DNA of 64,000 nt from Planctomycetota bacterium (GTDB taxonomy: Bacteria; Planctomycetota; Phycisphaerae; Phycisphaerales; SM1A02): positions 62,001-126,000 of the forward strand of contig RFON01000003.1 of the NCBI GenBank assembly GCA_009926625.1, written 5' to 3'. Shown here piece after piece: positions 1 to 64,000 of the stretch. Below the pieces are notes generated by a model, which was not told where the DNA came from, did no database searches, and saw only the letters and a list, made by a program, of their open reading frames with translations. A program made the translations under genes and the position numbers. The first letter of the stretch is position 1. The number at the start of each line of letters is the position of its first letter.

Positions 1-88
1 CGCGGTACACGCGCCAGCGCACGATCAGCCAGTATGTCCCTCCCGCGGCAGACATCGCAGCGAACAGCCAGACGGCAACCACGAGCAT
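1..88 (-). CDS. Partial membrane protein, N-terminus only
   Basis: Only the first 29 codons lie inside the window; the gene continues past its left edge. The visible N-terminus is strongly hydrophobic (MLVVAVWLFAAMSAAGG, then TYWLIVRWRVYR), which looks like one membrane segment or signal anchor followed by basic residues. An in-frame TGA lies one codon upstream of the ATG at 88, so the start cannot be earlier. A TAGCCT hexamer sits 7 nt upstream, the same arrangement found at other starts in this window. The gene is divergent from the NAD(P)HX epimerase. Function cannot be told from this fragment. Confidence 0.5.
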   Translation of the reverse strand, partial: MLVVAVWLFAAMSAAGGTYWLIVRWRVYR

Positions 89-95
89 CGGTCAG

Positions 96-101
96 AGGCT
101 A
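96..101 (-). promoter_or_regulatory. -10-like box TAGCCT, 7 nt before start 88
   Basis: Read on the minus strand, TAGCCT is followed by 7 nt and then ATG. A -10 element here would put the transcription start on or next to the A of ATG. No convincing -35 was seen. Confidence 0.4.
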
Positions 102-127
102 CCCCCTGCCGCGATCCGATGGCGGAG

Positions 128-133
128 TACGCT
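128..133 (+). promoter_or_regulatory. -10-like box TACGCT, 12 nt before nnrE start
   Basis: If used, this box would start transcription about 5 nt before the ATG at 146 and would exclude the alternative ATG at 119, which lies upstream of the box. It sits back to back with the minus-strand box at 96-101. Confidence 0.3.
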
Positions 134-145
134 TGGGGGTCCCCG

Positions 146-814
146 ATGCAGACGCTTTCGCGAAGTCAAGCGGCGGAATACGACCGCCGGTGCAGTTCGC
201 ACTGGGCGATCCCGTCGCTTGCGCTCATGGCGCATGCATCGGCGGAGTGCGCGCTCGCCGTGCTTCGCACGATGGATCCCCAAGCGCAGCGCGTTCTCGT
301 GCTGTGTGGACCAGGCAACAACGGTGGTGACGGCTATGCGGTCGCGCGCGCGCTTCACTCGCATGGTGTCGCCGCGCGCGCATGTGCCGTCCTGCCACCT
401 GCGACGGGGAGCGATGCAGCCCTCATGCACGAAGCGGCGCATCGCCTCGACCTGTTGCTGCCGTGGGCTGCATGCGATTCGTGGACATCGCATCCAGGCA
501 GTGTGCTGATCGATGCGCTCCTCGGCACTGGGGTTTCCCGCGCACCCGCGGGCGAACTGCTCGCTGCGATCCGCTGGTTGAACGCGCGGCGCGCCGCCGG
601 CGCCGAGGTCATCGCCATTGATGTGCCGAGCGGTCTTGATGCGGATTCAGGATCCCCCTTCGACGGTGGCGAAGCGGTCCATGCATCCCGCACGCTGACG
701 ATGGTTGCCGCGAAAACAGGCTTTGCGGCAGCGTGCGCACGCAAGCACATTGGTGTCGTGGAGGTGCTTTCGATCGGCGGGCCACCGCTCGACCGCGTTC
801 CCTCCGCATGGTGA
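146..814 (+). CDS. nnrE: NAD(P)H-hydrate epimerase (YjeF_N domain)
   Basis: Predicted to epimerise the R form of damaged NAD(P)HX to the S form so that a dehydratase can repair it. The 222-residue product matches a stand-alone YjeF N-terminal domain: the glycine-rich loop GPGNNGGDGYAVAR near residue 64 and IDVPSGLDADSG near residue 160 are the family signatures, and IDALLGTGVSR lies between them. The C-terminal ADP-dependent dehydratase domain found fused in many bacteria is absent, so the dehydratase must be encoded elsewhere. The start at 146 (MQTLSRSQ) fits the family N-terminus better than the in-frame ATG at 119. The next gene begins 7 nt after the stop, so it is probably co-transcribed. 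Confidence 0.85.
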   Translation: MQTLSRSQAAEYDRRCSSHWAIPSLALMAHASAECALAVLRTMDPQAQRVLVLCGPGNNGGDGYAVARALHSHGVAARACAVLPPATGSDAALMHEAAHRLDLLLPWAACDSWTSHPGSVLIDALLGTGVSRAPAGELLAAIRWLNARRAAGAEVIAIDVPSGLDADSGSPFDGGEAVHASRTLTMVAAKTGFAAACARKHIGVVEVLSIGGPPLDRVPSAW

Positions 815-821
815 ATCGACA

Positions 822-2462
822 ATGTACGCGTCCCTCGTCTCCAACCGCTACCTGACATCACGGCTGATCCCCGTGATCGCCGTTGCCGCCGTTGCGCTGT
901 GCGTGGCACTCGTCATCACGGTCGTTTCCGTCATGAGCGGGTTCCTCGACATGCTGAAGGCCTCTGGGCGCAGCATCGTCGGCGATGTGATCGTTTCGTC
1001 TGGCATCGGCGGCATGCCCTATTCGGAAGAATTGCTCGCCGAGCTTCGCGCGCTTCCAGAGGTCGCTGGTGCCACACCGCTCATCGACACCATCGGACTG
1101 CTCCGCATGCCCTATCCCGCAGGTCCACAGAAGGAGACCGCGCATGTCCAGGTGTGGGCCGTTGATCCCGCATCGCTCTCGGCTGTCACCGACTTCGCCG
1201 ATGATCTCTATTGGCGGGCTCCGAAGGATGCCGCCGCCGCGGCGTCGATGGCACCTGACGATCCGCGCCGCACGCTTGACCCAGCGATCCTCGAGGATGG
1301 AAAGCGGCTCATGCAGTCGCGCACCAACACCCCAGGCATCGCGCTTGGCATGCATGTCTCCATCGGCAACGCACGGCAGCGCGACGGTTCCTATCTGCCT
1401 CGGTACGGCTGGTTCATGCCTGGATTCGAAGTCACGCTGACGGTGGTCCCCGTCTCGGGCAAGGGCAAGATCGCAGAACCGCGCGAACAGATCTTTCCCG
1501 TCGTCAACGAGGTGCAGACGGGGCTCTTTGAAGTGGACCGCAACCGCGTCTACATCCCACTCGCCGAGGGGCAGCGATTGCTGCGCCTCGATGAAGCGCC
1601 GCTGTACGACCTCACGGCTGATCCCGATGCGTCGGGCAACTACCCGATCATCGGGCGCACCCCGGCGCGCGTGACCAAGTTGCTGCTGCGCGCGAAGCCC
1701 GGCTGTTCGGCGGATGCGCTGCGTGACCGAGTGCAGGAAACCTACGACGCATTCGCCGACCGCATCGAGTCGGACCGCACGCGAACCGCATCCATGCCGC
1801 GCTTCGTGCAGGTCTTGACCTGGGAGCAGCAGCTGCGCGACCTGATCGTCCCCGTGGAAAAGGAGCGCGAGATGATGCGCGTGCTCTTCTCGTTGATCTA
1901 CCTCGTCTGCGCAGGGCTGATTCTGTCGATCTTCTGGGCGATCGTCGTCGAGAAGACGCGCGACATCGGCATCCTTCGCAGCGTGGGCGCATCGCGCACC
2001 GGCGTCATGTGGATCTTCCTGCGCTATGGACTCATCATTGGAACGCTCGGCAGCGCACTCGGCGTCCTTCTGGCGTGGGGCATCGTGACCAATGTGAACC
2101 CGATCCACGAGGCAATCGGCAGCGATGCGCCGCTGGCGATCCGCGTCACCGCTTGGTCCATCGCGCTCGCATGCATGGTCGGTCTGTGCGTGACCGCCCT
2201 GCGCCGGAAGTTCTTGCCCACCCTGCTCTGGACGCTCGGCACCATCGTGTCGAGCGCCGCTGCGGCGGGCCTCACCCTGCATCATGGAACGCTCATCTGG
2301 GACCCGAGCATCTACTACTTCTCGCTCGTGCCAGACAAGGTGGATTGGTGGGCGGCCGGAACGACAGCCATCGGCGGTGTGCTCTTCAGCGTGATTGGCG
2401 CGGCGATCCCAGCAGCAAAGGCTGCGGACATCGATCCCGTGGAGGCGCTTCGCTATGGCTGA
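822..2462 (+). CDS. LolC/LolE-type ABC transporter permease
   Basis: Inner-membrane permease of the MacB/FtsX superfamily, 546 residues. One membrane helix lies near residues 17-40. A large periplasmic region follows, then a C-terminal block of helices from about residue 350 to the end containing LRSVGASR, the coupling-helix motif of LolC/E/MacB permeases, and ending in the characteristic DPVEALRYG. With the downstream ATPase it probably extracts lipoproteins from the inner membrane. Compared with E. coli LolC (about 400 residues) it is long: there is an extra segment near residues 460-515 with a further hydrophobic stretch between the last helices. It overlaps the ATPase gene by 8 bp, implying translational coupling. 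A MacB-like or other FtsX-type export role is the alternative. Confidence 0.8.
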   Translation: MYASLVSNRYLTSRLIPVIAVAAVALCVALVITVVSVMSGFLDMLKASGRSIVGDVIVSSGIGGMPYSEELLAELRALPEVAGATPLIDTIGLLRMPYPAGPQKETAHVQVWAVDPASLSAVTDFADDLYWRAPKDAAAAASMAPDDPRRTLDPAILEDGKRLMQSRTNTPGIALGMHVSIGNARQRDGSYLPRYGWFMPGFEVTLTVVPVSGKGKIAEPREQIFPVVNEVQTGLFEVDRNRVYIPLAEGQRLLRLDEAPLYDLTADPDASGNYPIIGRTPARVTKLLLRAKPGCSADALRDRVQETYDAFADRIESDRTRTASMPRFVQVLTWEQQLRDLIVPVEKEREMMRVLFSLIYLVCAGLILSIFWAIVVEKTRDIGILRSVGASRTGVMWIFLRYGLIIGTLGSALGVLLAWGIVTNVNPIHEAIGSDAPLAIRVTAWSIALACMVGLCVTALRRKFLPTLLWTLGTIVSSAAAAGLTLHHGTLIWDPSIYYFSLVPDKVDWWAAGTTAIGGVLFSVIGAAIPAAKAADIDPVEALRYG

Positions 2463-3159
2463 CAATCCGCTGCTCGAGGCACGGCGCGTTCACAAGACCT
2501 ATCGATTCGGCGCACTCGGCGTCGAAGTCCTGCGCGGAGTCGATCTCGCCGTGCACGCGGGCGAGTGGGTCGCGGTGCTTGGTTCATCCGGGTCGGGCAA
2601 GAGCACGCTGATGCACCTGCTCGGCGGGCTGGACCGTCCCGACGCTGGCAAGGGCGAAGTCCGCTTTCGCGGTGAACCCATCTCGCTGCAACCAGGGTCG
2701 GCACTCGACTCCTATCGCAACCGCGACATCGGGTTCGTCTTCCAGTTCTATCACCTGCTGCCTGAACTGAGTGTGCTCGAGAACACCGTGCTGCCCTCGC
2801 TCGTCCGCGGCGGAGCAAGCGGAGGTCGCACATCGATTCGCCGCGATGCCGAAGCGCTGCTTGACGCATTCGGGCTCGCTCACCGCCTCGCGCACCGCCC
2901 GTCTCAACTGTCGGGTGGTGAACGCCAGCGCGTGGCAATCGCGCGCGCGCTGATCAATCGCCCCGCCGTACTGCTCGCCGATGAACCGACTGGCAACCTC
3001 GACGCTGCGACGGGCGCCGGCATCCTCGACCTGCTGGCCGAGCGGCATCGACAAGGGTTGACCGTCGTGATGGTCACACATGACCACGAAGTGGCCGCGC
3101 GCGCCACTCGCCAGATTCGCCTCGTGAACGGCACGAGCGATGCATCCCATGCGCCCTGA
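2455..3159 (+). CDS. lolD: LolD-type ABC transporter ATP-binding protein
   Basis: Cytoplasmic ATPase of 234 residues, the usual LolD/MacB length. All nucleotide-binding motifs are intact: Walker A GSSGSGKST near residue 43, Q-loop FVFQFYHLLPELSVLEN, signature LSGGERQR near residue 152, Walker B LLADEPTGNLD, and the switch histidine in VTHDH. FQFYHLLPELSVLEN is typical of the LolD/MacB/FtsE group, whose partners are FtsX-like permeases such as the one encoded just upstream. The ATG at 2455 lies inside the permease gene. The adjacent permease and the many lipoproteins in the window make lipoprotein sorting the best guess. Confidence 0.85.
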   Translation: MADNPLLEARRVHKTYRFGALGVEVLRGVDLAVHAGEWVAVLGSSGSGKSTLMHLLGGLDRPDAGKGEVRFRGEPISLQPGSALDSYRNRDIGFVFQFYHLLPELSVLENTVLPSLVRGGASGGRTSIRRDAEALLDAFGLAHRLAHRPSQLSGGERQRVAIARALINRPAVLLADEPTGNLDAATGAGILDLLAERHRQGLTVVMVTHDHEVAARATRQIRLVNGTSDASHAP

Positions 3160-3193
3160 GTCGGCTGAAAGCATGGGATGCCAGAAAGCATGT

Positions 3194-3227
3194 GTCGCTG
3201 AGGCGACCTAACCCGCTCTAAAGCGGG
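3194..3227 (+). terminator. Two adjacent short hairpins after lolD
   Basis: GTCGC-TGAG-GCGAC (3194-3207) is followed 4 nt later by CCCGCT-CTAA-AGCGGG (3212-3227). Both lie 35-70 nt beyond the lolD stop. There is no uridine tract after them, so a terminator role is only suggested. The rest of the 277-bp gap before clpC holds the probable clpC promoter; I see no CIRCE element in it. Confidence 0.35.
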
Positions 3228-3403
3228 ACTTTGGCACCTGTTTTGCTACTGCACCAATTCACTTCGGGCTGTCGCCGCTGCGAAGAATTCCCGCTGCGCG
3301 GGTTGAGTGTGAGGCGGCGGAATCCGATAGTTCGTTGGCAGCGTTGCTCTGCTGAACTGTGTCGCCTGCTGGGAGTCGTTCGGCGACATGAGGTTGAGGG
3401 TCG

Positions 3404-3430
3404 TAGGATCAGCGATTCACCAACAGGAGG
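3404..3430 (+). promoter_or_regulatory. clpC -10-like box and strong ribosome binding site
   Basis: TAGGAT (3404-3409) could serve as a -10 box giving a leader of about 20 nt. AGGAGG (3425-3430), 6 nt before the ATG, is the best Shine-Dalgarno sequence in the window and fixes the clpC start. Confidence 0.5.
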
Positions 3431-3436
3431 TTCCCC

Positions 3437-5982
<2,546 letters not shown>

Positions 5983-5986
<4 letters not shown>

Positions 5987-7200
5987 CGCTGCGACTGGCG
6001 ATCATCCGCCTGATGCTGCTGTCGCTCTTCGCGGCAGGGGTTTTCACGGCGGTGCTCCTGCTGGTCGACTCCAACGGCAGCCTGCTGGGCAAGGCGGTCG
6101 GCACATGCGCCATCATCGCCGTGGGGTGTGGACTACTTCTTCCAACCCTGCCGCGATCGGATGCCATTGCGCTGACGCCCGTGGGAATCGGCGCGGCAGT
6201 GGCGATCGCCGCCCTCGCCGTCCTCGGCTTGCTGCTGGTTTGGATTCCTTCGGGATGGGTCCGCGAGGGTGCGATTGTTGCCCTGATGTTTCTGATCGGC
6301 CTGACCTTTCCAGCGCTGGCCGTTCCACTGCGGTACGCCGCATCGCCGAACCGAGGCACACGCCGCGCAGCATGGGGTGCGCTCCTGCTCATCGGTGGCT
6401 CTGCCCTCGGTCCCTCGATCGCGGTCGGAGCGGCCATCCTGCAGTGGACCAGTCAAACAGCGCTCGATCGTTCGATGGGGATGTGGGTCGTGCTGACGGG
6501 CTCCGCGTGCGGCCTGGTGGCGTGTGCGTGTGGCTTGGAGCGCTCCCGCCACCGCGTCGTCCGCATTGCGAGCCTCCTCGGCATCCTGCTGACATGCGCA
6601 GCGGGCTTGCAGTGGACCGTCATCGTGCTGCAGAACCTCTTCGACGATGTGTGGCAACTGCGAGTGGCATTGCCCCTTTCATTCGCGGCTGGATCCCTTG
6701 CGGTTGTCGGAGCGACCTCGGCCCTTCCGCTAGGCATCACCGAGCGGCGCTTGATCCCGGGCATCGTGGCGCTCCTCCTCGTGGCAGGCGGAATCTCCTT
6801 CTGGGTGGCGGATGGGCAATCGCATGCTTCGAGCAGTTTCCTTCCAGAGCGATTGCTGACCGCGGACCTGCTGATCGCCGTATGCCTCGCCATCGCCGTT
6901 GCCGTCATCTACCGCGTCGGCGCAAAGCGCAGCGACCGGTCCGCGACGATCGACTCTGTCGAGGTCCTCTGTCCGCGCTGCGGCAAACGCAGCCGCTTCG
7001 CGTCCGGCAGCGACAGTTGCAAGCATTGCGGACTCCGCATTCTCATCGCCTTCAACGATGTCCGCTGCCCGAAGTGCCACCATGATGTGTCGCACCTCGA
7101 CTCCGCGAGCCTGTGCCCCGAGTGTGGCACCTCCGTGGATCGGACCGCGCTTCGTTATGTGCCGAACGCTGCAGCTGCCCCGTTTCCCTCAGGGTTCTGA
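5983..7200 (+). CDS. Multispanning membrane protein with C-terminal double zinc ribbon
   Basis: Not recognised as a known family. The 405-residue product has about ten hydrophobic segments over residues 1-315, then a soluble tail with four CxxC pairs: CPRC and CKHC form one probable zinc ribbon, CPKC and CPEC a second. Such rubredoxin-like tails are common in planctomycete membrane proteins of unknown role. It begins with GTG overlapping the clpC stop, so expression is probably coupled to the protease subunit; a link to membrane-protein quality control is only a guess. The 3' end overlaps the convergent secreted-protein gene by 12 bp. No catalytic motif was seen in the membrane part. Confidence 0.75.
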
Positions 7201-7905
7201 GGGGCACCAGGTTGCCGCCAGCTGCCGCATGCGTGCCACGAGTTCGGCCTTGTCGGCCAGCGAGAGGTCTGCAGCGGGCGTCGGCAGCTGTTCCTTCTGG
7301 ATCGGCTGAATACCGCTCGCCTCCGCGAGCGCGCGCTCGCGTGTGAGCATCGCAGCATCGACTCGCTCGGGAAGTTCCGGCGTGCCAAACCAGATTCGCA
7401 GTCCACGAAGGTTGGCGCGTGCCTTGATCGACCCAGCCGTTCCGTCGGCGGTGGGCGAGTCCGTGCGCTGCGCATCATCGACGAATGGGATGAAACAAAC
7501 CCGATGACCCGAGGTATGACCGTGCTGCAACCATTCGGCGCTCGCGGTCCAACCTTCGCCTGCCGCCAGCAGCAGCGGTTCAGCGAGTGATCGCGGCGTG
7601 AGCAGCGCAGCGTCCGCACGAATCACGACCAACCAGCCTGCGCGCACGAGCGGTCGTTCCGCGCGGAAGTCGCTCGGATACGCCGTCGCCAGTTGCACCC
7701 ACTGCACAACGACAGGTTGCGCCGCACTGCGCACCGATGGCGTCTTGGGAAGCTCGGGCAGGCTGCGCTTCTCGTCCGAAGCGGCTGCCGCACCTGGCTG
7801 CGGTGCCTGCGGGGACTGCTGTGCAGCAGCACCACCACCCAACCACATGCTGCATGTGGCTGCGGCGAATGCAAGAAGGACCACTGTTGGAGATTGCCGC
7901 TTCAC
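7189..7905 (-). CDS. Secreted protein of unknown function
   Basis: Family not recognised; 238 residues. An N-terminal signal peptide (MKRQSPTVVLLAFAAATC...) ends near an alanine-rich AAAQQ, followed by a Pro/Ala/Gln-rich linker and a mixed domain from about residue 60. The start is set at GTG 7905 because AAGGAG (7916-7911) lies 5 nt before it. An in-frame GTG at 7911 overlaps the previous stop as GTGA but has no room for a ribosome site. It is tightly coupled to the upstream dockerin-hydrolase gene, so the two may be exported together. The surviving cysteines are few and no enzyme motif is apparent. Confidence 0.65.
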   Translation of the reverse strand: MKRQSPTVVLLAFAAATCSMWLGGGAAAQQSPQAPQPGAAAASDEKRSLPELPKTPSVRSAAQPVVVQWVQLATAYPSDFRAERPLVRAGWLVVIRADAALLTPRSLAEPLLLAAGEGWTASAEWLQHGHTSGHRVCFIPFVDDAQRTDSPTADGTAGSIKARANLRGLRIWFGTPELPERVDAAMLTRERALAEASGIQPIQKEQLPTPAADLSLADKAELVARMRQLAATWCPSEP

Positions 7906-7907
7906 AT

Positions 7908-10070
7908 TCACTCCTTCACGAACTGCAGGTCATCGATCACGAATCGGCCGGTGGTGCTGCCCGCAGATCCGCCGACTTCCATCCGCACCGAGGCGATCTG
8001 CGACAGGTCGATCAGCGGGTTCACGGACTTGAAGTCGCGCAAGCGGAGCTGCACGGTGCGCAGTTCATTCTGCCAGCCTGTGCCCGTGCCACTGCCCGTG
8101 CGTTGGTACGGTCGATTGATGGCCTCGCCGTATGCGCTGCTGGACACGCGCGACTCGTTGCCCAGCGAATCCTTCAAGACCCAAGTGAACGATGCGCCGC
8201 CATTCAGCGTGACCGTGTTGGGGTGACGCGTTCCCTGGCCGACGCGCGCCTGGACGAAGGTCCATGACGAGAGATCACGCAGGGCTGGGAGCAGATCCCA
8301 GGTCATGCCTGCCGAGACATTCCAGTCCCACGCAACCATGCGCTGGGTGTCGCTGGATGTGGCGCGGATCGATCCGTTGTGCGGGTTGCTGGTGCTCCAT
8401 GTGTAGGTGTTGTCCGTGTCCCGAGCAATGGCTTCGGAGATGTTGGTGACAGTCGATGCCACCGCCCCGCCGCTGCTGGATGTACCCAGACCAGTCTGCG
8501 TCTGGAAGTTGTCGACGGTGCGCACATTGGCAGACGCGGCGGGCACGACTTCCTTCACGATCGTGAACGCTGCTGACACGCCTGGTGGACGCAGCGATGA
8601 CGACGGTCGCCAGAGGAACTCGCCCAGCGCGGTCTCGGACTCGAGGTGATACTTCAGCGCAGCAAGGATGAACGCCTTCGCCACCGCCTGCGCACCCGCG
8701 TTGTTGATGGCCGTGCCCGATGGTCCCTGGAAGTCGTTCGTACCGCAGCAGTTGAAGTCATTGTGATCGGCACCGTGCACATACACCGTGTTTCGGAAGC
8801 CCGTGCAGCGTTCGGCAAGATCGAAGGACCATGCGACGGTGTTGTTGGGCACGCCACTCACATCCCCATCGGCGGCGCCCCACAGGAGCATGAAGTTGGC
8901 AGCATGCGGGTTCGCGGAACTTGCGCCAAGGAAATCCGTCGGCGCAATCGAGCACAGGAACTTGATGTTGGCAAGCCCGTACCCGGTGGGCGTGTACGAG
9001 TTGTCGAAGATGCGGTCGTACGCGCGCGCGATCCCCTCGCCGCCGCGGCTGTGGCCGATCCAACCGATGCGCGACACATCGATCCGCCCGTTGATGGCTC
9101 CCCCCGCAACGGTGGCCTGCTGCGCGATGATCGCACTGGTGTGCTGCAGCGTTGTCGTGGATGCTGTTTCGATGCCGGGCACCGTGTTGTTCTGATGGCT
9201 GATGACGATGAAGCCCCAGCTTGCCAGGTGCGTTCCCAGGTAGTCGTACCAACTGTATTGATGCCCGTTGCCGTGGGAGATCACGACGAGTGGACGCTGC
9301 CCAAGCAACGCGATGCTTGTCGGATACCAGAGGCGGGCTGTTGTGAATCCTGCCGTTGCGCCGCTCGCGGTGTAGGACGAAAGCGACGTGACCAGGAGTG
9401 GTCCGGTGGCAGTCGGATCTCGTGCGATCCACAGTCCAGCCTCGTTTCCACCACCGTCGATCAAATCACCCGCGCCAAGCCGCCCGTCGCGATTCACATC
9501 CACCACCAGGTCGTAGCCACGACCGACTGCTAGATTGCCGTCACCCGACAAGGTCGTCCCACCAGTCAGTTCGAACACATTGGCGGCGAGCGTCGCACCA
9601 AACTGGATCGTCTGCGGAGTGCCACGAACATCCTGCAGCGAATCGTTGGCGGCCCACTCGGCGGCAGAGCGATTGGCCACAACCCACACATCGGCCGTGG
9701 CATCGGCAGCGACCGGGGTCAGCGCGGGATCGATCCCGACGCGCACGGTGCTGCCTGCAGTGAATGTCCGAACAAACGACACGAACGGTGCCACCTCAAT
9801 CGCTTGGCATGTCAACTTGACTTCGGTTGGCGGTCCCACGGGGCATGACGCCCCCCAAGACGAGACCACAATCGCGAGATCATTGCCGTCCACGGCCCCA
9901 TCGCCGTTCACATCACCTGCGCCAGACTGCCCCCAAGCAACGAGCACTTCAGAAAGGTCAAAGGCGTCGACCGCACCGTCGTTGTTCAGGTCTGCAGCGC
10001 ACTGGCCGTAGGCACTCGCGGAAATCAGGAGCGCGCCCAGGCACAGGGGAAGGTGGCACTGCTTGTCCAT
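7908..10070 (-). CDS. Secreted alpha/beta hydrolase with N-terminal dockerin-like repeats
   Basis: Exported serine hydrolase, 720 residues. After a signal peptide (ending near SAYGQ) come two EF-hand-like calcium repeats of the dockerin type, DLNNDGAVDAFDLSEVL and DVNGDGAVDGNDLAIVV, each followed by WG. A third related Ca-loop-like stretch (DVNRDGRLGAGDLI) lies near residue 200. The hydrolase core has the nucleophile elbow GHSRGG near residue 340, a probable acid in LWGAADGD and a probable histidine in HGADHNDF; this resembles the PET-hydrolase/chlorophyllase-like group. About 230 C-terminal residues resemble a carbohydrate-binding beta-sandwich (ending in RFVIDDLQFVKE). Substrate unknown: an ester or polysaccharide-linked ester is likely. 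ATG 10070 is preferred over TTG 10073. Confidence 0.75.
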   Translation of the reverse strand: MDKQCHLPLCLGALLISASAYGQCAADLNNDGAVDAFDLSEVLVAWGQSGAGDVNGDGAVDGNDLAIVVSSWGASCPVGPPTEVKLTCQAIEVAPFVSFVRTFTAGSTVRVGIDPALTPVAADATADVWVVANRSAAEWAANDSLQDVRGTPQTIQFGATLAANVFELTGGTTLSGDGNLAVGRGYDLVVDVNRDGRLGAGDLIDGGGNEAGLWIARDPTATGPLLVTSLSSYTASGATAGFTTARLWYPTSIALLGQRPLVVISHGNGHQYSWYDYLGTHLASWGFIVISHQNNTVPGIETASTTTLQHTSAIIAQQATVAGGAINGRIDVSRIGWIGHSRGGEGIARAYDRIFDNSYTPTGYGLANIKFLCSIAPTDFLGASSANPHAANFMLLWGAADGDVSGVPNNTVAWSFDLAERCTGFRNTVYVHGADHNDFNCCGTNDFQGPSGTAINNAGAQAVAKAFILAALKYHLESETALGEFLWRPSSSLRPPGVSAAFTIVKEVVPAASANVRTVDNFQTQTGLGTSSSGGAVASTVTNISEAIARDTDNTYTWSTSNPHNGSIRATSSDTQRMVAWDWNVSAGMTWDLLPALRDLSSWTFVQARVGQGTRHPNTVTLNGGASFTWVLKDSLGNESRVSSSAYGEAINRPYQRTGSGTGTGWQNELRTVQLRLRDFKSVNPLIDLSQIASVRMEVGGSAGSTTGRFVIDDLQFVKE

Positions 10071-10076
10071 CAAATC

Positions 10077-10082
10077 AGGGTA
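10077..10082 (-). promoter_or_regulatory. -10-like box TACCCT, 6 nt before start 10070
   Basis: On the minus strand TACCCT is followed by 6 nt and ATG, with TTGCAC 16 nt upstream as a possible weak -35. No Shine-Dalgarno sequence is present before the start. Confidence 0.4.
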
Positions 10083-10115
10083 GTCCCAATGTCAACGCGT
10101 GCAAAAGAATTGGGT

Positions 10116-10121
10116 TAGAAT
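10116..10121 (+). promoter_or_regulatory. -10-like box TAGAAT, 7 nt before start 10129
   Basis: TAGAAT (one mismatch to TATAAT) precedes ATG 10129 by 7 nt in the 58-bp divergent gap shared with the hydrolase promoter. It supports ATG 10129 over the upstream in-frame GTG at 10099. Confidence 0.45.
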
Positions 10122-10128
10122 CTGGCAA

Positions 10129-10821
10129 ATGCCAGTGGTGTGCGAACTGCGAACAAAGCGGCTTGTCTGGCTCGTGGTGTACATCGTTGTCTGCTTCGCG
10201 CTCGGCGTGTGGGGTGCCTACGACTACTGGATTCGGATTCCGCACGACGAGCAGCGCTTCCGTGACTATGAGACCGTCAAGGGCTCGTTCGATTCGCTGC
10301 AGAAGAAGGCAGACGAGGGGCGAACGCTGAATGCGGACGAGCGAAAGCAGTATGAGGAGTCGAAGAAGCGCGTTGCCGAGTACCAGCCGCCGCCATCACC
10401 TGTCCCTGCGTGGGATCGTCCCCTGCAACTGTATGTGTATGTGATCGGCTGCGGAGTCATCAGCACTCCCTGGTTGATCTGGTCACTGCAAAGGGCACGG
10501 CGAAAGCGAGTCGAACTGAGCGACCTCAGTGATACGGGGGTCCTCCGCGGCGGCGAGACGACGATCGAGGTTCGTCAGGTCACCGAGGTCGACATGTCTC
10601 GTTGGATGAGCAAGTCGATCGCCGTCGTTCGCGGTCCGGCTGGAGCCAGCATCGAGATCGACGATTACTTGCTGCAGGACGGAGAGAAGGTGGTCGGTTT
10701 CTTCGCGAACCGCTTTCATCCGAGCGAGTGGACGACCGAAGCGAGACGAGTGGTTGCCAGCGAGTCGGATGGACAGGCGTCGGACGACGCGACGGCGGCG
10801 ACTCCAACGGAACTGCCCTGA
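10129..10821 (+). CDS. Membrane protein of unknown function, two helices
   Basis: Unrecognised 230-residue protein. One hydrophobic helix spans about residues 11-32 and a second about 98-120. Between them lies a charged, probably helical loop (FDSLQKKADEGRTLNADERK) followed by a Pro-rich stretch; after the second helix comes a soluble C-terminal domain of about 100 residues with beta character (GETTIEVRQVTEVDMSRW). Its stop overlaps the ATG of the B12/GTPase gene (TGATG), so the two are translationally coupled. Whether it has anything to do with cobalamin-dependent metabolism is unknown. Confidence 0.65.
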   Translation: MPVVCELRTKRLVWLVVYIVVCFALGVWGAYDYWIRIPHDEQRFRDYETVKGSFDSLQKKADEGRTLNADERKQYEESKKRVAEYQPPPSPVPAWDRPLQLYVYVIGCGVISTPWLIWSLQRARRKRVELSDLSDTGVLRGGETTIEVRQVTEVDMSRWMSKSIAVVRGPAGASIEIDDYLLQDGEKVVGFFANRFHPSEWTTEARRVVASESDGQASDDATAATPTELP

Positions 10822-11945
10822 TGCCTCGCGGACTCACCGAGCCGACCACAGCCATTCCCAAGATGGACCGCTGTGCGGATCTGCCGCACCGACCGCGCGT
10901 GCTGCTGGGCAAGATGGGACTGGATGGTCACGATCGTGGCGTCAAGTTGATTGCGCGCATCATGCGGGACAGCGGCATCCATGTCATCTACTCGGGTCTT
11001 TGGCAGACGCCGCGCGGCCTTGCCATCGGAGCGCGCGATGAGGATGTCGACTGCGTTGCGGCATCGATGATGAGCAACTCGCACCTCGTGCTCGTGCCGA
11101 AGTTGCTGGGCGAACTTCAGTCCGTCGGACGGTCGGACATCCCCGTGAATGTCGGCGGCATCATTCCGCAGGAGGATGTCGCCACGCTGCTTGAGGCTGG
11201 CGTCGCACGGATCTACCACACTGGGACGGGCATGGACCAAATCGTGGAGAGTGTGCGCAGTTCGGTCCGTCCGTACGCCGCGCTCCCCGACTCCGCGCAT
11301 CCAACCGCGCAACTGGGCAGGCTGATGTCGATGGCTGCTGCTGGTTCGCTGCCCGCGTCCGCGGTGCGAAGGCGTCCCGCGCGCGTGATCGGGATCACGG
11401 GCGCACCTGGTGCGGGCAAGAGCACACTGGTCGCGGCAATGGCCGCAGAGGCGGTTCGGCGCGGTCGCCGCACTGCAGTGATCGCGTTCGATCCCATGAG
11501 CCCCATCACGGGAGGTGCGCTTCTTGGCGACCGCCTGCGTGTTGACTTCAACGCAGTGGACGAGGGAGTCTTCTACCGAAGCATGGCGATCATCGGCGAG
11601 GACTACCGAACACTGGAAGACCTGATCGGTCTTGTGGGCGCGGCGGGATTCGATCACTTGGTGGTGGAAACGGTCGGCGCGGGCCAGAACGATGTCGCGA
11701 TCCGCCACTTCGTGGACCGCACGGCCGTTGTCACGGTCCCAGGCATGGGAGACAGCGTTCAGATGGACAAGGCGGGCATCCTCGAGATCGCCGACCTCTT
11801 CATCGCCAACAAGGCAGACCACGCGGGCGAGGACAAGCTCGTTCGCGAACTCCTCGACATCGCGGCGGGGCGACCGATCTTCGAGACGGTCGCGACGCAG
11901 GGACGCGGGATCGTCGAACTCTACGAAGCGCTGCTTGGCGACTAA
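10821..11945 (+). CDS. B12-binding domain fused to MeaB/ArgK-type GTPase (IcmF-like N-terminal half)
   Basis: The 374-residue product joins two modules. Residues about 25-150 form a cobalamin-binding domain of the mutase small-subunit type, with the DxHxxG motif intact (GLDGHDRG, His near 37) and a GG(I)IP loop (NVGGIIPQED). Residues about 180-374 are a MeaB/ArgK P-loop GTPase: GAPGAGKST near 194, DPMSPITGGALLGDR (switch region), ETVGAGQND, and NKAD near 330. IcmF has this same order followed by a mutase catalytic domain, which is missing here. The protein probably supplies the B12 and chaperone functions for a separately encoded acyl-CoA mutase. It is followed by a PrpD-family gene, which suggests propionate or branched acyl-CoA metabolism. 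Confidence 0.8.
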   Translation: MPRGLTEPTTAIPKMDRCADLPHRPRVLLGKMGLDGHDRGVKLIARIMRDSGIHVIYSGLWQTPRGLAIGARDEDVDCVAASMMSNSHLVLVPKLLGELQSVGRSDIPVNVGGIIPQEDVATLLEAGVARIYHTGTGMDQIVESVRSSVRPYAALPDSAHPTAQLGRLMSMAAAGSLPASAVRRRPARVIGITGAPGAGKSTLVAAMAAEAVRRGRRTAVIAFDPMSPITGGALLGDRLRVDFNAVDEGVFYRSMAIIGEDYRTLEDLIGLVGAAGFDHLVVETVGAGQNDVAIRHFVDRTAVVTVPGMGDSVQMDKAGILEIADLFIANKADHAGEDKLVRELLDIAAGRPIFETVATQGRGIVELYEALLGD

Positions 11946-11975
11946 ATCGGCGCCGATCGTTCGGACGCGGGCCGC

Positions 11976-11981
11976 TAGACT
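11976..11981 (+). promoter_or_regulatory. -10-like box TAGACT upstream of the prpD-family gene
   Basis: Lies 25 nt before ATG 12007. A transcript starting about 7 nt later would have a leader of roughly 19 nt containing GGAG. Confidence 0.3.
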
Positions 11982-12006
11982 GCGGCGTTCCACGGAGCGA
12001 ATGCAC

Positions 12007-13548
12007 ATGAGCGCAACCCAACTGCCCCGAAACACCAATCAAGCCCTCGGCATCGGTCAGTACGCCATTGATTTCCTGCACGCTGGCGATCCCTCGCCTG
12101 CGGTGAAGGAGCGGACAGTCCTCTTCCACACCGACAGCGTTCTCTGCGGGGTTTCAGCCCTCGCGCTGGGGACGAACGCGCCAGTCCTGCTCCGCGAGGA
12201 GGCACTGGAGTATCCGAGCAAGAAGGGCGGCGCGAGGGTCTTCGGATCGCGTCGTCTCGTCGCGCCCGAGAAGGCGATCGTGGCGAACGCCGCCGCCGTG
12301 CGCGAGTGGGATTCCAACGGAACGAACTTTGGCTACAACCCGGCGCTCGGGCACACGGCCGGCGAGTTTGGTCACAACGATTTCTACCCCGTCGCGATCG
12401 CGGCCGCGCAGATTGCGCGCCTCGATGGAGCCGCGGCGCTGCGAGGGATGATCGCCATCGACGAGATCCGAGGGCGGCTCGCCGAAGTCTTCAGCTTGAA
12501 GACCTACAAGATCGATCATGTGGTGCATGGTGCGATCGCGAGCAGCGCCGTCTACGGCGCGATGCTCGGCGCGACGGCGGAGGAGATCGAGAGCGCCATC
12601 GGCATGACCGTTGCGCATTACATCCCCTGGCGTGCGATCCGCGCGGGGAAGCAACTGTCCGACTCCAAGGGGGCGTCGGCAGCGTTGAGCACGGAAGCCG
12701 CAGTGTTGTCGATGCAGCGATCGATGCGCGGTTTCCTCGGTCCGCGCGACATCTTCCGCAATCCCGAAAGCATGTTCCGCCAGTTCCAGAAAACGCAGGG
12801 CGACAGCCCCTTCGACCTGGTGCTTGGCTTCGCAGGTGATGACTTCGCCGTGATGGGCATGCACTTCAAGCTCGGCCTCTACGAGCACCAATCTGCCGGG
12901 GCGCTGCAGGGACTGATCGACCTGCTGGTCGCCCACGCGGACCTGCTTGCCTCGCCCGAACGGATCGCGGCCATCCGCATCACCGCGTACGAGCCGGCGT
13001 TCTCGATCATCGGCGATCCGGCAAAGCGCGACCCGCACACGCGTCAGAGCGCGGACCACTCGATGGTGTACATCGTGTCGACGATGCTGAGAAAGGCATT
13101 CGAGGCGCATGAAGCGGCTGGCGGCGAGGGATTGCCCTCCACTGGCGATGCCTGGTGGAAGGCGATCATGCTCGGTCCCCACGACTACTCCGCCGAGGCC
13201 ATCCACGATCCAGTGACACGATCGCTGATGAGCAAGATCACCTTTGAACATGGCGGCGCGGAGTACGACCGCCGCTATCCCGACGGCATCCCGACATCGC
13301 TGACGATCGAAACGACCGATGGCAGGAAACTCGACAGCGGTCTCGTGATGTACCCCGCTGGCCATGCCCGCAACACGACAGCGAACCTGCGCGACATCCT
13401 TTCATCCAAGTTTGCCATGCTCGGGCGCCTCGGCATCCGCAAGGCGCGCAAGGCGCTCCGCGAACTCGAGCAACTGGAGCATCTCACCGCGAAGGACCTT
13501 CGCGCGCTGTACAACCTCGATGTGCTCGACCGCGGTCGCTTCGAGTGA
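12007..13548 (+). CDS. MmgE/PrpD family protein (2-methylcitrate dehydratase-like)
   Basis: Soluble 513-residue member of the MmgE/PrpD family, whose best-known members dehydrate 2-methylcitrate in propionate breakdown. Family hallmarks: the N-terminal helical domain with DSVLCGVSALA; AVREWDSNGTNFGYNPALGH (residues about 95-115), where PrpD has the conserved substrate-loop Asp and His; KTYKIDHVVHGA; and the C-terminal segment with DHSMVYIVSTML. GGAG lies 9 nt before ATG 12007 and only 3 nt before the in-frame ATG 12001, so 12007 is preferred. Lying 61 bp after the B12/GTPase gene, it may take part in acyl-CoA or methylcitrate handling, but other hydro-lyase substrates are known in the family. 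Confidence 0.8.
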   Translation: MSATQLPRNTNQALGIGQYAIDFLHAGDPSPAVKERTVLFHTDSVLCGVSALALGTNAPVLLREEALEYPSKKGGARVFGSRRLVAPEKAIVANAAAVREWDSNGTNFGYNPALGHTAGEFGHNDFYPVAIAAAQIARLDGAAALRGMIAIDEIRGRLAEVFSLKTYKIDHVVHGAIASSAVYGAMLGATAEEIESAIGMTVAHYIPWRAIRAGKQLSDSKGASAALSTEAAVLSMQRSMRGFLGPRDIFRNPESMFRQFQKTQGDSPFDLVLGFAGDDFAVMGMHFKLGLYEHQSAGALQGLIDLLVAHADLLASPERIAAIRITAYEPAFSIIGDPAKRDPHTRQSADHSMVYIVSTMLRKAFEAHEAAGGEGLPSTGDAWWKAIMLGPHDYSAEAIHDPVTRSLMSKITFEHGGAEYDRRYPDGIPTSLTIETTDGRKLDSGLVMYPAGHARNTTANLRDILSSKFAMLGRLGIRKARKALRELEQLEHLTAKDLRALYNLDVLDRGRFE

Positions 13549-13583
13549 TCCTTCGGCGGCGTGCCCGCGAAGCTCGCGTTGCC

Positions 13584-14339
13584 TCACCGCACCATCGCGA
13601 GGCGAAGCCCCCCCGCTTCATTGTCGATCTCGATGACCTCGAAGCGGATGTCGGGGAGCGTCCGGCGATCAAGTCGGTATCGCAGACGCATGGGTGCGGA
13701 GCGGTCGGCAATGACGAGTGCGCCATTCCACCCCGATGCGATGCGAGTGATGAACGCGAGGAGATCCTTTCGGTTGCCATCCGCCCATGCCACGAACGCT
13801 GCCTCGCCGCCCGCCCGTTCGTACGCGGCGCGCGCATCGCGAGCAAGCATCTGCGCATAGAAGGGCGCGTACTCACGGTTCTTCAGCGCGTAACTGAAGT
13901 GCGACACGACATGCTCCGGCATCAACGCTCGCAGCACCACTGTGCCGTCCGGCAACTCCTCGCGCAACTTGAGTTCCTCGGTCGGGCGCGGCTTCGGCTT
14001 GGGCAGCGGTTGCAGCGCGGCGGGGCTGTAGGGCGGCGCGGTGTACTCCGGTTGCGGCACGATGAACGATCCGATCGGCTGCGAGCCGTCCTCCGCCGCG
14101 CGCGAGGGAAGTTCATCCACGATGACCACGCGCGTCCCGTCCGGCATGGTGGTTTCCGTTCCGACCGGGGACTCGAGCCCGAACTTGCTTGCGCCCCGCT
14201 TGACATGCACGGTGCGTTCCTCCGCGCAGCCGCACAGTGCGGCGAAGCACAGCGCAGAAGGTGCCAGCCAGCGCGCTGGCGGGAACATCCACCCCAATCG
14301 CTCAAGGACTTCCGCAGCGTGAACGCTTCGAGCGATCAT
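13584..14339 (-). CDS. Putative lipoprotein of unknown function
   Basis: Family not recognised; 251 residues from ATG 14339, which overlaps the nadB stop as TGATG. A lipobox (LCGC) follows a hydrophobic run (APSALCFAALCGC), so the mature protein would start at Cys and be membrane-anchored. An internal ATG at 14288 (MFPPARWLAPSAL) would give a more usual signal-peptide length and is a real alternative start. A Pro-rich linker (PLPKPKPRPTEELK) separates an N-terminal segment from a C-terminal domain of about 110 residues (AYERAGGEAAFVAWADGNRK). It is last in the minus-strand set that starts at 17159. Confidence 0.6.
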   Translation of the reverse strand: MIARSVHAAEVLERLGWMFPPARWLAPSALCFAALCGCAEERTVHVKRGASKFGLESPVGTETTMPDGTRVVIVDELPSRAAEDGSQPIGSFIVPQPEYTAPPYSPAALQPLPKPKPRPTEELKLREELPDGTVVLRALMPEHVVSHFSYALKNREYAPFYAQMLARDARAAYERAGGEAAFVAWADGNRKDLLAFITRIASGWNGALVIADRSAPMRLRYRLDRRTLPDIRFEVIEIDNEAGGLRLAMVR

Positions 14340-15988
14340 CAGGCACCGCCCCGCACCGCACGCAGCACGGGTCGCCAGAGCGGATTCGAATCCCCCTTGC
14401 GCCACAGCAGGTGCCGCGGACCGTTTGAATCCTCGGTGGGCCAGTCGACTCGCGTGTGCGCGCCGCGCGACTCACGGCGCTCGAGCGCCGCCCGAGTCAT
14501 GAGATGACCGACCGTCAGCAGGTTCTGCGTCTCCCAGCCGCTCGGCGCATCGAACACGGACCCGAGGGCGTATCGCCCCCAGAACGCGAACATGTCGATG
14601 CAGTCGCGCATCTTTGCCCCCTCGCGCACGATGCCGACATTTCGCCACATCGCGCTGCGCAGGCTCGATCGCACATCGTCGAGATCCAGTTCGCCCGCCA
14701 CCGAGGACCGGACCTTGCTCTCCCACTGCATCGGCACTGCATCAGGCAGCGAATCACGGATCGATGTTTGCACCGCGCGCCGACCGAACACGAGCCCCTC
14801 GAGCAAGCTGTTGCTCGCCAACCGATTCGCGCCATGCACGCCGTTCGATGCGACTTCGCCGCACGCGTACAGACCTTGGAGCGAAGTCCGGCCGTCGAGG
14901 TCCGTCCATACGCCGCCGATGGTGTAGTGCGCGGCTGGATGAACGGGGATGAGGTCACGCCCACCATCGATGCCGTACTCAGCGAGCATGCGCGCGAGCC
15001 CAGGGAAGCGGCGCGCGAAGCCGTCGCTGCCGAGATGCCTTGCATCGAGAAACGCGTGCGAATCCCCTGCGCCTGCAAGGTGCTCCACGATGCCGCGCGT
15101 CACCACATCGCGCGGCGCGAGATCGGCCTGCGCATGGCGGCCGTGCATGATTGCCACACCCTGGCGATCGACCAGGCGCGCACCCTCGCCGCGCACCGCT
15201 TCGCTGATGAGATGCCTCGGTGCACCGGCGACATAGAGCGTCGTCGGGTGAAACTGCATGAACTCGACATCCTGCACCAGTGCGCCGGCGCGCCAGGCCA
15301 TCGCGATCGCGTCGCCCGTCGCCACGCGCGGATTCGATGTCTCGCGGTAGACCTGCCCCGCCCCGCCGGCCGCCAAGATCGTGGCGCGCGCCCACAGCAC
15401 CTGCAACCCGAAACGCGGGTGCCAGGTCAGGGCGCCAGTGACGCGCTGCGCACCGTCCGTGCACAGATCGATCGCGAAACAACGGTCGAACACGCGGATC
15501 CCAGGCGTGCGAGCGGTCGCATCCATCAGCGTTCGCATCAGGGCTCGCCCAGTCTGGTCACCATCGGCGTGCAGGATGCGCGCGCAACCATGACCGCCCT
15601 CGCGCCCGAGCGAAACCCCCTCGTCGCCAGCGTCGAAGCGCATCCCAGCCGACTGCAGCCATTCGATCTCCGATGGTCCCTCGCGCACAAGCGTCTGGAC
15701 CGCGTCCTCGTCGCACAGGCCAGCGCCTGCGACGAGCGTGTCGCGTTCATGTGCATCGGGCGAATCGTCCTTGGCGAGCGCTGCTGCGATGCCGCCCTGC
15801 GCCCACTGCGTGTTCGAGAGGTCCATCGGCCCCTTGGCAAGCACCGTCACCGACCCATGACGCGCCGCTTCAATCGCGGCGCGGAGCCCCGCCACGCCTG
15901 CGCCGATGACGAGCGTGTCGGCGAAGAGTTGCGGCAGCAACTGACTGCGGAACGGGATCAGGTGGCGGCGTTCGTCGAACACGCTCAT
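14339..15988 (-). CDS. nadB: L-aspartate oxidase
   Basis: FAD enzyme oxidising L-aspartate to iminoaspartate, the first step of bacterial NAD synthesis. The 549-residue product has the N-terminal dinucleotide fold DTLVIGAGVAGLRAAIEA (near residue 26), the succinate-dehydrogenase-family motif NTQWAQGGIAAAL, EFMQFHPTTL near residue 245, and HPAAHYTIGGVWTD with GLYACGEVASNGVHGANRL near 350-385. The length equals that of E. coli NadB. nadA and nadC are not in the window. It starts 13 nt after the PD40 lipoprotein gene and overlaps the following lipoprotein gene, so it is in the middle of a three-gene operon. Confidence 0.92.
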   Translation of the reverse strand: MSVFDERRHLIPFRSQLLPQLFADTLVIGAGVAGLRAAIEAARHGSVTVLAKGPMDLSNTQWAQGGIAAALAKDDSPDAHERDTLVAGAGLCDEDAVQTLVREGPSEIEWLQSAGMRFDAGDEGVSLGREGGHGCARILHADGDQTGRALMRTLMDATARTPGIRVFDRCFAIDLCTDGAQRVTGALTWHPRFGLQVLWARATILAAGGAGQVYRETSNPRVATGDAIAMAWRAGALVQDVEFMQFHPTTLYVAGAPRHLISEAVRGEGARLVDRQGVAIMHGRHAQADLAPRDVVTRGIVEHLAGAGDSHAFLDARHLGSDGFARRFPGLARMLAEYGIDGGRDLIPVHPAAHYTIGGVWTDLDGRTSLQGLYACGEVASNGVHGANRLASNSLLEGLVFGRRAVQTSIRDSLPDAVPMQWESKVRSSVAGELDLDDVRSSLRSAMWRNVGIVREGAKMRDCIDMFAFWGRYALGSVFDAPSGWETQNLLTVGHLMTRAALERRESRGAHTRVDWPTEDSNGPRHLLWRKGDSNPLWRPVLRAVRGGA

Positions 15989-16001
15989 GGGCTTTCACCG
16001 A

Positions 16002-17159
16002 TCATGGCGTCGAAGCGCCCGCGCGCACGAAGTCGGCGATCCACAGTTGGCTTGAACGCCCCTCGCCGCGCTGGCTCGTCCACATCATGCGCCGACCCGT
16101 CGCATCGAAAACGGGCAGCACATCCGCTCCCTGCGCCTGGGTCACGCGCGTGCGAGTCGGCGCCGCGGCGACATCCGTCGTGACTGCGAAAATCTCATAG
16201 TTGTTGTGACCGACCTCGCTCGATGCGTACACGATCATCGTTCCACTGGGATGCCAGAACGGTGCCCAGTTGACATGCTCGTTGTCCGTGAGTTGCCGCT
16301 CATTGGCACTGCCGACGATTCGCCCGTCGGCATCGCGCACGAGATCGGCCACCTGCACCTGCAGCAAGCTGTCTCCGCGGCGGTCCGACCGATAGCAGAT
16401 GCGCCGCTCATCGGGCGAGAAGAATGGTCCACCGTCGTAGCCGGGTGCGTTCACGATGGTGACATGCAGTCCGCTGGGCATGTCGAGGACGCGCAAGTCT
16501 CCTTGACCGCTCTCAAGCGAGCAGTACAGAAGGCTGCGACCATCGCGCGTGGTCGATCCCTCCGCTGCGTACGCACGCCCATCACCGACGATCACTTTCG
16601 GCTGCGAGCGGCCAGACGCGATGCTCGCGGCATCCGCTGTCGCCATCTCCACGATCCGCATCTCAGGCGGGAACTGCCACTTGTACCGACCGGTTCCGCG
16701 CTGGTATCCCGGCGCATCCGTCACGGCTGGCGTCGTGATCGTCGAACCGTACAGCACCATTCCAGGGCGCGACTGCTCGAACCAGCCGCAGGTGTTGGCC
16801 GACTTGGGTGGACTGATTCGCTCGATGCGCGAGAGCAGCGGCTTGCCCTCAGCATCTGAGCCGAGTTCAGCGATGTACATCGAATAGGCATCATCGGGCG
16901 CGGCGCCTGACGACGGCTGCTCGACCGCTTGGAAGATGATCTGTCGACCGTCAGGCGAGAAATACGCTTCCCCTGCCTTCACGAAGCGATCAGGAAAGGT
17001 CAGCTGGGTGTGTTTGCGCAGCCATGCCGACTCCGACGCTCGCCACGCAGCCGGATCCTCGGTCGCCGGCTTCACGCTCGGCGGCGATGCCTGTGGTGCG
17101 GAGCAAGAAACGGCGAGCAGGGCGTGTGCCGCGGCGATGTATGGGATGATGAATCGCAT
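16002..17159 (-). CDS. TolB-like PD40 beta-propeller lipoprotein
   Basis: Exported 385-residue protein with a lipoprotein signal (MRFIIPYIAAAHALLAVSC, lipobox AVSC at residue 19). The mature part contains repeated PD40/TolB-type blades: YFSPDGRQIIFQA, FFSPDERRICYRSDR, FWHPSGTMIVYASS and FDATGRRMMWTSQR, each with the FSPDG-like turn. It probably forms a beta-propeller in the periplasm or on the outer membrane. It is not TolB itself: no TolB N-terminal domain was seen. A WWxxP-like catalytic serine of the prolyl-oligopeptidase group is also lacking. It heads the nadB operon and its start overlaps that of the divergent pseudouridine synthase gene. Confidence 0.7.
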   Translation of the reverse strand: MRFIIPYIAAAHALLAVSCSAPQASPPSVKPATEDPAAWRASESAWLRKHTQLTFPDRFVKAGEAYFSPDGRQIIFQAVEQPSSGAAPDDAYSMYIAELGSDAEGKPLLSRIERISPPKSANTCGWFEQSRPGMVLYGSTITTPAVTDAPGYQRGTGRYKWQFPPEMRIVEMATADAASIASGRSQPKVIVGDGRAYAAEGSTTRDGRSLLYCSLESGQGDLRVLDMPSGLHVTIVNAPGYDGGPFFSPDERRICYRSDRRGDSLLQVQVADLVRDADGRIVGSANERQLTDNEHVNWAPFWHPSGTMIVYASSEVGHNNYEIFAVTTDVAAAPTRTRVTQAQGADVLPVFDATGRRMMWTSQRGEGRSSQLWIADFVRAGASTP

Positions 17160-17835
17160 GGAAGAGACTGCCGACGACGATGGCGAGCCACATGCGATTG
17201 TAGGTCGCGGCTACACGGCGGTGCATGCGGATGCACACCTGATCGTCATCGAGAAGCAACATGGCATTCTGTCGGTGCCCGGCATCGGCGAGGCGAAGGC
17301 GGATTGCATTGCGCGCCGAGTTGCGGAGGACTTCGCGGGCGCGCGCATCGTGCACCGACTCGATCGAGACACGAGTGGCCTGATGGTGCTCGGGCTCGAC
17401 GCCGCGACGCACCGAGCGCTTTCGATGCAGTTCGAGGCACGCTCCGTGCGCAAGGAGTATGAGGCGCTCGTCGGTGGTCACTGCACCGATGAACGCGGCG
17501 TGGTCGACCTACCCATCGCCAAGGACTTGGCGAACCCGCCGCGTCAGCGCATTGATCACGAGCATGGTCGGCCGAGCGTCACCGCCTGGAAGGTCGTGGA
17601 ACGCCTCTCGAACCCCGCGCGCACCCGCGTTCGGCTTGAGCCGCACACGGGGCGATCACATCAGTTGCGGCTGCACATGCTGACGATCGGTCACCCGATG
17701 CTTGGCGACGATCTCTACGCGCCCGAGGAACTCCTGCGACTCGCCCCGCGCCTCTGCCTGCACGCGACACTGCTCGCGTTCACCCACCCCGCAACCGGCG
17801 AACGCGTTGTCTATCAATCCGCGGCGCCGTTCTGA
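17158..17835 (+). CDS. RluA-family pseudouridine synthase
   Basis: Isomerises a uridine in rRNA or tRNA to pseudouridine. The 225-residue product has the family motif HRLDRDTSGLMVLGLD with the catalytic aspartate (the second Asp), followed by KEYEALVGG and RLEPHTGRSHQLRLHM, all typical of the RluA/TruC group. There is no S4 domain, so it resembles RluA or TruC rather than RluD. The start is uncertain: ATG 17158 is used, but in-frame ATGs at 17137, 17146 and 17149 add a few residues (MYGMMNRM). The start overlaps the divergent lipoprotein gene. The 3' end overlaps the cyclase gene by 22 bp. Confidence 0.85.
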   Translation: MEETADDDGEPHAIVGRGYTAVHADAHLIVIEKQHGILSVPGIGEAKADCIARRVAEDFAGARIVHRLDRDTSGLMVLGLDAATHRALSMQFEARSVRKEYEALVGGHCTDERGVVDLPIAKDLANPPRQRIDHEHGRPSVTAWKVVERLSNPARTRVRLEPHTGRSHQLRLHMLTIGHPMLGDDLYAPEELLRLAPRLCLHATLLAFTHPATGERVVYQSAAPF

Positions 17836-19850
17836 CGCGGGCTGCGTTCGGTTTCGCGCGCCGATGCGAAGCGCCCGAGCGCCATCAGCGGGAAGTAGAG
17901 ACGGTAGAGGTGGTAGCGCAGGTAGAAGACGCGCGGAAACCCAGTGCCAGTGAAGAAGCGCTCGCACCACGATCCAGCGGGATCGCCATCCGGATTCCGC
18001 GCAGGATCGATCGCCGCGCCCGCATCAAGCTGCGTGTCACAAAGCCACGCGATCGCGCGCTCGAGCCCGCGGTCGCGCGGACCGAAGACCTCCTGCAACA
18101 CCATCGCGCCCCATGCCGTCTGTGATGCGGTCGATGGTCCCTGCCCCTTCAGCCGCGGATCGATGTAGGAATCCGCCGTTTCACCGAACGATCCATCGGG
18201 CTGTTGGACCGAGCGAATCCACTCGCCCGCCTGCACGATCCATGGCTCGTCCCGACCGACACCGCAGCGGATCGGACCGATCACCGACTGCCATGTTCCG
18301 TAGATGTAATTGACTCCCCAGCGCCCGAAAAAGCACCCCTCGCTCTCCTGATGCGAGCGGATGTAGCGCACGGCGCGATCAATCGCGGGATGCCCCACGC
18401 GCAGACCATGCCAGGAGAGGCACTCGAGGACCCGACCAGTGATGTCGGGGCATGATGGATCCTGCATCGCGTTGTGATCGGCGAATGGAACGCACTCGAG
18501 GATCGGTCGGTGTTGGGTGCGGTCAAACGCAGCCCAGCCACCGTCATCGTTCTGCATCGCGAGCAGCCACTCGACGCCGCGTTCGCCCGCTGCGGATGCC
18601 GCCGCACCGCCCGTGCGCGCGAGCGCCATCGCCACCATCGCCGTGTCATCGCAGTCGGGGTACCAGGCATTGTCGAACTCGAACGCCCACCCGCCGTTCG
18701 GGGCGTCGGGCGAACAATTGTCCGCCCAGTCGCCGCGGAACGAGACCTCCTTCCGCACGAGCCATGAGGCAGCGCGTGCAGCGGAGCGGTCAGTGGCATC
18801 GAGTCCACAGTCGTTCATCGCATAGAGCGCAATGCCCGTGTCCCACACCGGCGAGAAACAGGGCTGGATGCGGATCCCCTCCTCGTCTTCGATGAAGAAC
18901 GCATCGAGGTCGCGCTCCGCCCGCACCACGCGCGGGTCGCTGCGTGGGATGCGCAGCGCGTGCATCACGATCTGCAGGTAGACCATCGGAGGAAAGATCG
19001 CGCCAAGCCCTGCCGTCGGCGCGGGCGTCTCCTGGCTTGCGCGCCGCATGATCCACTCGAACGCTTCGCTGATCGCGCGGCGGCGCAGCGGCGTGCCACC
19101 GAAGCGCTCGGTCACCTTCAACAGCGAGTCGATGCCGCCGAACACGCGCCGCCAGAAGCGCGATCCATCGGGGCGCTGATACAGGCGAGCGCGTTCACGC
19201 GAGTCGATGAACAGCTCATCGATCCCCTGCCGTGCGTCCAGCTTTCGCGTCGGGCGGAGCGCGCTCACGATCGCCAACGGCAGGATCATGGTGCGGCTCC
19301 ATGCGCTCACCTTCGAGAGGTGGAAGAAGAACCAGCGCGGCAACCACAGCACTTCAGGCGGGATCGTCGGCACGGCGGACCACGGCACCTGTCCGAGCGC
19401 AGCGAGATAGAAGTTCGAGAAGGAATTGCAGCGCTCGGCGCCACCGAGCGCGAGCACTTGCTGACGGGCGCGCTGCATGTGCGGGGCGTCCGCCGAATCG
19501 CCTGCGAGCTTCAACGCGAGATACGCCTTGACTGTTGCAGAAAGATCCGTCGCACTGCCTGGATACTGCCCCCATCCGCCGTCGGCGCGCTGCTGCGCTC
19601 GGAGCACCCGTTCGATTCGCTCGAGCGTTTCGCGACCCGGCCGACCATCCGCCATCGGCGCCGACTCCTGGCCCAACACCCACTTCATCAGGAGATACTC
19701 CGACTCAAGGATCGAATCGCCCTCGAGTTCGGCGCAGAAATGCCCATCCTCCTCTTGAAGCGACTGCAGCGCGGCAAGGGCGCCATCGCGCGCGCGCTGG
19801 GCACGAAGCGTCACGCTTGCAGCGGGTGTGGGATGATCGATGATGGTCAT
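17814..19850 (-). CDS. shc: Squalene-hopene cyclase
   Basis: Membrane-associated cyclase turning squalene into hopene/hopanol, the precursor of hopanoids. The 678-residue length suits the family. The catalytic acid motif DCDDTA (DxDDTA) starts at residue 399. QW-type repeats are visible (QEEDGHFCAELEG, QNDDGGWAAFD, QQPDGSFGE), as is WFFFHLSKVSAWSRTM, close to the conserved SHC segment around residue 175. ATG 19850 (MTIIDHPT) is chosen; an upstream in-frame extension is poor. The carotenoid genes near 53-60 kb probably draw on the same squalene pool. No hpn genes are adjacent. Confidence 0.93.
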   Translation of the reverse strand: MTIIDHPTPAASVTLRAQRARDGALAALQSLQEEDGHFCAELEGDSILESEYLLMKWVLGQESAPMADGRPGRETLERIERVLRAQQRADGGWGQYPGSATDLSATVKAYLALKLAGDSADAPHMQRARQQVLALGGAERCNSFSNFYLAALGQVPWSAVPTIPPEVLWLPRWFFFHLSKVSAWSRTMILPLAIVSALRPTRKLDARQGIDELFIDSRERARLYQRPDGSRFWRRVFGGIDSLLKVTERFGGTPLRRRAISEAFEWIMRRASQETPAPTAGLGAIFPPMVYLQIVMHALRIPRSDPRVVRAERDLDAFFIEDEEGIRIQPCFSPVWDTGIALYAMNDCGLDATDRSAARAASWLVRKEVSFRGDWADNCSPDAPNGGWAFEFDNAWYPDCDDTAMVAMALARTGGAAASAAGERGVEWLLAMQNDDGGWAAFDRTQHRPILECVPFADHNAMQDPSCPDITGRVLECLSWHGLRVGHPAIDRAVRYIRSHQESEGCFFGRWGVNYIYGTWQSVIGPIRCGVGRDEPWIVQAGEWIRSVQQPDGSFGETADSYIDPRLKGQGPSTASQTAWGAMVLQEVFGPRDRGLERAIAWLCDTQLDAGAAIDPARNPDGDPAGSWCERFFTGTGFPRVFYLRYHLYRLYFPLMALGRFASARETERSPRQNGAAD

Positions 19851-19916
19851 GGTCGCATCAGCGTGTCGTGCGGGAAATGCAGTGGTTCGTATGCTAACCG
19901 ACGAGGAGATGCATTC

Positions 19917-21062
19917 ATGCTGAACGACCACCGCAGACCCGAGTCCAACACATCACTCACGCAGCGGCTTGACGCAATCGAACGGCAGCTGTCCGACGCG
20001 CGCCGCGAGTCGCGTCGTTGGCGCACCGGTGCGATCACCCTTGCGTGCATCGGCGTGAGCGTCATCGTGCTCGCTGCCACGCAGTCGACACGGACTCCTG
20101 ATGTCGTGCGCGCGCGACGCTTTGAAGTGGTCGATCAAGGCGACAAGGTCGTTCTGCTCGCGGGAATCGGTCAGCATGGCGGGCAGCTCGATGTGTGGGG
20201 CAACACAGGCAAGAATGCGCTGCGTTTGGGGGCGAATCCAAGCGGCGGAGACATCGCTGTCTGGAACGGTGCTGAGCAAGGCGTTGCAGGGATCTATGCG
20301 ACACCAGAGGGCGGACGAGTTGAAGCGACCGCGGCGGACGGCAGCGGCGCGATCCTGCGGACCGAGGGCGGGGCCCCCGCGCTGTTGATCACGGATGCGC
20401 AGGGCAATCCCCGCATTGCTGCCACGACCACGCCTGCTTCGAGCGGCGTCAGCATTCGCACCGCCGATGGGAAGGAGGCGGCGGCGCTCGGCGCAACGCC
20501 CGTCAACGGCGGGATGATCCGGATTTCACAGGACGATGGCAGCGTTGCAGTGCAGGCGGTTGCGCTTCCGCACGGCGGATCGGTCGGCGTTGCGGCTCGC
20601 GATGGATCGCGCGCGGCCTTGCTCGAGTCGCCGACCGTCAGCAGTGGTGGCACGCTTGCGCTCTTTGCGCCAGGCGGCGCGGAGACGCTTTCCTTGACCG
20701 CGCGGGCAGAAGCGGGCGCGCGCATCACGCTCACCAACGGTCAGCGGATGCCAGCAGCGATGCTGGAAGTGGCGGCGAACGATTCAGCCATCCTCTCGTT
20801 CCTGCAGGGTGGAACGCGTGTGGCTGGCATCGGCGGATCCGCGGCGGGCGGACTGCTGAATCTCTCGAACGCCAGCGGCAAGGGTGTGGTCGTTGCCGGC
20901 GCCGCGAGCGATGCGGATGGTGGTGCGATCAGCGTGCGAAGCGGCGCTGGTTCAACGCTCGTGCGAGTCGGCGTGGACCGCATCGGTGCCGGCGAAGTTG
21001 CCGTCTACGACGGGCCCGGCACGCGCAAGCGGGTGCTCAGTGCGATCGCTGCGCCTCCGTGA
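19917..21062 (+). CDS. Membrane-anchored protein with glycine-rich beta repeats
   Basis: Unrecognised 381-residue protein. The N-terminus is charged and probably coiled-coil (TQRLDAIERQLSDARRESRR), followed by one membrane helix (about residues 41-55, AITLACIGVSVIVLAA). From about residue 70 to the end there are many short repeats of the form GG-x-I/V-x-V-x-x-x-DG-x-x-x-A-x-L (for example RFEVVDQGDKVVLLAGIG and MIRISQDDGSVAVQAV), which suggests a beta-helix or beta-prism fibre outside the cytoplasm. GAGGAG (19902-19907 region) lies about 8 nt before ATG 19917. Function unknown; an envelope or surface-fibre role is a guess from the architecture. Confidence 0.65.
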   Translation: MLNDHRRPESNTSLTQRLDAIERQLSDARRESRRWRTGAITLACIGVSVIVLAATQSTRTPDVVRARRFEVVDQGDKVVLLAGIGQHGGQLDVWGNTGKNALRLGANPSGGDIAVWNGAEQGVAGIYATPEGGRVEATAADGSGAILRTEGGAPALLITDAQGNPRIAATTTPASSGVSIRTADGKEAAALGATPVNGGMIRISQDDGSVAVQAVALPHGGSVGVAARDGSRAALLESPTVSSGGTLALFAPGGAETLSLTARAEAGARITLTNGQRMPAAMLEVAANDSAILSFLQGGTRVAGIGGSAAGGLLNLSNASGKGVVVAGAASDADGGAISVRSGAGSTLVRVGVDRIGAGEVAVYDGPGTRKRVLSAIAAPP

Positions 21063-21086
21063 TGCCGTGATGCCGTGATTCAGTGA
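21059..21086 (+). repeat. Short 8-bp tandem repeat over a stop codon
   Basis: GTGATGCC occurs twice (21059-21074), followed by GTGATTCA and GTGA. The TGA stop of the beta-repeat gene lies within the first unit. Probably replication slippage. Confidence 0.5.
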
Positions 21087-21090
21087 AGTG

Positions 21091-21106
21091 CGTTGGCAAT
21101 CCAACG
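21091..21106 (+). terminator. Hairpin in convergent gap
   Basis: CGTTGG-CAAT-CCAACG forms a 6-bp stem with a 4-nt loop, 29 nt after the beta-repeat gene stop and before the convergent gene ending at 21165. No uridine tract follows. Confidence 0.3.
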
Positions 21107-21164
21107 GACCGGTCGAGGGAAATCAGCCGTTCGATGGCCGTCGACGAGTCGAATTGGCTGACGC

Positions 21165-21584
21165 TCAGGTCGCGTCTGCTGCAGAGCGCCGCAGCGCTGC
21201 GCCCGACTCCACATAGAAGTTCAGCAGTTCACCCGTGACGAAGTCCGCCGCCGCCTGACCCTGCGGGACGCGAACCCACATCGGCACGCCCGCGTGCAGC
21301 AACACGCAATTGGACTGCGTGTCGGTCGCGAGCACGCGACCTTGAACGATGCGCGGGGCCCCCTGCACAGGCTCGATGAAGGTTCCGCCAGCCGCAGCCT
21401 GATGCATGCGAAGCGCACGCGCATGCACGACGCCGCGCACGCGCTTGCCGACCTCGAGGTCGGCGGTCGCACCTTCCATGAGCAGCTCGATCTCGTAGTT
21501 GCTTCGAGGCACGCTCAAACGCGCCTTGCTGCCCGAGAGGGATTCGAGGACGAAGACTGCCGTGTCGCGCTCAATGGTTGCCAT
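21165..21584 (-). CDS. Conserved-looking small protein of unknown function
   Basis: Unrecognised 139-residue protein. ATG 21584 (MATIERDTAVFVLES) is chosen because it begins the well-folded-looking part and has a TATGCT box 10 nt upstream; in-frame codons further upstream encode an Arg-rich segment that looks like read-through. The body is predicted beta-rich (KARLSVPRSNYEIELLME, VGKRVRGVVHARALRM, RVLATDTQSNCVLLHAGVPMWVRV), with alternating hydrophobic strands that could form a small barrel, possibly RNA- or nucleotide-related, but no motif proves this. It precedes the gene-poor convergent gap and lies downstream of the phosphomannomutase gene. Confidence 0.55.
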   Translation of the reverse strand: MATIERDTAVFVLESLSGSKARLSVPRSNYEIELLMEGATADLEVGKRVRGVVHARALRMHQAAAGGTFIEPVQGAPRIVQGRVLATDTQSNCVLLHAGVPMWVRVPQGQAAADFVTGELLNFYVESGAALRRSAADAT

Positions 21585-21594
21585 GACGATTGCA

Positions 21595-21600
21595 AGCATA
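21595..21600 (-). promoter_or_regulatory. -10-like box TATGCT, 10 nt before start 21584
   Basis: Minus strand. It would give a leader of only about 3 nt. Confidence 0.35.
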
Positions 21601-21653
21601 GTGCGCAGCCCGTTGGTCCGCGCGCGAAACCAGCGCCGAGCGGTCACGATGCA

Positions 21654-23051
21654 TCAGTGATCCACGCGGTGCCCAAGGATGGGCGCGAGCACCGACACTT
21701 GACGATCGACGGTTGCCTGATCGCGCGCCTCCAGATTGAGGCGGAGCAGCGGCTCCGTGTTGCTGAGCCGCACATTGCACCACCACTCACCCGCATCAAG
21801 CGACAGCCCGTCGAGATCGCTCGTCGGCGCATCGGGATACGCCGCCTTGAGACGCTCGATTGCCTGCAGCTTGTCCGCGTTCTCGAAGTTGATCTCGCCA
21901 GACTGCGCGTAGCGACGGAACGGCTGGATGATCTCCGACAGCGTTCGCCCGCGCGCCGCCACCAGGCTCGCCACCGCAAGCAGCGCGCGAATGCCGCTGT
22001 CGGCGTTGAACATGTCCGCGAAGTAAAAGTGCCCCGACAACTCGCCGCCGATCGGCGCTGCCGTCTCGGCGAGCTTTGCCTTCATGAAGACATGTCCGAC
22101 ACGACTCTCCACTGGAACGCCCCCCGCTTCCTCGATCGCTTCGCGCACGCTGCGTGAACTGCGCAGGTCGTACACGACCGCAGCGCCCTGCTTCCCATGC
22201 AGCGTCATCTGCGCAAGCGCGGCGAGCAGCAGGTCGCAGCCCACGGTCGCGCCCCGCTCATCGACGATGACGCAGCGATCCGCATCGCCGTCGAAACACA
22301 CGCCGAAATCCAGGCTCCCCGCGCGCACTGCCTCCTGGACCTCGCGCAGGTTCGCCTCGACGAGCGGATTCGGCTCATGCGCGAAAGTGCCGCTGGAATT
22401 GTCGAAGTGGAGCGGAACGATGTTGAAGCCCGGCACTCCACCAAGCACGCGAGGCACCATCGTCCCCGCCATGCCGTTGCTTGCATCGATGCCGATGCGC
22501 AGCACTCGAGAACCCTCGAGCACCGACGGATGCAGCAGGCGAAGCAAGTGATCGCGGTACGCCCCCCACAGGTCGACCGACTCCTCACGCCCCGCGTGCC
22601 GTTCGCCCTCGCCCTCCACCGCTCCTCGCGCCAGTTCGCGGATCGCCTCAAGCCCGCTGCCCGTCCCCACGGGCTTCGCATGCGCACGGCTGATCTTGAA
22701 TCCGTTGTAGTTCGCGGGGTTGTGGCTCGCGGTCACTTCGATGCCACCCGCGCACTGCAGGTGGTTGATCGCGAAGTAGGTCATGGGCGTATCCACCATG
22801 CCGACATCCACCACATGCGCCCCGAAGTCGCGGATGCCGCGCTTCAGCGCCTCGGCAAGCGACGGGGAACTCTTGCGCATGTCCCGCCCGACGACAATGT
22901 GACGCATGCGAGGGTGATCAAGCCCGTCCCGCTGCGCGCGGTCAGTCAGCCACTCCGCTGCCGCATGCCCCACCTTCCAGGCGATTGCCTCGTTGAGCGG
23001 CTGCGGATAGGTGGCTCGCACGTCATACGCCTTGAATACCTTGTCGATCAT
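21654..23051 (-). CDS. manB: Phosphomannomutase/phosphoglucomutase
   Basis: Cytoplasmic alpha-D-phosphohexomutase interconverting hexose 6- and 1-phosphates for sugar-nucleotide and envelope glycan synthesis. The 465-residue product has the four family signatures: phosphoserine loop TASHNPANYNG (Ser near residue 107), metal loop DGDADR near 245, sugar-binding loop GGELSGH near 330, and the C-terminal phosphate-binding region with RLSNTEPLLRLN. GGELSGH and the length resemble AlgC/ManB rather than GlmM. Specificity between mannose and glucose phosphates cannot be fixed by eye. TATGAT lies 12 nt before the ATG. Confidence 0.9.
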   Translation of the reverse strand: MIDKVFKAYDVRATYPQPLNEAIAWKVGHAAAEWLTDRAQRDGLDHPRMRHIVVGRDMRKSSPSLAEALKRGIRDFGAHVVDVGMVDTPMTYFAINHLQCAGGIEVTASHNPANYNGFKISRAHAKPVGTGSGLEAIRELARGAVEGEGERHAGREESVDLWGAYRDHLLRLLHPSVLEGSRVLRIGIDASNGMAGTMVPRVLGGVPGFNIVPLHFDNSSGTFAHEPNPLVEANLREVQEAVRAGSLDFGVCFDGDADRCVIVDERGATVGCDLLLAALAQMTLHGKQGAAVVYDLRSSRSVREAIEEAGGVPVESRVGHVFMKAKLAETAAPIGGELSGHFYFADMFNADSGIRALLAVASLVAARGRTLSEIIQPFRRYAQSGEINFENADKLQAIERLKAAYPDAPTSDLDGLSLDAGEWWCNVRLSNTEPLLRLNLEARDQATVDRQVSVLAPILGHRVDH

Positions 23052-23063
23052 GGGAGGACGGGG

Positions 23064-23069
23064 ATCATA
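23064..23069 (-). promoter_or_regulatory. -10-like box TATGAT upstream of manB
   Basis: Minus strand, one mismatch to TATAAT, 12 nt before ATG 23051; the predicted leader is about 5 nt. Confidence 0.45.
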
Positions 23070-23097
23070 GAAACGCCTCGCGGCAGCCCTTTGGCGT

Positions 23098-23115
23098 TTC
23101 ACAACGCGCTGTGAA
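23098..23115. repeat. Inverted repeat TTCACA-N6-TGTGAA
   Basis: A perfect 6-bp dyad with a 6-nt spacer lies in the divergent gap between manB and rpsB, about 10 nt upstream of the proposed rpsB -35. It could be an operator or a chance palindrome; no protein is implied. Confidence 0.3.
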
Positions 23116-23123
23116 CGCATGCC

Positions 23124-23152
23124 TTGCGGTGAAGGCACTGCCCTGCTAGCCT
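23124..23152 (+). promoter_or_regulatory. Candidate rpsB-tsf promoter
   Basis: TTGCGG (23124-23129), a 17-nt spacer and TAGCCT (23147-23152) form a sigma-70-like arrangement. Transcription would start near 23159. Confidence 0.4.
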
Positions 23153-23158
23153 GCGCGA

Positions 23159-23356
23159 CTTCCCATTTCGGACTGCTGCAGCGTTGTGGCAGCGAACTGG
23201 GAGGCGGCGTTCACCTCGGTGGGTGGGTGCCGCGAAAATCTTTTCCCCCCCGCAAGCGCCCTTCAGACGAGCGCTCGGCACCGTCAGGTCACCGGCCGAA
23301 GCTCGGGTGTCGCTGCCTCCACTTCTCGGTGGGGGTGTCCGAAAGAGGAATTCTCC
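23159..23356 (+). other. Long rpsB leader region
   Basis: About 198 nt lie between the proposed transcription start and rpsB. The region is GC-rich, has a run of seven C (about 23244-23250) and ends with AGAGGA roughly 9 nt before the ATG. No ORF of note is present. Length and position suit an autoregulatory ribosomal-protein leader, but I could not match a known leader structure. Confidence 0.3.
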
Positions 23357-24220
23357 ATGTCACTTGTCAACGAACTCATCGAAGCCGGCATCCACTTCGG
23401 CCAACGGCGGTCGAACTGGAACCCCAAGATGGGCCCCTACATCCAGGGGATCAAGAACCAGATCCACATCATCGACATCCGCGAGACGATCAAGGGTCTG
23501 CTTCTCGCAAAGAAGTTCATCACCCGTACGGTCGCCGAGGGCAAGGATGTTCTCTTCGTCGGCACCAAGCGGCAGGCGCGCGGCGCGGTCGAATCGCACT
23601 GCACGGCGTGCCAGATGCCGTACATCACGGAACGCTGGCTCGGTGGACTGCTGACGAACTTCCGCACCGTGCGTGAACGGCTGCGCCGATTGGAAGAACT
23701 CGAAGGGCTCGTGCAGACCGGGGGCATCAAGAATTACTCGAAGAAGATGGAGTCGCAGCTCGCCCGCGAACTCAAGAAGATCCACCGCAACCTCAATGGC
23801 GTGCGCAGCATGTCGAAGCTGCCTGCCGCGCTCGTGGTCATCGATGTGAACCGCGAGTCCAATGCGGTGCGCGAAGCGAAGAACCTTGGGATTCCGACGA
23901 TCTGCCTCATCGACACCGACGGCGATCCCGATTTTGCCGACATCCCGATTCCAGGCAACGACGATTCGATGCGTTCGATCGACTTGATCCTGCGTGAACT
24001 TGCCGCCGCGGTGCAGGAGGGCAAGGTCAGTCGTCAAACATCGGCCCCGGCCCCCGCCGAAGGTGCTGCCGATGATGCTGGTTCACCTGCCGCGCCACGC
24101 CGCCGCAGCGTTCGAAGCCGCTTCCGAGTGGATGATGTGGGTGGCGGTCTGCCGGCGGACGATGCTCCGATGCAGGCTGCCGGCACCACACCGCCAGAGA
24201 CCACTGCGCAAACACCCTGA
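23357..24220 (+). CDS. rpsB: 30S ribosomal protein S2
   Basis: Small-subunit ribosomal protein. The 287-residue sequence carries the family signatures LIEAGIHFGQRRSNWNPKM (residues 6-24), FVGTKRQA, ERWLGGLLTNFRTV, and ICLIDTDGDPDFADIPIPGNDD near residues 185-205. About 45 extra C-terminal residues, Ala/Pro/Ser-rich and then basic (APRRRSVRSRF), extend it beyond the usual 230-250. It is translated from a good Shine-Dalgarno site and followed after 42 nt by tsf, the common bacterial order. Confidence 0.95.
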   Translation: MSLVNELIEAGIHFGQRRSNWNPKMGPYIQGIKNQIHIIDIRETIKGLLLAKKFITRTVAEGKDVLFVGTKRQARGAVESHCTACQMPYITERWLGGLLTNFRTVRERLRRLEELEGLVQTGGIKNYSKKMESQLARELKKIHRNLNGVRSMSKLPAALVVIDVNRESNAVREAKNLGIPTICLIDTDGDPDFADIPIPGNDDSMRSIDLILRELAAAVQEGKVSRQTSAPAPAEGAADDAGSPAAPRRRSVRSRFRVDDVGGGLPADDAPMQAAGTTPPETTAQTP

Positions 24221-24262
24221 GTTCCGCCAGCCCGAAACAGTAGAGACGACGAGGACAGCCCC

Positions 24263-25066
24263 ATGGAAACCGTGAACATCGATGCGAAACTGGTGATGGC
24301 GCTTCGCAACAACACCGGACTTGGCTTCGGCGACTGCCGCGCAGCGCTCACCGAGACGGGCGGCGATCTGGCGAAGGCCGAGGCGCTGCTGCGTGAGCGG
24401 CTCAAGGGGAAGATGGACGCTCGCAGCGACCGCGCTGCCGGCGAAGGCTGCATCGCCATTTCAATCGACGGTTCGAAGGCTGCGATCGTCGAGGTGCGTG
24501 CGGAAACCGACTTCACTGCGAAGAACGAGGAGTTCCGTTCGATGGCAGGCGAGCTTGCCACCATGGCGCTTTCGCTTGGCGCGGGCGCGGTGTCCGCAAG
24601 CGACTCGATGACCGCTCGGCTCGATACGGTTCGCATCAAGACTGGCGAGAACATCTCCTTCGCTCGAGGCACTCGCCTCGATGGAGGTTCGTTCTCGCAG
24701 TACATCCACCACGACCACAAGCTCGGTGTGCTGCTGCAGTTCGAGGGACCGCTGACCGAGGAACTGGCAACAGGCATCTGCCAGCACATCGCTGCCGCGG
24801 TTCCCACGCCGATGGCTGTCGATGAGAATGGGCTTCCCGCAGACCTCGTTGCAACCAAGCGCGACGAAGCCCTCAAGGAAGCCGCTGAGTCTGGAAAGCC
24901 AGCGGACATCGTCGAAAAGATGGCTGCCGGCAAGTTGCGCAAGTACTTTGAGGAAACCACCCTCCTTGGCCAGAAGTTCGTGAAGGACGACAAGAAGTCC
25001 GTTCGCGAGATGCTGCCCAAGGGTGTTTCGATCAAGGCATTCGTGCGGCTGCGCGTCGGCACCTGA
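24263..25066 (+). CDS. tsf: Translation elongation factor Ts
   Basis: Guanine-nucleotide exchange factor for EF-Tu; 267 residues. The N-terminal UBA-like part (LVMALRNNTGLGFGDCRAAL) and the hallmark RAETDFTAKNEEF near residue 75 are present, followed by two core subdomains and YIHHDHKLGVLLQFE. The N-terminal signature has FGDC where most EF-Ts proteins have a MDCK-type sequence. GAGGA lies about 8 nt before the ATG. Second gene of the rpsB-tsf pair. Confidence 0.95.
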   Translation: METVNIDAKLVMALRNNTGLGFGDCRAALTETGGDLAKAEALLRERLKGKMDARSDRAAGEGCIAISIDGSKAAIVEVRAETDFTAKNEEFRSMAGELATMALSLGAGAVSASDSMTARLDTVRIKTGENISFARGTRLDGGSFSQYIHHDHKLGVLLQFEGPLTEELATGICQHIAAAVPTPMAVDENGLPADLVATKRDEALKEAAESGKPADIVEKMAAGKLRKYFEETTLLGQKFVKDDKKSVREMLPKGVSIKAFVRLRVGT

Positions 25067-25092
25067 CGAGGCGTCAGGACCCGAACCCTCAC

Positions 25093-26619
25093 TCAAGTTT
25101 TCGTCTGCACTGCCCCATCAGTGGTCTGCTGCAGGCAGTCAGCTTCCGCCGCGCGGCGAATGCCGTGAAGCATCCCGCCAAAGACGATGTTGTGCAGCGG
25201 AAGCACGCTGTACCAATAGAGCAGCCCGAGGATTCCCCGCGGTCGGAAACGCGCGGTCATGGTCAGTGCACTTCCGCCCGTTGGCGTGGGCGCGATGTCG
25301 AAGTTCAGCGTGGCGGTGCCGGGCAGTTTCATTTCGGCCAGCAGCGCAAGCGATCGTCCCCTTTCCACGCCGACCACTCGCCAAAAGTCGAGCGCCTCGC
25401 CGAACTCGACTTCATCGCTGTCGCGTCTGCCGCGACGCAAGCCAGGCCCACCAACAAGGGTGTCAAGCCATCCGCGCACTCGCCAGAGGATGTCCCCCGC
25501 GTACCAGCCATGACCGCCACCGATTCGACAGACCGCGCGCGAGACCGCATCCGGCGACGCTGCGATCGTGATGGATCGTCGATCGGTGAAGAGCGTTCCA
25601 CCTGCCCACTCCGGATCGCCCGGAATCGCTCCTGCCAAAGACCAGCGCGTATCGACTTCGTTGTGGCGGACGCGCTCCAGTGCGCGGCGGATCGACTCGC
25701 GAGCGCCGAGTGCGTGGTGCGGCATCAGTTGCTGCGCCAAGTCGTTGGTCACCACCACGCGATTGCGGAGACCTTCCGCGAGCGGGCGTGCGATGCGGTA
25801 CGACACGGGAGTGACAAGCCCGATCCAACCCGAACTCAGGCGCGGCGTCAACACGGGCAGCGGAATGATCACGCGCGCCCGCAGTCCCAGTTCCTCCGCC
25901 ATGATGCGCATGAGTTCGCGGTACGGCAGCACATCTGCGCCGCCGATCTCCAGCGTCTTGCCCGATGTTTCAGGTACCGACAGGCAGCGCACCATCCAGT
26001 GCAGCACATCGGCAATGGACACTGGCTGCGATTCCGTCTTGACCCAGGCCGGCGTGACCATGATCGGCAGCCGTTCCACGAGGTACCGAAGGATCTCAAA
26101 CGATGCGGACCCTGATCCGATGATCATGGCGGCACGGAACACGGTCAGGGGAACGCCAGCGCTCGCGAGCACATGCTCCACCTCGCGGCGCGACGAGAGA
26201 TGCTCACTCAGCCCAGGTCCGAGTTCGCCGAGCCCGCCCAAGTAGATGATGCGTCCGACGCCTGCAGCGGCGCTCGCGCCAGCGAAGGCGCTCGCGAGCG
26301 CACGGTCGCGCTCCGCGTAGTCACGACCACTGCTCTCCATCGAGTGCACGAGGTAGTACGCGGCGGAACATCCCTTCAGGCGCTCCGTGAGGGCGGGGAC
26401 ATCGGTGAGGCTTCCCTGCACGACCTCCACATCGGGATGCGAACGCCAGGGGCGCGCGCTCAGCTTGCGCGGCTCCCGAACGATGCACCGAACCCGATAC
26501 CCAGCTTCGAGCAGTCGCGGCACGAGCCGACCGCCGACATAACCGCTCGCACCAGACACAGCGATGCACCCGTCAGTCCGATGCTGCAAACTCTCGTGCG
26601 TTCCTGAACTTTGGGTCAT
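25093..26619 (-). CDS. NAD(P)-binding SDR epimerase fused to a DUF2867-like domain
   Basis: Cytoplasmic protein of 508 residues. An atypical short-chain dehydrogenase domain occupies about residues 15-310: the Rossmann loop is SGASGYVGGRLVPRLLEAG, followed by VRCIVREPRKL, VVQGSLTD, YYLVHSM and YLGGLGELG. A C-terminal domain of about 150 residues resembles the DUF2867/SRPBCC-like part (WYAGDILWRVRGWLDTLVGGPGLRRGRRD, FWRVVGVERG, ARFRPRGILGLLYWYSVLP). This two-domain architecture is known in bacteria, but its substrate is not. ATG 26619 is chosen; a minus-strand TACGCT box lies about 47 nt upstream. Confidence 0.75.
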   Translation of the reverse strand: MTQSSGTHESLQHRTDGCIAVSGASGYVGGRLVPRLLEAGYRVRCIVREPRKLSARPWRSHPDVEVVQGSLTDVPALTERLKGCSAAYYLVHSMESSGRDYAERDRALASAFAGASAAAGVGRIIYLGGLGELGPGLSEHLSSRREVEHVLASAGVPLTVFRAAMIIGSGSASFEILRYLVERLPIMVTPAWVKTESQPVSIADVLHWMVRCLSVPETSGKTLEIGGADVLPYRELMRIMAEELGLRARVIIPLPVLTPRLSSGWIGLVTPVSYRIARPLAEGLRNRVVVTNDLAQQLMPHHALGARESIRRALERVRHNEVDTRWSLAGAIPGDPEWAGGTLFTDRRSITIAASPDAVSRAVCRIGGGHGWYAGDILWRVRGWLDTLVGGPGLRRGRRDSDEVEFGEALDFWRVVGVERGRSLALLAEMKLPGTATLNFDIAPTPTGGSALTMTARFRPRGILGLLYWYSVLPLHNIVFGGMLHGIRRAAEADCLQQTTDGAVQTKT

Positions 26620-26665
26620 GGCTGATGGATGCCGTGGGTGGTCGTACGGGGGACGGAGAAGGTGA

Positions 26666-26671
26666 AGCGTA
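26666..26671 (-). promoter_or_regulatory. -10-like box TACGCT upstream of start 26619
   Basis: Minus strand; it predicts a leader of about 40 nt and lies downstream of an alternative in-frame ATG at 26676, which it would exclude. Confidence 0.25.
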
Positions 26672-26740
26672 GGCATCGCTCCACGCCGACCGCCGATTGA
26701 GTGTGGGACCGCCAGACACTTTGCCGATACCACACTATAG

Positions 26741-28267
26741 ATGAAGACATCGCGTTGGTTGTCGTTTGGGTTCACCGCCGCCATCCTGCTTTCTGCCACC
26801 GCGTCCGCATCGACGCCAGGCGCTCCGCGCGACAGCATCGCGGCGGGGGTTCGCGACGCTGTCGCAGCCACAGGACTGAAGAAGGCGGTCATCGCGGTCA
26901 GCGTCCGCGACGCAACGACGGGCGCATCGATCGCGTCCATCCGCGGTGCCGATGCGCTTGCGCCGGCAAGCAACATGAAGGTGCTGACGACCGCCGCCGC
27001 CCTGTCTGTGCTCGGCGCTGACTTTGCGTTCAGCACGCGCATGCTGCTCGACGGTGATCGCCTCACCATCGTCGGTGACGGCGATCCAGCGCTCGGCGAT
27101 CCTGAACTGCTCGCCGAGTCGACCTTCACGGATGCATCGGGGAAGGTCCATGCGGCCATGGACATCGATCGGCTGCTCGACACCTGGGTCGCATCGCTGC
27201 GCGCCGCGGGCGTGCGGCGATTGACCGAGATCGTCGTGGACGACCGCATCTTCGTCCGCGAAGGCGCGCACCCATCCTGGCCGAAGGATCAACTCGATGA
27301 GAGTTACTGTGCGCCACCGTTTGGGCTGAACTTTCACGCCAACAGCATCGCCGTGAGCGCCGCCCCGCGCGCTGGAGCCGCCCCCGAGATCACCTCGATC
27401 ACTCCAGCGGCGCCGTGGATTGCGATCACCAACAAGGGCACATCCCGCACTGGCAAGAACGACAAGAACACCCTGTGGTTCGCACGAACGCCCGAAACCG
27501 GCGATCTGACCTTGTACGGGAATGTGAAATCGCGGCTCGAGCAGCCGATTCTCGTGCCCGTCGCAGATCCATCGCTCTTTCTCGCGCAGTGCATTGCCCA
27601 TCGACTGCGGGCGGCAGGCGTCGCCGTCGCTGCGGCGCGGACTGCCACGGCAGCCGATGCCGCGCCGAGCGGCAAGACCATCGGGCCGGTCCTCCGAACG
27701 CCGATCGCGACGGTGCTCGAGCACTGCAACTTCGAGAGCAACAACCTCTACGCAGAGTGCCTGCTGAAGCGGATCGCGTTCGCCAAGACTGGCGCGGCAG
27801 GGTCCTGGTCGCTCGGCGCCCGCGCAATGCAGGATGAACTCCGCGCGCGCATCGGCCGCGCGTCGGAAGCGTTCGTGATCTCCGATGGATCGGGACTCTC
27901 GAGGGACAATCGAGTGACGGCGGACGGGATGACATCATGGCTCGTTTCCATGGCGCGCGACGAACGCATCGGCAACCGCTTCATCGAAACGCTCCCCGTC
28001 GCGGGTCGATCAGGAACGGTCCGCAAGCGCATGAAGGAGATCAACCCAGCGGTGGCGCTCGTGCAGTGCAAGAGCGGCTACATCGACAAGGTCTGCTGCC
28101 TCAGCGGCTTTGTGACGGGGTCCGATGGGACGCGCTACGCGTTCAGCGTGCTCGCCAATGGGCTCAGCGAAGCGGGCGCCGTCGGCAAGGCAAAGAAACT
28201 GCAGGACCGCATCTGTGCGCTGCTTGCCGAGCAGTGCGCTGCGAGGCGCAGCGCGCTTGGCGGCTGA
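26741..28267 (+). CDS. dacB: D-alanyl-D-alanine carboxypeptidase/endopeptidase (PBP4, peptidase S13)
   Basis: Periplasmic penicillin-binding protein that trims or cleaves peptidoglycan cross-links; 508 residues with a signal peptide (MKTSRWLSFGFTAAILLSAT). The active-site SxxK is in PASNMK near residue 77, the SxN motif is probably SNN in HCNFESNNLYAE near 331, and the KTG equivalent is KSGYIDKVC (KSG) near 445. SDGSGLSRDNRV near 387 matches the conserved S13 block. The presence of this enzyme implies a peptidoglycan wall. ATG 26741 has no Shine-Dalgarno sequence. The gene is divergent from the SDR/DUF2867 gene. Confidence 0.9.
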   Translation: MKTSRWLSFGFTAAILLSATASASTPGAPRDSIAAGVRDAVAATGLKKAVIAVSVRDATTGASIASIRGADALAPASNMKVLTTAAALSVLGADFAFSTRMLLDGDRLTIVGDGDPALGDPELLAESTFTDASGKVHAAMDIDRLLDTWVASLRAAGVRRLTEIVVDDRIFVREGAHPSWPKDQLDESYCAPPFGLNFHANSIAVSAAPRAGAAPEITSITPAAPWIAITNKGTSRTGKNDKNTLWFARTPETGDLTLYGNVKSRLEQPILVPVADPSLFLAQCIAHRLRAAGVAVAAARTATAADAAPSGKTIGPVLRTPIATVLEHCNFESNNLYAECLLKRIAFAKTGAAGSWSLGARAMQDELRARIGRASEAFVISDGSGLSRDNRVTADGMTSWLVSMARDERIGNRFIETLPVAGRSGTVRKRMKEINPAVALVQCKSGYIDKVCCLSGFVTGSDGTRYAFSVLANGLSEAGAVGKAKKLQDRICALLAEQCAARRSALGG

Positions 28268-28281
28268 GCGGCTGGGCGCAA

Positions 28282-28632
28282 TCAGTTGGACCGCGGGCGG
28301 AAGGACAGCTTCGCCTGCCCGACATCGGGGTAGAACTGGAACATGCGGTCGAGCTTGGCCAGCTGCAGCACTTGCATGACCAGCCCTCGCAGTCCACACA
28401 GCCGAACATCGCCCCCCTCGTGCTTCATGCGCGTGTGCAGCATCAGCAACACACCGATGCCGATGCTCGACAGCACCGTCAGCGATGAACAGTCGACAAT
28501 GACATGGCGCACGCCCCCCGCCACGAGCGCGCTCACTTGTTCGCCGATCTGCTGGGCCGTTGCCTGATTGAGTCCGCCATCCACGCGAACCACCATCACA
28601 TCGCCATCGATCTCGCCGAGCGCAAGCTCCAC
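28282..28632 (-). CDS. STAS-domain protein (anti-sigma factor antagonist-like)
   Basis: Single-domain 116-residue STAS protein. The pattern VIVDCSSLTVLSSIGIGVLLML matches SpoIIAA-type anti-anti-sigma factors, in which the Ser preceding IG is phosphorylated by a partner kinase. It would bind a serine kinase/anti-sigma factor and so free a sigma factor, but no such kinase is in the window. It begins with GTG 3 nt after the kdsD stop, so it is co-transcribed. An MlaB-like role in lipid transport is an alternative, since MlaB is also a STAS protein and lies near kdsD in enterobacteria; the sequence itself looks more like SpoIIAA. Confidence 0.75.
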   Translation of the reverse strand: MELALGEIDGDVMVVRVDGGLNQATAQQIGEQVSALVAGGVRHVIVDCSSLTVLSSIGIGVLLMLHTRMKHEGGDVRLCGLRGLVMQVLQLAKLDRMFQFYPDVGQAKLSFRPRSN

Positions 28633-28635
28633 CGA

Positions 28636-29643
28636 TCAGCTCTCCACCACCCGCAGCGCGATCAGGTCCTGCACATCGACCATGCCAATCGGCCTTCCGC
28701 TGAGGTCCACGATTGGCACTTCGTCGACACGGCGGTCCTGAACGAGACGCACCGCGTCACGAACAACCGCAGCCACCGTGAGGCAGATGGGGCGCGCCGT
28801 CATCACCTTCGCCATGGGGCCATCGAGCCAATCCGCAGCACCCTGATGCACCAGTCGGCGCAGGTCACCATCGGTGAAGATGCCTGACAGTCGTTCGCCA
28901 CCATCCACGAGCAAGATGGCACCCGCGCGCCGATCCTCGCCTGCTTGCGCGAGAGCCTCACGCACCGTGGCGGTGTCTCGCACCACGCGCAGGTTTGCAC
29001 CAACCCGAAAGCGCAGCACATCCGTGATCGGGCGAAGTCCGGCGCCGAGCAGCCCGCCTGGATGGTGACGGTGGAAGTCATCCGCGCGGAAGTCCCGACG
29101 ACGCGCGAGCGCGAGGGCAATGGCATCCCCCGCCGCAACCATGGCGGTGGTGCTGGCCGTCGGGGCCAGGTTCAGAGGGCATGCCTCCACGATGTCACCG
29201 AGAGCAACATGCGCATCGCACAGGCGCGCGAGCGCCGTGGTTTGCCGAGTCGAGATGCCAACGCGCGCCACCCCATCGGCCTTCAAGTGCAGCGCAAGGT
29301 CGACGATCTCGGCGGTTTCACCGCTGTAGGACAGGAGCAGCGCAACATCTCCCTTGCGCAGTCGGCCAAGATCGCCGTGCAGCGCCTCCGCGGGATGGAT
29401 GAAGTGCGATGGCTGACCGAGGCTTGCCAGCGTGGCCGACACCTTCATCCCCACGAGCCCCGACTTGCCCATGCCCGAGACAACCACATGTCCCTCGCAC
29501 CGTTCGAGGAGGTCGAGCGCTGCACACCATCGACTGCCTGCTGGTCCGCGGAGGTCGGTGGCGATCGCGCTGAGCGCCCGCGCCTCTGCCTCGATCACTT
29601 CCGCCATGAAAACTGGGTCCGCGGACACCGTCTGGGACTTCAT
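28636..29643 (-). CDS. kdsD: D-arabinose-5-phosphate isomerase (KpsF/GutQ family)
   Basis: Converts ribulose 5-phosphate to arabinose 5-phosphate, the first step toward Kdo of lipopolysaccharide. The 335-residue product has an N-terminal SIS domain (VVVSGMGKSGLVGMKVSATLAS; SHFIHPAEALHGDLG; LLLSYSGETAEI; CPLNLAPTASTTAMVAAGDA; FHRHHPGGLLG) and two C-terminal CBS repeats (about 210-335; LVDGGERLSGIFTDGDLRR). This is the standard KdsD architecture. Start ATG 29643 has a TAGCCT box 7 nt upstream. Presence of a Kdo gene supports an LPS-bearing outer membrane. Confidence 0.9.
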   Translation of the reverse strand: MKSQTVSADPVFMAEVIEAEARALSAIATDLRGPAGSRWCAALDLLERCEGHVVVSGMGKSGLVGMKVSATLASLGQPSHFIHPAEALHGDLGRLRKGDVALLLSYSGETAEIVDLALHLKADGVARVGISTRQTTALARLCDAHVALGDIVEACPLNLAPTASTTAMVAAGDAIALALARRRDFRADDFHRHHPGGLLGAGLRPITDVLRFRVGANLRVVRDTATVREALAQAGEDRRAGAILLVDGGERLSGIFTDGDLRRLVHQGAADWLDGPMAKVMTARPICLTVAAVVRDAVRLVQDRRVDEVPIVDLSGRPIGMVDVQDLIALRVVES

Positions 29644-29650
29644 GAGCTGG

Positions 29651-29656
29651 AGGCTA
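29651..29656 (-). promoter_or_regulatory. -10-like box TAGCCT, 7 nt before kdsD start
   Basis: Minus strand. It lies 5 bp from the oppositely directed TACGCT box of scpA, so the whole divergent control region is about 32 bp. Confidence 0.45.
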
Positions 29657-29661
29657 CTGGA

Positions 29662-29667
29662 TACGCT
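29662..29667 (+). promoter_or_regulatory. -10-like box TACGCT, 8 nt before scpA start
   Basis: No Shine-Dalgarno sequence fits between this box and ATG 29676. Confidence 0.4.
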
Positions 29668-29675
29668 CCCGTCAC

Positions 29676-30548
29676 ATGGCACATCAGGATGATTACGAGG
29701 TGCGGTTGGCGAGTTTCCAAGGCCCGCTCGATCTGCTCCTGTACCTGGTTCGGCGTGCCGAGGTGGACATCGCCGACATCCCGATCGCGCTCATCACGGA
29801 GCAGTACTTCCAACTGCTGCGGCAGATCAACCGCATCGATGTTGAACTGGCTGGTGAGTTTCTGGTGATGGCCGCCACGCTGGTGGAGATCAAGAGCCGC
29901 ACGCTCTCGCCCGCCACGGCGGCGGGCGACGCCGATGGTCGGGATTCGCGCAGCGAGACGATCGATCCGCGTTCGGACCTCGTTCGGCAACTGCTCGCGT
30001 ACCAGCGCTTTCGCACGGCGGCGGGCACGCTCGAGCGCCTGCGCGATGAAAGTGCGCGGCGATTCACCGCGGGATCGCATGGAGGCGAGGATCCCGCAGC
30101 GCCAGAGGACTTCGCGGTCGAGATCGATGACGCGCATGTGCTCGACCTGATTGAGGCGTTCGAGCGCATCATGCAGTCGGTGGATGTGTCGCGCCTCGGC
30201 GACCACCGCGTCGAGTACGACGACACGCCGATCTCGCTGCATCAGGCGGACCTGGTCGATCGACTCGCACGCAGCGAGAACCGACGGCTCGGCATGCGAC
30301 GCATCTTCGAGGGGCGTTCACGCGGCGAGATGATCGGACTGTTCCTGGCGCTCCTCGAACTCGCGCGGCAACAGCAGGTGACCGTTCGTCAGGACGACGG
30401 CGACGACGAGATCGAGATCGAACTGCTGCAGATATCGCCAGAGCCTGAGCCTGCAGGAATCCCCGCGCAGCCGCTGCGGACCCGCGATCCCCAAAGCGAT
30501 ACCCAAAGCGATACTGAGAGCAATCCTGCGAGCGACTCGACGGATTGA
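29676..30548 (+). CDS. scpA: Segregation and condensation protein A
   Basis: Kleisin subunit that links SMC heads in chromosome condensation. The N-terminal signature is clear: YEVRLASFQGPLDLLLYLVRRAEVDIADIPIALITEQY (residues 7-44), followed by GEFLVMAATLVEIKSRTLSP. The middle is variable and charged; the C-terminal winged-helix part has FLALLELARQQQVTVRQ near residue 225. The last 30 residues are Asp/Ser/Thr-rich and come from a short repetitive DNA stretch (AAGCGATAC units near 30494-30512). Length 290, slightly long. No scpB or smc in the window. Confidence 0.9.
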   Translation: MAHQDDYEVRLASFQGPLDLLLYLVRRAEVDIADIPIALITEQYFQLLRQINRIDVELAGEFLVMAATLVEIKSRTLSPATAAGDADGRDSRSETIDPRSDLVRQLLAYQRFRTAAGTLERLRDESARRFTAGSHGGEDPAAPEDFAVEIDDAHVLDLIEAFERIMQSVDVSRLGDHRVEYDDTPISLHQADLVDRLARSENRRLGMRRIFEGRSRGEMIGLFLALLELARQQQVTVRQDDGDDEIEIELLQISPEPEPAGIPAQPLRTRDPQSDTQSDTESNPASDSTD

Positions 30549-30574
30549 TACCCCCAACGCGCGCTGCGGCGGTC

Positions 30575-30590
30575 AGGACTGGTCAGTCCT
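30575..30590. terminator. Palindrome between convergent scpA and speA
   Basis: AGGACTG-GT-CAGTCCT, a 7-bp dyad lying 26 nt after the scpA stop and 2 nt beyond the speA stop. It could act as a terminator on either strand; no T-tract. Confidence 0.4.
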
Positions 30591-30592
30591 AC

Positions 30593-32659
30593 TCAGTCCT
30601 CGATCGGACTGCGCTGCGGCTCGAGGTATGTGTAGCCCGCAAGCCCGTTCTCGTAGGTCTTCATGAGCAGTTTGCTCTCCTTCGGCGAGAGCAGCTTCTT
30701 GCGCACCGCCCGCTCACATTCGCGGCGGATCATCCCGCCGAGTTCCGTCGCGTCGAACTGCACATACTTCAGGACTTCCGCGATCGAGTCGCCCTCGACG
30801 ATCTCGTCGACCCACCACTGCCCGTTCGCGTCGAGTCGAATGTGCGCAACATGCGTGTCGCCGAACAGGTTGTGCAGGTCGCCGAGCGTCTCCTGATAAG
30901 CACCCACGAGGAAACACCCGAGCAGGTAGGTCGCCCCATCCTCGAAGTCGTGCACTTCCAGGCAGCGCTTGATGTCGTGGTCATCCACGAAGCGATCAAC
31001 CTTGCCGTCGGAATCGCAGGTGATGTCCGCCAGCGTTGCCTTGCGGGTCGGCTTCTCGTCGAGCCGGTGGATCGGCATGATCGGGAAAAGTTGATTGATC
31101 GCCCAGATGTCAGGCAAGCTCTGGAAGACGGAGAGGTTGCAGAAGTATGTATCGCTGAGGGATGAATCGAGGTCTGACAGTTCCTCCGGCATGCGATCGC
31201 CGAGTTCACGAGCCACGTCGCGAACCTTGGCGCAGATCGCCCAGAACAACTGGTCCACGAGCGCACGGTGCTGCAGCGGCAGATACCCCACGGAGAAGAG
31301 GCGCATCGCCTCCTCGCGCGCCTCGAGCGCATCGTGATACTGCTCGAGCAGTCGCCGCGCGTTGATGGAACCGAGCAGTTCCCAAAGGTCCGTCACTGGC
31401 CTGGGAATCTCACCGTCGATCGGCGGAACGCCGCTGAGCGACTTCGGCACCCGCACGCGATCGGGCCGATTTGCGCCGAGCACATCGAAGATGAGGACCG
31501 ACTGCTGCGCAACCATCGCACGACCGGACTCCGTCACGATCGTTGGATGCGGCACACCCTCCTCGTCGCAAACGCTCATGGCCTTGTAGACGACCGCGTT
31601 GGCATACTCGACGAGCGAGTAGTTCATCGAAAACTCGAAGGATGTCTGGCTGCCGTCATAGTCGATGCCGAGACCACCGCCCACATCGAGGTACTGAAGG
31701 CCCGCACCCATCTTGGTCAGGTCCGCATAGATGCGCGCGAGTTCGTTCACGCCGTTGTTGACCTGACGGATGTCGTGGATCTGGCTGCCCATGTGGCAAT
31801 GCAGCAGCTGGAGGCAGTCCGCCATGCCGATGGACTTGAGGTAGTCGAGCGTCTCGAGCACTTCACTGAGCGAGAGGCCGAACTTCGCCTTGACGCCAGA
31901 TGAGTGGCGCCAACGACCTGCGCCCGGCGTGGAGAGGTTCATGCGCACGCCGATCTTCGGTCGCACATCGAAACGCTGCGCAGCCTCGACGATCAGGCGC
32001 AGTTCACCGATGTTCTCGATGACGGGAATGATGTTCCGCCCGAGCTTCGCCGCCAGCGTGACGAACTCGATGTACTTCTCTTCCTTGAAGCCATTGCAGA
32101 TGATCAGGCGGTCGGGCGAATCCGTGGTGAGCCCCATGACAGCCAACAATTCAGGCTTGGAACCCACTTCGAGCCCGAAGCCGAGTTCCATGCCGTTGCG
32201 ACGCACTTCTTCGACGACGCGTCGCTGCTGGTTCACCTTGATCGGATACACGCCGAGGTACGACCCCTTGTAGGCGTTCTCCTCGATCGCCTGCGTGAAC
32301 GCCTCTCGCATGTCCCGCATGCGGCGCTCAAGCAGGTCGCTGAAATGCAAGAGCACGGGAGTGTGCAGTCCGCGCTCGCGCATGCCGCTGACGACCTCGC
32401 ACAGATCGACTTCGTGCCCCGCCACGCGCGTCGGACGAACGACCGCGTGTCCCTTCGCGTTCACATCGAAGAACCCCTTGCCCCACAGGCGGACCTGATA
32501 CAAGTCCGCGGAATCCTCGACGGTCCATCCGCCATTCAGCGAGACCTGACCAGGCTTCGCGCGCACGGGCTCTGCCGCGGGCACCGTGCTGCCGACGATC
32601 GCCGGCGTGATGACGGAAGGTGCGGCGATGGGAGCGTCCGGAATCTTGGTAGGAGGCAT
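30593..32659 (-). CDS. speA: Biosynthetic arginine decarboxylase
   Basis: PLP enzyme making agmatine from arginine for polyamine synthesis. The 688-residue product matches the SpeA family: VYPIKVNQQRRVVEEV carries the PLP lysine near residue 105, LLHCHMGSQIHDIRQV and LDVGGGLGIDYDG form the cofactor-phosphate region, TESGRAMVAQQSV follows, and the C-terminal catalytic segment has YFCNLSVFQSLPDIWAINQLFP and DSDGKVDRF. An N-terminal Ala/Pro/Val-rich extension of about 35 residues precedes the domain. Start ATG 32659 has TACCAT 10 nt upstream. Confidence 0.93.
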   Translation of the reverse strand: MPPTKIPDAPIAAPSVITPAIVGSTVPAAEPVRAKPGQVSLNGGWTVEDSADLYQVRLWGKGFFDVNAKGHAVVRPTRVAGHEVDLCEVVSGMRERGLHTPVLLHFSDLLERRMRDMREAFTQAIEENAYKGSYLGVYPIKVNQQRRVVEEVRRNGMELGFGLEVGSKPELLAVMGLTTDSPDRLIICNGFKEEKYIEFVTLAAKLGRNIIPVIENIGELRLIVEAAQRFDVRPKIGVRMNLSTPGAGRWRHSSGVKAKFGLSLSEVLETLDYLKSIGMADCLQLLHCHMGSQIHDIRQVNNGVNELARIYADLTKMGAGLQYLDVGGGLGIDYDGSQTSFEFSMNYSLVEYANAVVYKAMSVCDEEGVPHPTIVTESGRAMVAQQSVLIFDVLGANRPDRVRVPKSLSGVPPIDGEIPRPVTDLWELLGSINARRLLEQYHDALEAREEAMRLFSVGYLPLQHRALVDQLFWAICAKVRDVARELGDRMPEELSDLDSSLSDTYFCNLSVFQSLPDIWAINQLFPIMPIHRLDEKPTRKATLADITCDSDGKVDRFVDDHDIKRCLEVHDFEDGATYLLGCFLVGAYQETLGDLHNLFGDTHVAHIRLDANGQWWVDEIVEGDSIAEVLKYVQFDATELGGMIRRECERAVRKKLLSPKESKLLMKTYENGLAGYTYLEPQRSPIED

Positions 32660-32669
32660 CGAGGAGCGA

Positions 32670-32675
32670 ATGGTA
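32670..32675 (-). promoter_or_regulatory. -10-like box TACCAT upstream of speA
   Basis: Minus strand, 10 nt before ATG 32659. It would let speA be transcribed separately from the toroid-protein gene that ends 46 bp upstream. Confidence 0.35.
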
Positions 32676-32705
32676 CTCCGCGCGCGCACGGAGTCCAGAA
32701 GAATC

Positions 32706-33845
32706 TCACTTCCAATCGCTCGGCGGCGCACTGGTCGGCATCAGCGCGGACATCATCGCCATCGCGGTGCCGTACGCAGCGGAGCGTCGGAACACGCGGT
32801 CGTTCCAAGTGCCGTCGTCCTCGCGCGTCTGCCACAGCAGCCAGTTGAGTTGCGCGCGGAGTTCGCTGCGGCGCGGTTCGGGCAGCACCTCGACCGCCTG
32901 TGCCGCGTGGTAGTGCGCGAACCAGAAGTAGTACGGCGCGACTCCGTACGGCGGAAGGTGCGTCCCGCCCTTGGCGCGGCGCACTTCGAGGTCGCCCCAG
33001 TGACGAACGAATGCCTCGACGGCTGCTTGCACGCGCGCCTTGTCGCTTCGCCCGGCCAGGAACAGCGCCAGTTCGCCGCTGACCATGCGCCCCACGGCGC
33101 CAGGGATCATCCGCGTCTGCCGACGAGCCTGTTGCTGCGCGGCGTACGCGAAGTTGCCATCGTCCGTGCGGCAGCGCTCAAGCGCCGCGAGCGCGCGCTC
33201 GACGACGGTCGCATCGACCGTGTAGCCCAGGGACCGCGCCTCAAACATCGTCTGCAGACAGGCAGGTGTCATGAACGCACTCGCCGCGCACGGCGTTTCG
33301 GCGCCCGCATCGCGCGCGTAGTTCCATCCACCCACCTCGGGAATCTCGAACTTCTGCAGCGCTGCGAGATACCACTCCGTGGCCGCGCGTACCTCCGGCA
33401 GGAGACCATCGGGCACCGCCTTCGCTCGCTGCAGCGCGAGAAGGAACCGCGCGCCGTAGCACGCGCCCCAGGCGCGCACGTCGTAGCCGCCCTTGTAGGT
33501 GTCGACTTGCAGCAGCGGTTCATCGATCGCACCGCACACAAACGCCGTCGCACGGCGGATCGCCTGCTGGCGGATCGCATCGCTCTCCAGCTCGGGCAGT
33601 CGAAGCAGCGCCTCACCGACGATCGCCGTTCCACCAACGCGGTACGCCACGGGGATGTTGCCGCCGACGCGGTACACCCCCTCGTACGGCCACTCACCGC
33701 CCCCATCGCCCGCTTGCATCTCGACGATCTCCGACGCGGCGGTGCGCAGGGACTCGTCGATCTGTGCTGCGGTCGGCGCCGGGCGAACGAGGAACAGGAT
33801 GGTGACGAGCAGCGTGCCCACGCGCGCACGGTACCTGCGGCACAT
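32706..33845 (-). CDS. Secreted alpha/alpha-toroid protein (terpene-cyclase/prenyltransferase-like fold)
   Basis: Exported 379-residue protein of unknown activity. After a signal peptide (TLLVTILFLVRPAPTAAQ) it consists of helical repeats resembling the toroid found in squalene cyclases and prenyltransferases: IVEMQAGDGGGEWPYEG, WYLAALQKFEIPEVGGWNYA, ALERCRTDDGNFAYA and LLWQTREDDGTWNDRVF are QW-like turns. No DxDD catalytic motif is seen, so it is probably not a terpene cyclase. Start choice: ATG 33845 gives an Arg-containing n-region (MCRRYRAR); the in-frame GTG 33821, with TACCGT 6 nt upstream, is a real alternative. Confidence 0.7.
   Translation of the reverse strand: MCRRYRARVGTLLVTILFLVRPAPTAAQIDESLRTAASEIVEMQAGDGGGEWPYEGVYRVGGNIPVAYRVGGTAIVGEALLRLPELESDAIRQQAIRRATAFVCGAIDEPLLQVDTYKGGYDVRAWGACYGARFLLALQRAKAVPDGLLPEVRAATEWYLAALQKFEIPEVGGWNYARDAGAETPCAASAFMTPACLQTMFEARSLGYTVDATVVERALAALERCRTDDGNFAYAAQQQARRQTRMIPGAVGRMVSGELALFLAGRSDKARVQAAVEAFVRHWGDLEVRRAKGGTHLPPYGVAPYYFWFAHYHAAQAVEVLPEPRRSELRAQLNWLLWQTREDDGTWNDRVFRRSAAYGTAMAMMSALMPTSAPPSDWK
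33828..33833 (-). promoter_or_regulatory. -10-like box TACCGT, 6 nt before alternative GTG 33821
   Basis: Minus strand. It lies inside the coding sequence if ATG 33845 is used, so it matters only if the shorter start is right. Confidence 0.2.
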
Positions 33846-33856
33846 CCCTTCCGAAC

Positions 33857-33862
33857 TACGAT
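33857..33862 (+). promoter_or_regulatory. -10-like box TACGAT, 6 nt before rsmD start
   Basis: TACGAT, 6 nt, ATG 33869. No Shine-Dalgarno sequence. Confidence 0.45.
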
Positions 33863-33868
33863 CTGCGG

Positions 33869-34462
33869 ATGCTGCAGATTCTTGGAGGCACCATGCGATC
33901 CCGTCGGCTTCAGGTGCCGGATGGTGAACGCACCCGCCCGATGGGTTCCCGCACCAAGGAGGCGGTGTTCAACATGCTGCGCGGTTGGTTCGACGGCGCC
34001 CGCGTGCTCGACCTCTTTGCGGGCGTTGGAACGATGGGGCTCGAGGCTGCCAGCCGCGGCGCATCGCATGTCGTGTGCGTGGAACAGGACCGAAGCATCG
34101 GCGAGTTCCTGCAGGCGAACATCCTCGCGCTCGGCTGCACCGATCGTGTTCGGTGGGTGCAGAGCGATGCGCTCGGACCCGTGGCCATCGCCGCAGCCCC
34201 AGCGCCCGTCGATCTCGTCTTCTGCGATCCGCCCTTCGTGCTGATGCAGTCGGAAGCGTCGCGGACCCGCCTGCTCGAGCAGCTTGCTGGACTCAAGGCG
34301 GTGATGGCGCCCAAATCGTTCTTGGTCCTTCGTGCGCCTGAAGTGCAGGACGCTGCGGCGTTCGCCGTCGTTGGCTTCGACGGACCTGAACTGCACAGCT
34401 ATGGACGCGAACAGCATGTGCTGCTCTACATGCCTTCGAGCGGATCCACGAAGGTTTCGTGA
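33869..34462 (+). CDS. rsmD: 16S rRNA (guanine966-N2)-methyltransferase RsmD
   Basis: SAM-dependent methyltransferase acting on the assembled 30S subunit. The 197-residue product shows the RsmD N-terminus ILGGTMRSRRLQVP, TRPMGSRTKEAVFNML (RPTxxRxRE-like), SAM-binding LDLFAGVGTMGLEAASRGA near residues 48-66, and the catalytic DPPF in VDLVFCDPPF near 118. Length and motif order agree with the family. Its stop overlaps the start of the hydrolase gene (TGATG). Confidence 0.9.
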   Translation: MLQILGGTMRSRRLQVPDGERTRPMGSRTKEAVFNMLRGWFDGARVLDLFAGVGTMGLEAASRGASHVVCVEQDRSIGEFLQANILALGCTDRVRWVQSDALGPVAIAAAPAPVDLVFCDPPFVLMQSEASRTRLLEQLAGLKAVMAPKSFLVLRAPEVQDAAAFAVVGFDGPELHSYGREQHVLLYMPSSGSTKVS

Positions 34463-35253
34463 TGCCCGATCTGCGTGCGCGGTTTCCATCCTCGCTCATG
34501 CGCGTCAGCACATGGACGCGACTCGCCGATGGCGCTGTTCCAGTCGTCGTGATTCGTCCAGAGCACCCCGCCGTGACGCCGCTGCCGTTCCTGCTGTGGT
34601 TCCACGGTCGGACCGTTGATAAGGAGACCGATGCTGGGCGCTACCTCCGTTTGGTCCGTGCAGGCATCGGGTGCATTGCGGTCGACCTGCCTGGTCACGG
34701 CGAACGCCCCGTTGCATCGATGCAGGACGGCAGCCGAACCGCCGAGGTCGTTGAACAAGCCGCATCGGAAATCGATGGCATCATGGCTGATGCACCCGCG
34801 TTCGGCTTCGATCCTTCGCGCGCGGTCGTGGGCGGACTGAGCGCTGGCGGCATGGCAGCCGCGCTCCGCGGTTGTTCGCCCCATCCGTTTAGCGGATTCC
34901 TCCTCGAGGCAACAACGGGCGATTGGAGCACGCTGTGCGGGCGCCCTGGATTCCCCGCGAGCACCGTGGATCGCCTGAACCCGATCACCCACCTGCAGGG
35001 TTGGCGGGATTGCCCTGTACTCGCGCTGCATGCAACCCTCGACGCATGGGTTCCAGTCGAGGGCCAGCGGCGCTTCATCGCTGCGCTGCAGGCGCGGTCT
35101 GCGCATCCCGATTCGATCGCGCTACATGAGTACGCGCGGACCGATGCGCCGCACGAGCACATGGGGTTTGGTCGAATGGCATCCGACGCGAAGTCGCGCG
35201 GCACGAGATTCATCAGCTCGTGTTGCCGCGTCGAACTCACCGATCCAGCATGA
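34462..35253 (+). CDS. Alpha/beta hydrolase
   Basis: Cytoplasmic-looking serine hydrolase of 263 residues. It has an oxyanion/His-Gly region LLWFHGRTVDKET, VDLPGHGERP, nucleophile elbow GGLSAGG (Ser near residue 121), probable acid in HATLDAWVP and probable histidine in DAPHEHMGFG. It resembles prolyl-oligopeptidase or dienelactone-hydrolase-like esterases; the substrate is unknown. It is translationally coupled to rsmD. AAGG about 8 nt before ATG 34462 may serve as ribosome site. Confidence 0.75.
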   Translation: MPDLRARFPSSLMRVSTWTRLADGAVPVVVIRPEHPAVTPLPFLLWFHGRTVDKETDAGRYLRLVRAGIGCIAVDLPGHGERPVASMQDGSRTAEVVEQAASEIDGIMADAPAFGFDPSRAVVGGLSAGGMAAALRGCSPHPFSGFLLEATTGDWSTLCGRPGFPASTVDRLNPITHLQGWRDCPVLALHATLDAWVPVEGQRRFIAALQARSAHPDSIALHEYARTDAPHEHMGFGRMASDAKSRGTRFISSCCRVELTDPA

Positions 35254-35284
35254 ATGCGCGTTCAATGACGCGACGCACTCGCGT

Positions 35285-35332
35285 GGGTGAATCCAGAGGG
35301 CGAATCCAGTGGGTGAATCCAACGGGCGATCA
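35285..35332 (+). repeat. 13-bp tandem repeat, about 3.7 copies
   Basis: Units GGGTGAATCCAGA (35285), GGGCGAATCCAGT (35298), GGGTGAATCCAAC (35311) and a partial GGGCGATCA (35324). They fill most of the gap between the hydrolase stop and the convergent HExxH lipoprotein stop. Confidence 0.7.
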
Positions 35333-36520
35333 GCGCGCCGGCGTGCCGCGCACCGCCGTCGGCATCTGCCCGCGCCAGATCGCATCGCCCGATCCGCGCA
35401 CACAGAGCCGACGGACGAACTCGTCGTACTCGAGCGCTAGCGCGTCCAAGTCGCGGCCGAAGTAGGCACTGGCCACGACCGTTCCTGGGAGCGCACGAAT
35501 GCCACCGCGCGCGAGCCCGCGCTGGAGTGCATCGCGGGAATCGCTGTCATCCGCAGCCGCCAGCAGCGACGCAGAGATGCCCCCCTGGACTGCATCCTGC
35601 AGCAGTTGGGAGATTTGTACGCGATGTCGCCCATCGCATCCATCGACGAGGAAGTGCGTGAACGCCCACACCTGCGCGTAGTACACGAGCAGCCGGTCCT
35701 TGCCGTCGGCAAGGAACTGCTGCGGCGAACGCTCAAGGAGTTCCTGCAGGGGGATCAGGTTGTCGCGGCGAACGGCCTCGCGCAGTTCGCCGAACCGCTC
35801 GAAGTTCCGCCATGCCGCGAAGATCGGCACGCGCTGCTCGTCCACGCGAAAGCCTTCCATGTAGGTGGCGATCCCCTCCTCCAGCCAGACGGGAAGTTCC
35901 TCGCGGAAGACGGACTGCGAATACTGGTGCCAGCCCTCGTGCGCCACGATGGTGAGCGTGTCGTTCGGACCGATGTCGTAGAGCACCGCCGTCGACTTGG
36001 TGGTGTAGCCGCCGCGACCGAGCCCGAGATAGATGCCTGCATCGCTGCCCAGACGCGCGCGGGTGAACTTCGTCCATGCGTCGCGCGAGCCGAAGATGTA
36101 GGTTTCGAGCGGCTTGTTCGGCTCGGGGAGCCTGCAGATCGCGTTGGTGTACTGCCGCAGTCCGCGTTCGAGGAAGATCGGGATGAAGCGCCGCAGTTCT
36201 GCGTTGCCGATCGAAGTACGGATCGTGAAGTGTGGTGTGGCGATCTGCTGCGCTCGGGGACCGCCCTCATCCCACGCCGACACCGTGACCTGTGAGTCAG
36301 CGCTGGTGTCATTCGGGTCCAAGAGCGCACCGCCGCCATCGCCGCGCATGCCGCCAAGCGGCGGTGACCAAGGACCGCGCGTCATGGCCATCGAGCCGCC
36401 GCCGTCACTACCCGAGCAGCCGACGAAACCAGCGATGACCGCAGCGAATACCGATGCGCACCAGACGCCGCGCTTGAACTGCGCGCGTGTCGACCTGATG
36501 CTGCACGGCGTTTGCGTCAC
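35330..36520 (-). CDS. Putative HExxH metalloprotease lipoprotein
   Basis: Exported 396-residue protein. A hydrophobic signal ends in a lipobox (AGFVGC, Cys near residue 35) and is followed by a Gly/Ser-rich stretch. A probable zinc site is HEGWH in TIVAHEGWHQYSQS near residue 200, with the third ligand likely in LEEGIATYMEG about 20 residues later, an arrangement seen in gluzincin peptidases. It resembles DUF1570-type planctomycete proteins. The GTG at 36520 lies 12 nt after the valS stop with GAGG upstream, so the gene is probably co-transcribed with valS. Peptidase activity is inferred, not shown. Confidence 0.65.
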   Translation of the reverse strand: MTQTPCSIRSTRAQFKRGVWCASVFAAVIAGFVGCSGSDGGGSMAMTRGPWSPPLGGMRGDGGGALLDPNDTSADSQVTVSAWDEGGPRAQQIATPHFTIRTSIGNAELRRFIPIFLERGLRQYTNAICRLPEPNKPLETYIFGSRDAWTKFTRARLGSDAGIYLGLGRGGYTTKSTAVLYDIGPNDTLTIVAHEGWHQYSQSVFREELPVWLEEGIATYMEGFRVDEQRVPIFAAWRNFERFGELREAVRRDNLIPLQELLERSPQQFLADGKDRLLVYYAQVWAFTHFLVDGCDGRHRVQISQLLQDAVQGGISASLLAAADDSDSRDALQRGLARGGIRALPGTVVASAYFGRDLDALALEYDEFVRRLCVRGSGDAIWRGQMPTAVRGTPAR

Positions 36521-36532
36521 GAACCGACCTCG

Positions 36533-39500
36533 TCAAGCCTTCGCGGCAACTGCATCGAGCGCACGCTGCGCGGCGAGCAGATCGCCTTGAGCCTCCGAAA
36601 GCATACGCCGCGTTTGTTCGATCACCTCGGGCTTGGCTTTCGCGATGTACCCCGCATTGGAGAGCTTCCCCTCAAATCCAGCGATTGCGCGTTGGCGATC
36701 GCGGACCACTTGCTCAAGCCGCGCGCGCTCGCTGGCCACATCCACGCTGTCCACGAGCGACGACAGCAGCAGTTCCTCACCTTCGAAGGGGAACGCCACC
36801 GCGTCGGCAGGGCGTTCCAACGCCGATGTTGCCACGCTGCCGATGCCCGCAAGCGTCTCCACCGTCCCGCCAGCCTGCGCAATCAGCGCCTCGACCGCGG
36901 GCGTGACATGCAAGTTGATGCGTCGTCGATCGATCACCTTGCGCTCGCCGCGCAGGTTGCGGATCGCCTCCACAAGCGACCGCACGCGCGCAAAGTCGCG
37001 CTCGGCACGCTCGTCGATCAGCGCATCGCCACAGCGCGGCCACGATGCCGTCGCCGCAAGCGGCGATTGCGGCAACTCGAGCCCACGAACGCCGAGCGTG
37101 CGCATCCCCGCGACATGGGGCCACAGCGCCTCGGTGACGAAAGGCATCACGGGATGCAGGACGCGAAGCGTTCCATCGAGCACGCAGCGGAGCACCACCT
37201 GCTGCGCGGCATCGTTCTTGACCGTGGGTTTGATGCCTTCGAGGTACCAATCACAGAAGTCCCGCCAGATGAAGTCGTAGAGCGCCTCAGCGATGGGATT
37301 GAACTGGTACGAATCGACCGCGGCGTCGACGGTCCGCACGAGATGCGCAAATCGGTGCAGGATCCAACGATCGATGAGGTGCGTTGGCTCGACTTCCGCT
37401 CCGCGTCCCGCATCGCCAGGCGCCGACGGCGTGCGCTCGACGCACTGCGCGAGCGCGAAACGGGAGGCGTTCCACACCTTGGTGGCGAAGTTCCTGCCGA
37501 TGTCGAAGCGGCTTGAAGTGTTGCGCGCGAGCGGCACGGCATCGGTGGGCTGCGCGAGTCCCGATGCAACGCCATAGCCAGTCACCATCTCCCGCGACGG
37601 ATCGGTCGGGCACGCTTGCGTCGGTGCAGCAACGACATGCCCACTCGGCGTCGTCACGGTCTTCGGCGTGAACGCCTTGCCCGAATGGGGGCAGAGCACA
37701 TCGACCGGCAGGCGCACATCCTGCGTGCCCGTGGACATCTGCACCAGCACGAAGCGCATCGCATCGGCACCATGCGTGGCGATGATGTCGCGCGGATCAA
37801 CGCCGTTGGCAAGCGACTTGGACATCTTCTGTCCGAAGCCATCCTGCACGATGCTGTGGATGAACACATCACGGAACGGCAAGCGCCCACCGAGGAAGTG
37901 GCGATTGAACATCACCATTCGGCTGACCCAGAGCGTGATGATCTCGCGCGCGGTCGACAGCACGGCGCTCGGGTTGAATGCATCAAGCAGCCCCTCCATG
38001 GCAAACCGCTTCGGGTCCGGCCAGCCGAGCGTGCTGAGCGGCCACAGCGCGCTCGAGAACCATGTGTCGAGCACATCTGGATCCTGACGGAAGCCTGCGC
38101 GCTCCAATTCAGGCGCGAGCTCGCGGTCGAGCCGTTCTGGCAGGCACACAAAGACCTCGATTCCGCCGTCGGCGGCAGTGCGGCGCATTTCCGCCGCGCC
38201 GCGCGCGGTCCACGGCTGCTGCGAAAGTGAATCGGGGCTGAAGGTTCGCGACCAGACGGGGATGCGATGCCCCCACCACAGTTGGCGGGAGATGCACCAA
38301 TCGCGGATGCCGAGATGCCACTGCTCGAATGTGCGCGCGTATCGCGGCGGAAAGAAGGCGAGTTCGCCATCGCTCGGTCGCGCGGGCGCAGCCGACGGCG
38401 GCGCGGACTGGCGCTGATCCGCCCGCATGGCGCGCAGCGCGCTCCCCGCGAGGCGCGGATCGGTCACGCGCACGAACCACTGATCCGAGAGGTACGGCTC
38501 CACGGGCACATGACTGCGCGATGCATGACCGACGCTGTGGCGATAGGGTCGAACGCCCTCAAGCAGCCCAACCGCGCGGAAGTGCTGCACGATCTGCTCG
38601 CGAGCCTCCTCGCGGCTGAGCCCGACGAAGCGCCGCGCCTCGTCCGACACATCGCTCCAACCATGACGATCGCTGATCGAACCGTCCGGCGCCATCACAT
38701 TGATCGCCGGCAACTGGTGGCGCAGACCGATCTCCCAGTCATTGGGATCGTGCGCAGGCGTGACCTTCAGGAATCCGCTGGCAAACTGCGCCTTCACATC
38801 GGATGGATCGCCCCCCTGCGCGACTGCCATCACCACGTACTCATCTTCGACGATTGGAATGACGCGCCCGACGATCGGCAGGCGAACTCGCTTGCCGCGC
38901 AGCGCAGCGGCCCGCGGATCGCGCGGGTGAACGGCAACCGCGGTGTCGCCGAGCATCGTCTCCGGTCGTGTCGTCGCGACGGTGATGTGCCCTGACCCGT
39001 CCTCGAGCGGATAGCGGAGGTACCAGAACGATCCATCGACCTCCTCCATCTCGACCTCGTCATCGGAGAGCGCGGTCTGCGTGGCGGGATCCCAGTTCAC
39101 CAGCCGCTTGCCGCGTTCAATCAAGCCCTCCTGAAAGAGCCGAAAGAACGCCTCCCGAACGGCTGCGGTGCACACAGGATCCATGGTGAAACGCGTTCGC
39201 GCCTCGTCGCATGACGCGCCCATCGAGCGAAGTTGGCTGAGGATGACCGCCTCGTACTCATCCTTCCATGCTTGGACCTTCTCCACGAACGCCTCGCGCG
39301 TGAAGTCGGTGCGGCGCTTCCCTTGCATCTGCAGGCGACGCTCCACGACGGCCTGCGTGGCGATGCCTGCATGATCGGTCCCCGGCATCCACAGTGTGTT
39401 TCGCCCGCGCATTCGTGCCGTGCGCGCGAGCACATCCTGCAGCGTGTTGTTCAGTGCGTGACCGAGATGCAGCGCCGCCGTCACATTCGGCGGCGGAATG

Positions 39501-39628
39501 AAGATCGAGTAGGGTTCGCCGTCGGCGCCCGCCTCGGCATGAAAACAGCGTGCGTCAGCCCAGCGCTGCAGGATCGCGGGTTCGTGCTCCGCGGGAACAT
39601 ACGATTTCGCGAGCGGAACTTCACCCAT
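36533..39628 (-). CDS. valS: Valyl-tRNA synthetase
   Basis: Class I aminoacyl-tRNA synthetase charging tRNA-Val. The 1031-residue product has PPPNVTAALHLGHALNNT (HIGH motif, residues 47-64), the editing domain with TTRPETMLGDTAVAVHP, KMSKS near residue 597, and the C-terminal coiled coil (LEQVVRDRQRAIAGFEGKL) typical of ValRS. Unusual: about 70 extra residues after GTQDVRLP and before RNFATKVWNASRF (roughly 638-707), beginning LCPHSGKAFTPKT. The length exceeds E. coli ValRS (951) mainly for this reason. A TAGACT box lies 9 nt before the ATG. Confidence 0.93.
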   Translation of the reverse strand: MGEVPLAKSYVPAEHEPAILQRWADARCFHAEAGADGEPYSIFIPPPNVTAALHLGHALNNTLQDVLARTARMRGRNTLWMPGTDHAGIATQAVVERRLQMQGKRRTDFTREAFVEKVQAWKDEYEAVILSQLRSMGASCDEARTRFTMDPVCTAAVREAFFRLFQEGLIERGKRLVNWDPATQTALSDDEVEMEEVDGSFWYLRYPLEDGSGHITVATTRPETMLGDTAVAVHPRDPRAAALRGKRVRLPIVGRVIPIVEDEYVVMAVAQGGDPSDVKAQFASGFLKVTPAHDPNDWEIGLRHQLPAINVMAPDGSISDRHGWSDVSDEARRFVGLSREEAREQIVQHFRAVGLLEGVRPYRHSVGHASRSHVPVEPYLSDQWFVRVTDPRLAGSALRAMRADQRQSAPPSAAPARPSDGELAFFPPRYARTFEQWHLGIRDWCISRQLWWGHRIPVWSRTFSPDSLSQQPWTARGAAEMRRTAADGGIEVFVCLPERLDRELAPELERAGFRQDPDVLDTWFSSALWPLSTLGWPDPKRFAMEGLLDAFNPSAVLSTAREIITLWVSRMVMFNRHFLGGRLPFRDVFIHSIVQDGFGQKMSKSLANGVDPRDIIATHGADAMRFVLVQMSTGTQDVRLPVDVLCPHSGKAFTPKTVTTPSGHVVAAPTQACPTDPSREMVTGYGVASGLAQPTDAVPLARNTSSRFDIGRNFATKVWNASRFALAQCVERTPSAPGDAGRGAEVEPTHLIDRWILHRFAHLVRTVDAAVDSYQFNPIAEALYDFIWRDFCDWYLEGIKPTVKNDAAQQVVLRCVLDGTLRVLHPVMPFVTEALWPHVAGMRTLGVRGLELPQSPLAATASWPRCGDALIDERAERDFARVRSLVEAIRNLRGERKVIDRRRINLHVTPAVEALIAQAGGTVETLAGIGSVATSALERPADAVAFPFEGEELLLSSLVDSVDVASERARLEQVVRDRQRAIAGFEGKLSNAGYIAKAKPEVIEQTRRMLSEAQGDLLAAQRALDAVAAKA

Positions 39629-39637
39629 GGCGGCGCG

Positions 39638-39643
39638 AGTCTA
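39638..39643 (-). promoter_or_regulatory. -10-like box TAGACT, 9 nt before valS start
   Basis: Minus strand; no Shine-Dalgarno sequence lies in the 9-nt space. Confidence 0.4.
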
Positions 39644-39695
39644 CCGATTGCATTTCTGCGGCACGCAGCGTGTCGATGGCACGCGCACGCCGCGC

Positions 39696-40712
39696 GTGCC
39701 GCAGTGGCGCCGCGCGCTCGGGTCAACTGCGGCGCGCTGCGCCATGCTCTGCATGCTGATGGCGTGTGCGCACTGCAGTCAATCGGAAGATCCGATGGCT
39801 CGCGCGGAAGATCCTGCGGGACGCCGTGCAGCGCTCGACGCGGTGGAAGCGTCGCTGCGCACGGCGCGGCTCGATGATGCGCTGCGGATCGCGCGGCGAC
39901 TCGCCGATGCGCTTCCCAACGATGCGGATGCCCAGGAAGTGCTTGCGCGAACGCACCTCGCTCGGTCGCTCGCGGTCGCGCAGCCCGCGCTGCAGTCTGC
40001 GGAGCGAGCCGCGGCAGCGCAGGCGTACTTGCGCGCCGCCCAGCTGCAGCCGGCGCATGCGGGTCTCCAGTCTGCGGCGGGCGTGGCAGCCCAGCAAGCG
40101 GGGATGTTCGGCGAGGCGATCGCATGCTTCGAGCGCGCGCAGTCATCCGATGCCGCGAACGCGCAGCATCCGCTCTACCTCGGCCAGGTCCTGCTGCAGT
40201 CGGGGGACGCGGTGCGCGCGCGTGTTTGCCTCGAACGCGCGCGGGATTTGGCGCCCGAGTCGCCGTGGCCGCTCAGCGGGCTTTCGGGACTCGAACTGCA
40301 ACTCGGGAACGCTGCCGCCGCGCTCGAACTCGCGCGGCGCGCGCGCACGCTCGATCCGCTGGCGGACCAGCTGCGGATTGCCGAGGCAAAGGCGCTTCGG
40401 AAGTTGGCGCGCCATGCCGATGTGCTGACGCTGCTGCTTGCACTGCCGCCCAAGTCGCGCGCGGGCGAGGCGTTCGCGTGGGAGATTGCGAGTGCGCACG
40501 AGTCGCTCGGTGACCGCGTCGCCGCCGCAGCTGCCTGGGGGCAGTGGGCGGAGCAGTGCGCGAATGCCGAAGCTGCGGCTGACGCGGCGCGGCGCTGGGA
40601 GGACGCGGGCGATCCAGTGCAAGCCGCGTCGTGGCGCCGCGTGGCGATGCAGCGAGGGTGGGTTCCCCCGCCGCTTCCTACTTCAGCCAACGACCCCCGT
40701 CGAGGCGAATGA
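39696..40712 (+). CDS. TPR-repeat lipoprotein
   Basis: Exported helical-repeat protein of 338 residues. The lipobox LMAC (Cys at residue 24 from GTG 39696) follows MPQWRRALGSTAARCAMLC, a normal n-region plus hydrophobic core. The frame is open back to ATG 39627, which would give an unusually long n-region and overlap the valS start, and ATG 39744 lacks a positive n-region. TPR-like units follow: LDDALRIARRLADALPNDAD, AAQAYLRAAQLQPAHAGL, FGEAIACFERAQSSDAAN, AVRARVCLERARDLAPESP and AAALELARRARTLDPLAD. Probably a scaffold in the periplasm or at the outer membrane; partner unknown. Overlaps the convergent SDR gene by 35 bp. Confidence 0.65.
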   Translation: MPQWRRALGSTAARCAMLCMLMACAHCSQSEDPMARAEDPAGRRAALDAVEASLRTARLDDALRIARRLADALPNDADAQEVLARTHLARSLAVAQPALQSAERAAAAQAYLRAAQLQPAHAGLQSAAGVAAQQAGMFGEAIACFERAQSSDAANAQHPLYLGQVLLQSGDAVRARVCLERARDLAPESPWPLSGLSGLELQLGNAAAALELARRARTLDPLADQLRIAEAKALRKLARHADVLTLLLALPPKSRAGEAFAWEIASAHESLGDRVAAAAAWGQWAEQCANAEAAADAARRWEDAGDPVQAASWRRVAMQRGWVPPPLPTSANDPRRGE

Positions 40713-41439
40713 TCTCGCCACAGATGTAGGTCGCCTCGAGTGCGAGCCAAGCCGCGCATCGCGCCGCCTCTTCCGCCGTGCCCGCGCGCCCGAGCGGCGT
40801 TCGCTCGATGTAGCGGGCCGTCATCGCCGGATCAGCATTCACGGGCCAGACGACCACTCCAGGCGCAATGCCGTTGACGCGAATGCGCGGGGCGAGTTCG
40901 ACTGCCAGCGCGCGGATGAGCGCGTCGAGCGCGCCTTTGGATGCGAAGTAGGCAGCGTGGTTCTTGTAGAGGCGGCCCGATGCATGCATGTCGCTGAAGC
41001 ACACCACTGCACCGCCTGCAGGCATGGACGACTGCGCGAGCCGCGGAGCAATCGCCTGCGTCAGCAGCAGTGGCGCGAGGGCGTTCACCCGCAGATGCGA
41101 CAGCGCGTGCTCTGGGGTGATGGCGCCGAATGGCTGCGGGTCATAGCGGCTCGCGCAGTGCACGATGACATCGGCACTGCGCAGTGCGAGGCGCTTGCCC
41201 ATCGCTTCGACTGCCGCGACATCATCGAACTCTGCGCACTCGATCGACAGGTCAGGATCGGAGTGCCCTGCCTCACGCGCTGCGGCGAGGCAGAGCGCGG
41301 CACTCTCTCGCGCCGCCGCATTGTCCGCACGGACGGCAAGCGTGATGTCGAGCCCGCGCTGCGCGAACTCCACTGCCGTTGCACGCCCAACGCGTGCCGC
41401 ACTGCCGGTGATGATGGCTCGCTGTCGTGGGTCTGGCAT
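40678..41439 (-). CDS. Short-chain dehydrogenase, pteridine-reductase-like
   Basis: NAD(P)-dependent SDR of 253 residues. The cofactor loop TGSAARVGRATAVEFAQRG has the TGxxxRxG form with Arg seen in pteridine reductases (PTR1/FolM). The catalytic tyrosine and lysine are in YFASK near residue 170, preceded by SDMHASGRLYKNHA, and RVNGIAPGVVVWP follows. A dihydrofolate/dihydropteridine reductase role is therefore plausible, but general SDR activity cannot be excluded. ATG 41439 (MPDPRQRA) is chosen over an upstream in-frame extension that runs into the divergent promoter. Confidence 0.8.
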   Translation of the reverse strand: MPDPRQRAIITGSAARVGRATAVEFAQRGLDITLAVRADNAAARESAALCLAAAREAGHSDPDLSIECAEFDDVAAVEAMGKRLALRSADVIVHCASRYDPQPFGAITPEHALSHLRVNALAPLLLTQAIAPRLAQSSMPAGGAVVCFSDMHASGRLYKNHAAYFASKGALDALIRALAVELAPRIRVNGIAPGVVVWPVNADPAMTARYIERTPLGRAGTAEEAARCAAWLALEATYICGEIIRLDGGRWLK

Positions 41440-41480
41440 CGTGGGCGTCTCGCCGTGTAAGGATCCGAACCCGAGCGTAC

Positions 41481-41486
41481 TACCAT
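41481..41486 (+). promoter_or_regulatory. -10-like box TACCAT, 12 nt before start 41499
   Basis: Predicts a leader of about 5 nt for the five-gene AsmA-like/pssA/trpB operon. Confidence 0.3.
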
Positions 41487-41498
41487 CGCGACCCATTC

Positions 41499-44400
41499 AT
41501 GCAGCCAGCCGATCGCCCAACTCCACATTCGCCGCACGCTGCGCCGGGGGACTCGGGCCATCACCCGCTCCGCGAGGCTTGGGTGATCATCGGCCGCGGT
41601 GGGCGACGCCTGATGTGGGTTGGGATCGCGGGTGCTGCGCTGCTCATCGTGCTCGGGGCGGTTTTTGCCTTGACGCCATCGTGGGTCGGTTCACTTGTTG
41701 CCGCGCAGGTTGGGCGCACCGTTGGCGGCGATGCGACCCTCGACCGCTTTGCCTGGCAGGGTTGGGGCAAGGCACGGCTCGAGGGCTTGGTGGTTCGAGT
41801 GCCTGGCTGGGAGGGCGCCGGTCGTGACCTCGTCAAGGTCGAGGACATGGAGGTTGATCTCGCGCCATGGACCTTGCTGTGGGGCCCTCTGCACATTCAT
41901 TCGCTTCACATCGGGAAGCTTGACATTCAAGTGGTGGAACGCGCCACCGCAGAGGGTGGCTACAACTTCCAATCGCTTCGACGCTCGCTCACGAGTCCAG
42001 GTGATGGAGGTGCGCTTCGCATGGACCGCGGTTCCATCGACGAGATGCGCGTGACGGTGGGTCGGTTGCGAGGCGGCGTGCTTCGCGACCCCTTCGAGTT
42101 CGCTGCATCCGCAAGCCTCGAACCGGATCCGAGCGATCCAACGCGCTCCCGACTCTCGCTGCAGGAACTCGGCGGTGCGATGCGGGTCAGCGGCTGGTGG
42201 GAGCAGTCATCGCTCGCCTTCGACCTCAGTGCAGCTGGGCTGACGATCACCGAACGGATGGCGTTCATGATGCCACGCCAAGTTGGATCGGTGGTGCTGG
42301 CTTCTGGAGCATCGGGCGATGTGGTCAGCGCGACGCTCGCCTCGAGCTCGAGCGAGCCGCTGCATGGAACGCTGGAAGTCCGCAATCTCACCGCGAAGCT
42401 TCCCGTCAATCTGTTTGGGTCGTGGGTGCGCTACGAAGGCATGAACATCTTCGATGCCAAGGGGAAGCCTGAAGTCTTCATTCGCAGCGGCAAGCTGGAG
42501 ATCATGGGTGGGCGGGTGGCGCTCACCGATCTCGACTTCGATGTGCTGAGCGACTCCGCAGACGGCAAGGCCGCGCCGCTCCCGTTCTTCGCGTCGCTCG
42601 AAGTCGATCTTTCAGCCGTGCCGTGGGACGACTTCGACTGGGAGCGCCGCGCCGAATGGCTCGAGCGCGTGCGCGAATTCGCGCCATTCGACGTGAACAT
42701 CCGTATCCCCGCACTCGAACTCGGCACGCAGCGCGGTACCAGCGCGATCGAGGCGCCGCGCCCCGTGGCGGACTTCCTGAAGTCTTTCATGGTGCGCGAA
42801 CTTCGCGCGACCGCCGAGTGGTCGGCGCACCGAGGGGCTCCCACCACTGCGGCAGACGGCACACTCACCGCCGCCAAGTCGGAGCACCAAGCACTGCTGA
42901 ACATCCTTGATGGTCGCGGATCGTTCGAGGAATTCCCCTATCCGCTCACGCAGGTCAAGTCGACGATTCGCATCCAGGGGCGAGACGCGCATGTCGAATC
43001 GCTCGAGGGCATCGGGTCGGATGGCGCAGTCATCCGCATCGGCGGCGATATCCACGGCATGGGCTTGGACCCTGGGGTGAACCTGAAGATCACATCTGAT
43101 CGCGCGCCGATCGACGGCGCACTCATCCGCAGTTTCCCGGAGAACGAGCGCCGACTGTTTGAGAGCATCTTCTGGAACGGTGGCTTTCTCTCGCTGCAGC
43201 GCGCGGGACTGCTGCGCGACCGAACGCAGGTCGATGCCTGCCGTGATGAACTGGCGCAGGTCGAGCGCGCGCTGGCTTCGTTGTCTTCATCGGCAAACGC
43301 CGATCCCGCGCAGATCGCCGCGCTCTCCGCGCGAGCGGGCGAACTGACGCGCATCGTCCAAGATGGCCCGTTCAAGCCAGGCGGGCTGATCCGCTTCGAC
43401 CTTTCCGTGACGCAGACACAGGGGTCACCCGAACTCGCCGCGGTTCGCGGACGGATCGACCTCCTCGAGGCGGACCTCCTGCCGGAAGAGTTCCCCTATC
43501 CCGTGCGAGCACGCGATGGAACGATCCTGCTGACCGACACGAGCATCGAGTTCGGCGACAAGGTTCCGTTCACCACATTTGCGGGTGGAACAGGCCATTT
43601 CAGCGGCGGCGTTCGCTTCAAGAATGCAGCGGATGGGACGCTTCGATTTGAACCGGAGATCCGCTTTGAACTGCCGAACGAGCGGATCAACCCGCGCATG
43701 TTTGCGGCGATCCCGCCGGAGCCGGATGAATTCGTGGTCGGTTGGCCAGGGCTCTCCCTGGCGAGCGGTGGGTCGATCGTGCAGCAGATCAATCCCGCGG
43801 GCCGCCTGACGCTCAGCGGTGCCCTGCGCGGCGAGGCCGATGACAGCGGCGCTGGGCAGCTCAAACTCGACTGCACGATCGAACTCGCGCAGGGCAGCAT
43901 CCATCCGATCACCCCGCCGGGCGAGCTCCTCTCGAGTGACGAGATCGCCTGGCCCGTTGGATTCAGCCTCGAAGACTGCGCGGGTTCCTTTCATGTCACC
44001 GACGAGTCCATTGAAATCAAGTCGTTCACGGGATCGCGCCAGGACGGTCGCATCCGCGCGCAAGGCATCATCGGCATGGGGCATGTGCCAACGGCGGTCG
44101 AGGTCCGCCTTCGCAACATCGAACTCGCCGAGTATGCGGTCAATCTGCTGCCGTTCCGCGAACAGTCGGAGGCGGACGCACTCTGGAAGCGCTACGCACC
44201 GAGGGGGCTGTTCGATGCGGACCTGCGACTCGACGGCAATCTCGAGGGCGACCTCCATGCGTCGGTCACGATCGAACCGCACCAACTGCTCATGCGACTG
44301 CAGGATGCCGAAGTGTTCGCCGCCTTCAACTCGGGCACCATCACCGTCGCGGGGAACCACCTCACATTCAACGGCGTTGACATGACGGCGGGACCAAGCA

Positions 44401-45884
44401 GCGGCTTCCCCACGCGCATCTGCATCGAAGGCAGCGTCGGAACGGATCTCTCCTCGATCGACCTCGAGGCACATGTCAACGACGGTCACCTGCAGGGCCC
44501 GCTGCTCCATGAAGTTGCCGACCGCATCGACGCCGAGGGATTTGGCGTCGTCCTGCGGCAGCTCGCGCCGCAGGGGCGCTACGACGCATTCGTGAGCGTC
44601 GCCGGGACGAAGGATGTGACCTTCGACGATTTCACCCTTGACCTTCGGCTGTCCGACCTGAGCGTTGGACGCGCTGGGTTTGAGACGGCGCTGCGTCTGC
44701 AGGAACCGGTGCGCGTCACCGCGAGCGATGGCAGCCTGCTGCTGCATCCGTTTTCCGCGGCAATCATCGGCGGATCGATCGAAGGTGCAGGCTGGGTGGA
44801 TGGCGGGCCGTTGGGGAATGTCACCCAAGGCGAGTTCTCCGCACTCGTGGCATCGCAGGCACCCATCCAAGGCTTGTACGGCGTGATCCCCGAGCAACTT
44901 GCTCAAATGCTGTCGCAAAACGGCTTCGCCGTGGCTGACCTGCTGCGTGCGGACGCGAGCGTTTCGATCCTGCAAGAGGGTGAACAGTTGGTCGCCGACA
45001 TCGGCGTCGATCTGCGCGTCTGGAACGCATCGCTCGATGTCGGACCTGGCATCGCGGAAGCTGATGCATCAGCGTTCCTGTCGAGCCGCACCGGCAACAG
45101 CACCAAGCCTCTGTTCGAAGCGATCATCAGCGATACAGCCTTGCAAGTCGCGAATCGTCCGGTGCATGATGTCTCCATGCACCTCCGCGTGGCGCGCGGC
45201 AGCGATGTGCTCGAGCTGCTCGACTGCGAAGGACGACTCGGAAGCGGCAGCCTCTCGGCGACTGCGCAATTCGGCCTCGCCCATCCGTATTCCGTCGCCG
45301 CCGACTTCGCCGTGTCCGGCGCTCCGATTGGATTGCTCGTCGGCTTTCAGCCCAGCGGCACGGAAGATCCCGCTGCCGCGGCGGCGGATCCTGGCCGGGT
45401 TGACGCTCGAGTGACCGTGCAAGGCGACCGCGATGGGGTGATCGGACGACGCGGCCGTGGCGCAGCCGCCATCGAACGCACCGAGTTGGCGCGAATGCCG
45501 ATTGCGCTTGCACTGCTGCAACTGGGTCAGGCCAGCATCAATCTCGATCCAGTCATCGAGCGCGGGGACTTCGAGTTCACGATCGATCGGTCCACCGTCA
45601 ACTTCGAGCGCTTTGACCTTGCTTCGCGCAGCATGGTCCTTCGCGGCACCGGCAGCCTCGATACCGAGACACGCGCCATCGCATTGCGGCTGGCGAACAA
45701 GGGCACCATCCCGCTCGTCAGCGATCTGCTTGGCGGCGTCTCCAACCAGATTTTCCAGATCGATGTCCGCGGGACAATCGACAAGCCCGAGGGATCGCTC
45801 GTGCCGCTGCCGCTGCTCCTGCCCGTGCCGGAGTTGCCGCAGACTTCCGCGCCGCCCGCGCCGATCGCGCGAGGGGATCCATGA
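41499..45884 (+). CDS. AsmA/TamB-like bridge protein
   Basis: Large envelope protein, 1461 residues. One N-terminal membrane anchor (about residues 38-60, LMWVGIAGAALLIVLGAVFAL) is followed by ATLDRFAWQGWGKARLEGLVV and a very long run of beta strands, which is the layout of AsmA-like proteins (AsmA, TamB, YhdP) that form hydrophobic grooves for lipid movement between membranes. The C-terminus (DFEFTIDRSTVNFERFDLAS; LRGTGSLDTETRAIALRL; a Pro/Leu-rich tail) matches the AsmA-like C-terminal pattern. First in an operon with a phosphatidylserine synthase gene, which supports a phospholipid-transport role. Exact subfamily cannot be set by eye. Confidence 0.75.
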   Translation: MQPADRPTPHSPHAAPGDSGHHPLREAWVIIGRGGRRLMWVGIAGAALLIVLGAVFALTPSWVGSLVAAQVGRTVGGDATLDRFAWQGWGKARLEGLVVRVPGWEGAGRDLVKVEDMEVDLAPWTLLWGPLHIHSLHIGKLDIQVVERATAEGGYNFQSLRRSLTSPGDGGALRMDRGSIDEMRVTVGRLRGGVLRDPFEFAASASLEPDPSDPTRSRLSLQELGGAMRVSGWWEQSSLAFDLSAAGLTITERMAFMMPRQVGSVVLASGASGDVVSATLASSSSEPLHGTLEVRNLTAKLPVNLFGSWVRYEGMNIFDAKGKPEVFIRSGKLEIMGGRVALTDLDFDVLSDSADGKAAPLPFFASLEVDLSAVPWDDFDWERRAEWLERVREFAPFDVNIRIPALELGTQRGTSAIEAPRPVADFLKSFMVRELRATAEWSAHRGAPTTAADGTLTAAKSEHQALLNILDGRGSFEEFPYPLTQVKSTIRIQGRDAHVESLEGIGSDGAVIRIGGDIHGMGLDPGVNLKITSDRAPIDGALIRSFPENERRLFESIFWNGGFLSLQRAGLLRDRTQVDACRDELAQVERALASLSSSANADPAQIAALSARAGELTRIVQDGPFKPGGLIRFDLSVTQTQGSPELAAVRGRIDLLEADLLPEEFPYPVRARDGTILLTDTSIEFGDKVPFTTFAGGTGHFSGGVRFKNAADGTLRFEPEIRFELPNERINPRMFAAIPPEPDEFVVGWPGLSLASGGSIVQQINPAGRLTLSGALRGEADDSGAGQLKLDCTIELAQGSIHPITPPGELLSSDEIAWPVGFSLEDCAGSFHVTDESIEIKSFTGSRQDGRIRAQGIIGMGHVPTAVEVRLRNIELAEYAVNLLPFREQSEADALWKRYAPRGLFDADLRLDGNLEGDLHASVTIEPHQLLMRLQDAEVFAAFNSGTITVAGNHLTFNGVDMTAGPSSGFPTRICIEGSVGTDLSSIDLEAHVNDGHLQGPLLHEVADRIDAEGFGVVLRQLAPQGRYDAFVSVAGTKDVTFDDFTLDLRLSDLSVGRAGFETALRLQEPVRVTASDGSLLLHPFSAAIIGGSIEGAGWVDGGPLGNVTQGEFSALVASQAPIQGLYGVIPEQLAQMLSQNGFAVADLLRADASVSILQEGEQLVADIGVDLRVWNASLDVGPGIAEADASAFLSSRTGNSTKPLFEAIISDTALQVANRPVHDVSMHLRVARGSDVLELLDCEGRLGSGSLSATAQFGLAHPYSVAADFAVSGAPIGLLVGFQPSGTEDPAAAAADPGRVDARVTVQGDRDGVIGRRGRGAAAIERTELARMPIALALLQLGQASINLDPVIERGDFEFTIDRSTVNFERFDLASRSMVLRGTGSLDTETRAIALRLANKGTIPLVSDLLGGVSNQIFQIDVRGTIDKPEGSLVPLPLLLPVPELPQTSAPPAPIARGDP

Positions 45885-46945
45885 AGCCGAATGCAGAGCA
45901 CCTGCGACTCGCACCGCACCTGAGGCGAGCCATCGACGAGATGGTGGCGCTTGCGTTCGCGGATCGCCCCACCGACGACGAGCAGCAATCCCGCGCGCAT
46001 GTGATTTCCGAGATGGTGGCCACGGCACTTCACCTCGCGAACGATCGGCTGACCATGGGTGAACTCCGGTTGATCCGACAGTCGCTGCGCGAGATGCGTG
46101 CAGCGTTCACCATGTTTGATCGCTTTCGATCGCTCCGCAAGGTCGCGATCTTCGGCAGTGCGCGAACGCCGCGCGACCATCCGGATTACATCGCGGCACT
46201 CGACTTCTCGCGCGCCCTCGCGGCACGAGGTTGGATGGCGATCACGGGCGCCGGTCCAGGCATCATGCAGGCTGGCAATGAAGGTCCCACGCCCGATCAG
46301 TCCTTCGGACTGTCGATCCGACTGCCGTTCGAGGATCGGCCGAACCCAGTGATCGCCGGCGATCCCAAGCTCTTGAAGTTCCGCTACTACTTCACCCGCA
46401 AGCTTGCGTTCATGGGGAGTGCCGATGCGGTCGCGGCTTTCCCAGGCGGATTCGGCACGCAAGACGAACTCTTCGAGGCGTTGACGCTGGTGCAGTGTGG
46501 GCGAAGCCTGGTTGTCCCCATCGTGCTCGTCGAGGGTGAGGGCGGCAACTACTGGGAGCGCTGGCGCTCGTTCGTCGACGAGTGCATGGAACGCACACAG
46601 TGGATCAGTCCAGAGGACACCGAACTCTTCACGCGCGCATCCTCCGCGGCGCATGCGGTGGAGATCATCTGCGGCTTTTACCAGCGCTATCGATCGAGCC
46701 GCTATGTCGATGAACGGCTGGTGCTGCGGCTCGATGCACCTGTGTCGTCGGCGCAGCTGCAGGAACTCGCGGCGGAGTTTGCCCCCCTGCTTGAGTCCGG
46801 CACGATGCATCAAGGCGACTCGCTTGAGGGCGATGACGCACCTGCAGGAACGCCTCGCATCTGGTTTCACCACAATCGGCGGCTCTTCGGGCTCCTGCGG
46901 CGGCTGATCGACCGCATCAACCAGCTGCCGCACGAATCCGCATGA
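45881..46945 (+). CDS. LOG family protein
   Basis: Cytoplasmic Rossmann-like protein of 354 residues. The family motif PGGFGTQDELFEAL near residue 188 and VAIFGSARTP with ITGAGPGIMQAGNEG identify the LOG/lysine-decarboxylase-like fold; small members release cytokinin bases from their monophosphates. This one is longer than the 190-residue LOG enzymes, with an N-terminal helical extension of about 85 residues and a C-terminal extension of about 100, so its substrate is uncertain. Its ATG overlaps the previous stop (ATGA). Confidence 0.8.
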   Translation: MKPNAEHLRLAPHLRRAIDEMVALAFADRPTDDEQQSRAHVISEMVATALHLANDRLTMGELRLIRQSLREMRAAFTMFDRFRSLRKVAIFGSARTPRDHPDYIAALDFSRALAARGWMAITGAGPGIMQAGNEGPTPDQSFGLSIRLPFEDRPNPVIAGDPKLLKFRYYFTRKLAFMGSADAVAAFPGGFGTQDELFEALTLVQCGRSLVVPIVLVEGEGGNYWERWRSFVDECMERTQWISPEDTELFTRASSAAHAVEIICGFYQRYRSSRYVDERLVLRLDAPVSSAQLQELAAEFAPLLESGTMHQGDSLEGDDAPAGTPRIWFHHNRRLFGLLRRLIDRINQLPHESA

Positions 46946-47931
46946 CAGCCGTGCGCCCCTCCGCTCTCCGCCGCATCGTGCCGCACTGGTGGCTGCACGC
47001 CACCTTCGCGGCGGTGCTCGCCGTGTGTTCGTGCGCTTCGCCCCCCGACGCGCAGCCTGATGCCGTCGCCAACAGCGAAGGCGGCGGCGCGGCACACGCG
47101 CGACCCGAGCGGGCTGCCGATGAACCGAGTGGTGCGAGCGATCCGACCGCCGCGTGGTCGGAACTTGCCGCGTCCATCCCGACTCGCGATGTGTGGATCC
47201 CATCGGATGACGGTTCCACCGATGGAGTCGTCGTGCTCCGATGGCAAGTGCCGGACAATGCGGATGCGGTCAACTCGTTCTTCGATGCGCACAAGCCACC
47301 GATGCTGACCGACAGCGTGCAGGATCGCCTGCTCGGCAACGGCATGCGAGTGGCCAGCGTGCCGATCGCGGAACTTGCCGCCTCGCTCGATCGCCTCGGC
47401 GGCACCGCATCAAGCATCCGCCTGTGGCTCGGCCAAGCGCACGCATGGACGCAAGTGACTGCGCTGCCGCTGCGCGGCCAGTGTGCGGCGCTCGTCGATG
47501 GCAGCACTCGACGCCTCTCGGGCGGCACGCTGCAGTTCCTTGTTCGCGGGTGGACCGTTCCGCTTGAGAAGGGCGCTGTGACCGATGTGGAGTTGCAGCC
47601 GGCATTCCTCGCTGGTGGCGCAGTGCCTGGCGCGCGCGCGTCCGCGCGCGAGAGTTTTCCAGGCGCTGGATTCTCCGTTGCGCTTGAACGCGGTACTGCG
47701 ATGTTGGTGACGAGCGCACCCGCTCGCGCGTCAAGCGTCGGCAAGGGTCCCGCATCTGGACCGCCTGTCCAACCACCTGCAACACTGGGCGAATTGCTGC
47801 TTGGTCGGCAAGGCGGCGACCGTGATGTCCTTCGCTTGCGCCCCATCGTCGTCATCGCCCCGCTGATTGCAAATCGGCACTTTGCCGAGGCTTCCGCCGT
47901 AGACTTTGGTGGCACAGGCGCGCCGCCATGA
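46942..47931 (+). CDS. Putative lipoprotein of unknown function
   Basis: Unrecognised 329-residue exported protein. A basic n-region and hydrophobic run (HATFAAVLAVCSCA) end in a probable lipobox with Cys near residue 31. An Ala/Gly/Asp-rich low-complexity segment follows, and then a folded region with VVVLRWQVPDNADAVN, SVQDRLLGNGMRVASVPIAEL and LRPIVVIAPLI. Similar planctomycete lipoproteins exist but have no assigned role. Both ends overlap neighbours by 4 bp, so it is made with the LOG protein and PssA. Confidence 0.65.
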   Translation: MTAVRPSALRRIVPHWWLHATFAAVLAVCSCASPPDAQPDAVANSEGGGAAHARPERAADEPSGASDPTAAWSELAASIPTRDVWIPSDDGSTDGVVVLRWQVPDNADAVNSFFDAHKPPMLTDSVQDRLLGNGMRVASVPIAELAASLDRLGGTASSIRLWLGQAHAWTQVTALPLRGQCAALVDGSTRRLSGGTLQFLVRGWTVPLEKGAVTDVELQPAFLAGGAVPGARASARESFPGAGFSVALERGTAMLVTSAPARASSVGKGPASGPPVQPPATLGELLLGRQGGDRDVLRLRPIVVIAPLIANRHFAEASAVDFGGTGAPP

Positions 47932-48830
47932 CAGCATTGCCTCCCATGCTCCCGGATCGGGTGCCATCCACCCGACATCGCCGGCGACTGATGACGGTTG
48001 CCGTGTTTCCGACGCTGCTGACGCTCGGAAATCTCATCTGCGGATTCGCTGCGATCCACTACGCGAGCAAGCCGATCGGGCCGAGCAACATCTTCGGGTG
48101 GAGCACGCTCACCATCGCAGGAAGTCTGGTGTTCTTTGGAATGCTCTTCGATGCCTTCGACGGCTTCGCCGCACGAATCACCAACTCGGCGAGCGAGTTC
48201 GGCGCGCAACTCGATTCGATGGCGGACATGGTGACCTTCGGCGTCGCGCCGGCGTTCATGGTGTTGCGGCTCGTCAGTTACTACTACGGCGGTCCCGACC
48301 ACTACACGGGAATCCTCGGACCCGATGCAGAAGGTGTCTATGGCAAGATCATCTGGGGTGTGACCGCGTTCTACATCTGCTGCACGGCGCTGCGCCTTGC
48401 ACGGTTCAATGCAGAAGTGGGCTCGACCGATGAAGCGGATCACCGCGTCTTTCGCGGACTGCCGTCGCCTGGGTCGGCGGGTGCGATCGCCAGCCTCACC
48501 TTGCTTCACCAGCACCTCACGGTGATCCGGTTTCACGAAGTCCCGCCCGACGGGTTCGAGAGGACTTCCGCACTCATCCTGCCGCTTGCAACCGTGCTCA
48601 CTTCCTTCGCGATGATTTCGCGCATTCCATATGGTCACTTCGTGAACCGTTACCTGCGCGGCCGCCACTCATTCTCGTTCGTCGCATGGCTCATGCTTCC
48701 GATCGCGTTCGCCGTGTGGTGGTTCCAAGTGGCGCTCGCGGTTGCGTTCTGCGGGTATGCGCTGTCGGGCCCACTCACGGTGCTGCTGCGGCTTCGACCG
48801 TCGCGTGCTTCACACGCGGAGGACTCGTGA
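47928..48830 (+). CDS. pssA: CDP-diacylglycerol-serine O-phosphatidyltransferase
   Basis: Integral membrane enzyme making phosphatidylserine from CDP-diacylglycerol and serine, the precursor of phosphatidylethanolamine. The CDP-alcohol phosphotransferase motif is intact: [18 protein letters not shown] followed by [12 protein letters not shown] (residues about 75-105). The 300-residue sequence has about seven hydrophobic helices; [15 protein letters not shown] at the N-terminus is characteristic of the PssA branch rather than PgsA. No psd gene is in the window. Coupled by ATGA to the upstream gene and by GTGA to trpB. Confidence 0.9.
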
Positions 48831-50083
48831 CCGCTGCACCGACCGATCCTTCCTCGGTGAGCGGCCTGCCTCCACGGTTCGGCCCCTACGGCGGACAATT
48901 CGTTCCAGAGACGCTGATCGCAGCGCTGCACGAACTTGAAGCTGCCTTCATCGAGGCTCGCGAAGATCCGCGCTTCATCGAGGAACTCCGCGGGCTGCTG
49001 CGGCACTTCGTTGGACGACCGACCGCGCTGTGCGAGGCGCCGCGGCTCACCGCCCATGCGGGGGGAGCTCGGATCCTGCTCAAGCGCGAGGATCTGGCGC
49101 ACACGGGCGCGCACAAGATCAACAACACCATGGGTCAGGCGCTCCTCGCGCTGCGCATGGGGAAGAAGCGGATCATCGCGGAGACCGGTGCCGGACAGCA
49201 TGGCGTTGCCACGGCGACCGCCTGCGCGCACTTTGGGCTTCCATGCGAGGTCTACATGGGAAGCGAAGATGTCCGGCGCCAAGCGCTGAATGTCTTCCGC
49301 ATGCGATTGCTCGGCGCAACGGTCAATGAAGTTTCGTCGGGTTCGCGCACACTGAAGGATGCCACGAACGAAGCGATGCGCGATTGGATGGGATCGGTGG
49401 GAAACACCCACTACATCATCGGAAGCGTGGTCGGACCGCATCCGTTCCCAACGATCGTGCGGGACTTCCAAAGCGTGATCGGCCAGGAATGCCGCGCGCA
49501 GTGCCTTGAGCAGCTCGGGCGACTGCCCGACGCGGTCGTTGCATGCGTCGGCGGCGGATCGAATGCAGCGGGCATCTTCGCTCCCTTCGTGAACGATGGA
49601 CCCGTTCGCCTGATCGGTGCGGAGGCGGGCGGACGAGGGCTCACCGAGGGACAGCACGCGGCGCCGCTTTCCTTTGGAACGCCCGGCGTGCTGCATGGGT
49701 CGTACTCCTATGTCCTGCAAACCTCGGATGGACAGACCGCCGATGTGCACTCGTGCAGCGCCGGCCTCGATTATCCAGGGGTCGGTCCAGAGCATTCGTT
49801 CTGGCGCGACGCTGGACGAGTCCATTACTGTGCAGTCAGTGACGCGGAGGCCCTCGAGGCGTTCCAACTGCTTGCACGGCTCGAGGGAATCATCCCAGCG
49901 CTCGAGACCGCACACGCGGTGCATGCTGCCGTCCAAGCCGCGCGAACGATGCGCGCGGATCAGCTCGTGGTGATCAATGTCTCTGGACGAGGCGACAAGG
50001 ATGTCACCGAAGCGATCCGCCTCATCACGGCGAGCGGCGGGCTTTCGGCGGGTCACTCCGCCCCGCCCCATCGCGCGGGATGA
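48827..50083 (+). CDS. trpB: Tryptophan synthase beta chain
   Basis: PLP enzyme joining indole and serine to make tryptophan. The 418-residue product is of TrpB1 type: [13 protein letters not shown] at the N-terminus, [15 protein letters not shown] with the PLP lysine near residue 92, [26 protein letters not shown] near 240, [13 protein letters not shown], and the C-terminal [14 protein letters not shown] 48827 overlaps the pssA stop and follows GGAGG (48818-48822). trpA is not adjacent. The last 59 bp overlap the convergent endonuclease/phosphatase gene. Confidence 0.93.
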
Positions 50084-51263
50084 AGTCGAGCGCGATGGGA
50101 TAGTGGTCGCTGGCGTACCCGCTCGGCGGCGTGTCCTTTCGCCAGTCGTAACTGTCTCCTGGATGCAGCGACGACAGCACGAAGAACGACCCTGGAACGA
50201 TCTCGCTTGCAAATCCGTCGGACAGCATGATGTAGTCGATCGCCCGACCAGACTCGTGCGTCGTGTAGCGGTCGTACAACTGCTGCTTCTGCGCCTCTGG
50301 CGCGCTGCGGTCGCGACCCGCCGCTTGGTCGTCCGCGCTTCGGAAGTCGTAGGCGTTCTGCAAGCCTGCGTCCTTGTACATGCGTCGCACATCGCTCATC
50401 GGCGTTGCATTGAAATCGCCAACCACCACGATGTTCGCGCTCGGGTCCTTGGCAAGGCGCTGCTGCACGAACTCGATGATCTTCTTCGCCTCTGCCATGC
50501 GGTGCCCATTGAACTTCTCGCCACCCGCCTTGTGATGGATGACGAATGCGCTGAGCACATAGCCGCCGGGCAATTGCACATCGAATGCCAGCGGGCTTCG
50601 CTGGAACTTGGTTGGATCGTCGATTACGGGGGTTGCGCCCTTCGCATCGTCCGTGGCATCGTCCTTGGCAGTGGATGACTCCCCTCCTGCCGCCTTGCCC
50701 GCTCCGTCCGACGAGTCGAGCACCGTTCCAACAAAGACCCTCGGCGAGGCGATCGGGAATCGCGACAGGACGGACTGCTCCACGCCGCGGTAGTAACCAG
50801 CGTCGATGCTCTCGATGTGGTTGTAGCCCATTCCCTTCAGATAGGTATCCCGAAACCAAGTGAGCGCCTCCCGAGATTCGATCTCCTCGAGACACAGGAT
50901 GTCCGCATCGAGGCGGCGGATCACCTCCGCGAGCGCCTTCGCGCGGTCATCGCTCACCGAGAGTTTCAGATCCTCCCACTCACCCGACAGCGAAGGGTCG
51001 TCGACATGATCGAACAGGTTCTGCAGGTTGTAGGCAGCCAAGCGAACCGCTCCCTTCGCCTTCGGGGGCGCCTGCTGAAGTCCATAGTGCATGCCCGCTG
51101 CGCGCTGCCGCTTCGGCTGCCGAGCACTCTTCTCGCTCGACGCAGCGTCCTGCGCCGCGGGCGCTGCGCTTGGCGACGGCGAATTGGTCGGCGAAGACTG
51201 CGGGAGAGGCGATGCTGCGACGAGCGCCGCGAGGGCCACAACAATCCAGTTCCATTGCTGCAT
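50025..51263 (-). CDS. Secreted endonuclease/exonuclease/phosphatase family protein
   Basis: Exported 412-residue member of the EEP (DNase I-like) superfamily. A signal peptide ([19 protein letters not shown]) is followed by a Ser/Pro/Ala-rich linker. The fold signatures are [12 protein letters not shown] near residue 72, [13 protein letters not shown] (metal-binding Glu), [10 protein letters not shown] near 275, [12 protein letters not shown] and [10 protein letters not shown] (catalytic His) near 390. It could be an extracellular nuclease or a phosphodiesterase. ATG 51263 has TACGCT 6 nt upstream. The 3' end is inside trpB on the other strand. Confidence 0.8.
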
Positions 51264-51269
51264 ACGGCG

Positions 51270-51275
51270 AGCGTA
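51270..51275 (-). promoter_or_regulatory. -10-like box TACGCT, 6 nt before start 51263
   Basis: Minus strand; it lies 11 bp from the opposing TACCAT box at 51287, giving a 38-bp divergent control region. Confidence 0.45.
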
Positions 51276-51286
51276 CCGTGCGGACC

Positions 51287-51292
51287 TACCAT
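51287..51292 (+). promoter_or_regulatory. -10-like box TACCAT, 9 nt before GTG 51302
   Basis: Supports GTG 51302 as the start of the ABC exporter gene; upstream in-frame codons belong to the opposite-strand gene. Confidence 0.35.
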
Positions 51293-51301
51293 CTCTTTCC
51301 A

Positions 51302-53323
51302 GTGCCGATCACATCAAGCCGACGGCAGTACAGCGCGTATCGCGAGGAAGCATCGCAGCGCCGCGTTCGCAGCAAGTCGCAGCGGACGATCGTCACTCGT
51401 CATGGCACGGAAGTCAGTGCGCGCCGCAATCGTTCCCTCGGCGAACTGCTCCGCTCGTTCGCAGGTTCGGTCGGGCGCGACCGCAGCAAGGTGCTCGCCG
51501 CGCTTGCGTGCGCAACGGTTGGCAGCGTGCTCGAACTGCTGCCGCCTGCAGCGACGAAGATCGCCATCGACAATGTCTTCGGCGGCGCACCCTTGCCCGA
51601 GGCGCTGCGTCGGTGGCTGCCCGTTCGCGATGCGATGCTCGACGATCCCTCGTCGCTGCTTGCGCTCCTCGCGCTCGCCATTGTTGCACTCTCGCTCGTC
51701 GCGGTGGTTCTCAGCGTCACGGGGAGGCTCCTCGCCACGCGGTCGGTCAAGTCGGTGCAGAATCGGATGCGTCGCCGCGTGCTCGGTCATGCCATGAAGC
51801 TGCCGCTGTCGCGCATCCACCACATTCGCGCAGGCGGCATGGTGACTGCGCTGCGCGAGGACGCAGCAGGCGTCGGCGATCTCGTGTTCAGCATGCTGTA
51901 CAACCCTTGGCGCGCGGTCATCCAACTTCTCGGCAGCCTTGCCGTGCTCGGCGCGACCGATTGGCGGCTGCTGCTCGGCGCGCTGTTGGTCCTGCCCGTC
52001 GTCGTGCTTTCGCACCGCACCTGGATCGGGCGCATCCGCCCGATCTACCGCGACATCAAGCAGACTCGCGAATCCATCGATGCCCACGCTGCGGAGGTCT
52101 TCGGCGGCATGCGCATCGTGCGCGGCTTCGATCGCACGCGCTCCGAGGCGATACGCGCGGCGCGGTCGTCGCACCTCATGTCTCGCCAGGAGATGTTCGT
52201 GTGGTGGTGGTCGCGCGGCATCGACTTGGCGTGGGCGCTCTTCATTCCCTGCGCGAGCGCCGCGCTGCTGTGGTACGGCGGCACGCAGGTGTTGCGTGGC
52301 ACGCTCACGGCTGGCGATCTCGTGCTGTTCCTCACCTATGTGATGATGTTGCTGCTGCCGATCCAGATGCTGGCATCGAGCGCAACGGCGTTCCAAACAA
52401 ACCTGGCGGGCCTTGATCGACTGCTCGACCTGCTGGCCGAGCAGCCCGACATGCCGGATCGTCCACATGCCATTCGCGTGGCGAAGCAATCGATCGTGGG
52501 GCGTGTCGAAATCCGCGATGTTTCCTACCGCTATCCGCAGACCGAGCGAGCCGTCCTTGAACGCATCTCGCTGCGGGTGGAGCCGGGAACGACCGTGGCG
52601 CTCGTGGGTCCTTCCGGCAGCGGCAAGACAACGCTTTGCAACCTCGTGGCGCGTTTCTTCGATCCAACCGAGGGATCGGTGCTCGTGGACGGCACGGACC
52701 TGCGCGACATCCAGATTCGTTCCTGGCATCGCATGCTCGGCATCGTCGAGCAGGATGTCTTCCTCTTCGACGGCACGGTGGAGGACAACGTCCGCTACGG
52801 AGCGCGCGAAGCGAGCGCGGCGGAGGTGCGCGAGGCGATCGAGCGCGCCAACGCCGCCGAGTTCATCGACGAGATGCCAAGCGGACTGCAGACGCGCATC
52901 GGCGAGCGCGGCGTCCGAGTGTCGGGCGGTCAGCGGCAGCGACTGGCGATTGCGCGCGCATTGCTGGCGGATCCAAAGATCCTCATCCTCGACGAAGCCA
53001 CGAGCAGTCTCGACTCAGAGTCCGAGCGGCTCATCCAGTCGGCGCTCGCGCAACTGCTGCGGGACCGCACGACCTTCGTCATCGCGCATCGGCTGAGCAC
53101 GATTCAGCACGCTGATCAGATCGTGGTGCTCGAGGGGGGCATCATCACCGCGTCGGGCACGCATCAACAGTTGATGGAGTCGAGCGACCGATACCGACAG
53201 ATGGTCCTCCTGCAAACCGCGCCACCCGCGGCACCAAAGGCGCTCGGCACGCCCGCGGCTATCCCGCCGCGGGGAGCGTCGCACCTCCCGAGCTCCGTCC
53301 CTTCCAGCTCCGTCGCCCCGTGA
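51302..53323 (+). CDS. ABC exporter, fused membrane and ATPase domains (MsbA-like)
   Basis: Half-transporter of 673 residues that would act as a homodimer in the inner membrane. An Arg-rich N-terminal segment of about 45 residues precedes a six-helix membrane domain (about 60-370), including the loop AGGMVTALREDAAGVG. The ATPase domain has Walker A GPSGSGKTT near residue 437, signature VSGGQRQR, Walker B ILILDEATSSLD and the switch His in VIAHRLST. MsbA-type lipid flippases and drug or peptide exporters share this layout, and substrate cannot be told. The GTG start is inferred from the preceding TACCAT box; Arg-rich codons upstream overlap the divergent gene. Overlaps the glycosyltransferase gene by 65 bp at the 3' end. 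Confidence 0.85.
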   Translation: MPITSSRRQYSAYREEASQRRVRSKSQRTIVTRHGTEVSARRNRSLGELLRSFAGSVGRDRSKVLAALACATVGSVLELLPPAATKIAIDNVFGGAPLPEALRRWLPVRDAMLDDPSSLLALLALAIVALSLVAVVLSVTGRLLATRSVKSVQNRMRRRVLGHAMKLPLSRIHHIRAGGMVTALREDAAGVGDLVFSMLYNPWRAVIQLLGSLAVLGATDWRLLLGALLVLPVVVLSHRTWIGRIRPIYRDIKQTRESIDAHAAEVFGGMRIVRGFDRTRSEAIRAARSSHLMSRQEMFVWWWSRGIDLAWALFIPCASAALLWYGGTQVLRGTLTAGDLVLFLTYVMMLLLPIQMLASSATAFQTNLAGLDRLLDLLAEQPDMPDRPHAIRVAKQSIVGRVEIRDVSYRYPQTERAVLERISLRVEPGTTVALVGPSGSGKTTLCNLVARFFDPTEGSVLVDGTDLRDIQIRSWHRMLGIVEQDVFLFDGTVEDNVRYGAREASAAEVREAIERANAAEFIDEMPSGLQTRIGERGVRVSGGQRQRLAIARALLADPKILILDEATSSLDSESERLIQSALAQLLRDRTTFVIAHRLSTIQHADQIVVLEGGIITASGTHQQLMESSDRYRQMVLLQTAPPAAPKALGTPAAIPPRGASHLPSSVPSSSVAP

Positions 53324-54431
53324 TGTGCAGCCATGCGCTGTGCCACTGGATGATCGTCAGCACGGCGATGCCGATTGGATGCAGCAGCACGGAGCGCATC
53401 GATTGACGGAAGCGCAGCATGAACGCCAGTCGCAGCATGATGCTCGCGACGACTGCCGCAAGCGCAAGCCACTCTGGCGTTCCCCACGCCCGTCGATCGA
53501 TCAGCGTTTGGACGAGCGCCCAGGCAATCCATGCTGCGGGCAGAACGTGCCCAAGCGCATGCACCACGGTGACGAAGAGCAGCAAGCCGAACGAACCCAG
53601 TCCCTCGAATGCGTTCTTGGCAAAGCCCCGCCACACTGCGGCGGCACCGTGATACATGCGGCACGACACGACGGGCGTTCCATCGAACAGGTCGGTGCGC
53701 AGTCCGGCTCGCCGCACGGCACGCGGCAGCTTGATCCCATCGTGCATCGACTCGCGGAATGTTCCATGCCCACCCGCCGCCCGCCACGCGCGTCGATCCA
53801 CGAACAGGAACTGCCCGCATCCCGCACTTGCTGCGGGTCGAAGTGTTGAACGCATCTGCCCGAACGGGAGGTAGCAGAGCAGCACGAAGTGGATGAGCGG
53901 AATGACCGCGTCTTCCATCCACGATCCAGTCTCCTGCCGCGGCACGGTCGACACGAGCGCGCTGCCGCCGCTGCGCGCAGCCAACCATGCACTGCGCAGC
54001 GCACTCGGGGCGAGCCGAACATCCGCATCCGTGAACAGCAGCCAGTCGCCCGCTGCAACCAGCCCCATTCGCTGGCACCCCCACTGCTTGCCATTCCAAC
54101 CCGGAGGCAGCGGTTCGCGTTCCACCACACGAACGCGCGCGTCCTCCTCGCAGAGCGCCGCAAGGATTGCGGGCGTCGCGTCCGTCGATGCATCGTCGTG
54201 CACGAGCACTTCCACATCGACCCCCGTACTTGCAAGCGCCGATCGCACGCACGCCTCGATGTTGTTCTCCTCGTTCCGCGCGGGAACGCACACCGTCACG
54301 GTCGGGCGCTCTCCATCGGCAGCACTTCCCGCGTCGATGACGCGGTATCGCCGCAGGTTGATCGCACCGAGGAGCGCGGGCAGCACACTGCAGGCGAATG
54401 CGATCGACATCAAGAGGGACTGCCAACTCAC
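53259..54431 (-). CDS. Family 2 glycosyltransferase, CrtQ-like
   Basis: Membrane-associated glycosyltransferase, 390 residues. An N-terminal helix is followed by a GT-A fold: VTVCVPARNEENNIEACV, DVEVLVHDDASTDAT and LLFTDADVRL with the DxD-type metal motif near residue 135. A cluster of helices fills the C-terminus (about 280-365). GT2 enzymes with this topology include CrtQ, which attaches glucose to a C30 carotenoid carboxylate in staphyloxanthin synthesis. Its position last in a four-gene operon with a desaturase, an aldehyde dehydrogenase and an acyltransferase makes the same role likely here. Its ATG overlaps the acyltransferase stop (ATGA). Confidence 0.75.
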   Translation of the reverse strand: MSWQSLLMSIAFACSVLPALLGAINLRRYRVIDAGSAADGERPTVTVCVPARNEENNIEACVRSALASTGVDVEVLVHDDASTDATPAILAALCEEDARVRVVEREPLPPGWNGKQWGCQRMGLVAAGDWLLFTDADVRLAPSALRSAWLAARSGGSALVSTVPRQETGSWMEDAVIPLIHFVLLCYLPFGQMRSTLRPAASAGCGQFLFVDRRAWRAAGGHGTFRESMHDGIKLPRAVRRAGLRTDLFDGTPVVSCRMYHGAAAVWRGFAKNAFEGLGSFGLLLFVTVVHALGHVLPAAWIAWALVQTLIDRRAWGTPEWLALAAVVASIMLRLAFMLRFRQSMRSVLLHPIGIAVLTIIQWHSAWLHITGRRSWKGRSSGGATLPAAG

Positions 54432-55261
54432 GACGGACCTCCCGCGCGGCGGTCCGCAGCGCGGTACGCGCGCGCCGAATCATCGATGGCGGTCCCGCGG
54501 CCGGTCAGCCGAAGCCATGCGTCGTAGACGGGGTTCACCCGCGCAGTCCCGCCGCCGACGACGATGTCGAAAACCGACGGATCGCGCGCGATCGACGCTG
54601 CGGCAAGCGCCTGCGCGTTCGCCTGCATCGCCTCGGTGAGCGCACGCTGCCACGCCGCCGTCGACGACACTTCAGGCGGTGGCACATCACGGAATCGCAG
54701 CAACACCTCCGGCCTGGCGTCGAGCCAGAACGGATACTCGAGCGCCGCGACCACCGCCCGAACCTGCGGCAAGCGAGCAGCAAGCGCGGCTGCACCTGGG
54801 CGCAGCCGAAGCGGCTCGCGCACATCCGTGAATCGTCCTTGCGGCGTCAGCATGACGACCGTCCGCGGATCGCGCTTCACCGTGCCGAGCACATGATCGA
54901 CGAGCGCGGGCAGGCTGGCTGGGTCATCGGGATCGATACCGAACACGCCCATGCGTCGGAACATCGAGAAGCGCTCGAGCTGCACGCGATCCATCGCGGC
55001 GAGCACACGCCGATCAGGGCACCACACCCCTTGCAGGAAGGCCATCAGGATCGGATCCCACCACGACGAGTGATTCACCAGCAGCAGCAGCGGACCTTCA
55101 TGCGAACGCCACTCGTCCGTGCGGGGCACGCCCGTGCGCGAGAGTCGGACCGCGAAGAAACGCTTGCGCAGCAGTCCCCTCACATACCACTGGAAACCCC
55201 GCAAGACCCGCGGGCTCCACAGGTCCGCCAGGATCAGTTCGTGATCATTGCGGGACGCCAT
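54428..55261 (-). CDS. PlsC-like acyltransferase, CrtO-like role likely
   Basis: Lysophospholipid-acyltransferase-fold protein, 277 residues. The catalytic NHxxxxD motif is LLLVNHSSWWDP near residue 62, followed by MFRRMGVFGIDPDDP and TPQGRFTDVREPLRLRPG, the equivalent of the EGTRS-type acyl-binding block. In staphyloxanthin-type pathways the last step is acylation of the sugar by CrtO. The family differs from CrtO of S. aureus, but PlsC-like enzymes could fill this role in a cluster that also holds the glycosyltransferase. ATG 55261 overlaps the end of the upstream desaturase gene by 28 bp. Confidence 0.7.
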   Translation of the reverse strand: MASRNDHELILADLWSPRVLRGFQWYVRGLLRKRFFAVRLSRTGVPRTDEWRSHEGPLLLLVNHSSWWDPILMAFLQGVWCPDRRVLAAMDRVQLERFSMFRRMGVFGIDPDDPASLPALVDHVLGTVKRDPRTVVMLTPQGRFTDVREPLRLRPGAAALAARLPQVRAVVAALEYPFWLDARPEVLLRFRDVPPPEVSSTAAWQRALTEAMQANAQALAAASIARDPSVFDIVVGGGTARVNPVYDAWLRLTGRGTAIDDSARAYRAADRRAGGPS

Positions 55262-56838
55262 GATTCGTTGCCCGCCTGCACGGATCCCTGCAGCGGGATC
55301 GACAGGTCCTCGCATGCGCTGCGCGCTGCGGTCACTCCGCTCATCAGCACCATGGGAACGCCCGGCCCAGGATTCGCACTGCCTCCCGCGATGTACAGGC
55401 TGCGGAGCACGCGACTGCGGTTGCGCGGCTTGAAGCCGCCACGCAGGCGCCCGTGCGATGCGAGACCGTAGATCGCTCCGCCTTCCGCGTTGTACATGCG
55501 CTCGATCGACTGCGGCGTGAGATGTCGCTCGACCGCAATCTGCTGTTCGAGGTCCTGCATGCCGAAACGCTTGAGCTTTTCGATGATCACGGGGCGATAC
55601 TGCTCCGCAATGCCACCCGCGCCCTCCCACCGCTGCCCAGCACGCAGGAACGGCGTGTGGATGAGCGCGTAGAGCGACTCGCAGCCGTGTGGCGCCTGCG
55701 CAGCATCGGTGCGGCTTGGTACGCAGAGATAGATCGTGGGATCGCGCGCAGGGATGCCCTTGGCGTAGATGTCGTCGAACTCCTGCGCCGAGTTTCCGCT
55801 GAACAGGAAGTCGTGATGCCGCAGGTGGTCGTACTGGCGCTTCAGTCCGAGATAGAGCACGAACCCGCTGCATGCGGGTCGATACGCCGCCGCAATCGCC
55901 GACTGCTCGCGCCGACCGCCACTGCCGCCGAGCAGGTCGCGATAGGTGCGCTGCACATCGCAGTTCGACACAATGATGTCAGCGCGCAGCACTTCGCCCG
56001 ACTCCAGTTCCACGCCGCACGCACGCCCACCCTCGTCGAGAATCCGCTTCACGCCGACGCCCGTTCGCACGCACGCCCCCTGCTCCCCGAGGATGCGCTC
56101 GAGCGCCCGAGCCACCGAGCGCGTTCCACCCATGGCGTACCAACAGCCGTGATCCACTTGCGCTGCAGCGATCAGCGACAGGATCGCGGGAGCCAAGAAC
56201 GGGCTTGATCCGACATATTGCAGGAAGTGCTCGCACAACTGCGCGAGGTGCGGCTCGCGAACATGCTTGTGCACGGTGCCCGCAACGGTCGCGTGCATGC
56301 GCATGCCCAGCACATCGCGCAGCAGGCCTGGCTCACTCGTCGGCGGCTTTCGCATGAGGTCCGCGACACCTTCGAGGTCCTTGAAGAAGAACACGCGCTC
56401 ACTCAGGCTGAACATGCGGCGGCTGTAGGCGAGGAAGTCGCGCCAGCCCTGCCCCACGCCGCGCCCAGGGAACTGTCGGTCCATGGCCGACGCCATTTCA
56501 TTGACGCCATCGCGAAGATCGATGATCGTGCCATCCTCGTAGAAGCATCGCCACTGCGGGTCGAGCCGCACGAGTTCGAGGTAGTCCTCCACGCGGCGGC
56601 CCGAGCGCGTGATGATGCCGCGCACCACTTGCGGCAGCGTAAGGATCGTCGGCCCCATGTCGAAGCGGAACCCTTGTTCGTCAAGCACATTCATCTTGCC
56701 GCCGAGGTGCAGGTTGCGTTCGACCACGGTGACCGCCACGCCATGCGTCGACAGTTCCACGGCGGACGCAAGCCCTGCAAGTCCACCTCCAACGACGATG
56801 GCGGATGGCTGTGTGGACGATGTCGCGCGTTGAATCAT
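55234..56838 (-). CDS. CrtI/CrtN/CrtP-family carotenoid desaturase or oxidase
   Basis: FAD flavoprotein of 534 residues. The N-terminal dinucleotide fold AIVVGGGLAGLASAVELSTHG is followed by GGKMNVLDEQGFRFDMGPTI, typical of phytoene-desaturase-type enzymes, and the C-terminus has SLYIAGGSANPGPGVPMVLMSG, the family's FAD-binding end. Together with the second paralogue at 58350 it would introduce conjugated double bonds into squalene-derived C30 chains, or oxidise the terminal methyl (CrtP role). Which of the two does which cannot be decided by eye. A GGGG-CTCG-CCCC hairpin (56841-56852) lies just upstream of the ATG. Starts 34 bp after the aldehyde dehydrogenase gene. Confidence 0.85.
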   Translation of the reverse strand: MIQRATSSTQPSAIVVGGGLAGLASAVELSTHGVAVTVVERNLHLGGKMNVLDEQGFRFDMGPTILTLPQVVRGIITRSGRRVEDYLELVRLDPQWRCFYEDGTIIDLRDGVNEMASAMDRQFPGRGVGQGWRDFLAYSRRMFSLSERVFFFKDLEGVADLMRKPPTSEPGLLRDVLGMRMHATVAGTVHKHVREPHLAQLCEHFLQYVGSSPFLAPAILSLIAAAQVDHGCWYAMGGTRSVARALERILGEQGACVRTGVGVKRILDEGGRACGVELESGEVLRADIIVSNCDVQRTYRDLLGGSGGRREQSAIAAAYRPACSGFVLYLGLKRQYDHLRHHDFLFSGNSAQEFDDIYAKGIPARDPTIYLCVPSRTDAAQAPHGCESLYALIHTPFLRAGQRWEGAGGIAEQYRPVIIEKLKRFGMQDLEQQIAVERHLTPQSIERMYNAEGGAIYGLASHGRLRGGFKPRNRSRVLRSLYIAGGSANPGPGVPMVLMSGVTAARSACEDLSIPLQGSVQAGNESWRPAMITN

Positions 56839-56872
56839 TGGGGGCTCGCCCCTGCATCAAGCAGAAAGCGTT

Positions 56873-58288
56873 TCAACGAAGCATAGCCCGCAACAGCCGA
56901 CGCGTGAGTCCAGCGGGCTCGCCAACTGGAATCCGCCGCGAGGGACTCGTCTGCGACATCGTCACGGTCCGCGTCATGGCTACCAGTCCGTCCTCACCGC
57001 GCGTGGCACCCCACCCACTGAGGCCCGTTCCGCGGATGGATGTTCCCGGATGAACGGTCGGCAGGATCGCGTCGTTGAAGGTCACGAAGCCAGCACCGAG
57101 CGATGCCATCAAGGTGCAATCGCGCGCGATCACCTGCACCTGCGAAGGCGCCGCGAAGATGGACACCGAAAGGTGCTGCTTGAAGGTGCGGTGCAGCGCC
57201 AGCAGCGCATCAAGCCCATGGGCTGCGAGCACGGCAGCCGCAGGACCAAAGTGATCTCCGCGAGCGAGCTTGCACTGCGGCGAACACCCGCTGATGACCG
57301 CTGGGCGCACTTGGCGTCCGACGGGCGACTCGACGACTCCGCTGAGTGAATGACCACCCGACGCGATCGCCTCGCGAACGCATGCGTCCACCTGCCGCGC
57401 GGCTCCTTCCGAGATCACCGCGCGCGCGGGCGCGCCGGCCACAAGGGGCGCCATCTCAGCGAGGAACGCGCGCTGCACCGCTGCATCCACAAGTATTCGG
57501 CGTGGCGCCATGCAGGTCTGCCCTGCGTTCATCGAGAGTGCGTGCCAGATCGTCCGCGCAGCGAGCGCCAGATCCGCGCCGCGAAGGACGATGGCGCTGT
57601 CGCAACCTGAGAGTTCGAGCGTTGTCGGCGTCAGCGACGATGCCGCAGCGACCGCAATCTGCCTCCCGACTTCCGTCGACCCAGTGAAGACGACATGATC
57701 GAAGGACTCGCGCGTCAGCAGTTCTGCGCCTGCCTCACGGGTTGCTGGCGTGCGCCGCAGCACATTCGGCGGCAGTCCATCCGCCGCAAGCCGCAGCAGC
57801 AGCCCTTGCGAACGGACCGCGTGCTCCGATGGTTTCACCGTGACGCGATTGCCCGCCACGATCGCCTGCACCAGTTGGATGCCCAGCAATTGCACGGGGT
57901 AGTTCCATGTGGCGATCATCGCCACCGAACCGAGCGGGACACGAAGGGTCCAGTGCCGCTGTCCCACGAGCCACCATGGCCGTCCACCCACGGGGCGGTT
58001 CGCCAGCACACGCCGCGCGTTGGCGGCAGTCCAGCGGGCGCATGCAAGCAGCGGCAATACATCCGCGGAAAACGCCTCCCAAGTGCTCTTGCTGCAGTCC
58101 GAACACACGGCGTCCACGAGCTCGTCGGCGTGCGCCTCGACCGCGGCAGAAAACCCAGCGAGCCATCCGAGCCGATCATCCAACCCCCAGCAGCCCGCGG
58201 CAACCGTTGGAATCTCGCGCGGGTACTGCAGCGCTGGAGCCCCTCGCTCAGCAGCCTCGACCCAACCTTTCTCAAGCACGCGTTCCAT
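56873..58288 (-). CDS. Aldehyde dehydrogenase, AldH of C30 carotenoid type
   Basis: NAD(P)-dependent aldehyde dehydrogenase, 471 residues. Active-site cysteine is in MNAGQTCMAPRR near residue 271; the glutamate is in TLELSGCDSAIV near 237; the cofactor region has ATWNYPVQL, VKPSEHAV and FTGSTEVGR. In staphyloxanthin synthesis an aldehyde dehydrogenase (AldH) turns the terminal carotenoid aldehyde into the carboxylate that is later glycosylated. Its place at the head of the minus-strand operon fits this. ATG 58288 is chosen because the frame further upstream runs across the divergent desaturase start; the C-terminal 80 residues are Gly/Thr/Ser/Arg-rich as in the family. Confidence 0.8.
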   Translation of the reverse strand: MERVLEKGWVEAAERGAPALQYPREIPTVAAGCWGLDDRLGWLAGFSAAVEAHADELVDAVCSDCSKSTWEAFSADVLPLLACARWTAANARRVLANRPVGGRPWWLVGQRHWTLRVPLGSVAMIATWNYPVQLLGIQLVQAIVAGNRVTVKPSEHAVRSQGLLLRLAADGLPPNVLRRTPATREAGAELLTRESFDHVVFTGSTEVGRQIAVAAASSLTPTTLELSGCDSAIVLRGADLALAARTIWHALSMNAGQTCMAPRRILVDAAVQRAFLAEMAPLVAGAPARAVISEGAARQVDACVREAIASGGHSLSGVVESPVGRQVRPAVISGCSPQCKLARGDHFGPAAAVLAAHGLDALLALHRTFKQHLSVSIFAAPSQVQVIARDCTLMASLGAGFVTFNDAILPTVHPGTSIRGTGLSGWGATRGEDGLVAMTRTVTMSQTSPSRRIPVGEPAGLTRRLLRAMLR

Positions 58289-58349
58289 CTTGTTGCCTAC
58301 ATTTGATGATAAGCCTCCCCTCACGGGATGGTCGAAGCGCGTTGAACCC

Positions 58350-59942
58350 ATGATCCAACACTCGACGAGCGAGCGAACGAAAGGAAGGTCCATCGGCGTC
58401 ATCGGTGCAGGGCCCGGCGGTCTTGCGGCTTCCATGCAGTTGGCTGCAGCGGGCTTCGATGTGACCGTGTACGAGGCACAGCCCGTTGTCGGTGGGCGTT
58501 CGCGGCGTTTGACCGCCGGCCCGTACTCGTTCGACTGCGGTCCCACTTTTTTCCTGATGCCCTATGTGCTCGAGGAGATCTTCAGCGCATGTGGCTTTCG
58601 CCTGAGTGACTTCGCATCGCTTCGGCGCCTTGATCCGATGTATCGCCTCATCATCGGCAATTGCGATGGCGCGCCCACGGTGCTCGACACCACGCAGGAT
58701 GTGGCCCACATGGCTGAACGCCTCGCGCGAATCGACCCGCGCGACGGCGCCGCATTCCGCAGCTTCATGGATGAGAACAGGCGCAAGCTCGCGCGGCTCA
58801 CGCCAGTCCTGAAGCAGCGCGTTCGATCGCTGCTCGATCTCATGTCGATCGACGGGATCGCCGCCGCGCCGTATGTGCGCCCGTGGGAGTCAGTGCATCA
58901 ATGCCTCAGCAAGACCTTTTCGGATCGCCGCACTCGCCTCGCGCTCTGTTTCCAGGCCAAGTACCTCGGCATGAGCCCGTACGAATGCCCCAGCCTCTTC
59001 AGCATCCTGCCATTCATCGAGTACGAGTACGGCATCTGGCACCCAGAGGGCGGCTGCAACCGCATCATGAGTGCGATGGCTGACGCCTGCACAAGGATGG
59101 GCGTTCGAATCGAGACGAGCTGCGCGGTGGATCGGATCGCTTTCGATGGTCGCAAGGTCGTGGGCGTTCATGCCGCTGGCTCGCTGCGCCGTCACGACCG
59201 CGTCGTCGTCAATGCCGATGGCACTTGGGCGATGAAGAACCTGATCCCACAGGAACTGCGCGGGCGCGACACCGATGCTGCGATCGATGCACGGCGCTAC
59301 TCGTGCTCGACCTTCATGATGTACCTCGGCGTGCGCGGCGAAGTCGATCTGCCCCACCACACCATCTACATGTCGGATCGGTACGAGGAGACTTTCCGCG
59401 ACATCTCGCAACTCGGTCGCCTCAGCGAGGACCCGTCGACCTATGTGCACAATCCGTCGGCGATCGATCCAACGCTCGCGCCCGCTGGCAACAGCGCCTT
59501 GTATGTGCTGCTGCCGGTCACCAACAACGATCCCCGACAGTGCAGCATTGACTGGGATCGTGAACGCCCCCGCCTGCGCGAAGATGCGCTTCGTCAACTT
59601 GAGGGACCGTTCGGCATCCGTGACATTCGTCGGCGCATCGAAGAGGAGATCCTCCTCACGCCGCTCGATTGGCAGCGAGAGCGCATCAACCACGGCGCGA
59701 CATTCAACCTCGCGCACACCTTCGACCAAATGCTCCACAGGCGCATCCCGCACACGCACCCGAAGCTGGCAGGTCTCCACTTCGTGGGGGGCGCTACGCA
59801 CCCAGGGTCGGGGCTGCCCGTGATCTTCCTTTCATCAACGATTGCGTCGCGGCACATCTGCGAACTCGAGGGCAAGACGCATCCGTTCGATGCCATGGGA
59901 TCCGCGGCGCCGCTGCCAGTGGCGCTCGCTGCCGTGCGCTGA
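58350..59942 (+). CDS. CrtI/CrtN-family carotenoid desaturase
   Basis: Second FAD desaturase, 530 residues. The N-terminal fold is SIGVIGAGPGGLAASMQLAAAG with VVGGRSRRLTAGPYSFDCGPTFF; the C-terminus has LAGLHFVGGATHPGSGLPVIF, the consensus of bacterial phytoene/diapophytoene desaturases. It probably carries out the desaturation of squalene or of a later C30 intermediate. It is divergent from the aldH operon; ATG 58350 and the aldH ATG are 61 bp apart, the likely shared control region. Followed 28 bp later by the tryptophan dioxygenase gene. Confidence 0.87.
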   Translation: MIQHSTSERTKGRSIGVIGAGPGGLAASMQLAAAGFDVTVYEAQPVVGGRSRRLTAGPYSFDCGPTFFLMPYVLEEIFSACGFRLSDFASLRRLDPMYRLIIGNCDGAPTVLDTTQDVAHMAERLARIDPRDGAAFRSFMDENRRKLARLTPVLKQRVRSLLDLMSIDGIAAAPYVRPWESVHQCLSKTFSDRRTRLALCFQAKYLGMSPYECPSLFSILPFIEYEYGIWHPEGGCNRIMSAMADACTRMGVRIETSCAVDRIAFDGRKVVGVHAAGSLRRHDRVVVNADGTWAMKNLIPQELRGRDTDAAIDARRYSCSTFMMYLGVRGEVDLPHHTIYMSDRYEETFRDISQLGRLSEDPSTYVHNPSAIDPTLAPAGNSALYVLLPVTNNDPRQCSIDWDRERPRLREDALRQLEGPFGIRDIRRRIEEEILLTPLDWQRERINHGATFNLAHTFDQMLHRRIPHTHPKLAGLHFVGGATHPGSGLPVIFLSSTIASRHICELEGKTHPFDAMGSAAPLPVALAAVR

Positions 59943-59957
59943 ACGATTCCCCGCCCC

Positions 59958-59963
59958 TATCCT
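59958..59963 (+). promoter_or_regulatory. -10-like box TATCCT, 7 nt before GTG 59971
   Basis: TATCCT, 7 nt, GTG. Supports the GTG start of the tryptophan dioxygenase gene and its separate transcription from the desaturase. Confidence 0.45.
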
Positions 59964-59970
59964 CGGCGGC

Positions 59971-60753
59971 GTGACGCTGACCTACGGCCAATACCTGCGC
60001 GTGCCAGAACTGCTGTCGCTGCAGCAACCGCTCTCCGGCGGGCGCGAGCACGACGAAACGCTCTTCATCATCATCCACCAGGTCTACGAACTCTGGTTCA
60101 AGCAGCAGATCCACGAGGCGCTGCATCTGCAGGCAGCACTCGAACGGAAGGATGATCCCACCACGCATGCAACCCTCCGCCGCATGCTCACCATCCTCAA
60201 GACGATGGTCGGTCAGATTGATGTCTTGGAGACGATGAGCCCGATCGGGTTCGACTCCTTTCGCTCGCTGCTCGCCAACGCCAGCGGCTTCCAATCCGTG
60301 CAGTTCCGCGAATTCGAGTTCATCCTTGGCAACCGAAATCCGGCGGCACTTGCCCGCTATCCAGAAGGCGGTCCCGAGCGCGCCATGCTCGCCTCGCGGC
60401 TCGAGGGGCGCACCCTGTGGCAGTCCTTCCTCGTGCGGATGCGCGCCGATGGGCACGCTGTTCCCGCGGAGCTCATCGATGCGACACTCACCGCACTCCC
60501 AGAGCCAAACGAGACGCTCCAGGAAGTGCTGCTCGATGTGTACCACCATCACAGCGATGATCGCGTGATCTGCGAACTCATGGTGGACTTCGATGAGGGC
60601 ATGCAGGAGTGGCGCTATCGCCATGTAAAGATGGTCGAACGGACCATCGGCACCAAGGTCGGCACGGGCGGATCAAGCGGCGCCGCATACCTGCGGTCCA
60701 CGCTCTTCCGACCGCTGTTTCCCGATCTCTGGGCGATCCGTGACCGCATCTGA
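59971..60753 (+). CDS. kynA: Tryptophan 2,3-dioxygenase
   Basis: Haem enzyme opening the indole ring of tryptophan to N-formylkynurenine, the first step of the kynurenine route. The 260-residue product has the family signatures: LTYGQYLRVPELLSLQQP, ETLFIIIHQVYELWFKQ, FDSFRSLLANASGFQSVQFR, and the haem-ligand region WRYRHVKMVERTIGTKVGTG followed by GSSGAAYL. No kynB or kynU lies nearby, so the pathway would be completed elsewhere. GTG 59971 begins MTLTYGQY, the usual N-terminus of bacterial TDO. Convergent with the LptC-like gene after 11 bp. Confidence 0.92.
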   Translation: MTLTYGQYLRVPELLSLQQPLSGGREHDETLFIIIHQVYELWFKQQIHEALHLQAALERKDDPTTHATLRRMLTILKTMVGQIDVLETMSPIGFDSFRSLLANASGFQSVQFREFEFILGNRNPAALARYPEGGPERAMLASRLEGRTLWQSFLVRMRADGHAVPAELIDATLTALPEPNETLQEVLLDVYHHHSDDRVICELMVDFDEGMQEWRYRHVKMVERTIGTKVGTGGSSGAAYLRSTLFRPLFPDLWAIRDRI

Positions 60754-60764
60754 ACGCAGCGCGT

Positions 60765-63416
60765 TCACAGTCCTGCGCTGCCGGACCCTGCCCGTACGCG
60801 AATGCGCCCCGACTGCATGTCCCACAGCATCGACGCCGCCTTGAGCGGTTCGCCCTGCCCCTTCGGCAGCACTTGCACGAGTCGACCTGCGCGACCGCGC
60901 AGCTCTGCGACTTGCGTGACGATGTTGTAGTCAAACTCCTCGCACTCGATGTCGTAGTCCGGCGTGCGGATGAAGCAGCGCCCGACGCCGCGGATGCGCT
61001 GCAGCTCCACGCTGCCGCCGAGGGAAAACGGCTGCTCGCTGCCCGCGGGCTGTTCACCACGCAGCACCGTCGCCTCCAGTCGATCGCATGTCATCGTCAA
61101 CGCTTGGTCTGCGCGCTCGCCCGCTCGCACCAGTTCGACGGATGCCTGCATCGTCATCAGGAAACGCCGATCGACGATCCGCTTGATGTCCATCGATCCG
61201 CCCCAGCGGAAACGACTGGTGCCTTCGACGCCGCCGCCGACGATGCCCTTGTCGCGCTGTTGCCTTGCTTGCGCCGCGGCATCGCCGCCGCTTTCGGGCG
61301 GCACATGCACGAGCACGGTGCCGGCGCCCGGCACGGCAAGTTCGCTGCTGACCGCGTCGTACTCCACTCGCTGTGAACGCAACTGGAACAGTCGCGGTGC
61401 GCCGACACGAGCCGCCGTCGGCCACACCTGGTTCTCCAGTCGCGCATCGCCGACGGTGACCAGTCTGCGCACCCGCATCTCATCGCCCGTCTGCGGCTCG
61501 AAGTCGAGCAGCACCGTCTGCCCGTCGAGCGCATCGAACTCCTCCGCGCGCGGCTCCGCGCGAACCCGCACATCACCCCCGAGTTCGAGCAGCGCACCGC
61601 TCGCGCCACGGTCGCGGTAGGACATCGCGCCGCTCCACTTGGCATCCAGTTCCGGTCGCTGGGACGGCAGCGTCGGCAACGGCAACTTTCCTTCAGCATC
61701 CGCAGGGAACAATGGCTGCTTCCAGTTGCGCGCGCGCCCGCCACCAGGCGCCTTCACCTCGCGCTCTCGTTCCGCGACATCCACCTGCGGCATCCCCTCG
61801 AGCAGCATGCCGGCCCGCACCACCGTGATGCCGGGGCCGCGCAGTTGCGCAGTCGCCGCGGACGGCTGCGCGGAAAGCGCGTCCGCGAAGATCCGCGCAC
61901 CATCCTTCATCTGCACTTGAACGCCCCCCACCGCATCGACCTGCGATGCCTGCACGGCGCCGAGGACCGGATCCTGATTGCCACCCTTCGCCTGTGCGGC
62001 GTCCGCTGCACCAGGCATGTCCGTGAACGCAACATCGAGTGCATCGCACCAGAGCGTTTGCAGTGCATCGGTCGCTTCCACGCCTCCGCCCGCCTTCAAC
62101 TGACGCGGCGCACTCTGTCCACCCGCAGTCTTGCGCACATCGATGTCCACGGAACGCGCCCGCAGCGCCAGTCCCGCCTGGTTCGCAAGTTCAACCCGCT
62201 GACCATCGATCTCCACCAGCATCGCATCGGCTGCCGGCGGACGCACCGCATCAGGCGCGAGCGGCCGCATCTCCAAGCGACCCTTGAACCGCACGATGAT
62301 CAGGTCGTCCACTTCGGCGCGCGCCGTTGCCGACGCCAACACCAACTGTGCAAGCCGCCCTGGCCATCCAATCGGCTGCGCGCGTGTGACACGATGCTCA
62401 GCGCGACTCGGTTGCCCGACCGGCACACGACTGCGGCGCGCATCCACGACACTGCCGCTCACAAGGTCATTCTCGAGCGCGAACACCGCGACGAGCAAGT
62501 CACCGCGCGACCATGCGCGGTCGTTGGGTGATTGCCGAAGTACCTCGACGGAATCATGCAGCTCCAGCTTGTAGAACGAGCCCGAGTCCGCCGCGGGCAC
62601 CTGCACGGGCGCCCATCGCGCGCGGCGCAGAAGCGGCGCGGCCGCGAGCTGCAGGCGAACCGTACCCTCGCGCGGCGACGAGACGGCCGGCGCACTCCGC
62701 GCCTGCGTCGACGGGAGCCGCTGACGGTCGATCACGATCGGGCCGAGCGGGCGTTCCACCACCAACCGCTCGATGGTGCGCCGATCGCTGCTGAGGAGAA
62801 GGTCGAGTCCTTCGCCATCGAATGTCAGGACATCCGTGGTGAGGCGAAACGCCGAGGGACACTTGATCGTCCCGAGCGTCTGGTCGAAGTCCAGTTCCTC
62901 CGACTCAAGGATCAGCGATGGTTGGTCCTTCGACACATCAACCTGCCTGCCTGGCGCGGGGCGAAACAACCGAATCACGACATCGCCGCGGAACACCCCC
63001 GACTCAAGGGCGCGGTTGGGCACGCGCACGCGCCCCGACTCCGCACGCAGCGTCGCAACGCGACCATCGTCGAGGAAAAAGATCGTCTGCGGACCCTCCA
63101 TCGAGAGGAACGCCCCTGGCTCCGGGTCAAGCTTGCGCGCGCTGTACTGCTGCGCAAGCCGCCCATCGGGAGCAGCCACTTGCACCCACGCTCCCTGCTC
63201 AAGCTGAACGCTGCTGCTCGATGCGGCGCGTTCGCGCGCCGCTTCGCGCTCCTCCGGAGTGAGCGGCGACGGCGCCACGAGATCCTCCACTGGTACGCCG
63301 CGCACGCGACGCGTCGGCGAGAGGTTTCGGTCCATGAACCATGCACCAACCGCGAGCGTCGCCGCGAGCCCCACTGCTACCGCGATGATCATGCTGCGCC
63401 GAGTCCGCTCTTCCAT
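60765..63416 (-). CDS. LptC/OstA-like envelope protein
   Basis: Exported, single-anchor protein of 883 residues. An N-terminal membrane helix (about residues 8-28, SMIIAVAVGLAATLAVGAWFM) is followed by repeated beta-strand segments; SLILESEELDFDQTLGTIKCPS near residue 165 resembles LptC/OstA (jelly-roll) repeats that bind LPS, and similar strands recur to the end (IVTQVAELRGRAGRLVQ). Far longer than LptC (about 190 residues), it may combine LptC-like and LptA-like repeats. With kdsD it argues for LPS transport in this organism. ATG 63416 (MEERTRRS) is preferred to the upstream TTG. The exact role is inferred. Confidence 0.65.
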   Translation of the reverse strand: MEERTRRSMIIAVAVGLAATLAVGAWFMDRNLSPTRRVRGVPVEDLVAPSPLTPEEREAARERAASSSSVQLEQGAWVQVAAPDGRLAQQYSARKLDPEPGAFLSMEGPQTIFFLDDGRVATLRAESGRVRVPNRALESGVFRGDVVIRLFRPAPGRQVDVSKDQPSLILESEELDFDQTLGTIKCPSAFRLTTDVLTFDGEGLDLLLSSDRRTIERLVVERPLGPIVIDRQRLPSTQARSAPAVSSPREGTVRLQLAAAPLLRRARWAPVQVPAADSGSFYKLELHDSVEVLRQSPNDRAWSRGDLLVAVFALENDLVSGSVVDARRSRVPVGQPSRAEHRVTRAQPIGWPGRLAQLVLASATARAEVDDLIIVRFKGRLEMRPLAPDAVRPPAADAMLVEIDGQRVELANQAGLALRARSVDIDVRKTAGGQSAPRQLKAGGGVEATDALQTLWCDALDVAFTDMPGAADAAQAKGGNQDPVLGAVQASQVDAVGGVQVQMKDGARIFADALSAQPSAATAQLRGPGITVVRAGMLLEGMPQVDVAEREREVKAPGGGRARNWKQPLFPADAEGKLPLPTLPSQRPELDAKWSGAMSYRDRGASGALLELGGDVRVRAEPRAEEFDALDGQTVLLDFEPQTGDEMRVRRLVTVGDARLENQVWPTAARVGAPRLFQLRSQRVEYDAVSSELAVPGAGTVLVHVPPESGGDAAAQARQQRDKGIVGGGVEGTSRFRWGGSMDIKRIVDRRFLMTMQASVELVRAGERADQALTMTCDRLEATVLRGEQPAGSEQPFSLGGSVELQRIRGVGRCFIRTPDYDIECEEFDYNIVTQVAELRGRAGRLVQVLPKGQGEPLKAASMLWDMQSGRIRVRAGSGSAGL

Positions 63417-63427
63417 GTCGACGCGCA

Positions 63428-63433
63428 AGTGTA
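63428..63433 (-). promoter_or_regulatory. -10-like box TACACT, 11 nt before start 63416
   Basis: Minus strand; predicted leader about 4 nt. It also argues against the TTG at 63428 as start. Confidence 0.3.
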
Positions 63434-63449
63434 GACGCGGCCGAGCCCT

Positions 63450-64000
63450 TTACCCTTCAGGTGGCGCGAGCAGCACGACGACGGCGATGTCGTACCAGGC
63501 ATGCGTTCCAACGGCGATGCCAAAACCGCGAACCACATACAGGACGCCGAAGGCACTGCCCGCAGCGAGGAAGAAGACGACGCGCCGAAGGTCGATCCCG
63601 CCGCTCGGCAGCCGCAGTGGGTGATACAGCGTGAACAGCGCGGCGGCGATGGCCACGGACACACCGAGGGCCCATGACTCCTTCCAACGGAGCAAGTCGA
63701 CGAAGATCGTGTGCAGCAGCGCGATCACGACCATGCGGAACACGAGTTCCTCATAGACACCTGCGCCCACACTCATCGCCACCTTGCCGAATGTGCCCAG
63801 TCCATCCATTCCTCCCACGAGCGCCGGCGGAAAGATCCGCGTGATGACCTGCGCAGCGACGAGCAATGGGAGTGAAAACAGGATGCATTCGATGATCATC
63901 CCCCCGACGGTCGGCAGGTGAACGCTCCAGGCGCGGCGCGACAACACCTGCCAGACAAGCAGCACCACGATCACACCGACGCCCGGAAGCGCAAGTGCAG
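63450..64000 (-). CDS. CPBP-family intramembrane metalloprotease, 5' end missing
   Basis: Partial multispanning membrane protein; the frame is still open at the right edge (upstream codons encode hydrophobic ALALPGVGV). The CPBP/Rce1 signature EExxxR is present as AGVYEELVFRMVVIALLH, with further conserved elements TLYHPLRLP and GIAVGTHAWYD supplying probable zinc-binding or catalytic histidines. Such proteins are prenyl-protease-like enzymes or, in some bacteria, bacteriocin-immunity proteins. It ends 33 bp upstream of the LptC-like gene start, in the same direction, so the two may be co-transcribed. Confidence 0.8.
   Translation of the reverse strand, partial: ALALPGVGVIVVLLVWQVLSRRAWSVHLPTVGGMIIECILFSLPLLVAAQVITRIFPPALVGGMDGLGTFGKVAMSVGAGVYEELVFRMVVIALLHTIFVDLLRWKESWALGVSVAIAAALFTLYHPLRLPSGGIDLRRVVFFLAAGSAFGVLYVVRGFGIAVGTHAWYDIAVVVLLAPPEG

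Follow-up and report, generated by a model that had tools for sequence, protein, structure and literature searches.

The kdsD-like gene and scpA are read in opposite directions from start codons at 29643 (minus strand) and 29676 (plus strand), which leaves a gap of 32 bp between both genes. This arrangement raises the questions of how two promoters can be placed in such a gap and whether they act as a switch. The window that was analysed is a stretch of 64,000 nucleotides from a 2.58-Mb draft genome in 105 contigs. The features of the window are shown in Table 1. The gap very probably contains two independent housekeeping promoters that stand back to back and that would yield transcripts with no leader or with a leader of 1-2 nt. 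Their polymerases probably exclude each other, which would not by itself form a switch.

Table 1. Genes, -10-like boxes, and spacer in the window.
Feature	Position	Strand	Remarks
kdsD-like gene (KpsF/GutQ family sugar-phosphate isomerase, SIS + CBS domains)	28636..29643	-	ATG 29643; TIGR00393
scpA (segregation and condensation protein A)	29676..30548	+	ATG 29676; PF02616
-10-like box TAGCCT (plus-strand AGGCTA) of kdsD-like gene	29651..29656	-	7 nt before ATG
5-bp spacer CTGGA between boxes	29657..29661	.	two SRN ('extended -10') triplets possible, one per direction
-10-like box TACGCT of scpA	29662..29667	+	8 nt before ATG
-10-like box TAGCCT, minus gene of pair 88/146	96..101	-	
-10-like box TACGCT, plus gene (YjeF_N family) of pair 88/146	128..133	+	
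-10-like box TACCCT, minus gene of pair 10070/10129	10077..10082	-	
-10-like box TAGAAT, plus gene of pair 10070/10129	10116..10121	+	
-10-like box TACCGT, minus gene of pair 33821/33869	33828..33833	-	GTG start 33821
-10-like box TACGAT, plus gene (Cons_hypoth95, methyltransferase-like) of pair 33821/33869	33857..33862	+	ATG 33869
-10-like box TACGCT, minus gene (Exo_endo_phos family) of pair 51263/51302	51270..51275	-	
-10-like box TACCAT, plus gene (ABC transporter) of pair 51263/51302	51287..51292	+	

The kdsD-like protein matches the TIGR00393 profile with 236.3 bits (cut-off 203.7). Its score against the KdsD equivalog model (219.2) is under the curated cut-off of 505, so the name kdsD is used here at the level of the family. 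The scpA product matches PF02616 with 123.7 bits (cut-off 24.6) and also matches the ScpA equivalog models below their cut-offs.

The preliminary description had assigned to each gene a separate outward-facing TAnnnT box, with the start codons 32 bp apart and the boxes 5 bp apart, and these coordinates were confirmed. The first T of the box lies 13 bases before the start codon of kdsD and 14 bases before the start codon of scpA. A TANNNT element about 12 bp upstream of the start codon has been described as the mark of leaderless bacterial genes (PMC3160421), and both boxes have this form and position. The same element has been reported by experiment to act as the -10 region in Deinococcus (PMC12340547). 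Inspection of both strands identified no Shine-Dalgarno sequence at working distance of either start. The word GGAGG at 29649-29653 was rejected as the Shine-Dalgarno sequence of scpA because 22 nt separate it from the ATG and part of it lies within the minus box. A scan tuned to TTGACA/TATAAT identified no consensus sigma-70 promoter and no terminator on either strand between 29100 and 30200, and the tRNA and Rfam scans of the whole window gave no match.

Both boxes and the 5-bp distance between them were found in 17/17 loci of the same genus. This count and the other orthologue counts allowed a start to be re-chosen up to 75 nt from its expected position and accepted boxes at 5-13 nt from that start. 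These lenient settings make boxes easier to find, and the counts were made without an altered-pattern control. The gap of these 17 loci is 30 or 32 bp. The loci represent 16 distinct sequences where the T, A, and T of both boxes and the last three bases of the spacer (GGA) are invariant and the leader bases vary. The box of scpA ends 6 nt before the ATG in 13/17 of these loci (8 nt in the window). The boxes can be judged not to be chance words, because both of them and their spacing are kept throughout the genus while the leader bases vary.

A divergent kdsD partner adjoins scpA in 44 of the 50 loci examined, once at a distance of 806 bp. The remaining six scpA loci comprise one that is cut by a contig end and five from one other family. 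The divergence of kdsD and scpA can be regarded as old. Among the loci examined, gaps of 30-32 bp were seen in this genus only. The 27 divergent loci outside the genus have gaps of 39-806 bp; nine of them have both boxes (inter-box distance 14-63 bp, gap 39-91 bp) and 18 lack at least one box. In several loci of other genera and families (e.g. L055, L057, L059, and L065), the divergent pair is kept and the boxes at the leaderless position are absent. Leaderless use seems to be variable within the order. The three named relatives that were found are Planctomycetota MAGs, namely VGXN01000018.1 (Phycisphaerae), VGYQ01000017.1 (Planctomycetota), and SYGP01000035.1 ('Planctomycetia'), and they make Phycisphaerae the likely class of the host.

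The positions of TANNNT elements and Shine-Dalgarno 4-mers were counted in a 764-kb sample of the genome that includes the window. The genes in this sample were called with a home-made hexamer model, so that the called starts are approximate, some of them are wrongly set, and some genes were missed. An earlier sample of 364 kb, which is superseded by this one, gave the same picture. TANNNT elements lie 6-12 nt before the start of 64/214 divergent genes (control-window mean 7.6), which is an enrichment of about 8-fold over control windows, and before 7/3957 internal in-frame ATGs. Among tandem genes, they were found before 11/142 starts with gaps below 20 bp (control-window mean 0.6), 21/74 starts with gaps of 20-60 bp (1.2), and 16/138 starts with gaps above 60 bp (3.0). 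Shine-Dalgarno 4-mers are little enriched before divergent starts (35/214 vs 22 in the control) and strongly enriched before tandem starts with gaps below 20 bp (56/142 vs 13); the counts are 13/74 vs 8 for gaps of 20-60 bp and 32/138 vs 8 for gaps above 60 bp. The translation signals are thus partly split by gene position, with TANNNT before divergent genes and Shine-Dalgarno sequences before close tandem genes. Tandem genes with gaps above 60 bp carry some of both signals and fall outside this simple split. Many of these wide-gap genes are presumably first genes as well. Leaderless expression cannot be extended to all first genes of the genome, because the box was found in 30% of the called divergent genes and in 16 of the 138 wide-gap tandem genes.

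The distance from the box to the start peaks at 6 nt (34/112) and 7 nt (25/112), which is the position expected for transcription that starts at or adjoining the start codon. Upstream of the 112 boxes, a -35 signal could not be clearly made out: the best match to TTGACA was 2.72, compared with 2.79 in the control window and with 2.64 (sd 0.07) after shuffling, and 5-of-6 matches occurred three times compared with once in the control. The extended -10 triplet TGN precedes 12/112 boxes, with no excess over neighbouring positions. The triplet SRN stands directly before 58/112 boxes, compared with a background of 33% and with 79/228 intragenic TANNNT words. The base at +1 that is predicted from the box is C for 46 of the 78 boxes that end at least 7 nt before the start. 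A purine is reported to be preferred at start sites (PMC10268837). Transcription may begin on the start codon itself and not 1-2 nt before it, since the predicted +1 is mostly C and not a purine.

We infer the start sites and the promoter activity at kdsD/scpA from the sequence, its conservation, and the box-to-start statistics. Each TANNNT element would serve as a -10-like element that ends 7-8 nt before the start codon, and each transcript would begin at the start codon or within 1-2 bases of it. The predicted transcription starts of kdsD and scpA would lie about 30-33 bp apart. A leaderless gene that has neither a Shine-Dalgarno sequence nor a consensus -35 element would need about 12-14 bp of intergenic DNA, and with promoters this small a divergent pair could shrink to 24-60 bp and keep both of them. 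The footprint of RNA polymerase is too large for two holoenzymes to fit readily on promoters with predicted starts at a distance of about 30 bp. Steric exclusion between the two promoters is plausible because of the geometry of the gap and the size of this footprint, and one polymerase on the site would probably exclude the other while it is there.

The likely size of this exclusion was estimated by a simulation that contained exclusion only, with no bursts and no feedback, and with guessed rates. With an occupancy of 5 s, exclusion lowered the number of initiations per min from 0.92 to 0.85 when one polymerase loaded per 60 s, and from 5.99 to 4.01 when one loaded per 5 s. With an occupancy of 60 s, this number was 0.33 instead of 0.50 and 0.48 instead of 0.92. 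Short occupancy with ordinary loading would therefore trim both outputs slightly, and minute-long occupancy would cut them by a third to half. The mRNA correlation under exclusion was -0.02 to -0.135. The protein correlation was -0.01 to -0.20, compared with -0.10 to +0.09 in the independent control, where sampling noise is about 0.1. The protein shares stayed within 0.34-0.65 at 95% of the time points, which is near the independent control and slightly wider at high load. A shorter first run under exclusion gave r of -0.15 to -0.01 for mRNA and -0.13 to +0.12 for protein.

Pairs 88/146, 10070/10129, and 51263/51302 had been described as having the same design as kdsD/scpA. These pairs do have a box on both sides in gaps of 57, 58, and 38 bp (the plus start of 51263/51302 is GTG), but their inter-box distances of 26, 33, and 11 bp differ from the 5 bp of kdsD/scpA, so the likeness is a loose one. 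Among loci of the same genus, both boxes were found in 18/18 for 88/146 (inter-box distance 13-58 bp), in 18/18 for 10070/10129 (33 bp in 13/18), and in 17/17 for 51263/51302 (6-22 bp). The orthologues of 51263/51302 (L111-L127) have inter-box values of 6, 11, and 21-22. The kept spacing at kdsD/scpA and at 10070/10129 could mean selection on geometry. We have also identified a fifth compact pair with two boxes in the window, 33821/33869, that was absent from the preliminary description (gap 47 bp, inter-box distance 23 bp). The product of its minus gene has no Pfam match.

The 764-kb sample contains 107 divergent pairs. The gap is at most 60 bp in 27 of them, five of which are called overlaps. 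With the called starts fixed, 14/107 pairs have a box on both sides, compared with 0, 0, 1, and 0 for four permuted patterns. Start re-choice, which favours box-bearing starts and was for that reason controlled with altered patterns, gave 28/107 pairs, compared with 1-9 for 11 altered patterns. The inter-box distances of these 28 pairs range from -5 to 158 bp with single outliers at -53 (likely an artefact) and 550, and no single preferred spacing was seen among them. Among the two-box pairs, kdsD/scpA lies towards the compact end but is not the only one there. Five others in the sample have gaps of 24-33 bp, although three of them have one or more re-chosen starts and in a fourth one start was moved by 12 nt. 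The compact two-box layout is ordinary in this genome.

Among the sampled pairs, the start codons of 2720/2745 (locus L048, contig C14) are 24 bp apart and its boxes TAGTAT and TACTAT overlap almost wholly. This pair is a candidate for a true bidirectional promoter. Four sampled pairs other than kdsD/scpA have overlapping boxes (inter-box distances -5, -2, -2, and -2), three of them with re-chosen starts. They would fit the bidirectional promoters described by the Grainger group if they are leaderless.

The preliminary description interpreted kdsD/scpA and the similar pairs as possible mutually exclusive switches. In such a switch, a polymerase on one box of the shared site would silence the other gene for a meaningfully long time. 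The two separate outward-facing -10-like boxes of this interpretation are retained, but the switch itself is very unlikely. Its strongest points are that the boxes 5 bp apart and the predicted starts about 30 bp apart make simultaneous occupancy improbable, that the inter-box spacing is constant in all 17 loci of the genus, and that an occupancy of 60 s cuts both simulated outputs by a third to half. However, a switch requires a factor that keeps the site in one state beyond the lifetime of the mRNA, and no feedback element or other such factor was evident by eye in the kdsD/scpA gap. Exclusion alone yielded only the weak mRNA correlations and the narrow protein shares given above. The layout is also an ordinary one, and the inter-box spacing varies among the orthologues of 88/146 and 51263/51302 while their boxes are kept. 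Repression of the partner was seen in E. coli when one promoter was strongly activated, as a switch would have it, whereas the basal activity of the five bidirectional promoters tested by Warman et al. (2026) was reported to be too low for competition (PMC12825309). The starts of those E. coli promoters are 10-23 bp apart compared with about 30 bp predicted for kdsD/scpA, so the comparison is an analogy (PMC12825309). Both sides of a divergent M. tuberculosis pair with leaderless starts are reported to be upregulated together (PMC3898074).

The spacer could instead have been selected as a maximally packed twin promoter with two extended -10 elements, where polymerase competition over the exact 5 bp would set the ratio and lower the noise of two housekeeping genes, one for the cell envelope and one for chromosome segregation. 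This explanation is unlikely, though less so than the switch. It is favoured by the exact spacing and the invariant GGA beside variable leader bases, by the divergent kdsD that is kept beside scpA in most loci, and by the reduced noise under interference at acrA/acrR, the one E. coli locus measured (PMC12825309). The triplet before the box in the direction of scpA is GGA; in the direction of kdsD, the window has CAG and most of the genus has CGC. All of them are SRN, and the two triplets have one base pair of the spacer in common. The preference for SRN can account for GGA and could explain part of the invariance of the spacer with no switch. The layout with shared SRN is not a general rule, because the tight orthologues of 51263/51302, examined by eye, do not have SRN on both sides. 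By descent alone, few indels would be expected in 5 bp. Outside the genus, the spacing of the nine two-box loci is wider and variable, and 18 divergent loci lack at least one box, which also argues against a selected 5-bp geometry. The least credible explanation is that the boxes are chance words and that transcripts with leaders come from promoters within the two adjacent genes. TANNNT is a weak motif, as this explanation needs, but three results argue against it: the element is enriched at its position relative to control windows and much more so relative to internal ATGs, permuted patterns seldom place a box on each side when the called starts are fixed, and T, A, and T are invariant across the genus. 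Two independent back-to-back promoters therefore remain the preferred explanation.

The independent promoters suggest that many divergent genes in a lineage of Phycisphaerae also rely on leaderless expression of the -10 type. Such use would aid the annotation of gene starts and would explain divergent genes that are packed 24-60 bp apart. The conserved geometry of kdsD/scpA would offer a clean natural case for polymerase competition on separate adjacent -10 boxes. No description of leaderless promoters in Phycisphaerae was found in the literature searched, which leaves most subscription journals outside it. A hint of leaderless initiation for the phylum is already in print, because leaderless and/or RPS1-type initiation has been suggested for one species of Planctomycetes (PMC5397173). 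Another report deals with types of anti-Shine-Dalgarno sequences (PMC10783764).

The arrangement of kdsD/scpA is of a known kind, closest to leaderless TANNNT promoters and to closely juxtaposed divergent promoters. It is similar to the leaderless promoters described for Actinobacteria and Deinococcus-Thermus, where TANNNT also lies about 12 nt upstream with no clear -35 consensus, SRN often stands just upstream, and there is little Shine-Dalgarno sequence. SRN has been reported at 49% of the TANNNT promoters of M. tuberculosis (PMC3898074). The host here differs in belonging to the Phycisphaerae of Planctomycetota, and the starts are predicted from its sequence. The juxtaposed divergent promoters of M. 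tuberculosis are likewise outward-facing neighbours that are described as common in that transcriptome and include one pair that is leaderless on both sides; they were mapped by RNA-seq, whereas those of kdsD/scpA are deduced from sequence and conservation (PMC3898074). The bidirectional promoters of the Grainger group also drive divergent transcription from one stretch of DNA where the polymerases are expected to exclude each other (PMC10268837, PMC12825309). Their starts are reported to be 7-25 bp apart, most often 18 bp, with overlapping -10 elements (PMC10268837). In contrast, the boxes of kdsD/scpA are separated by 5 bp and its starts are predicted to lie at a distance of about 30 bp, which places this pair outside the bidirectional promoters so defined.
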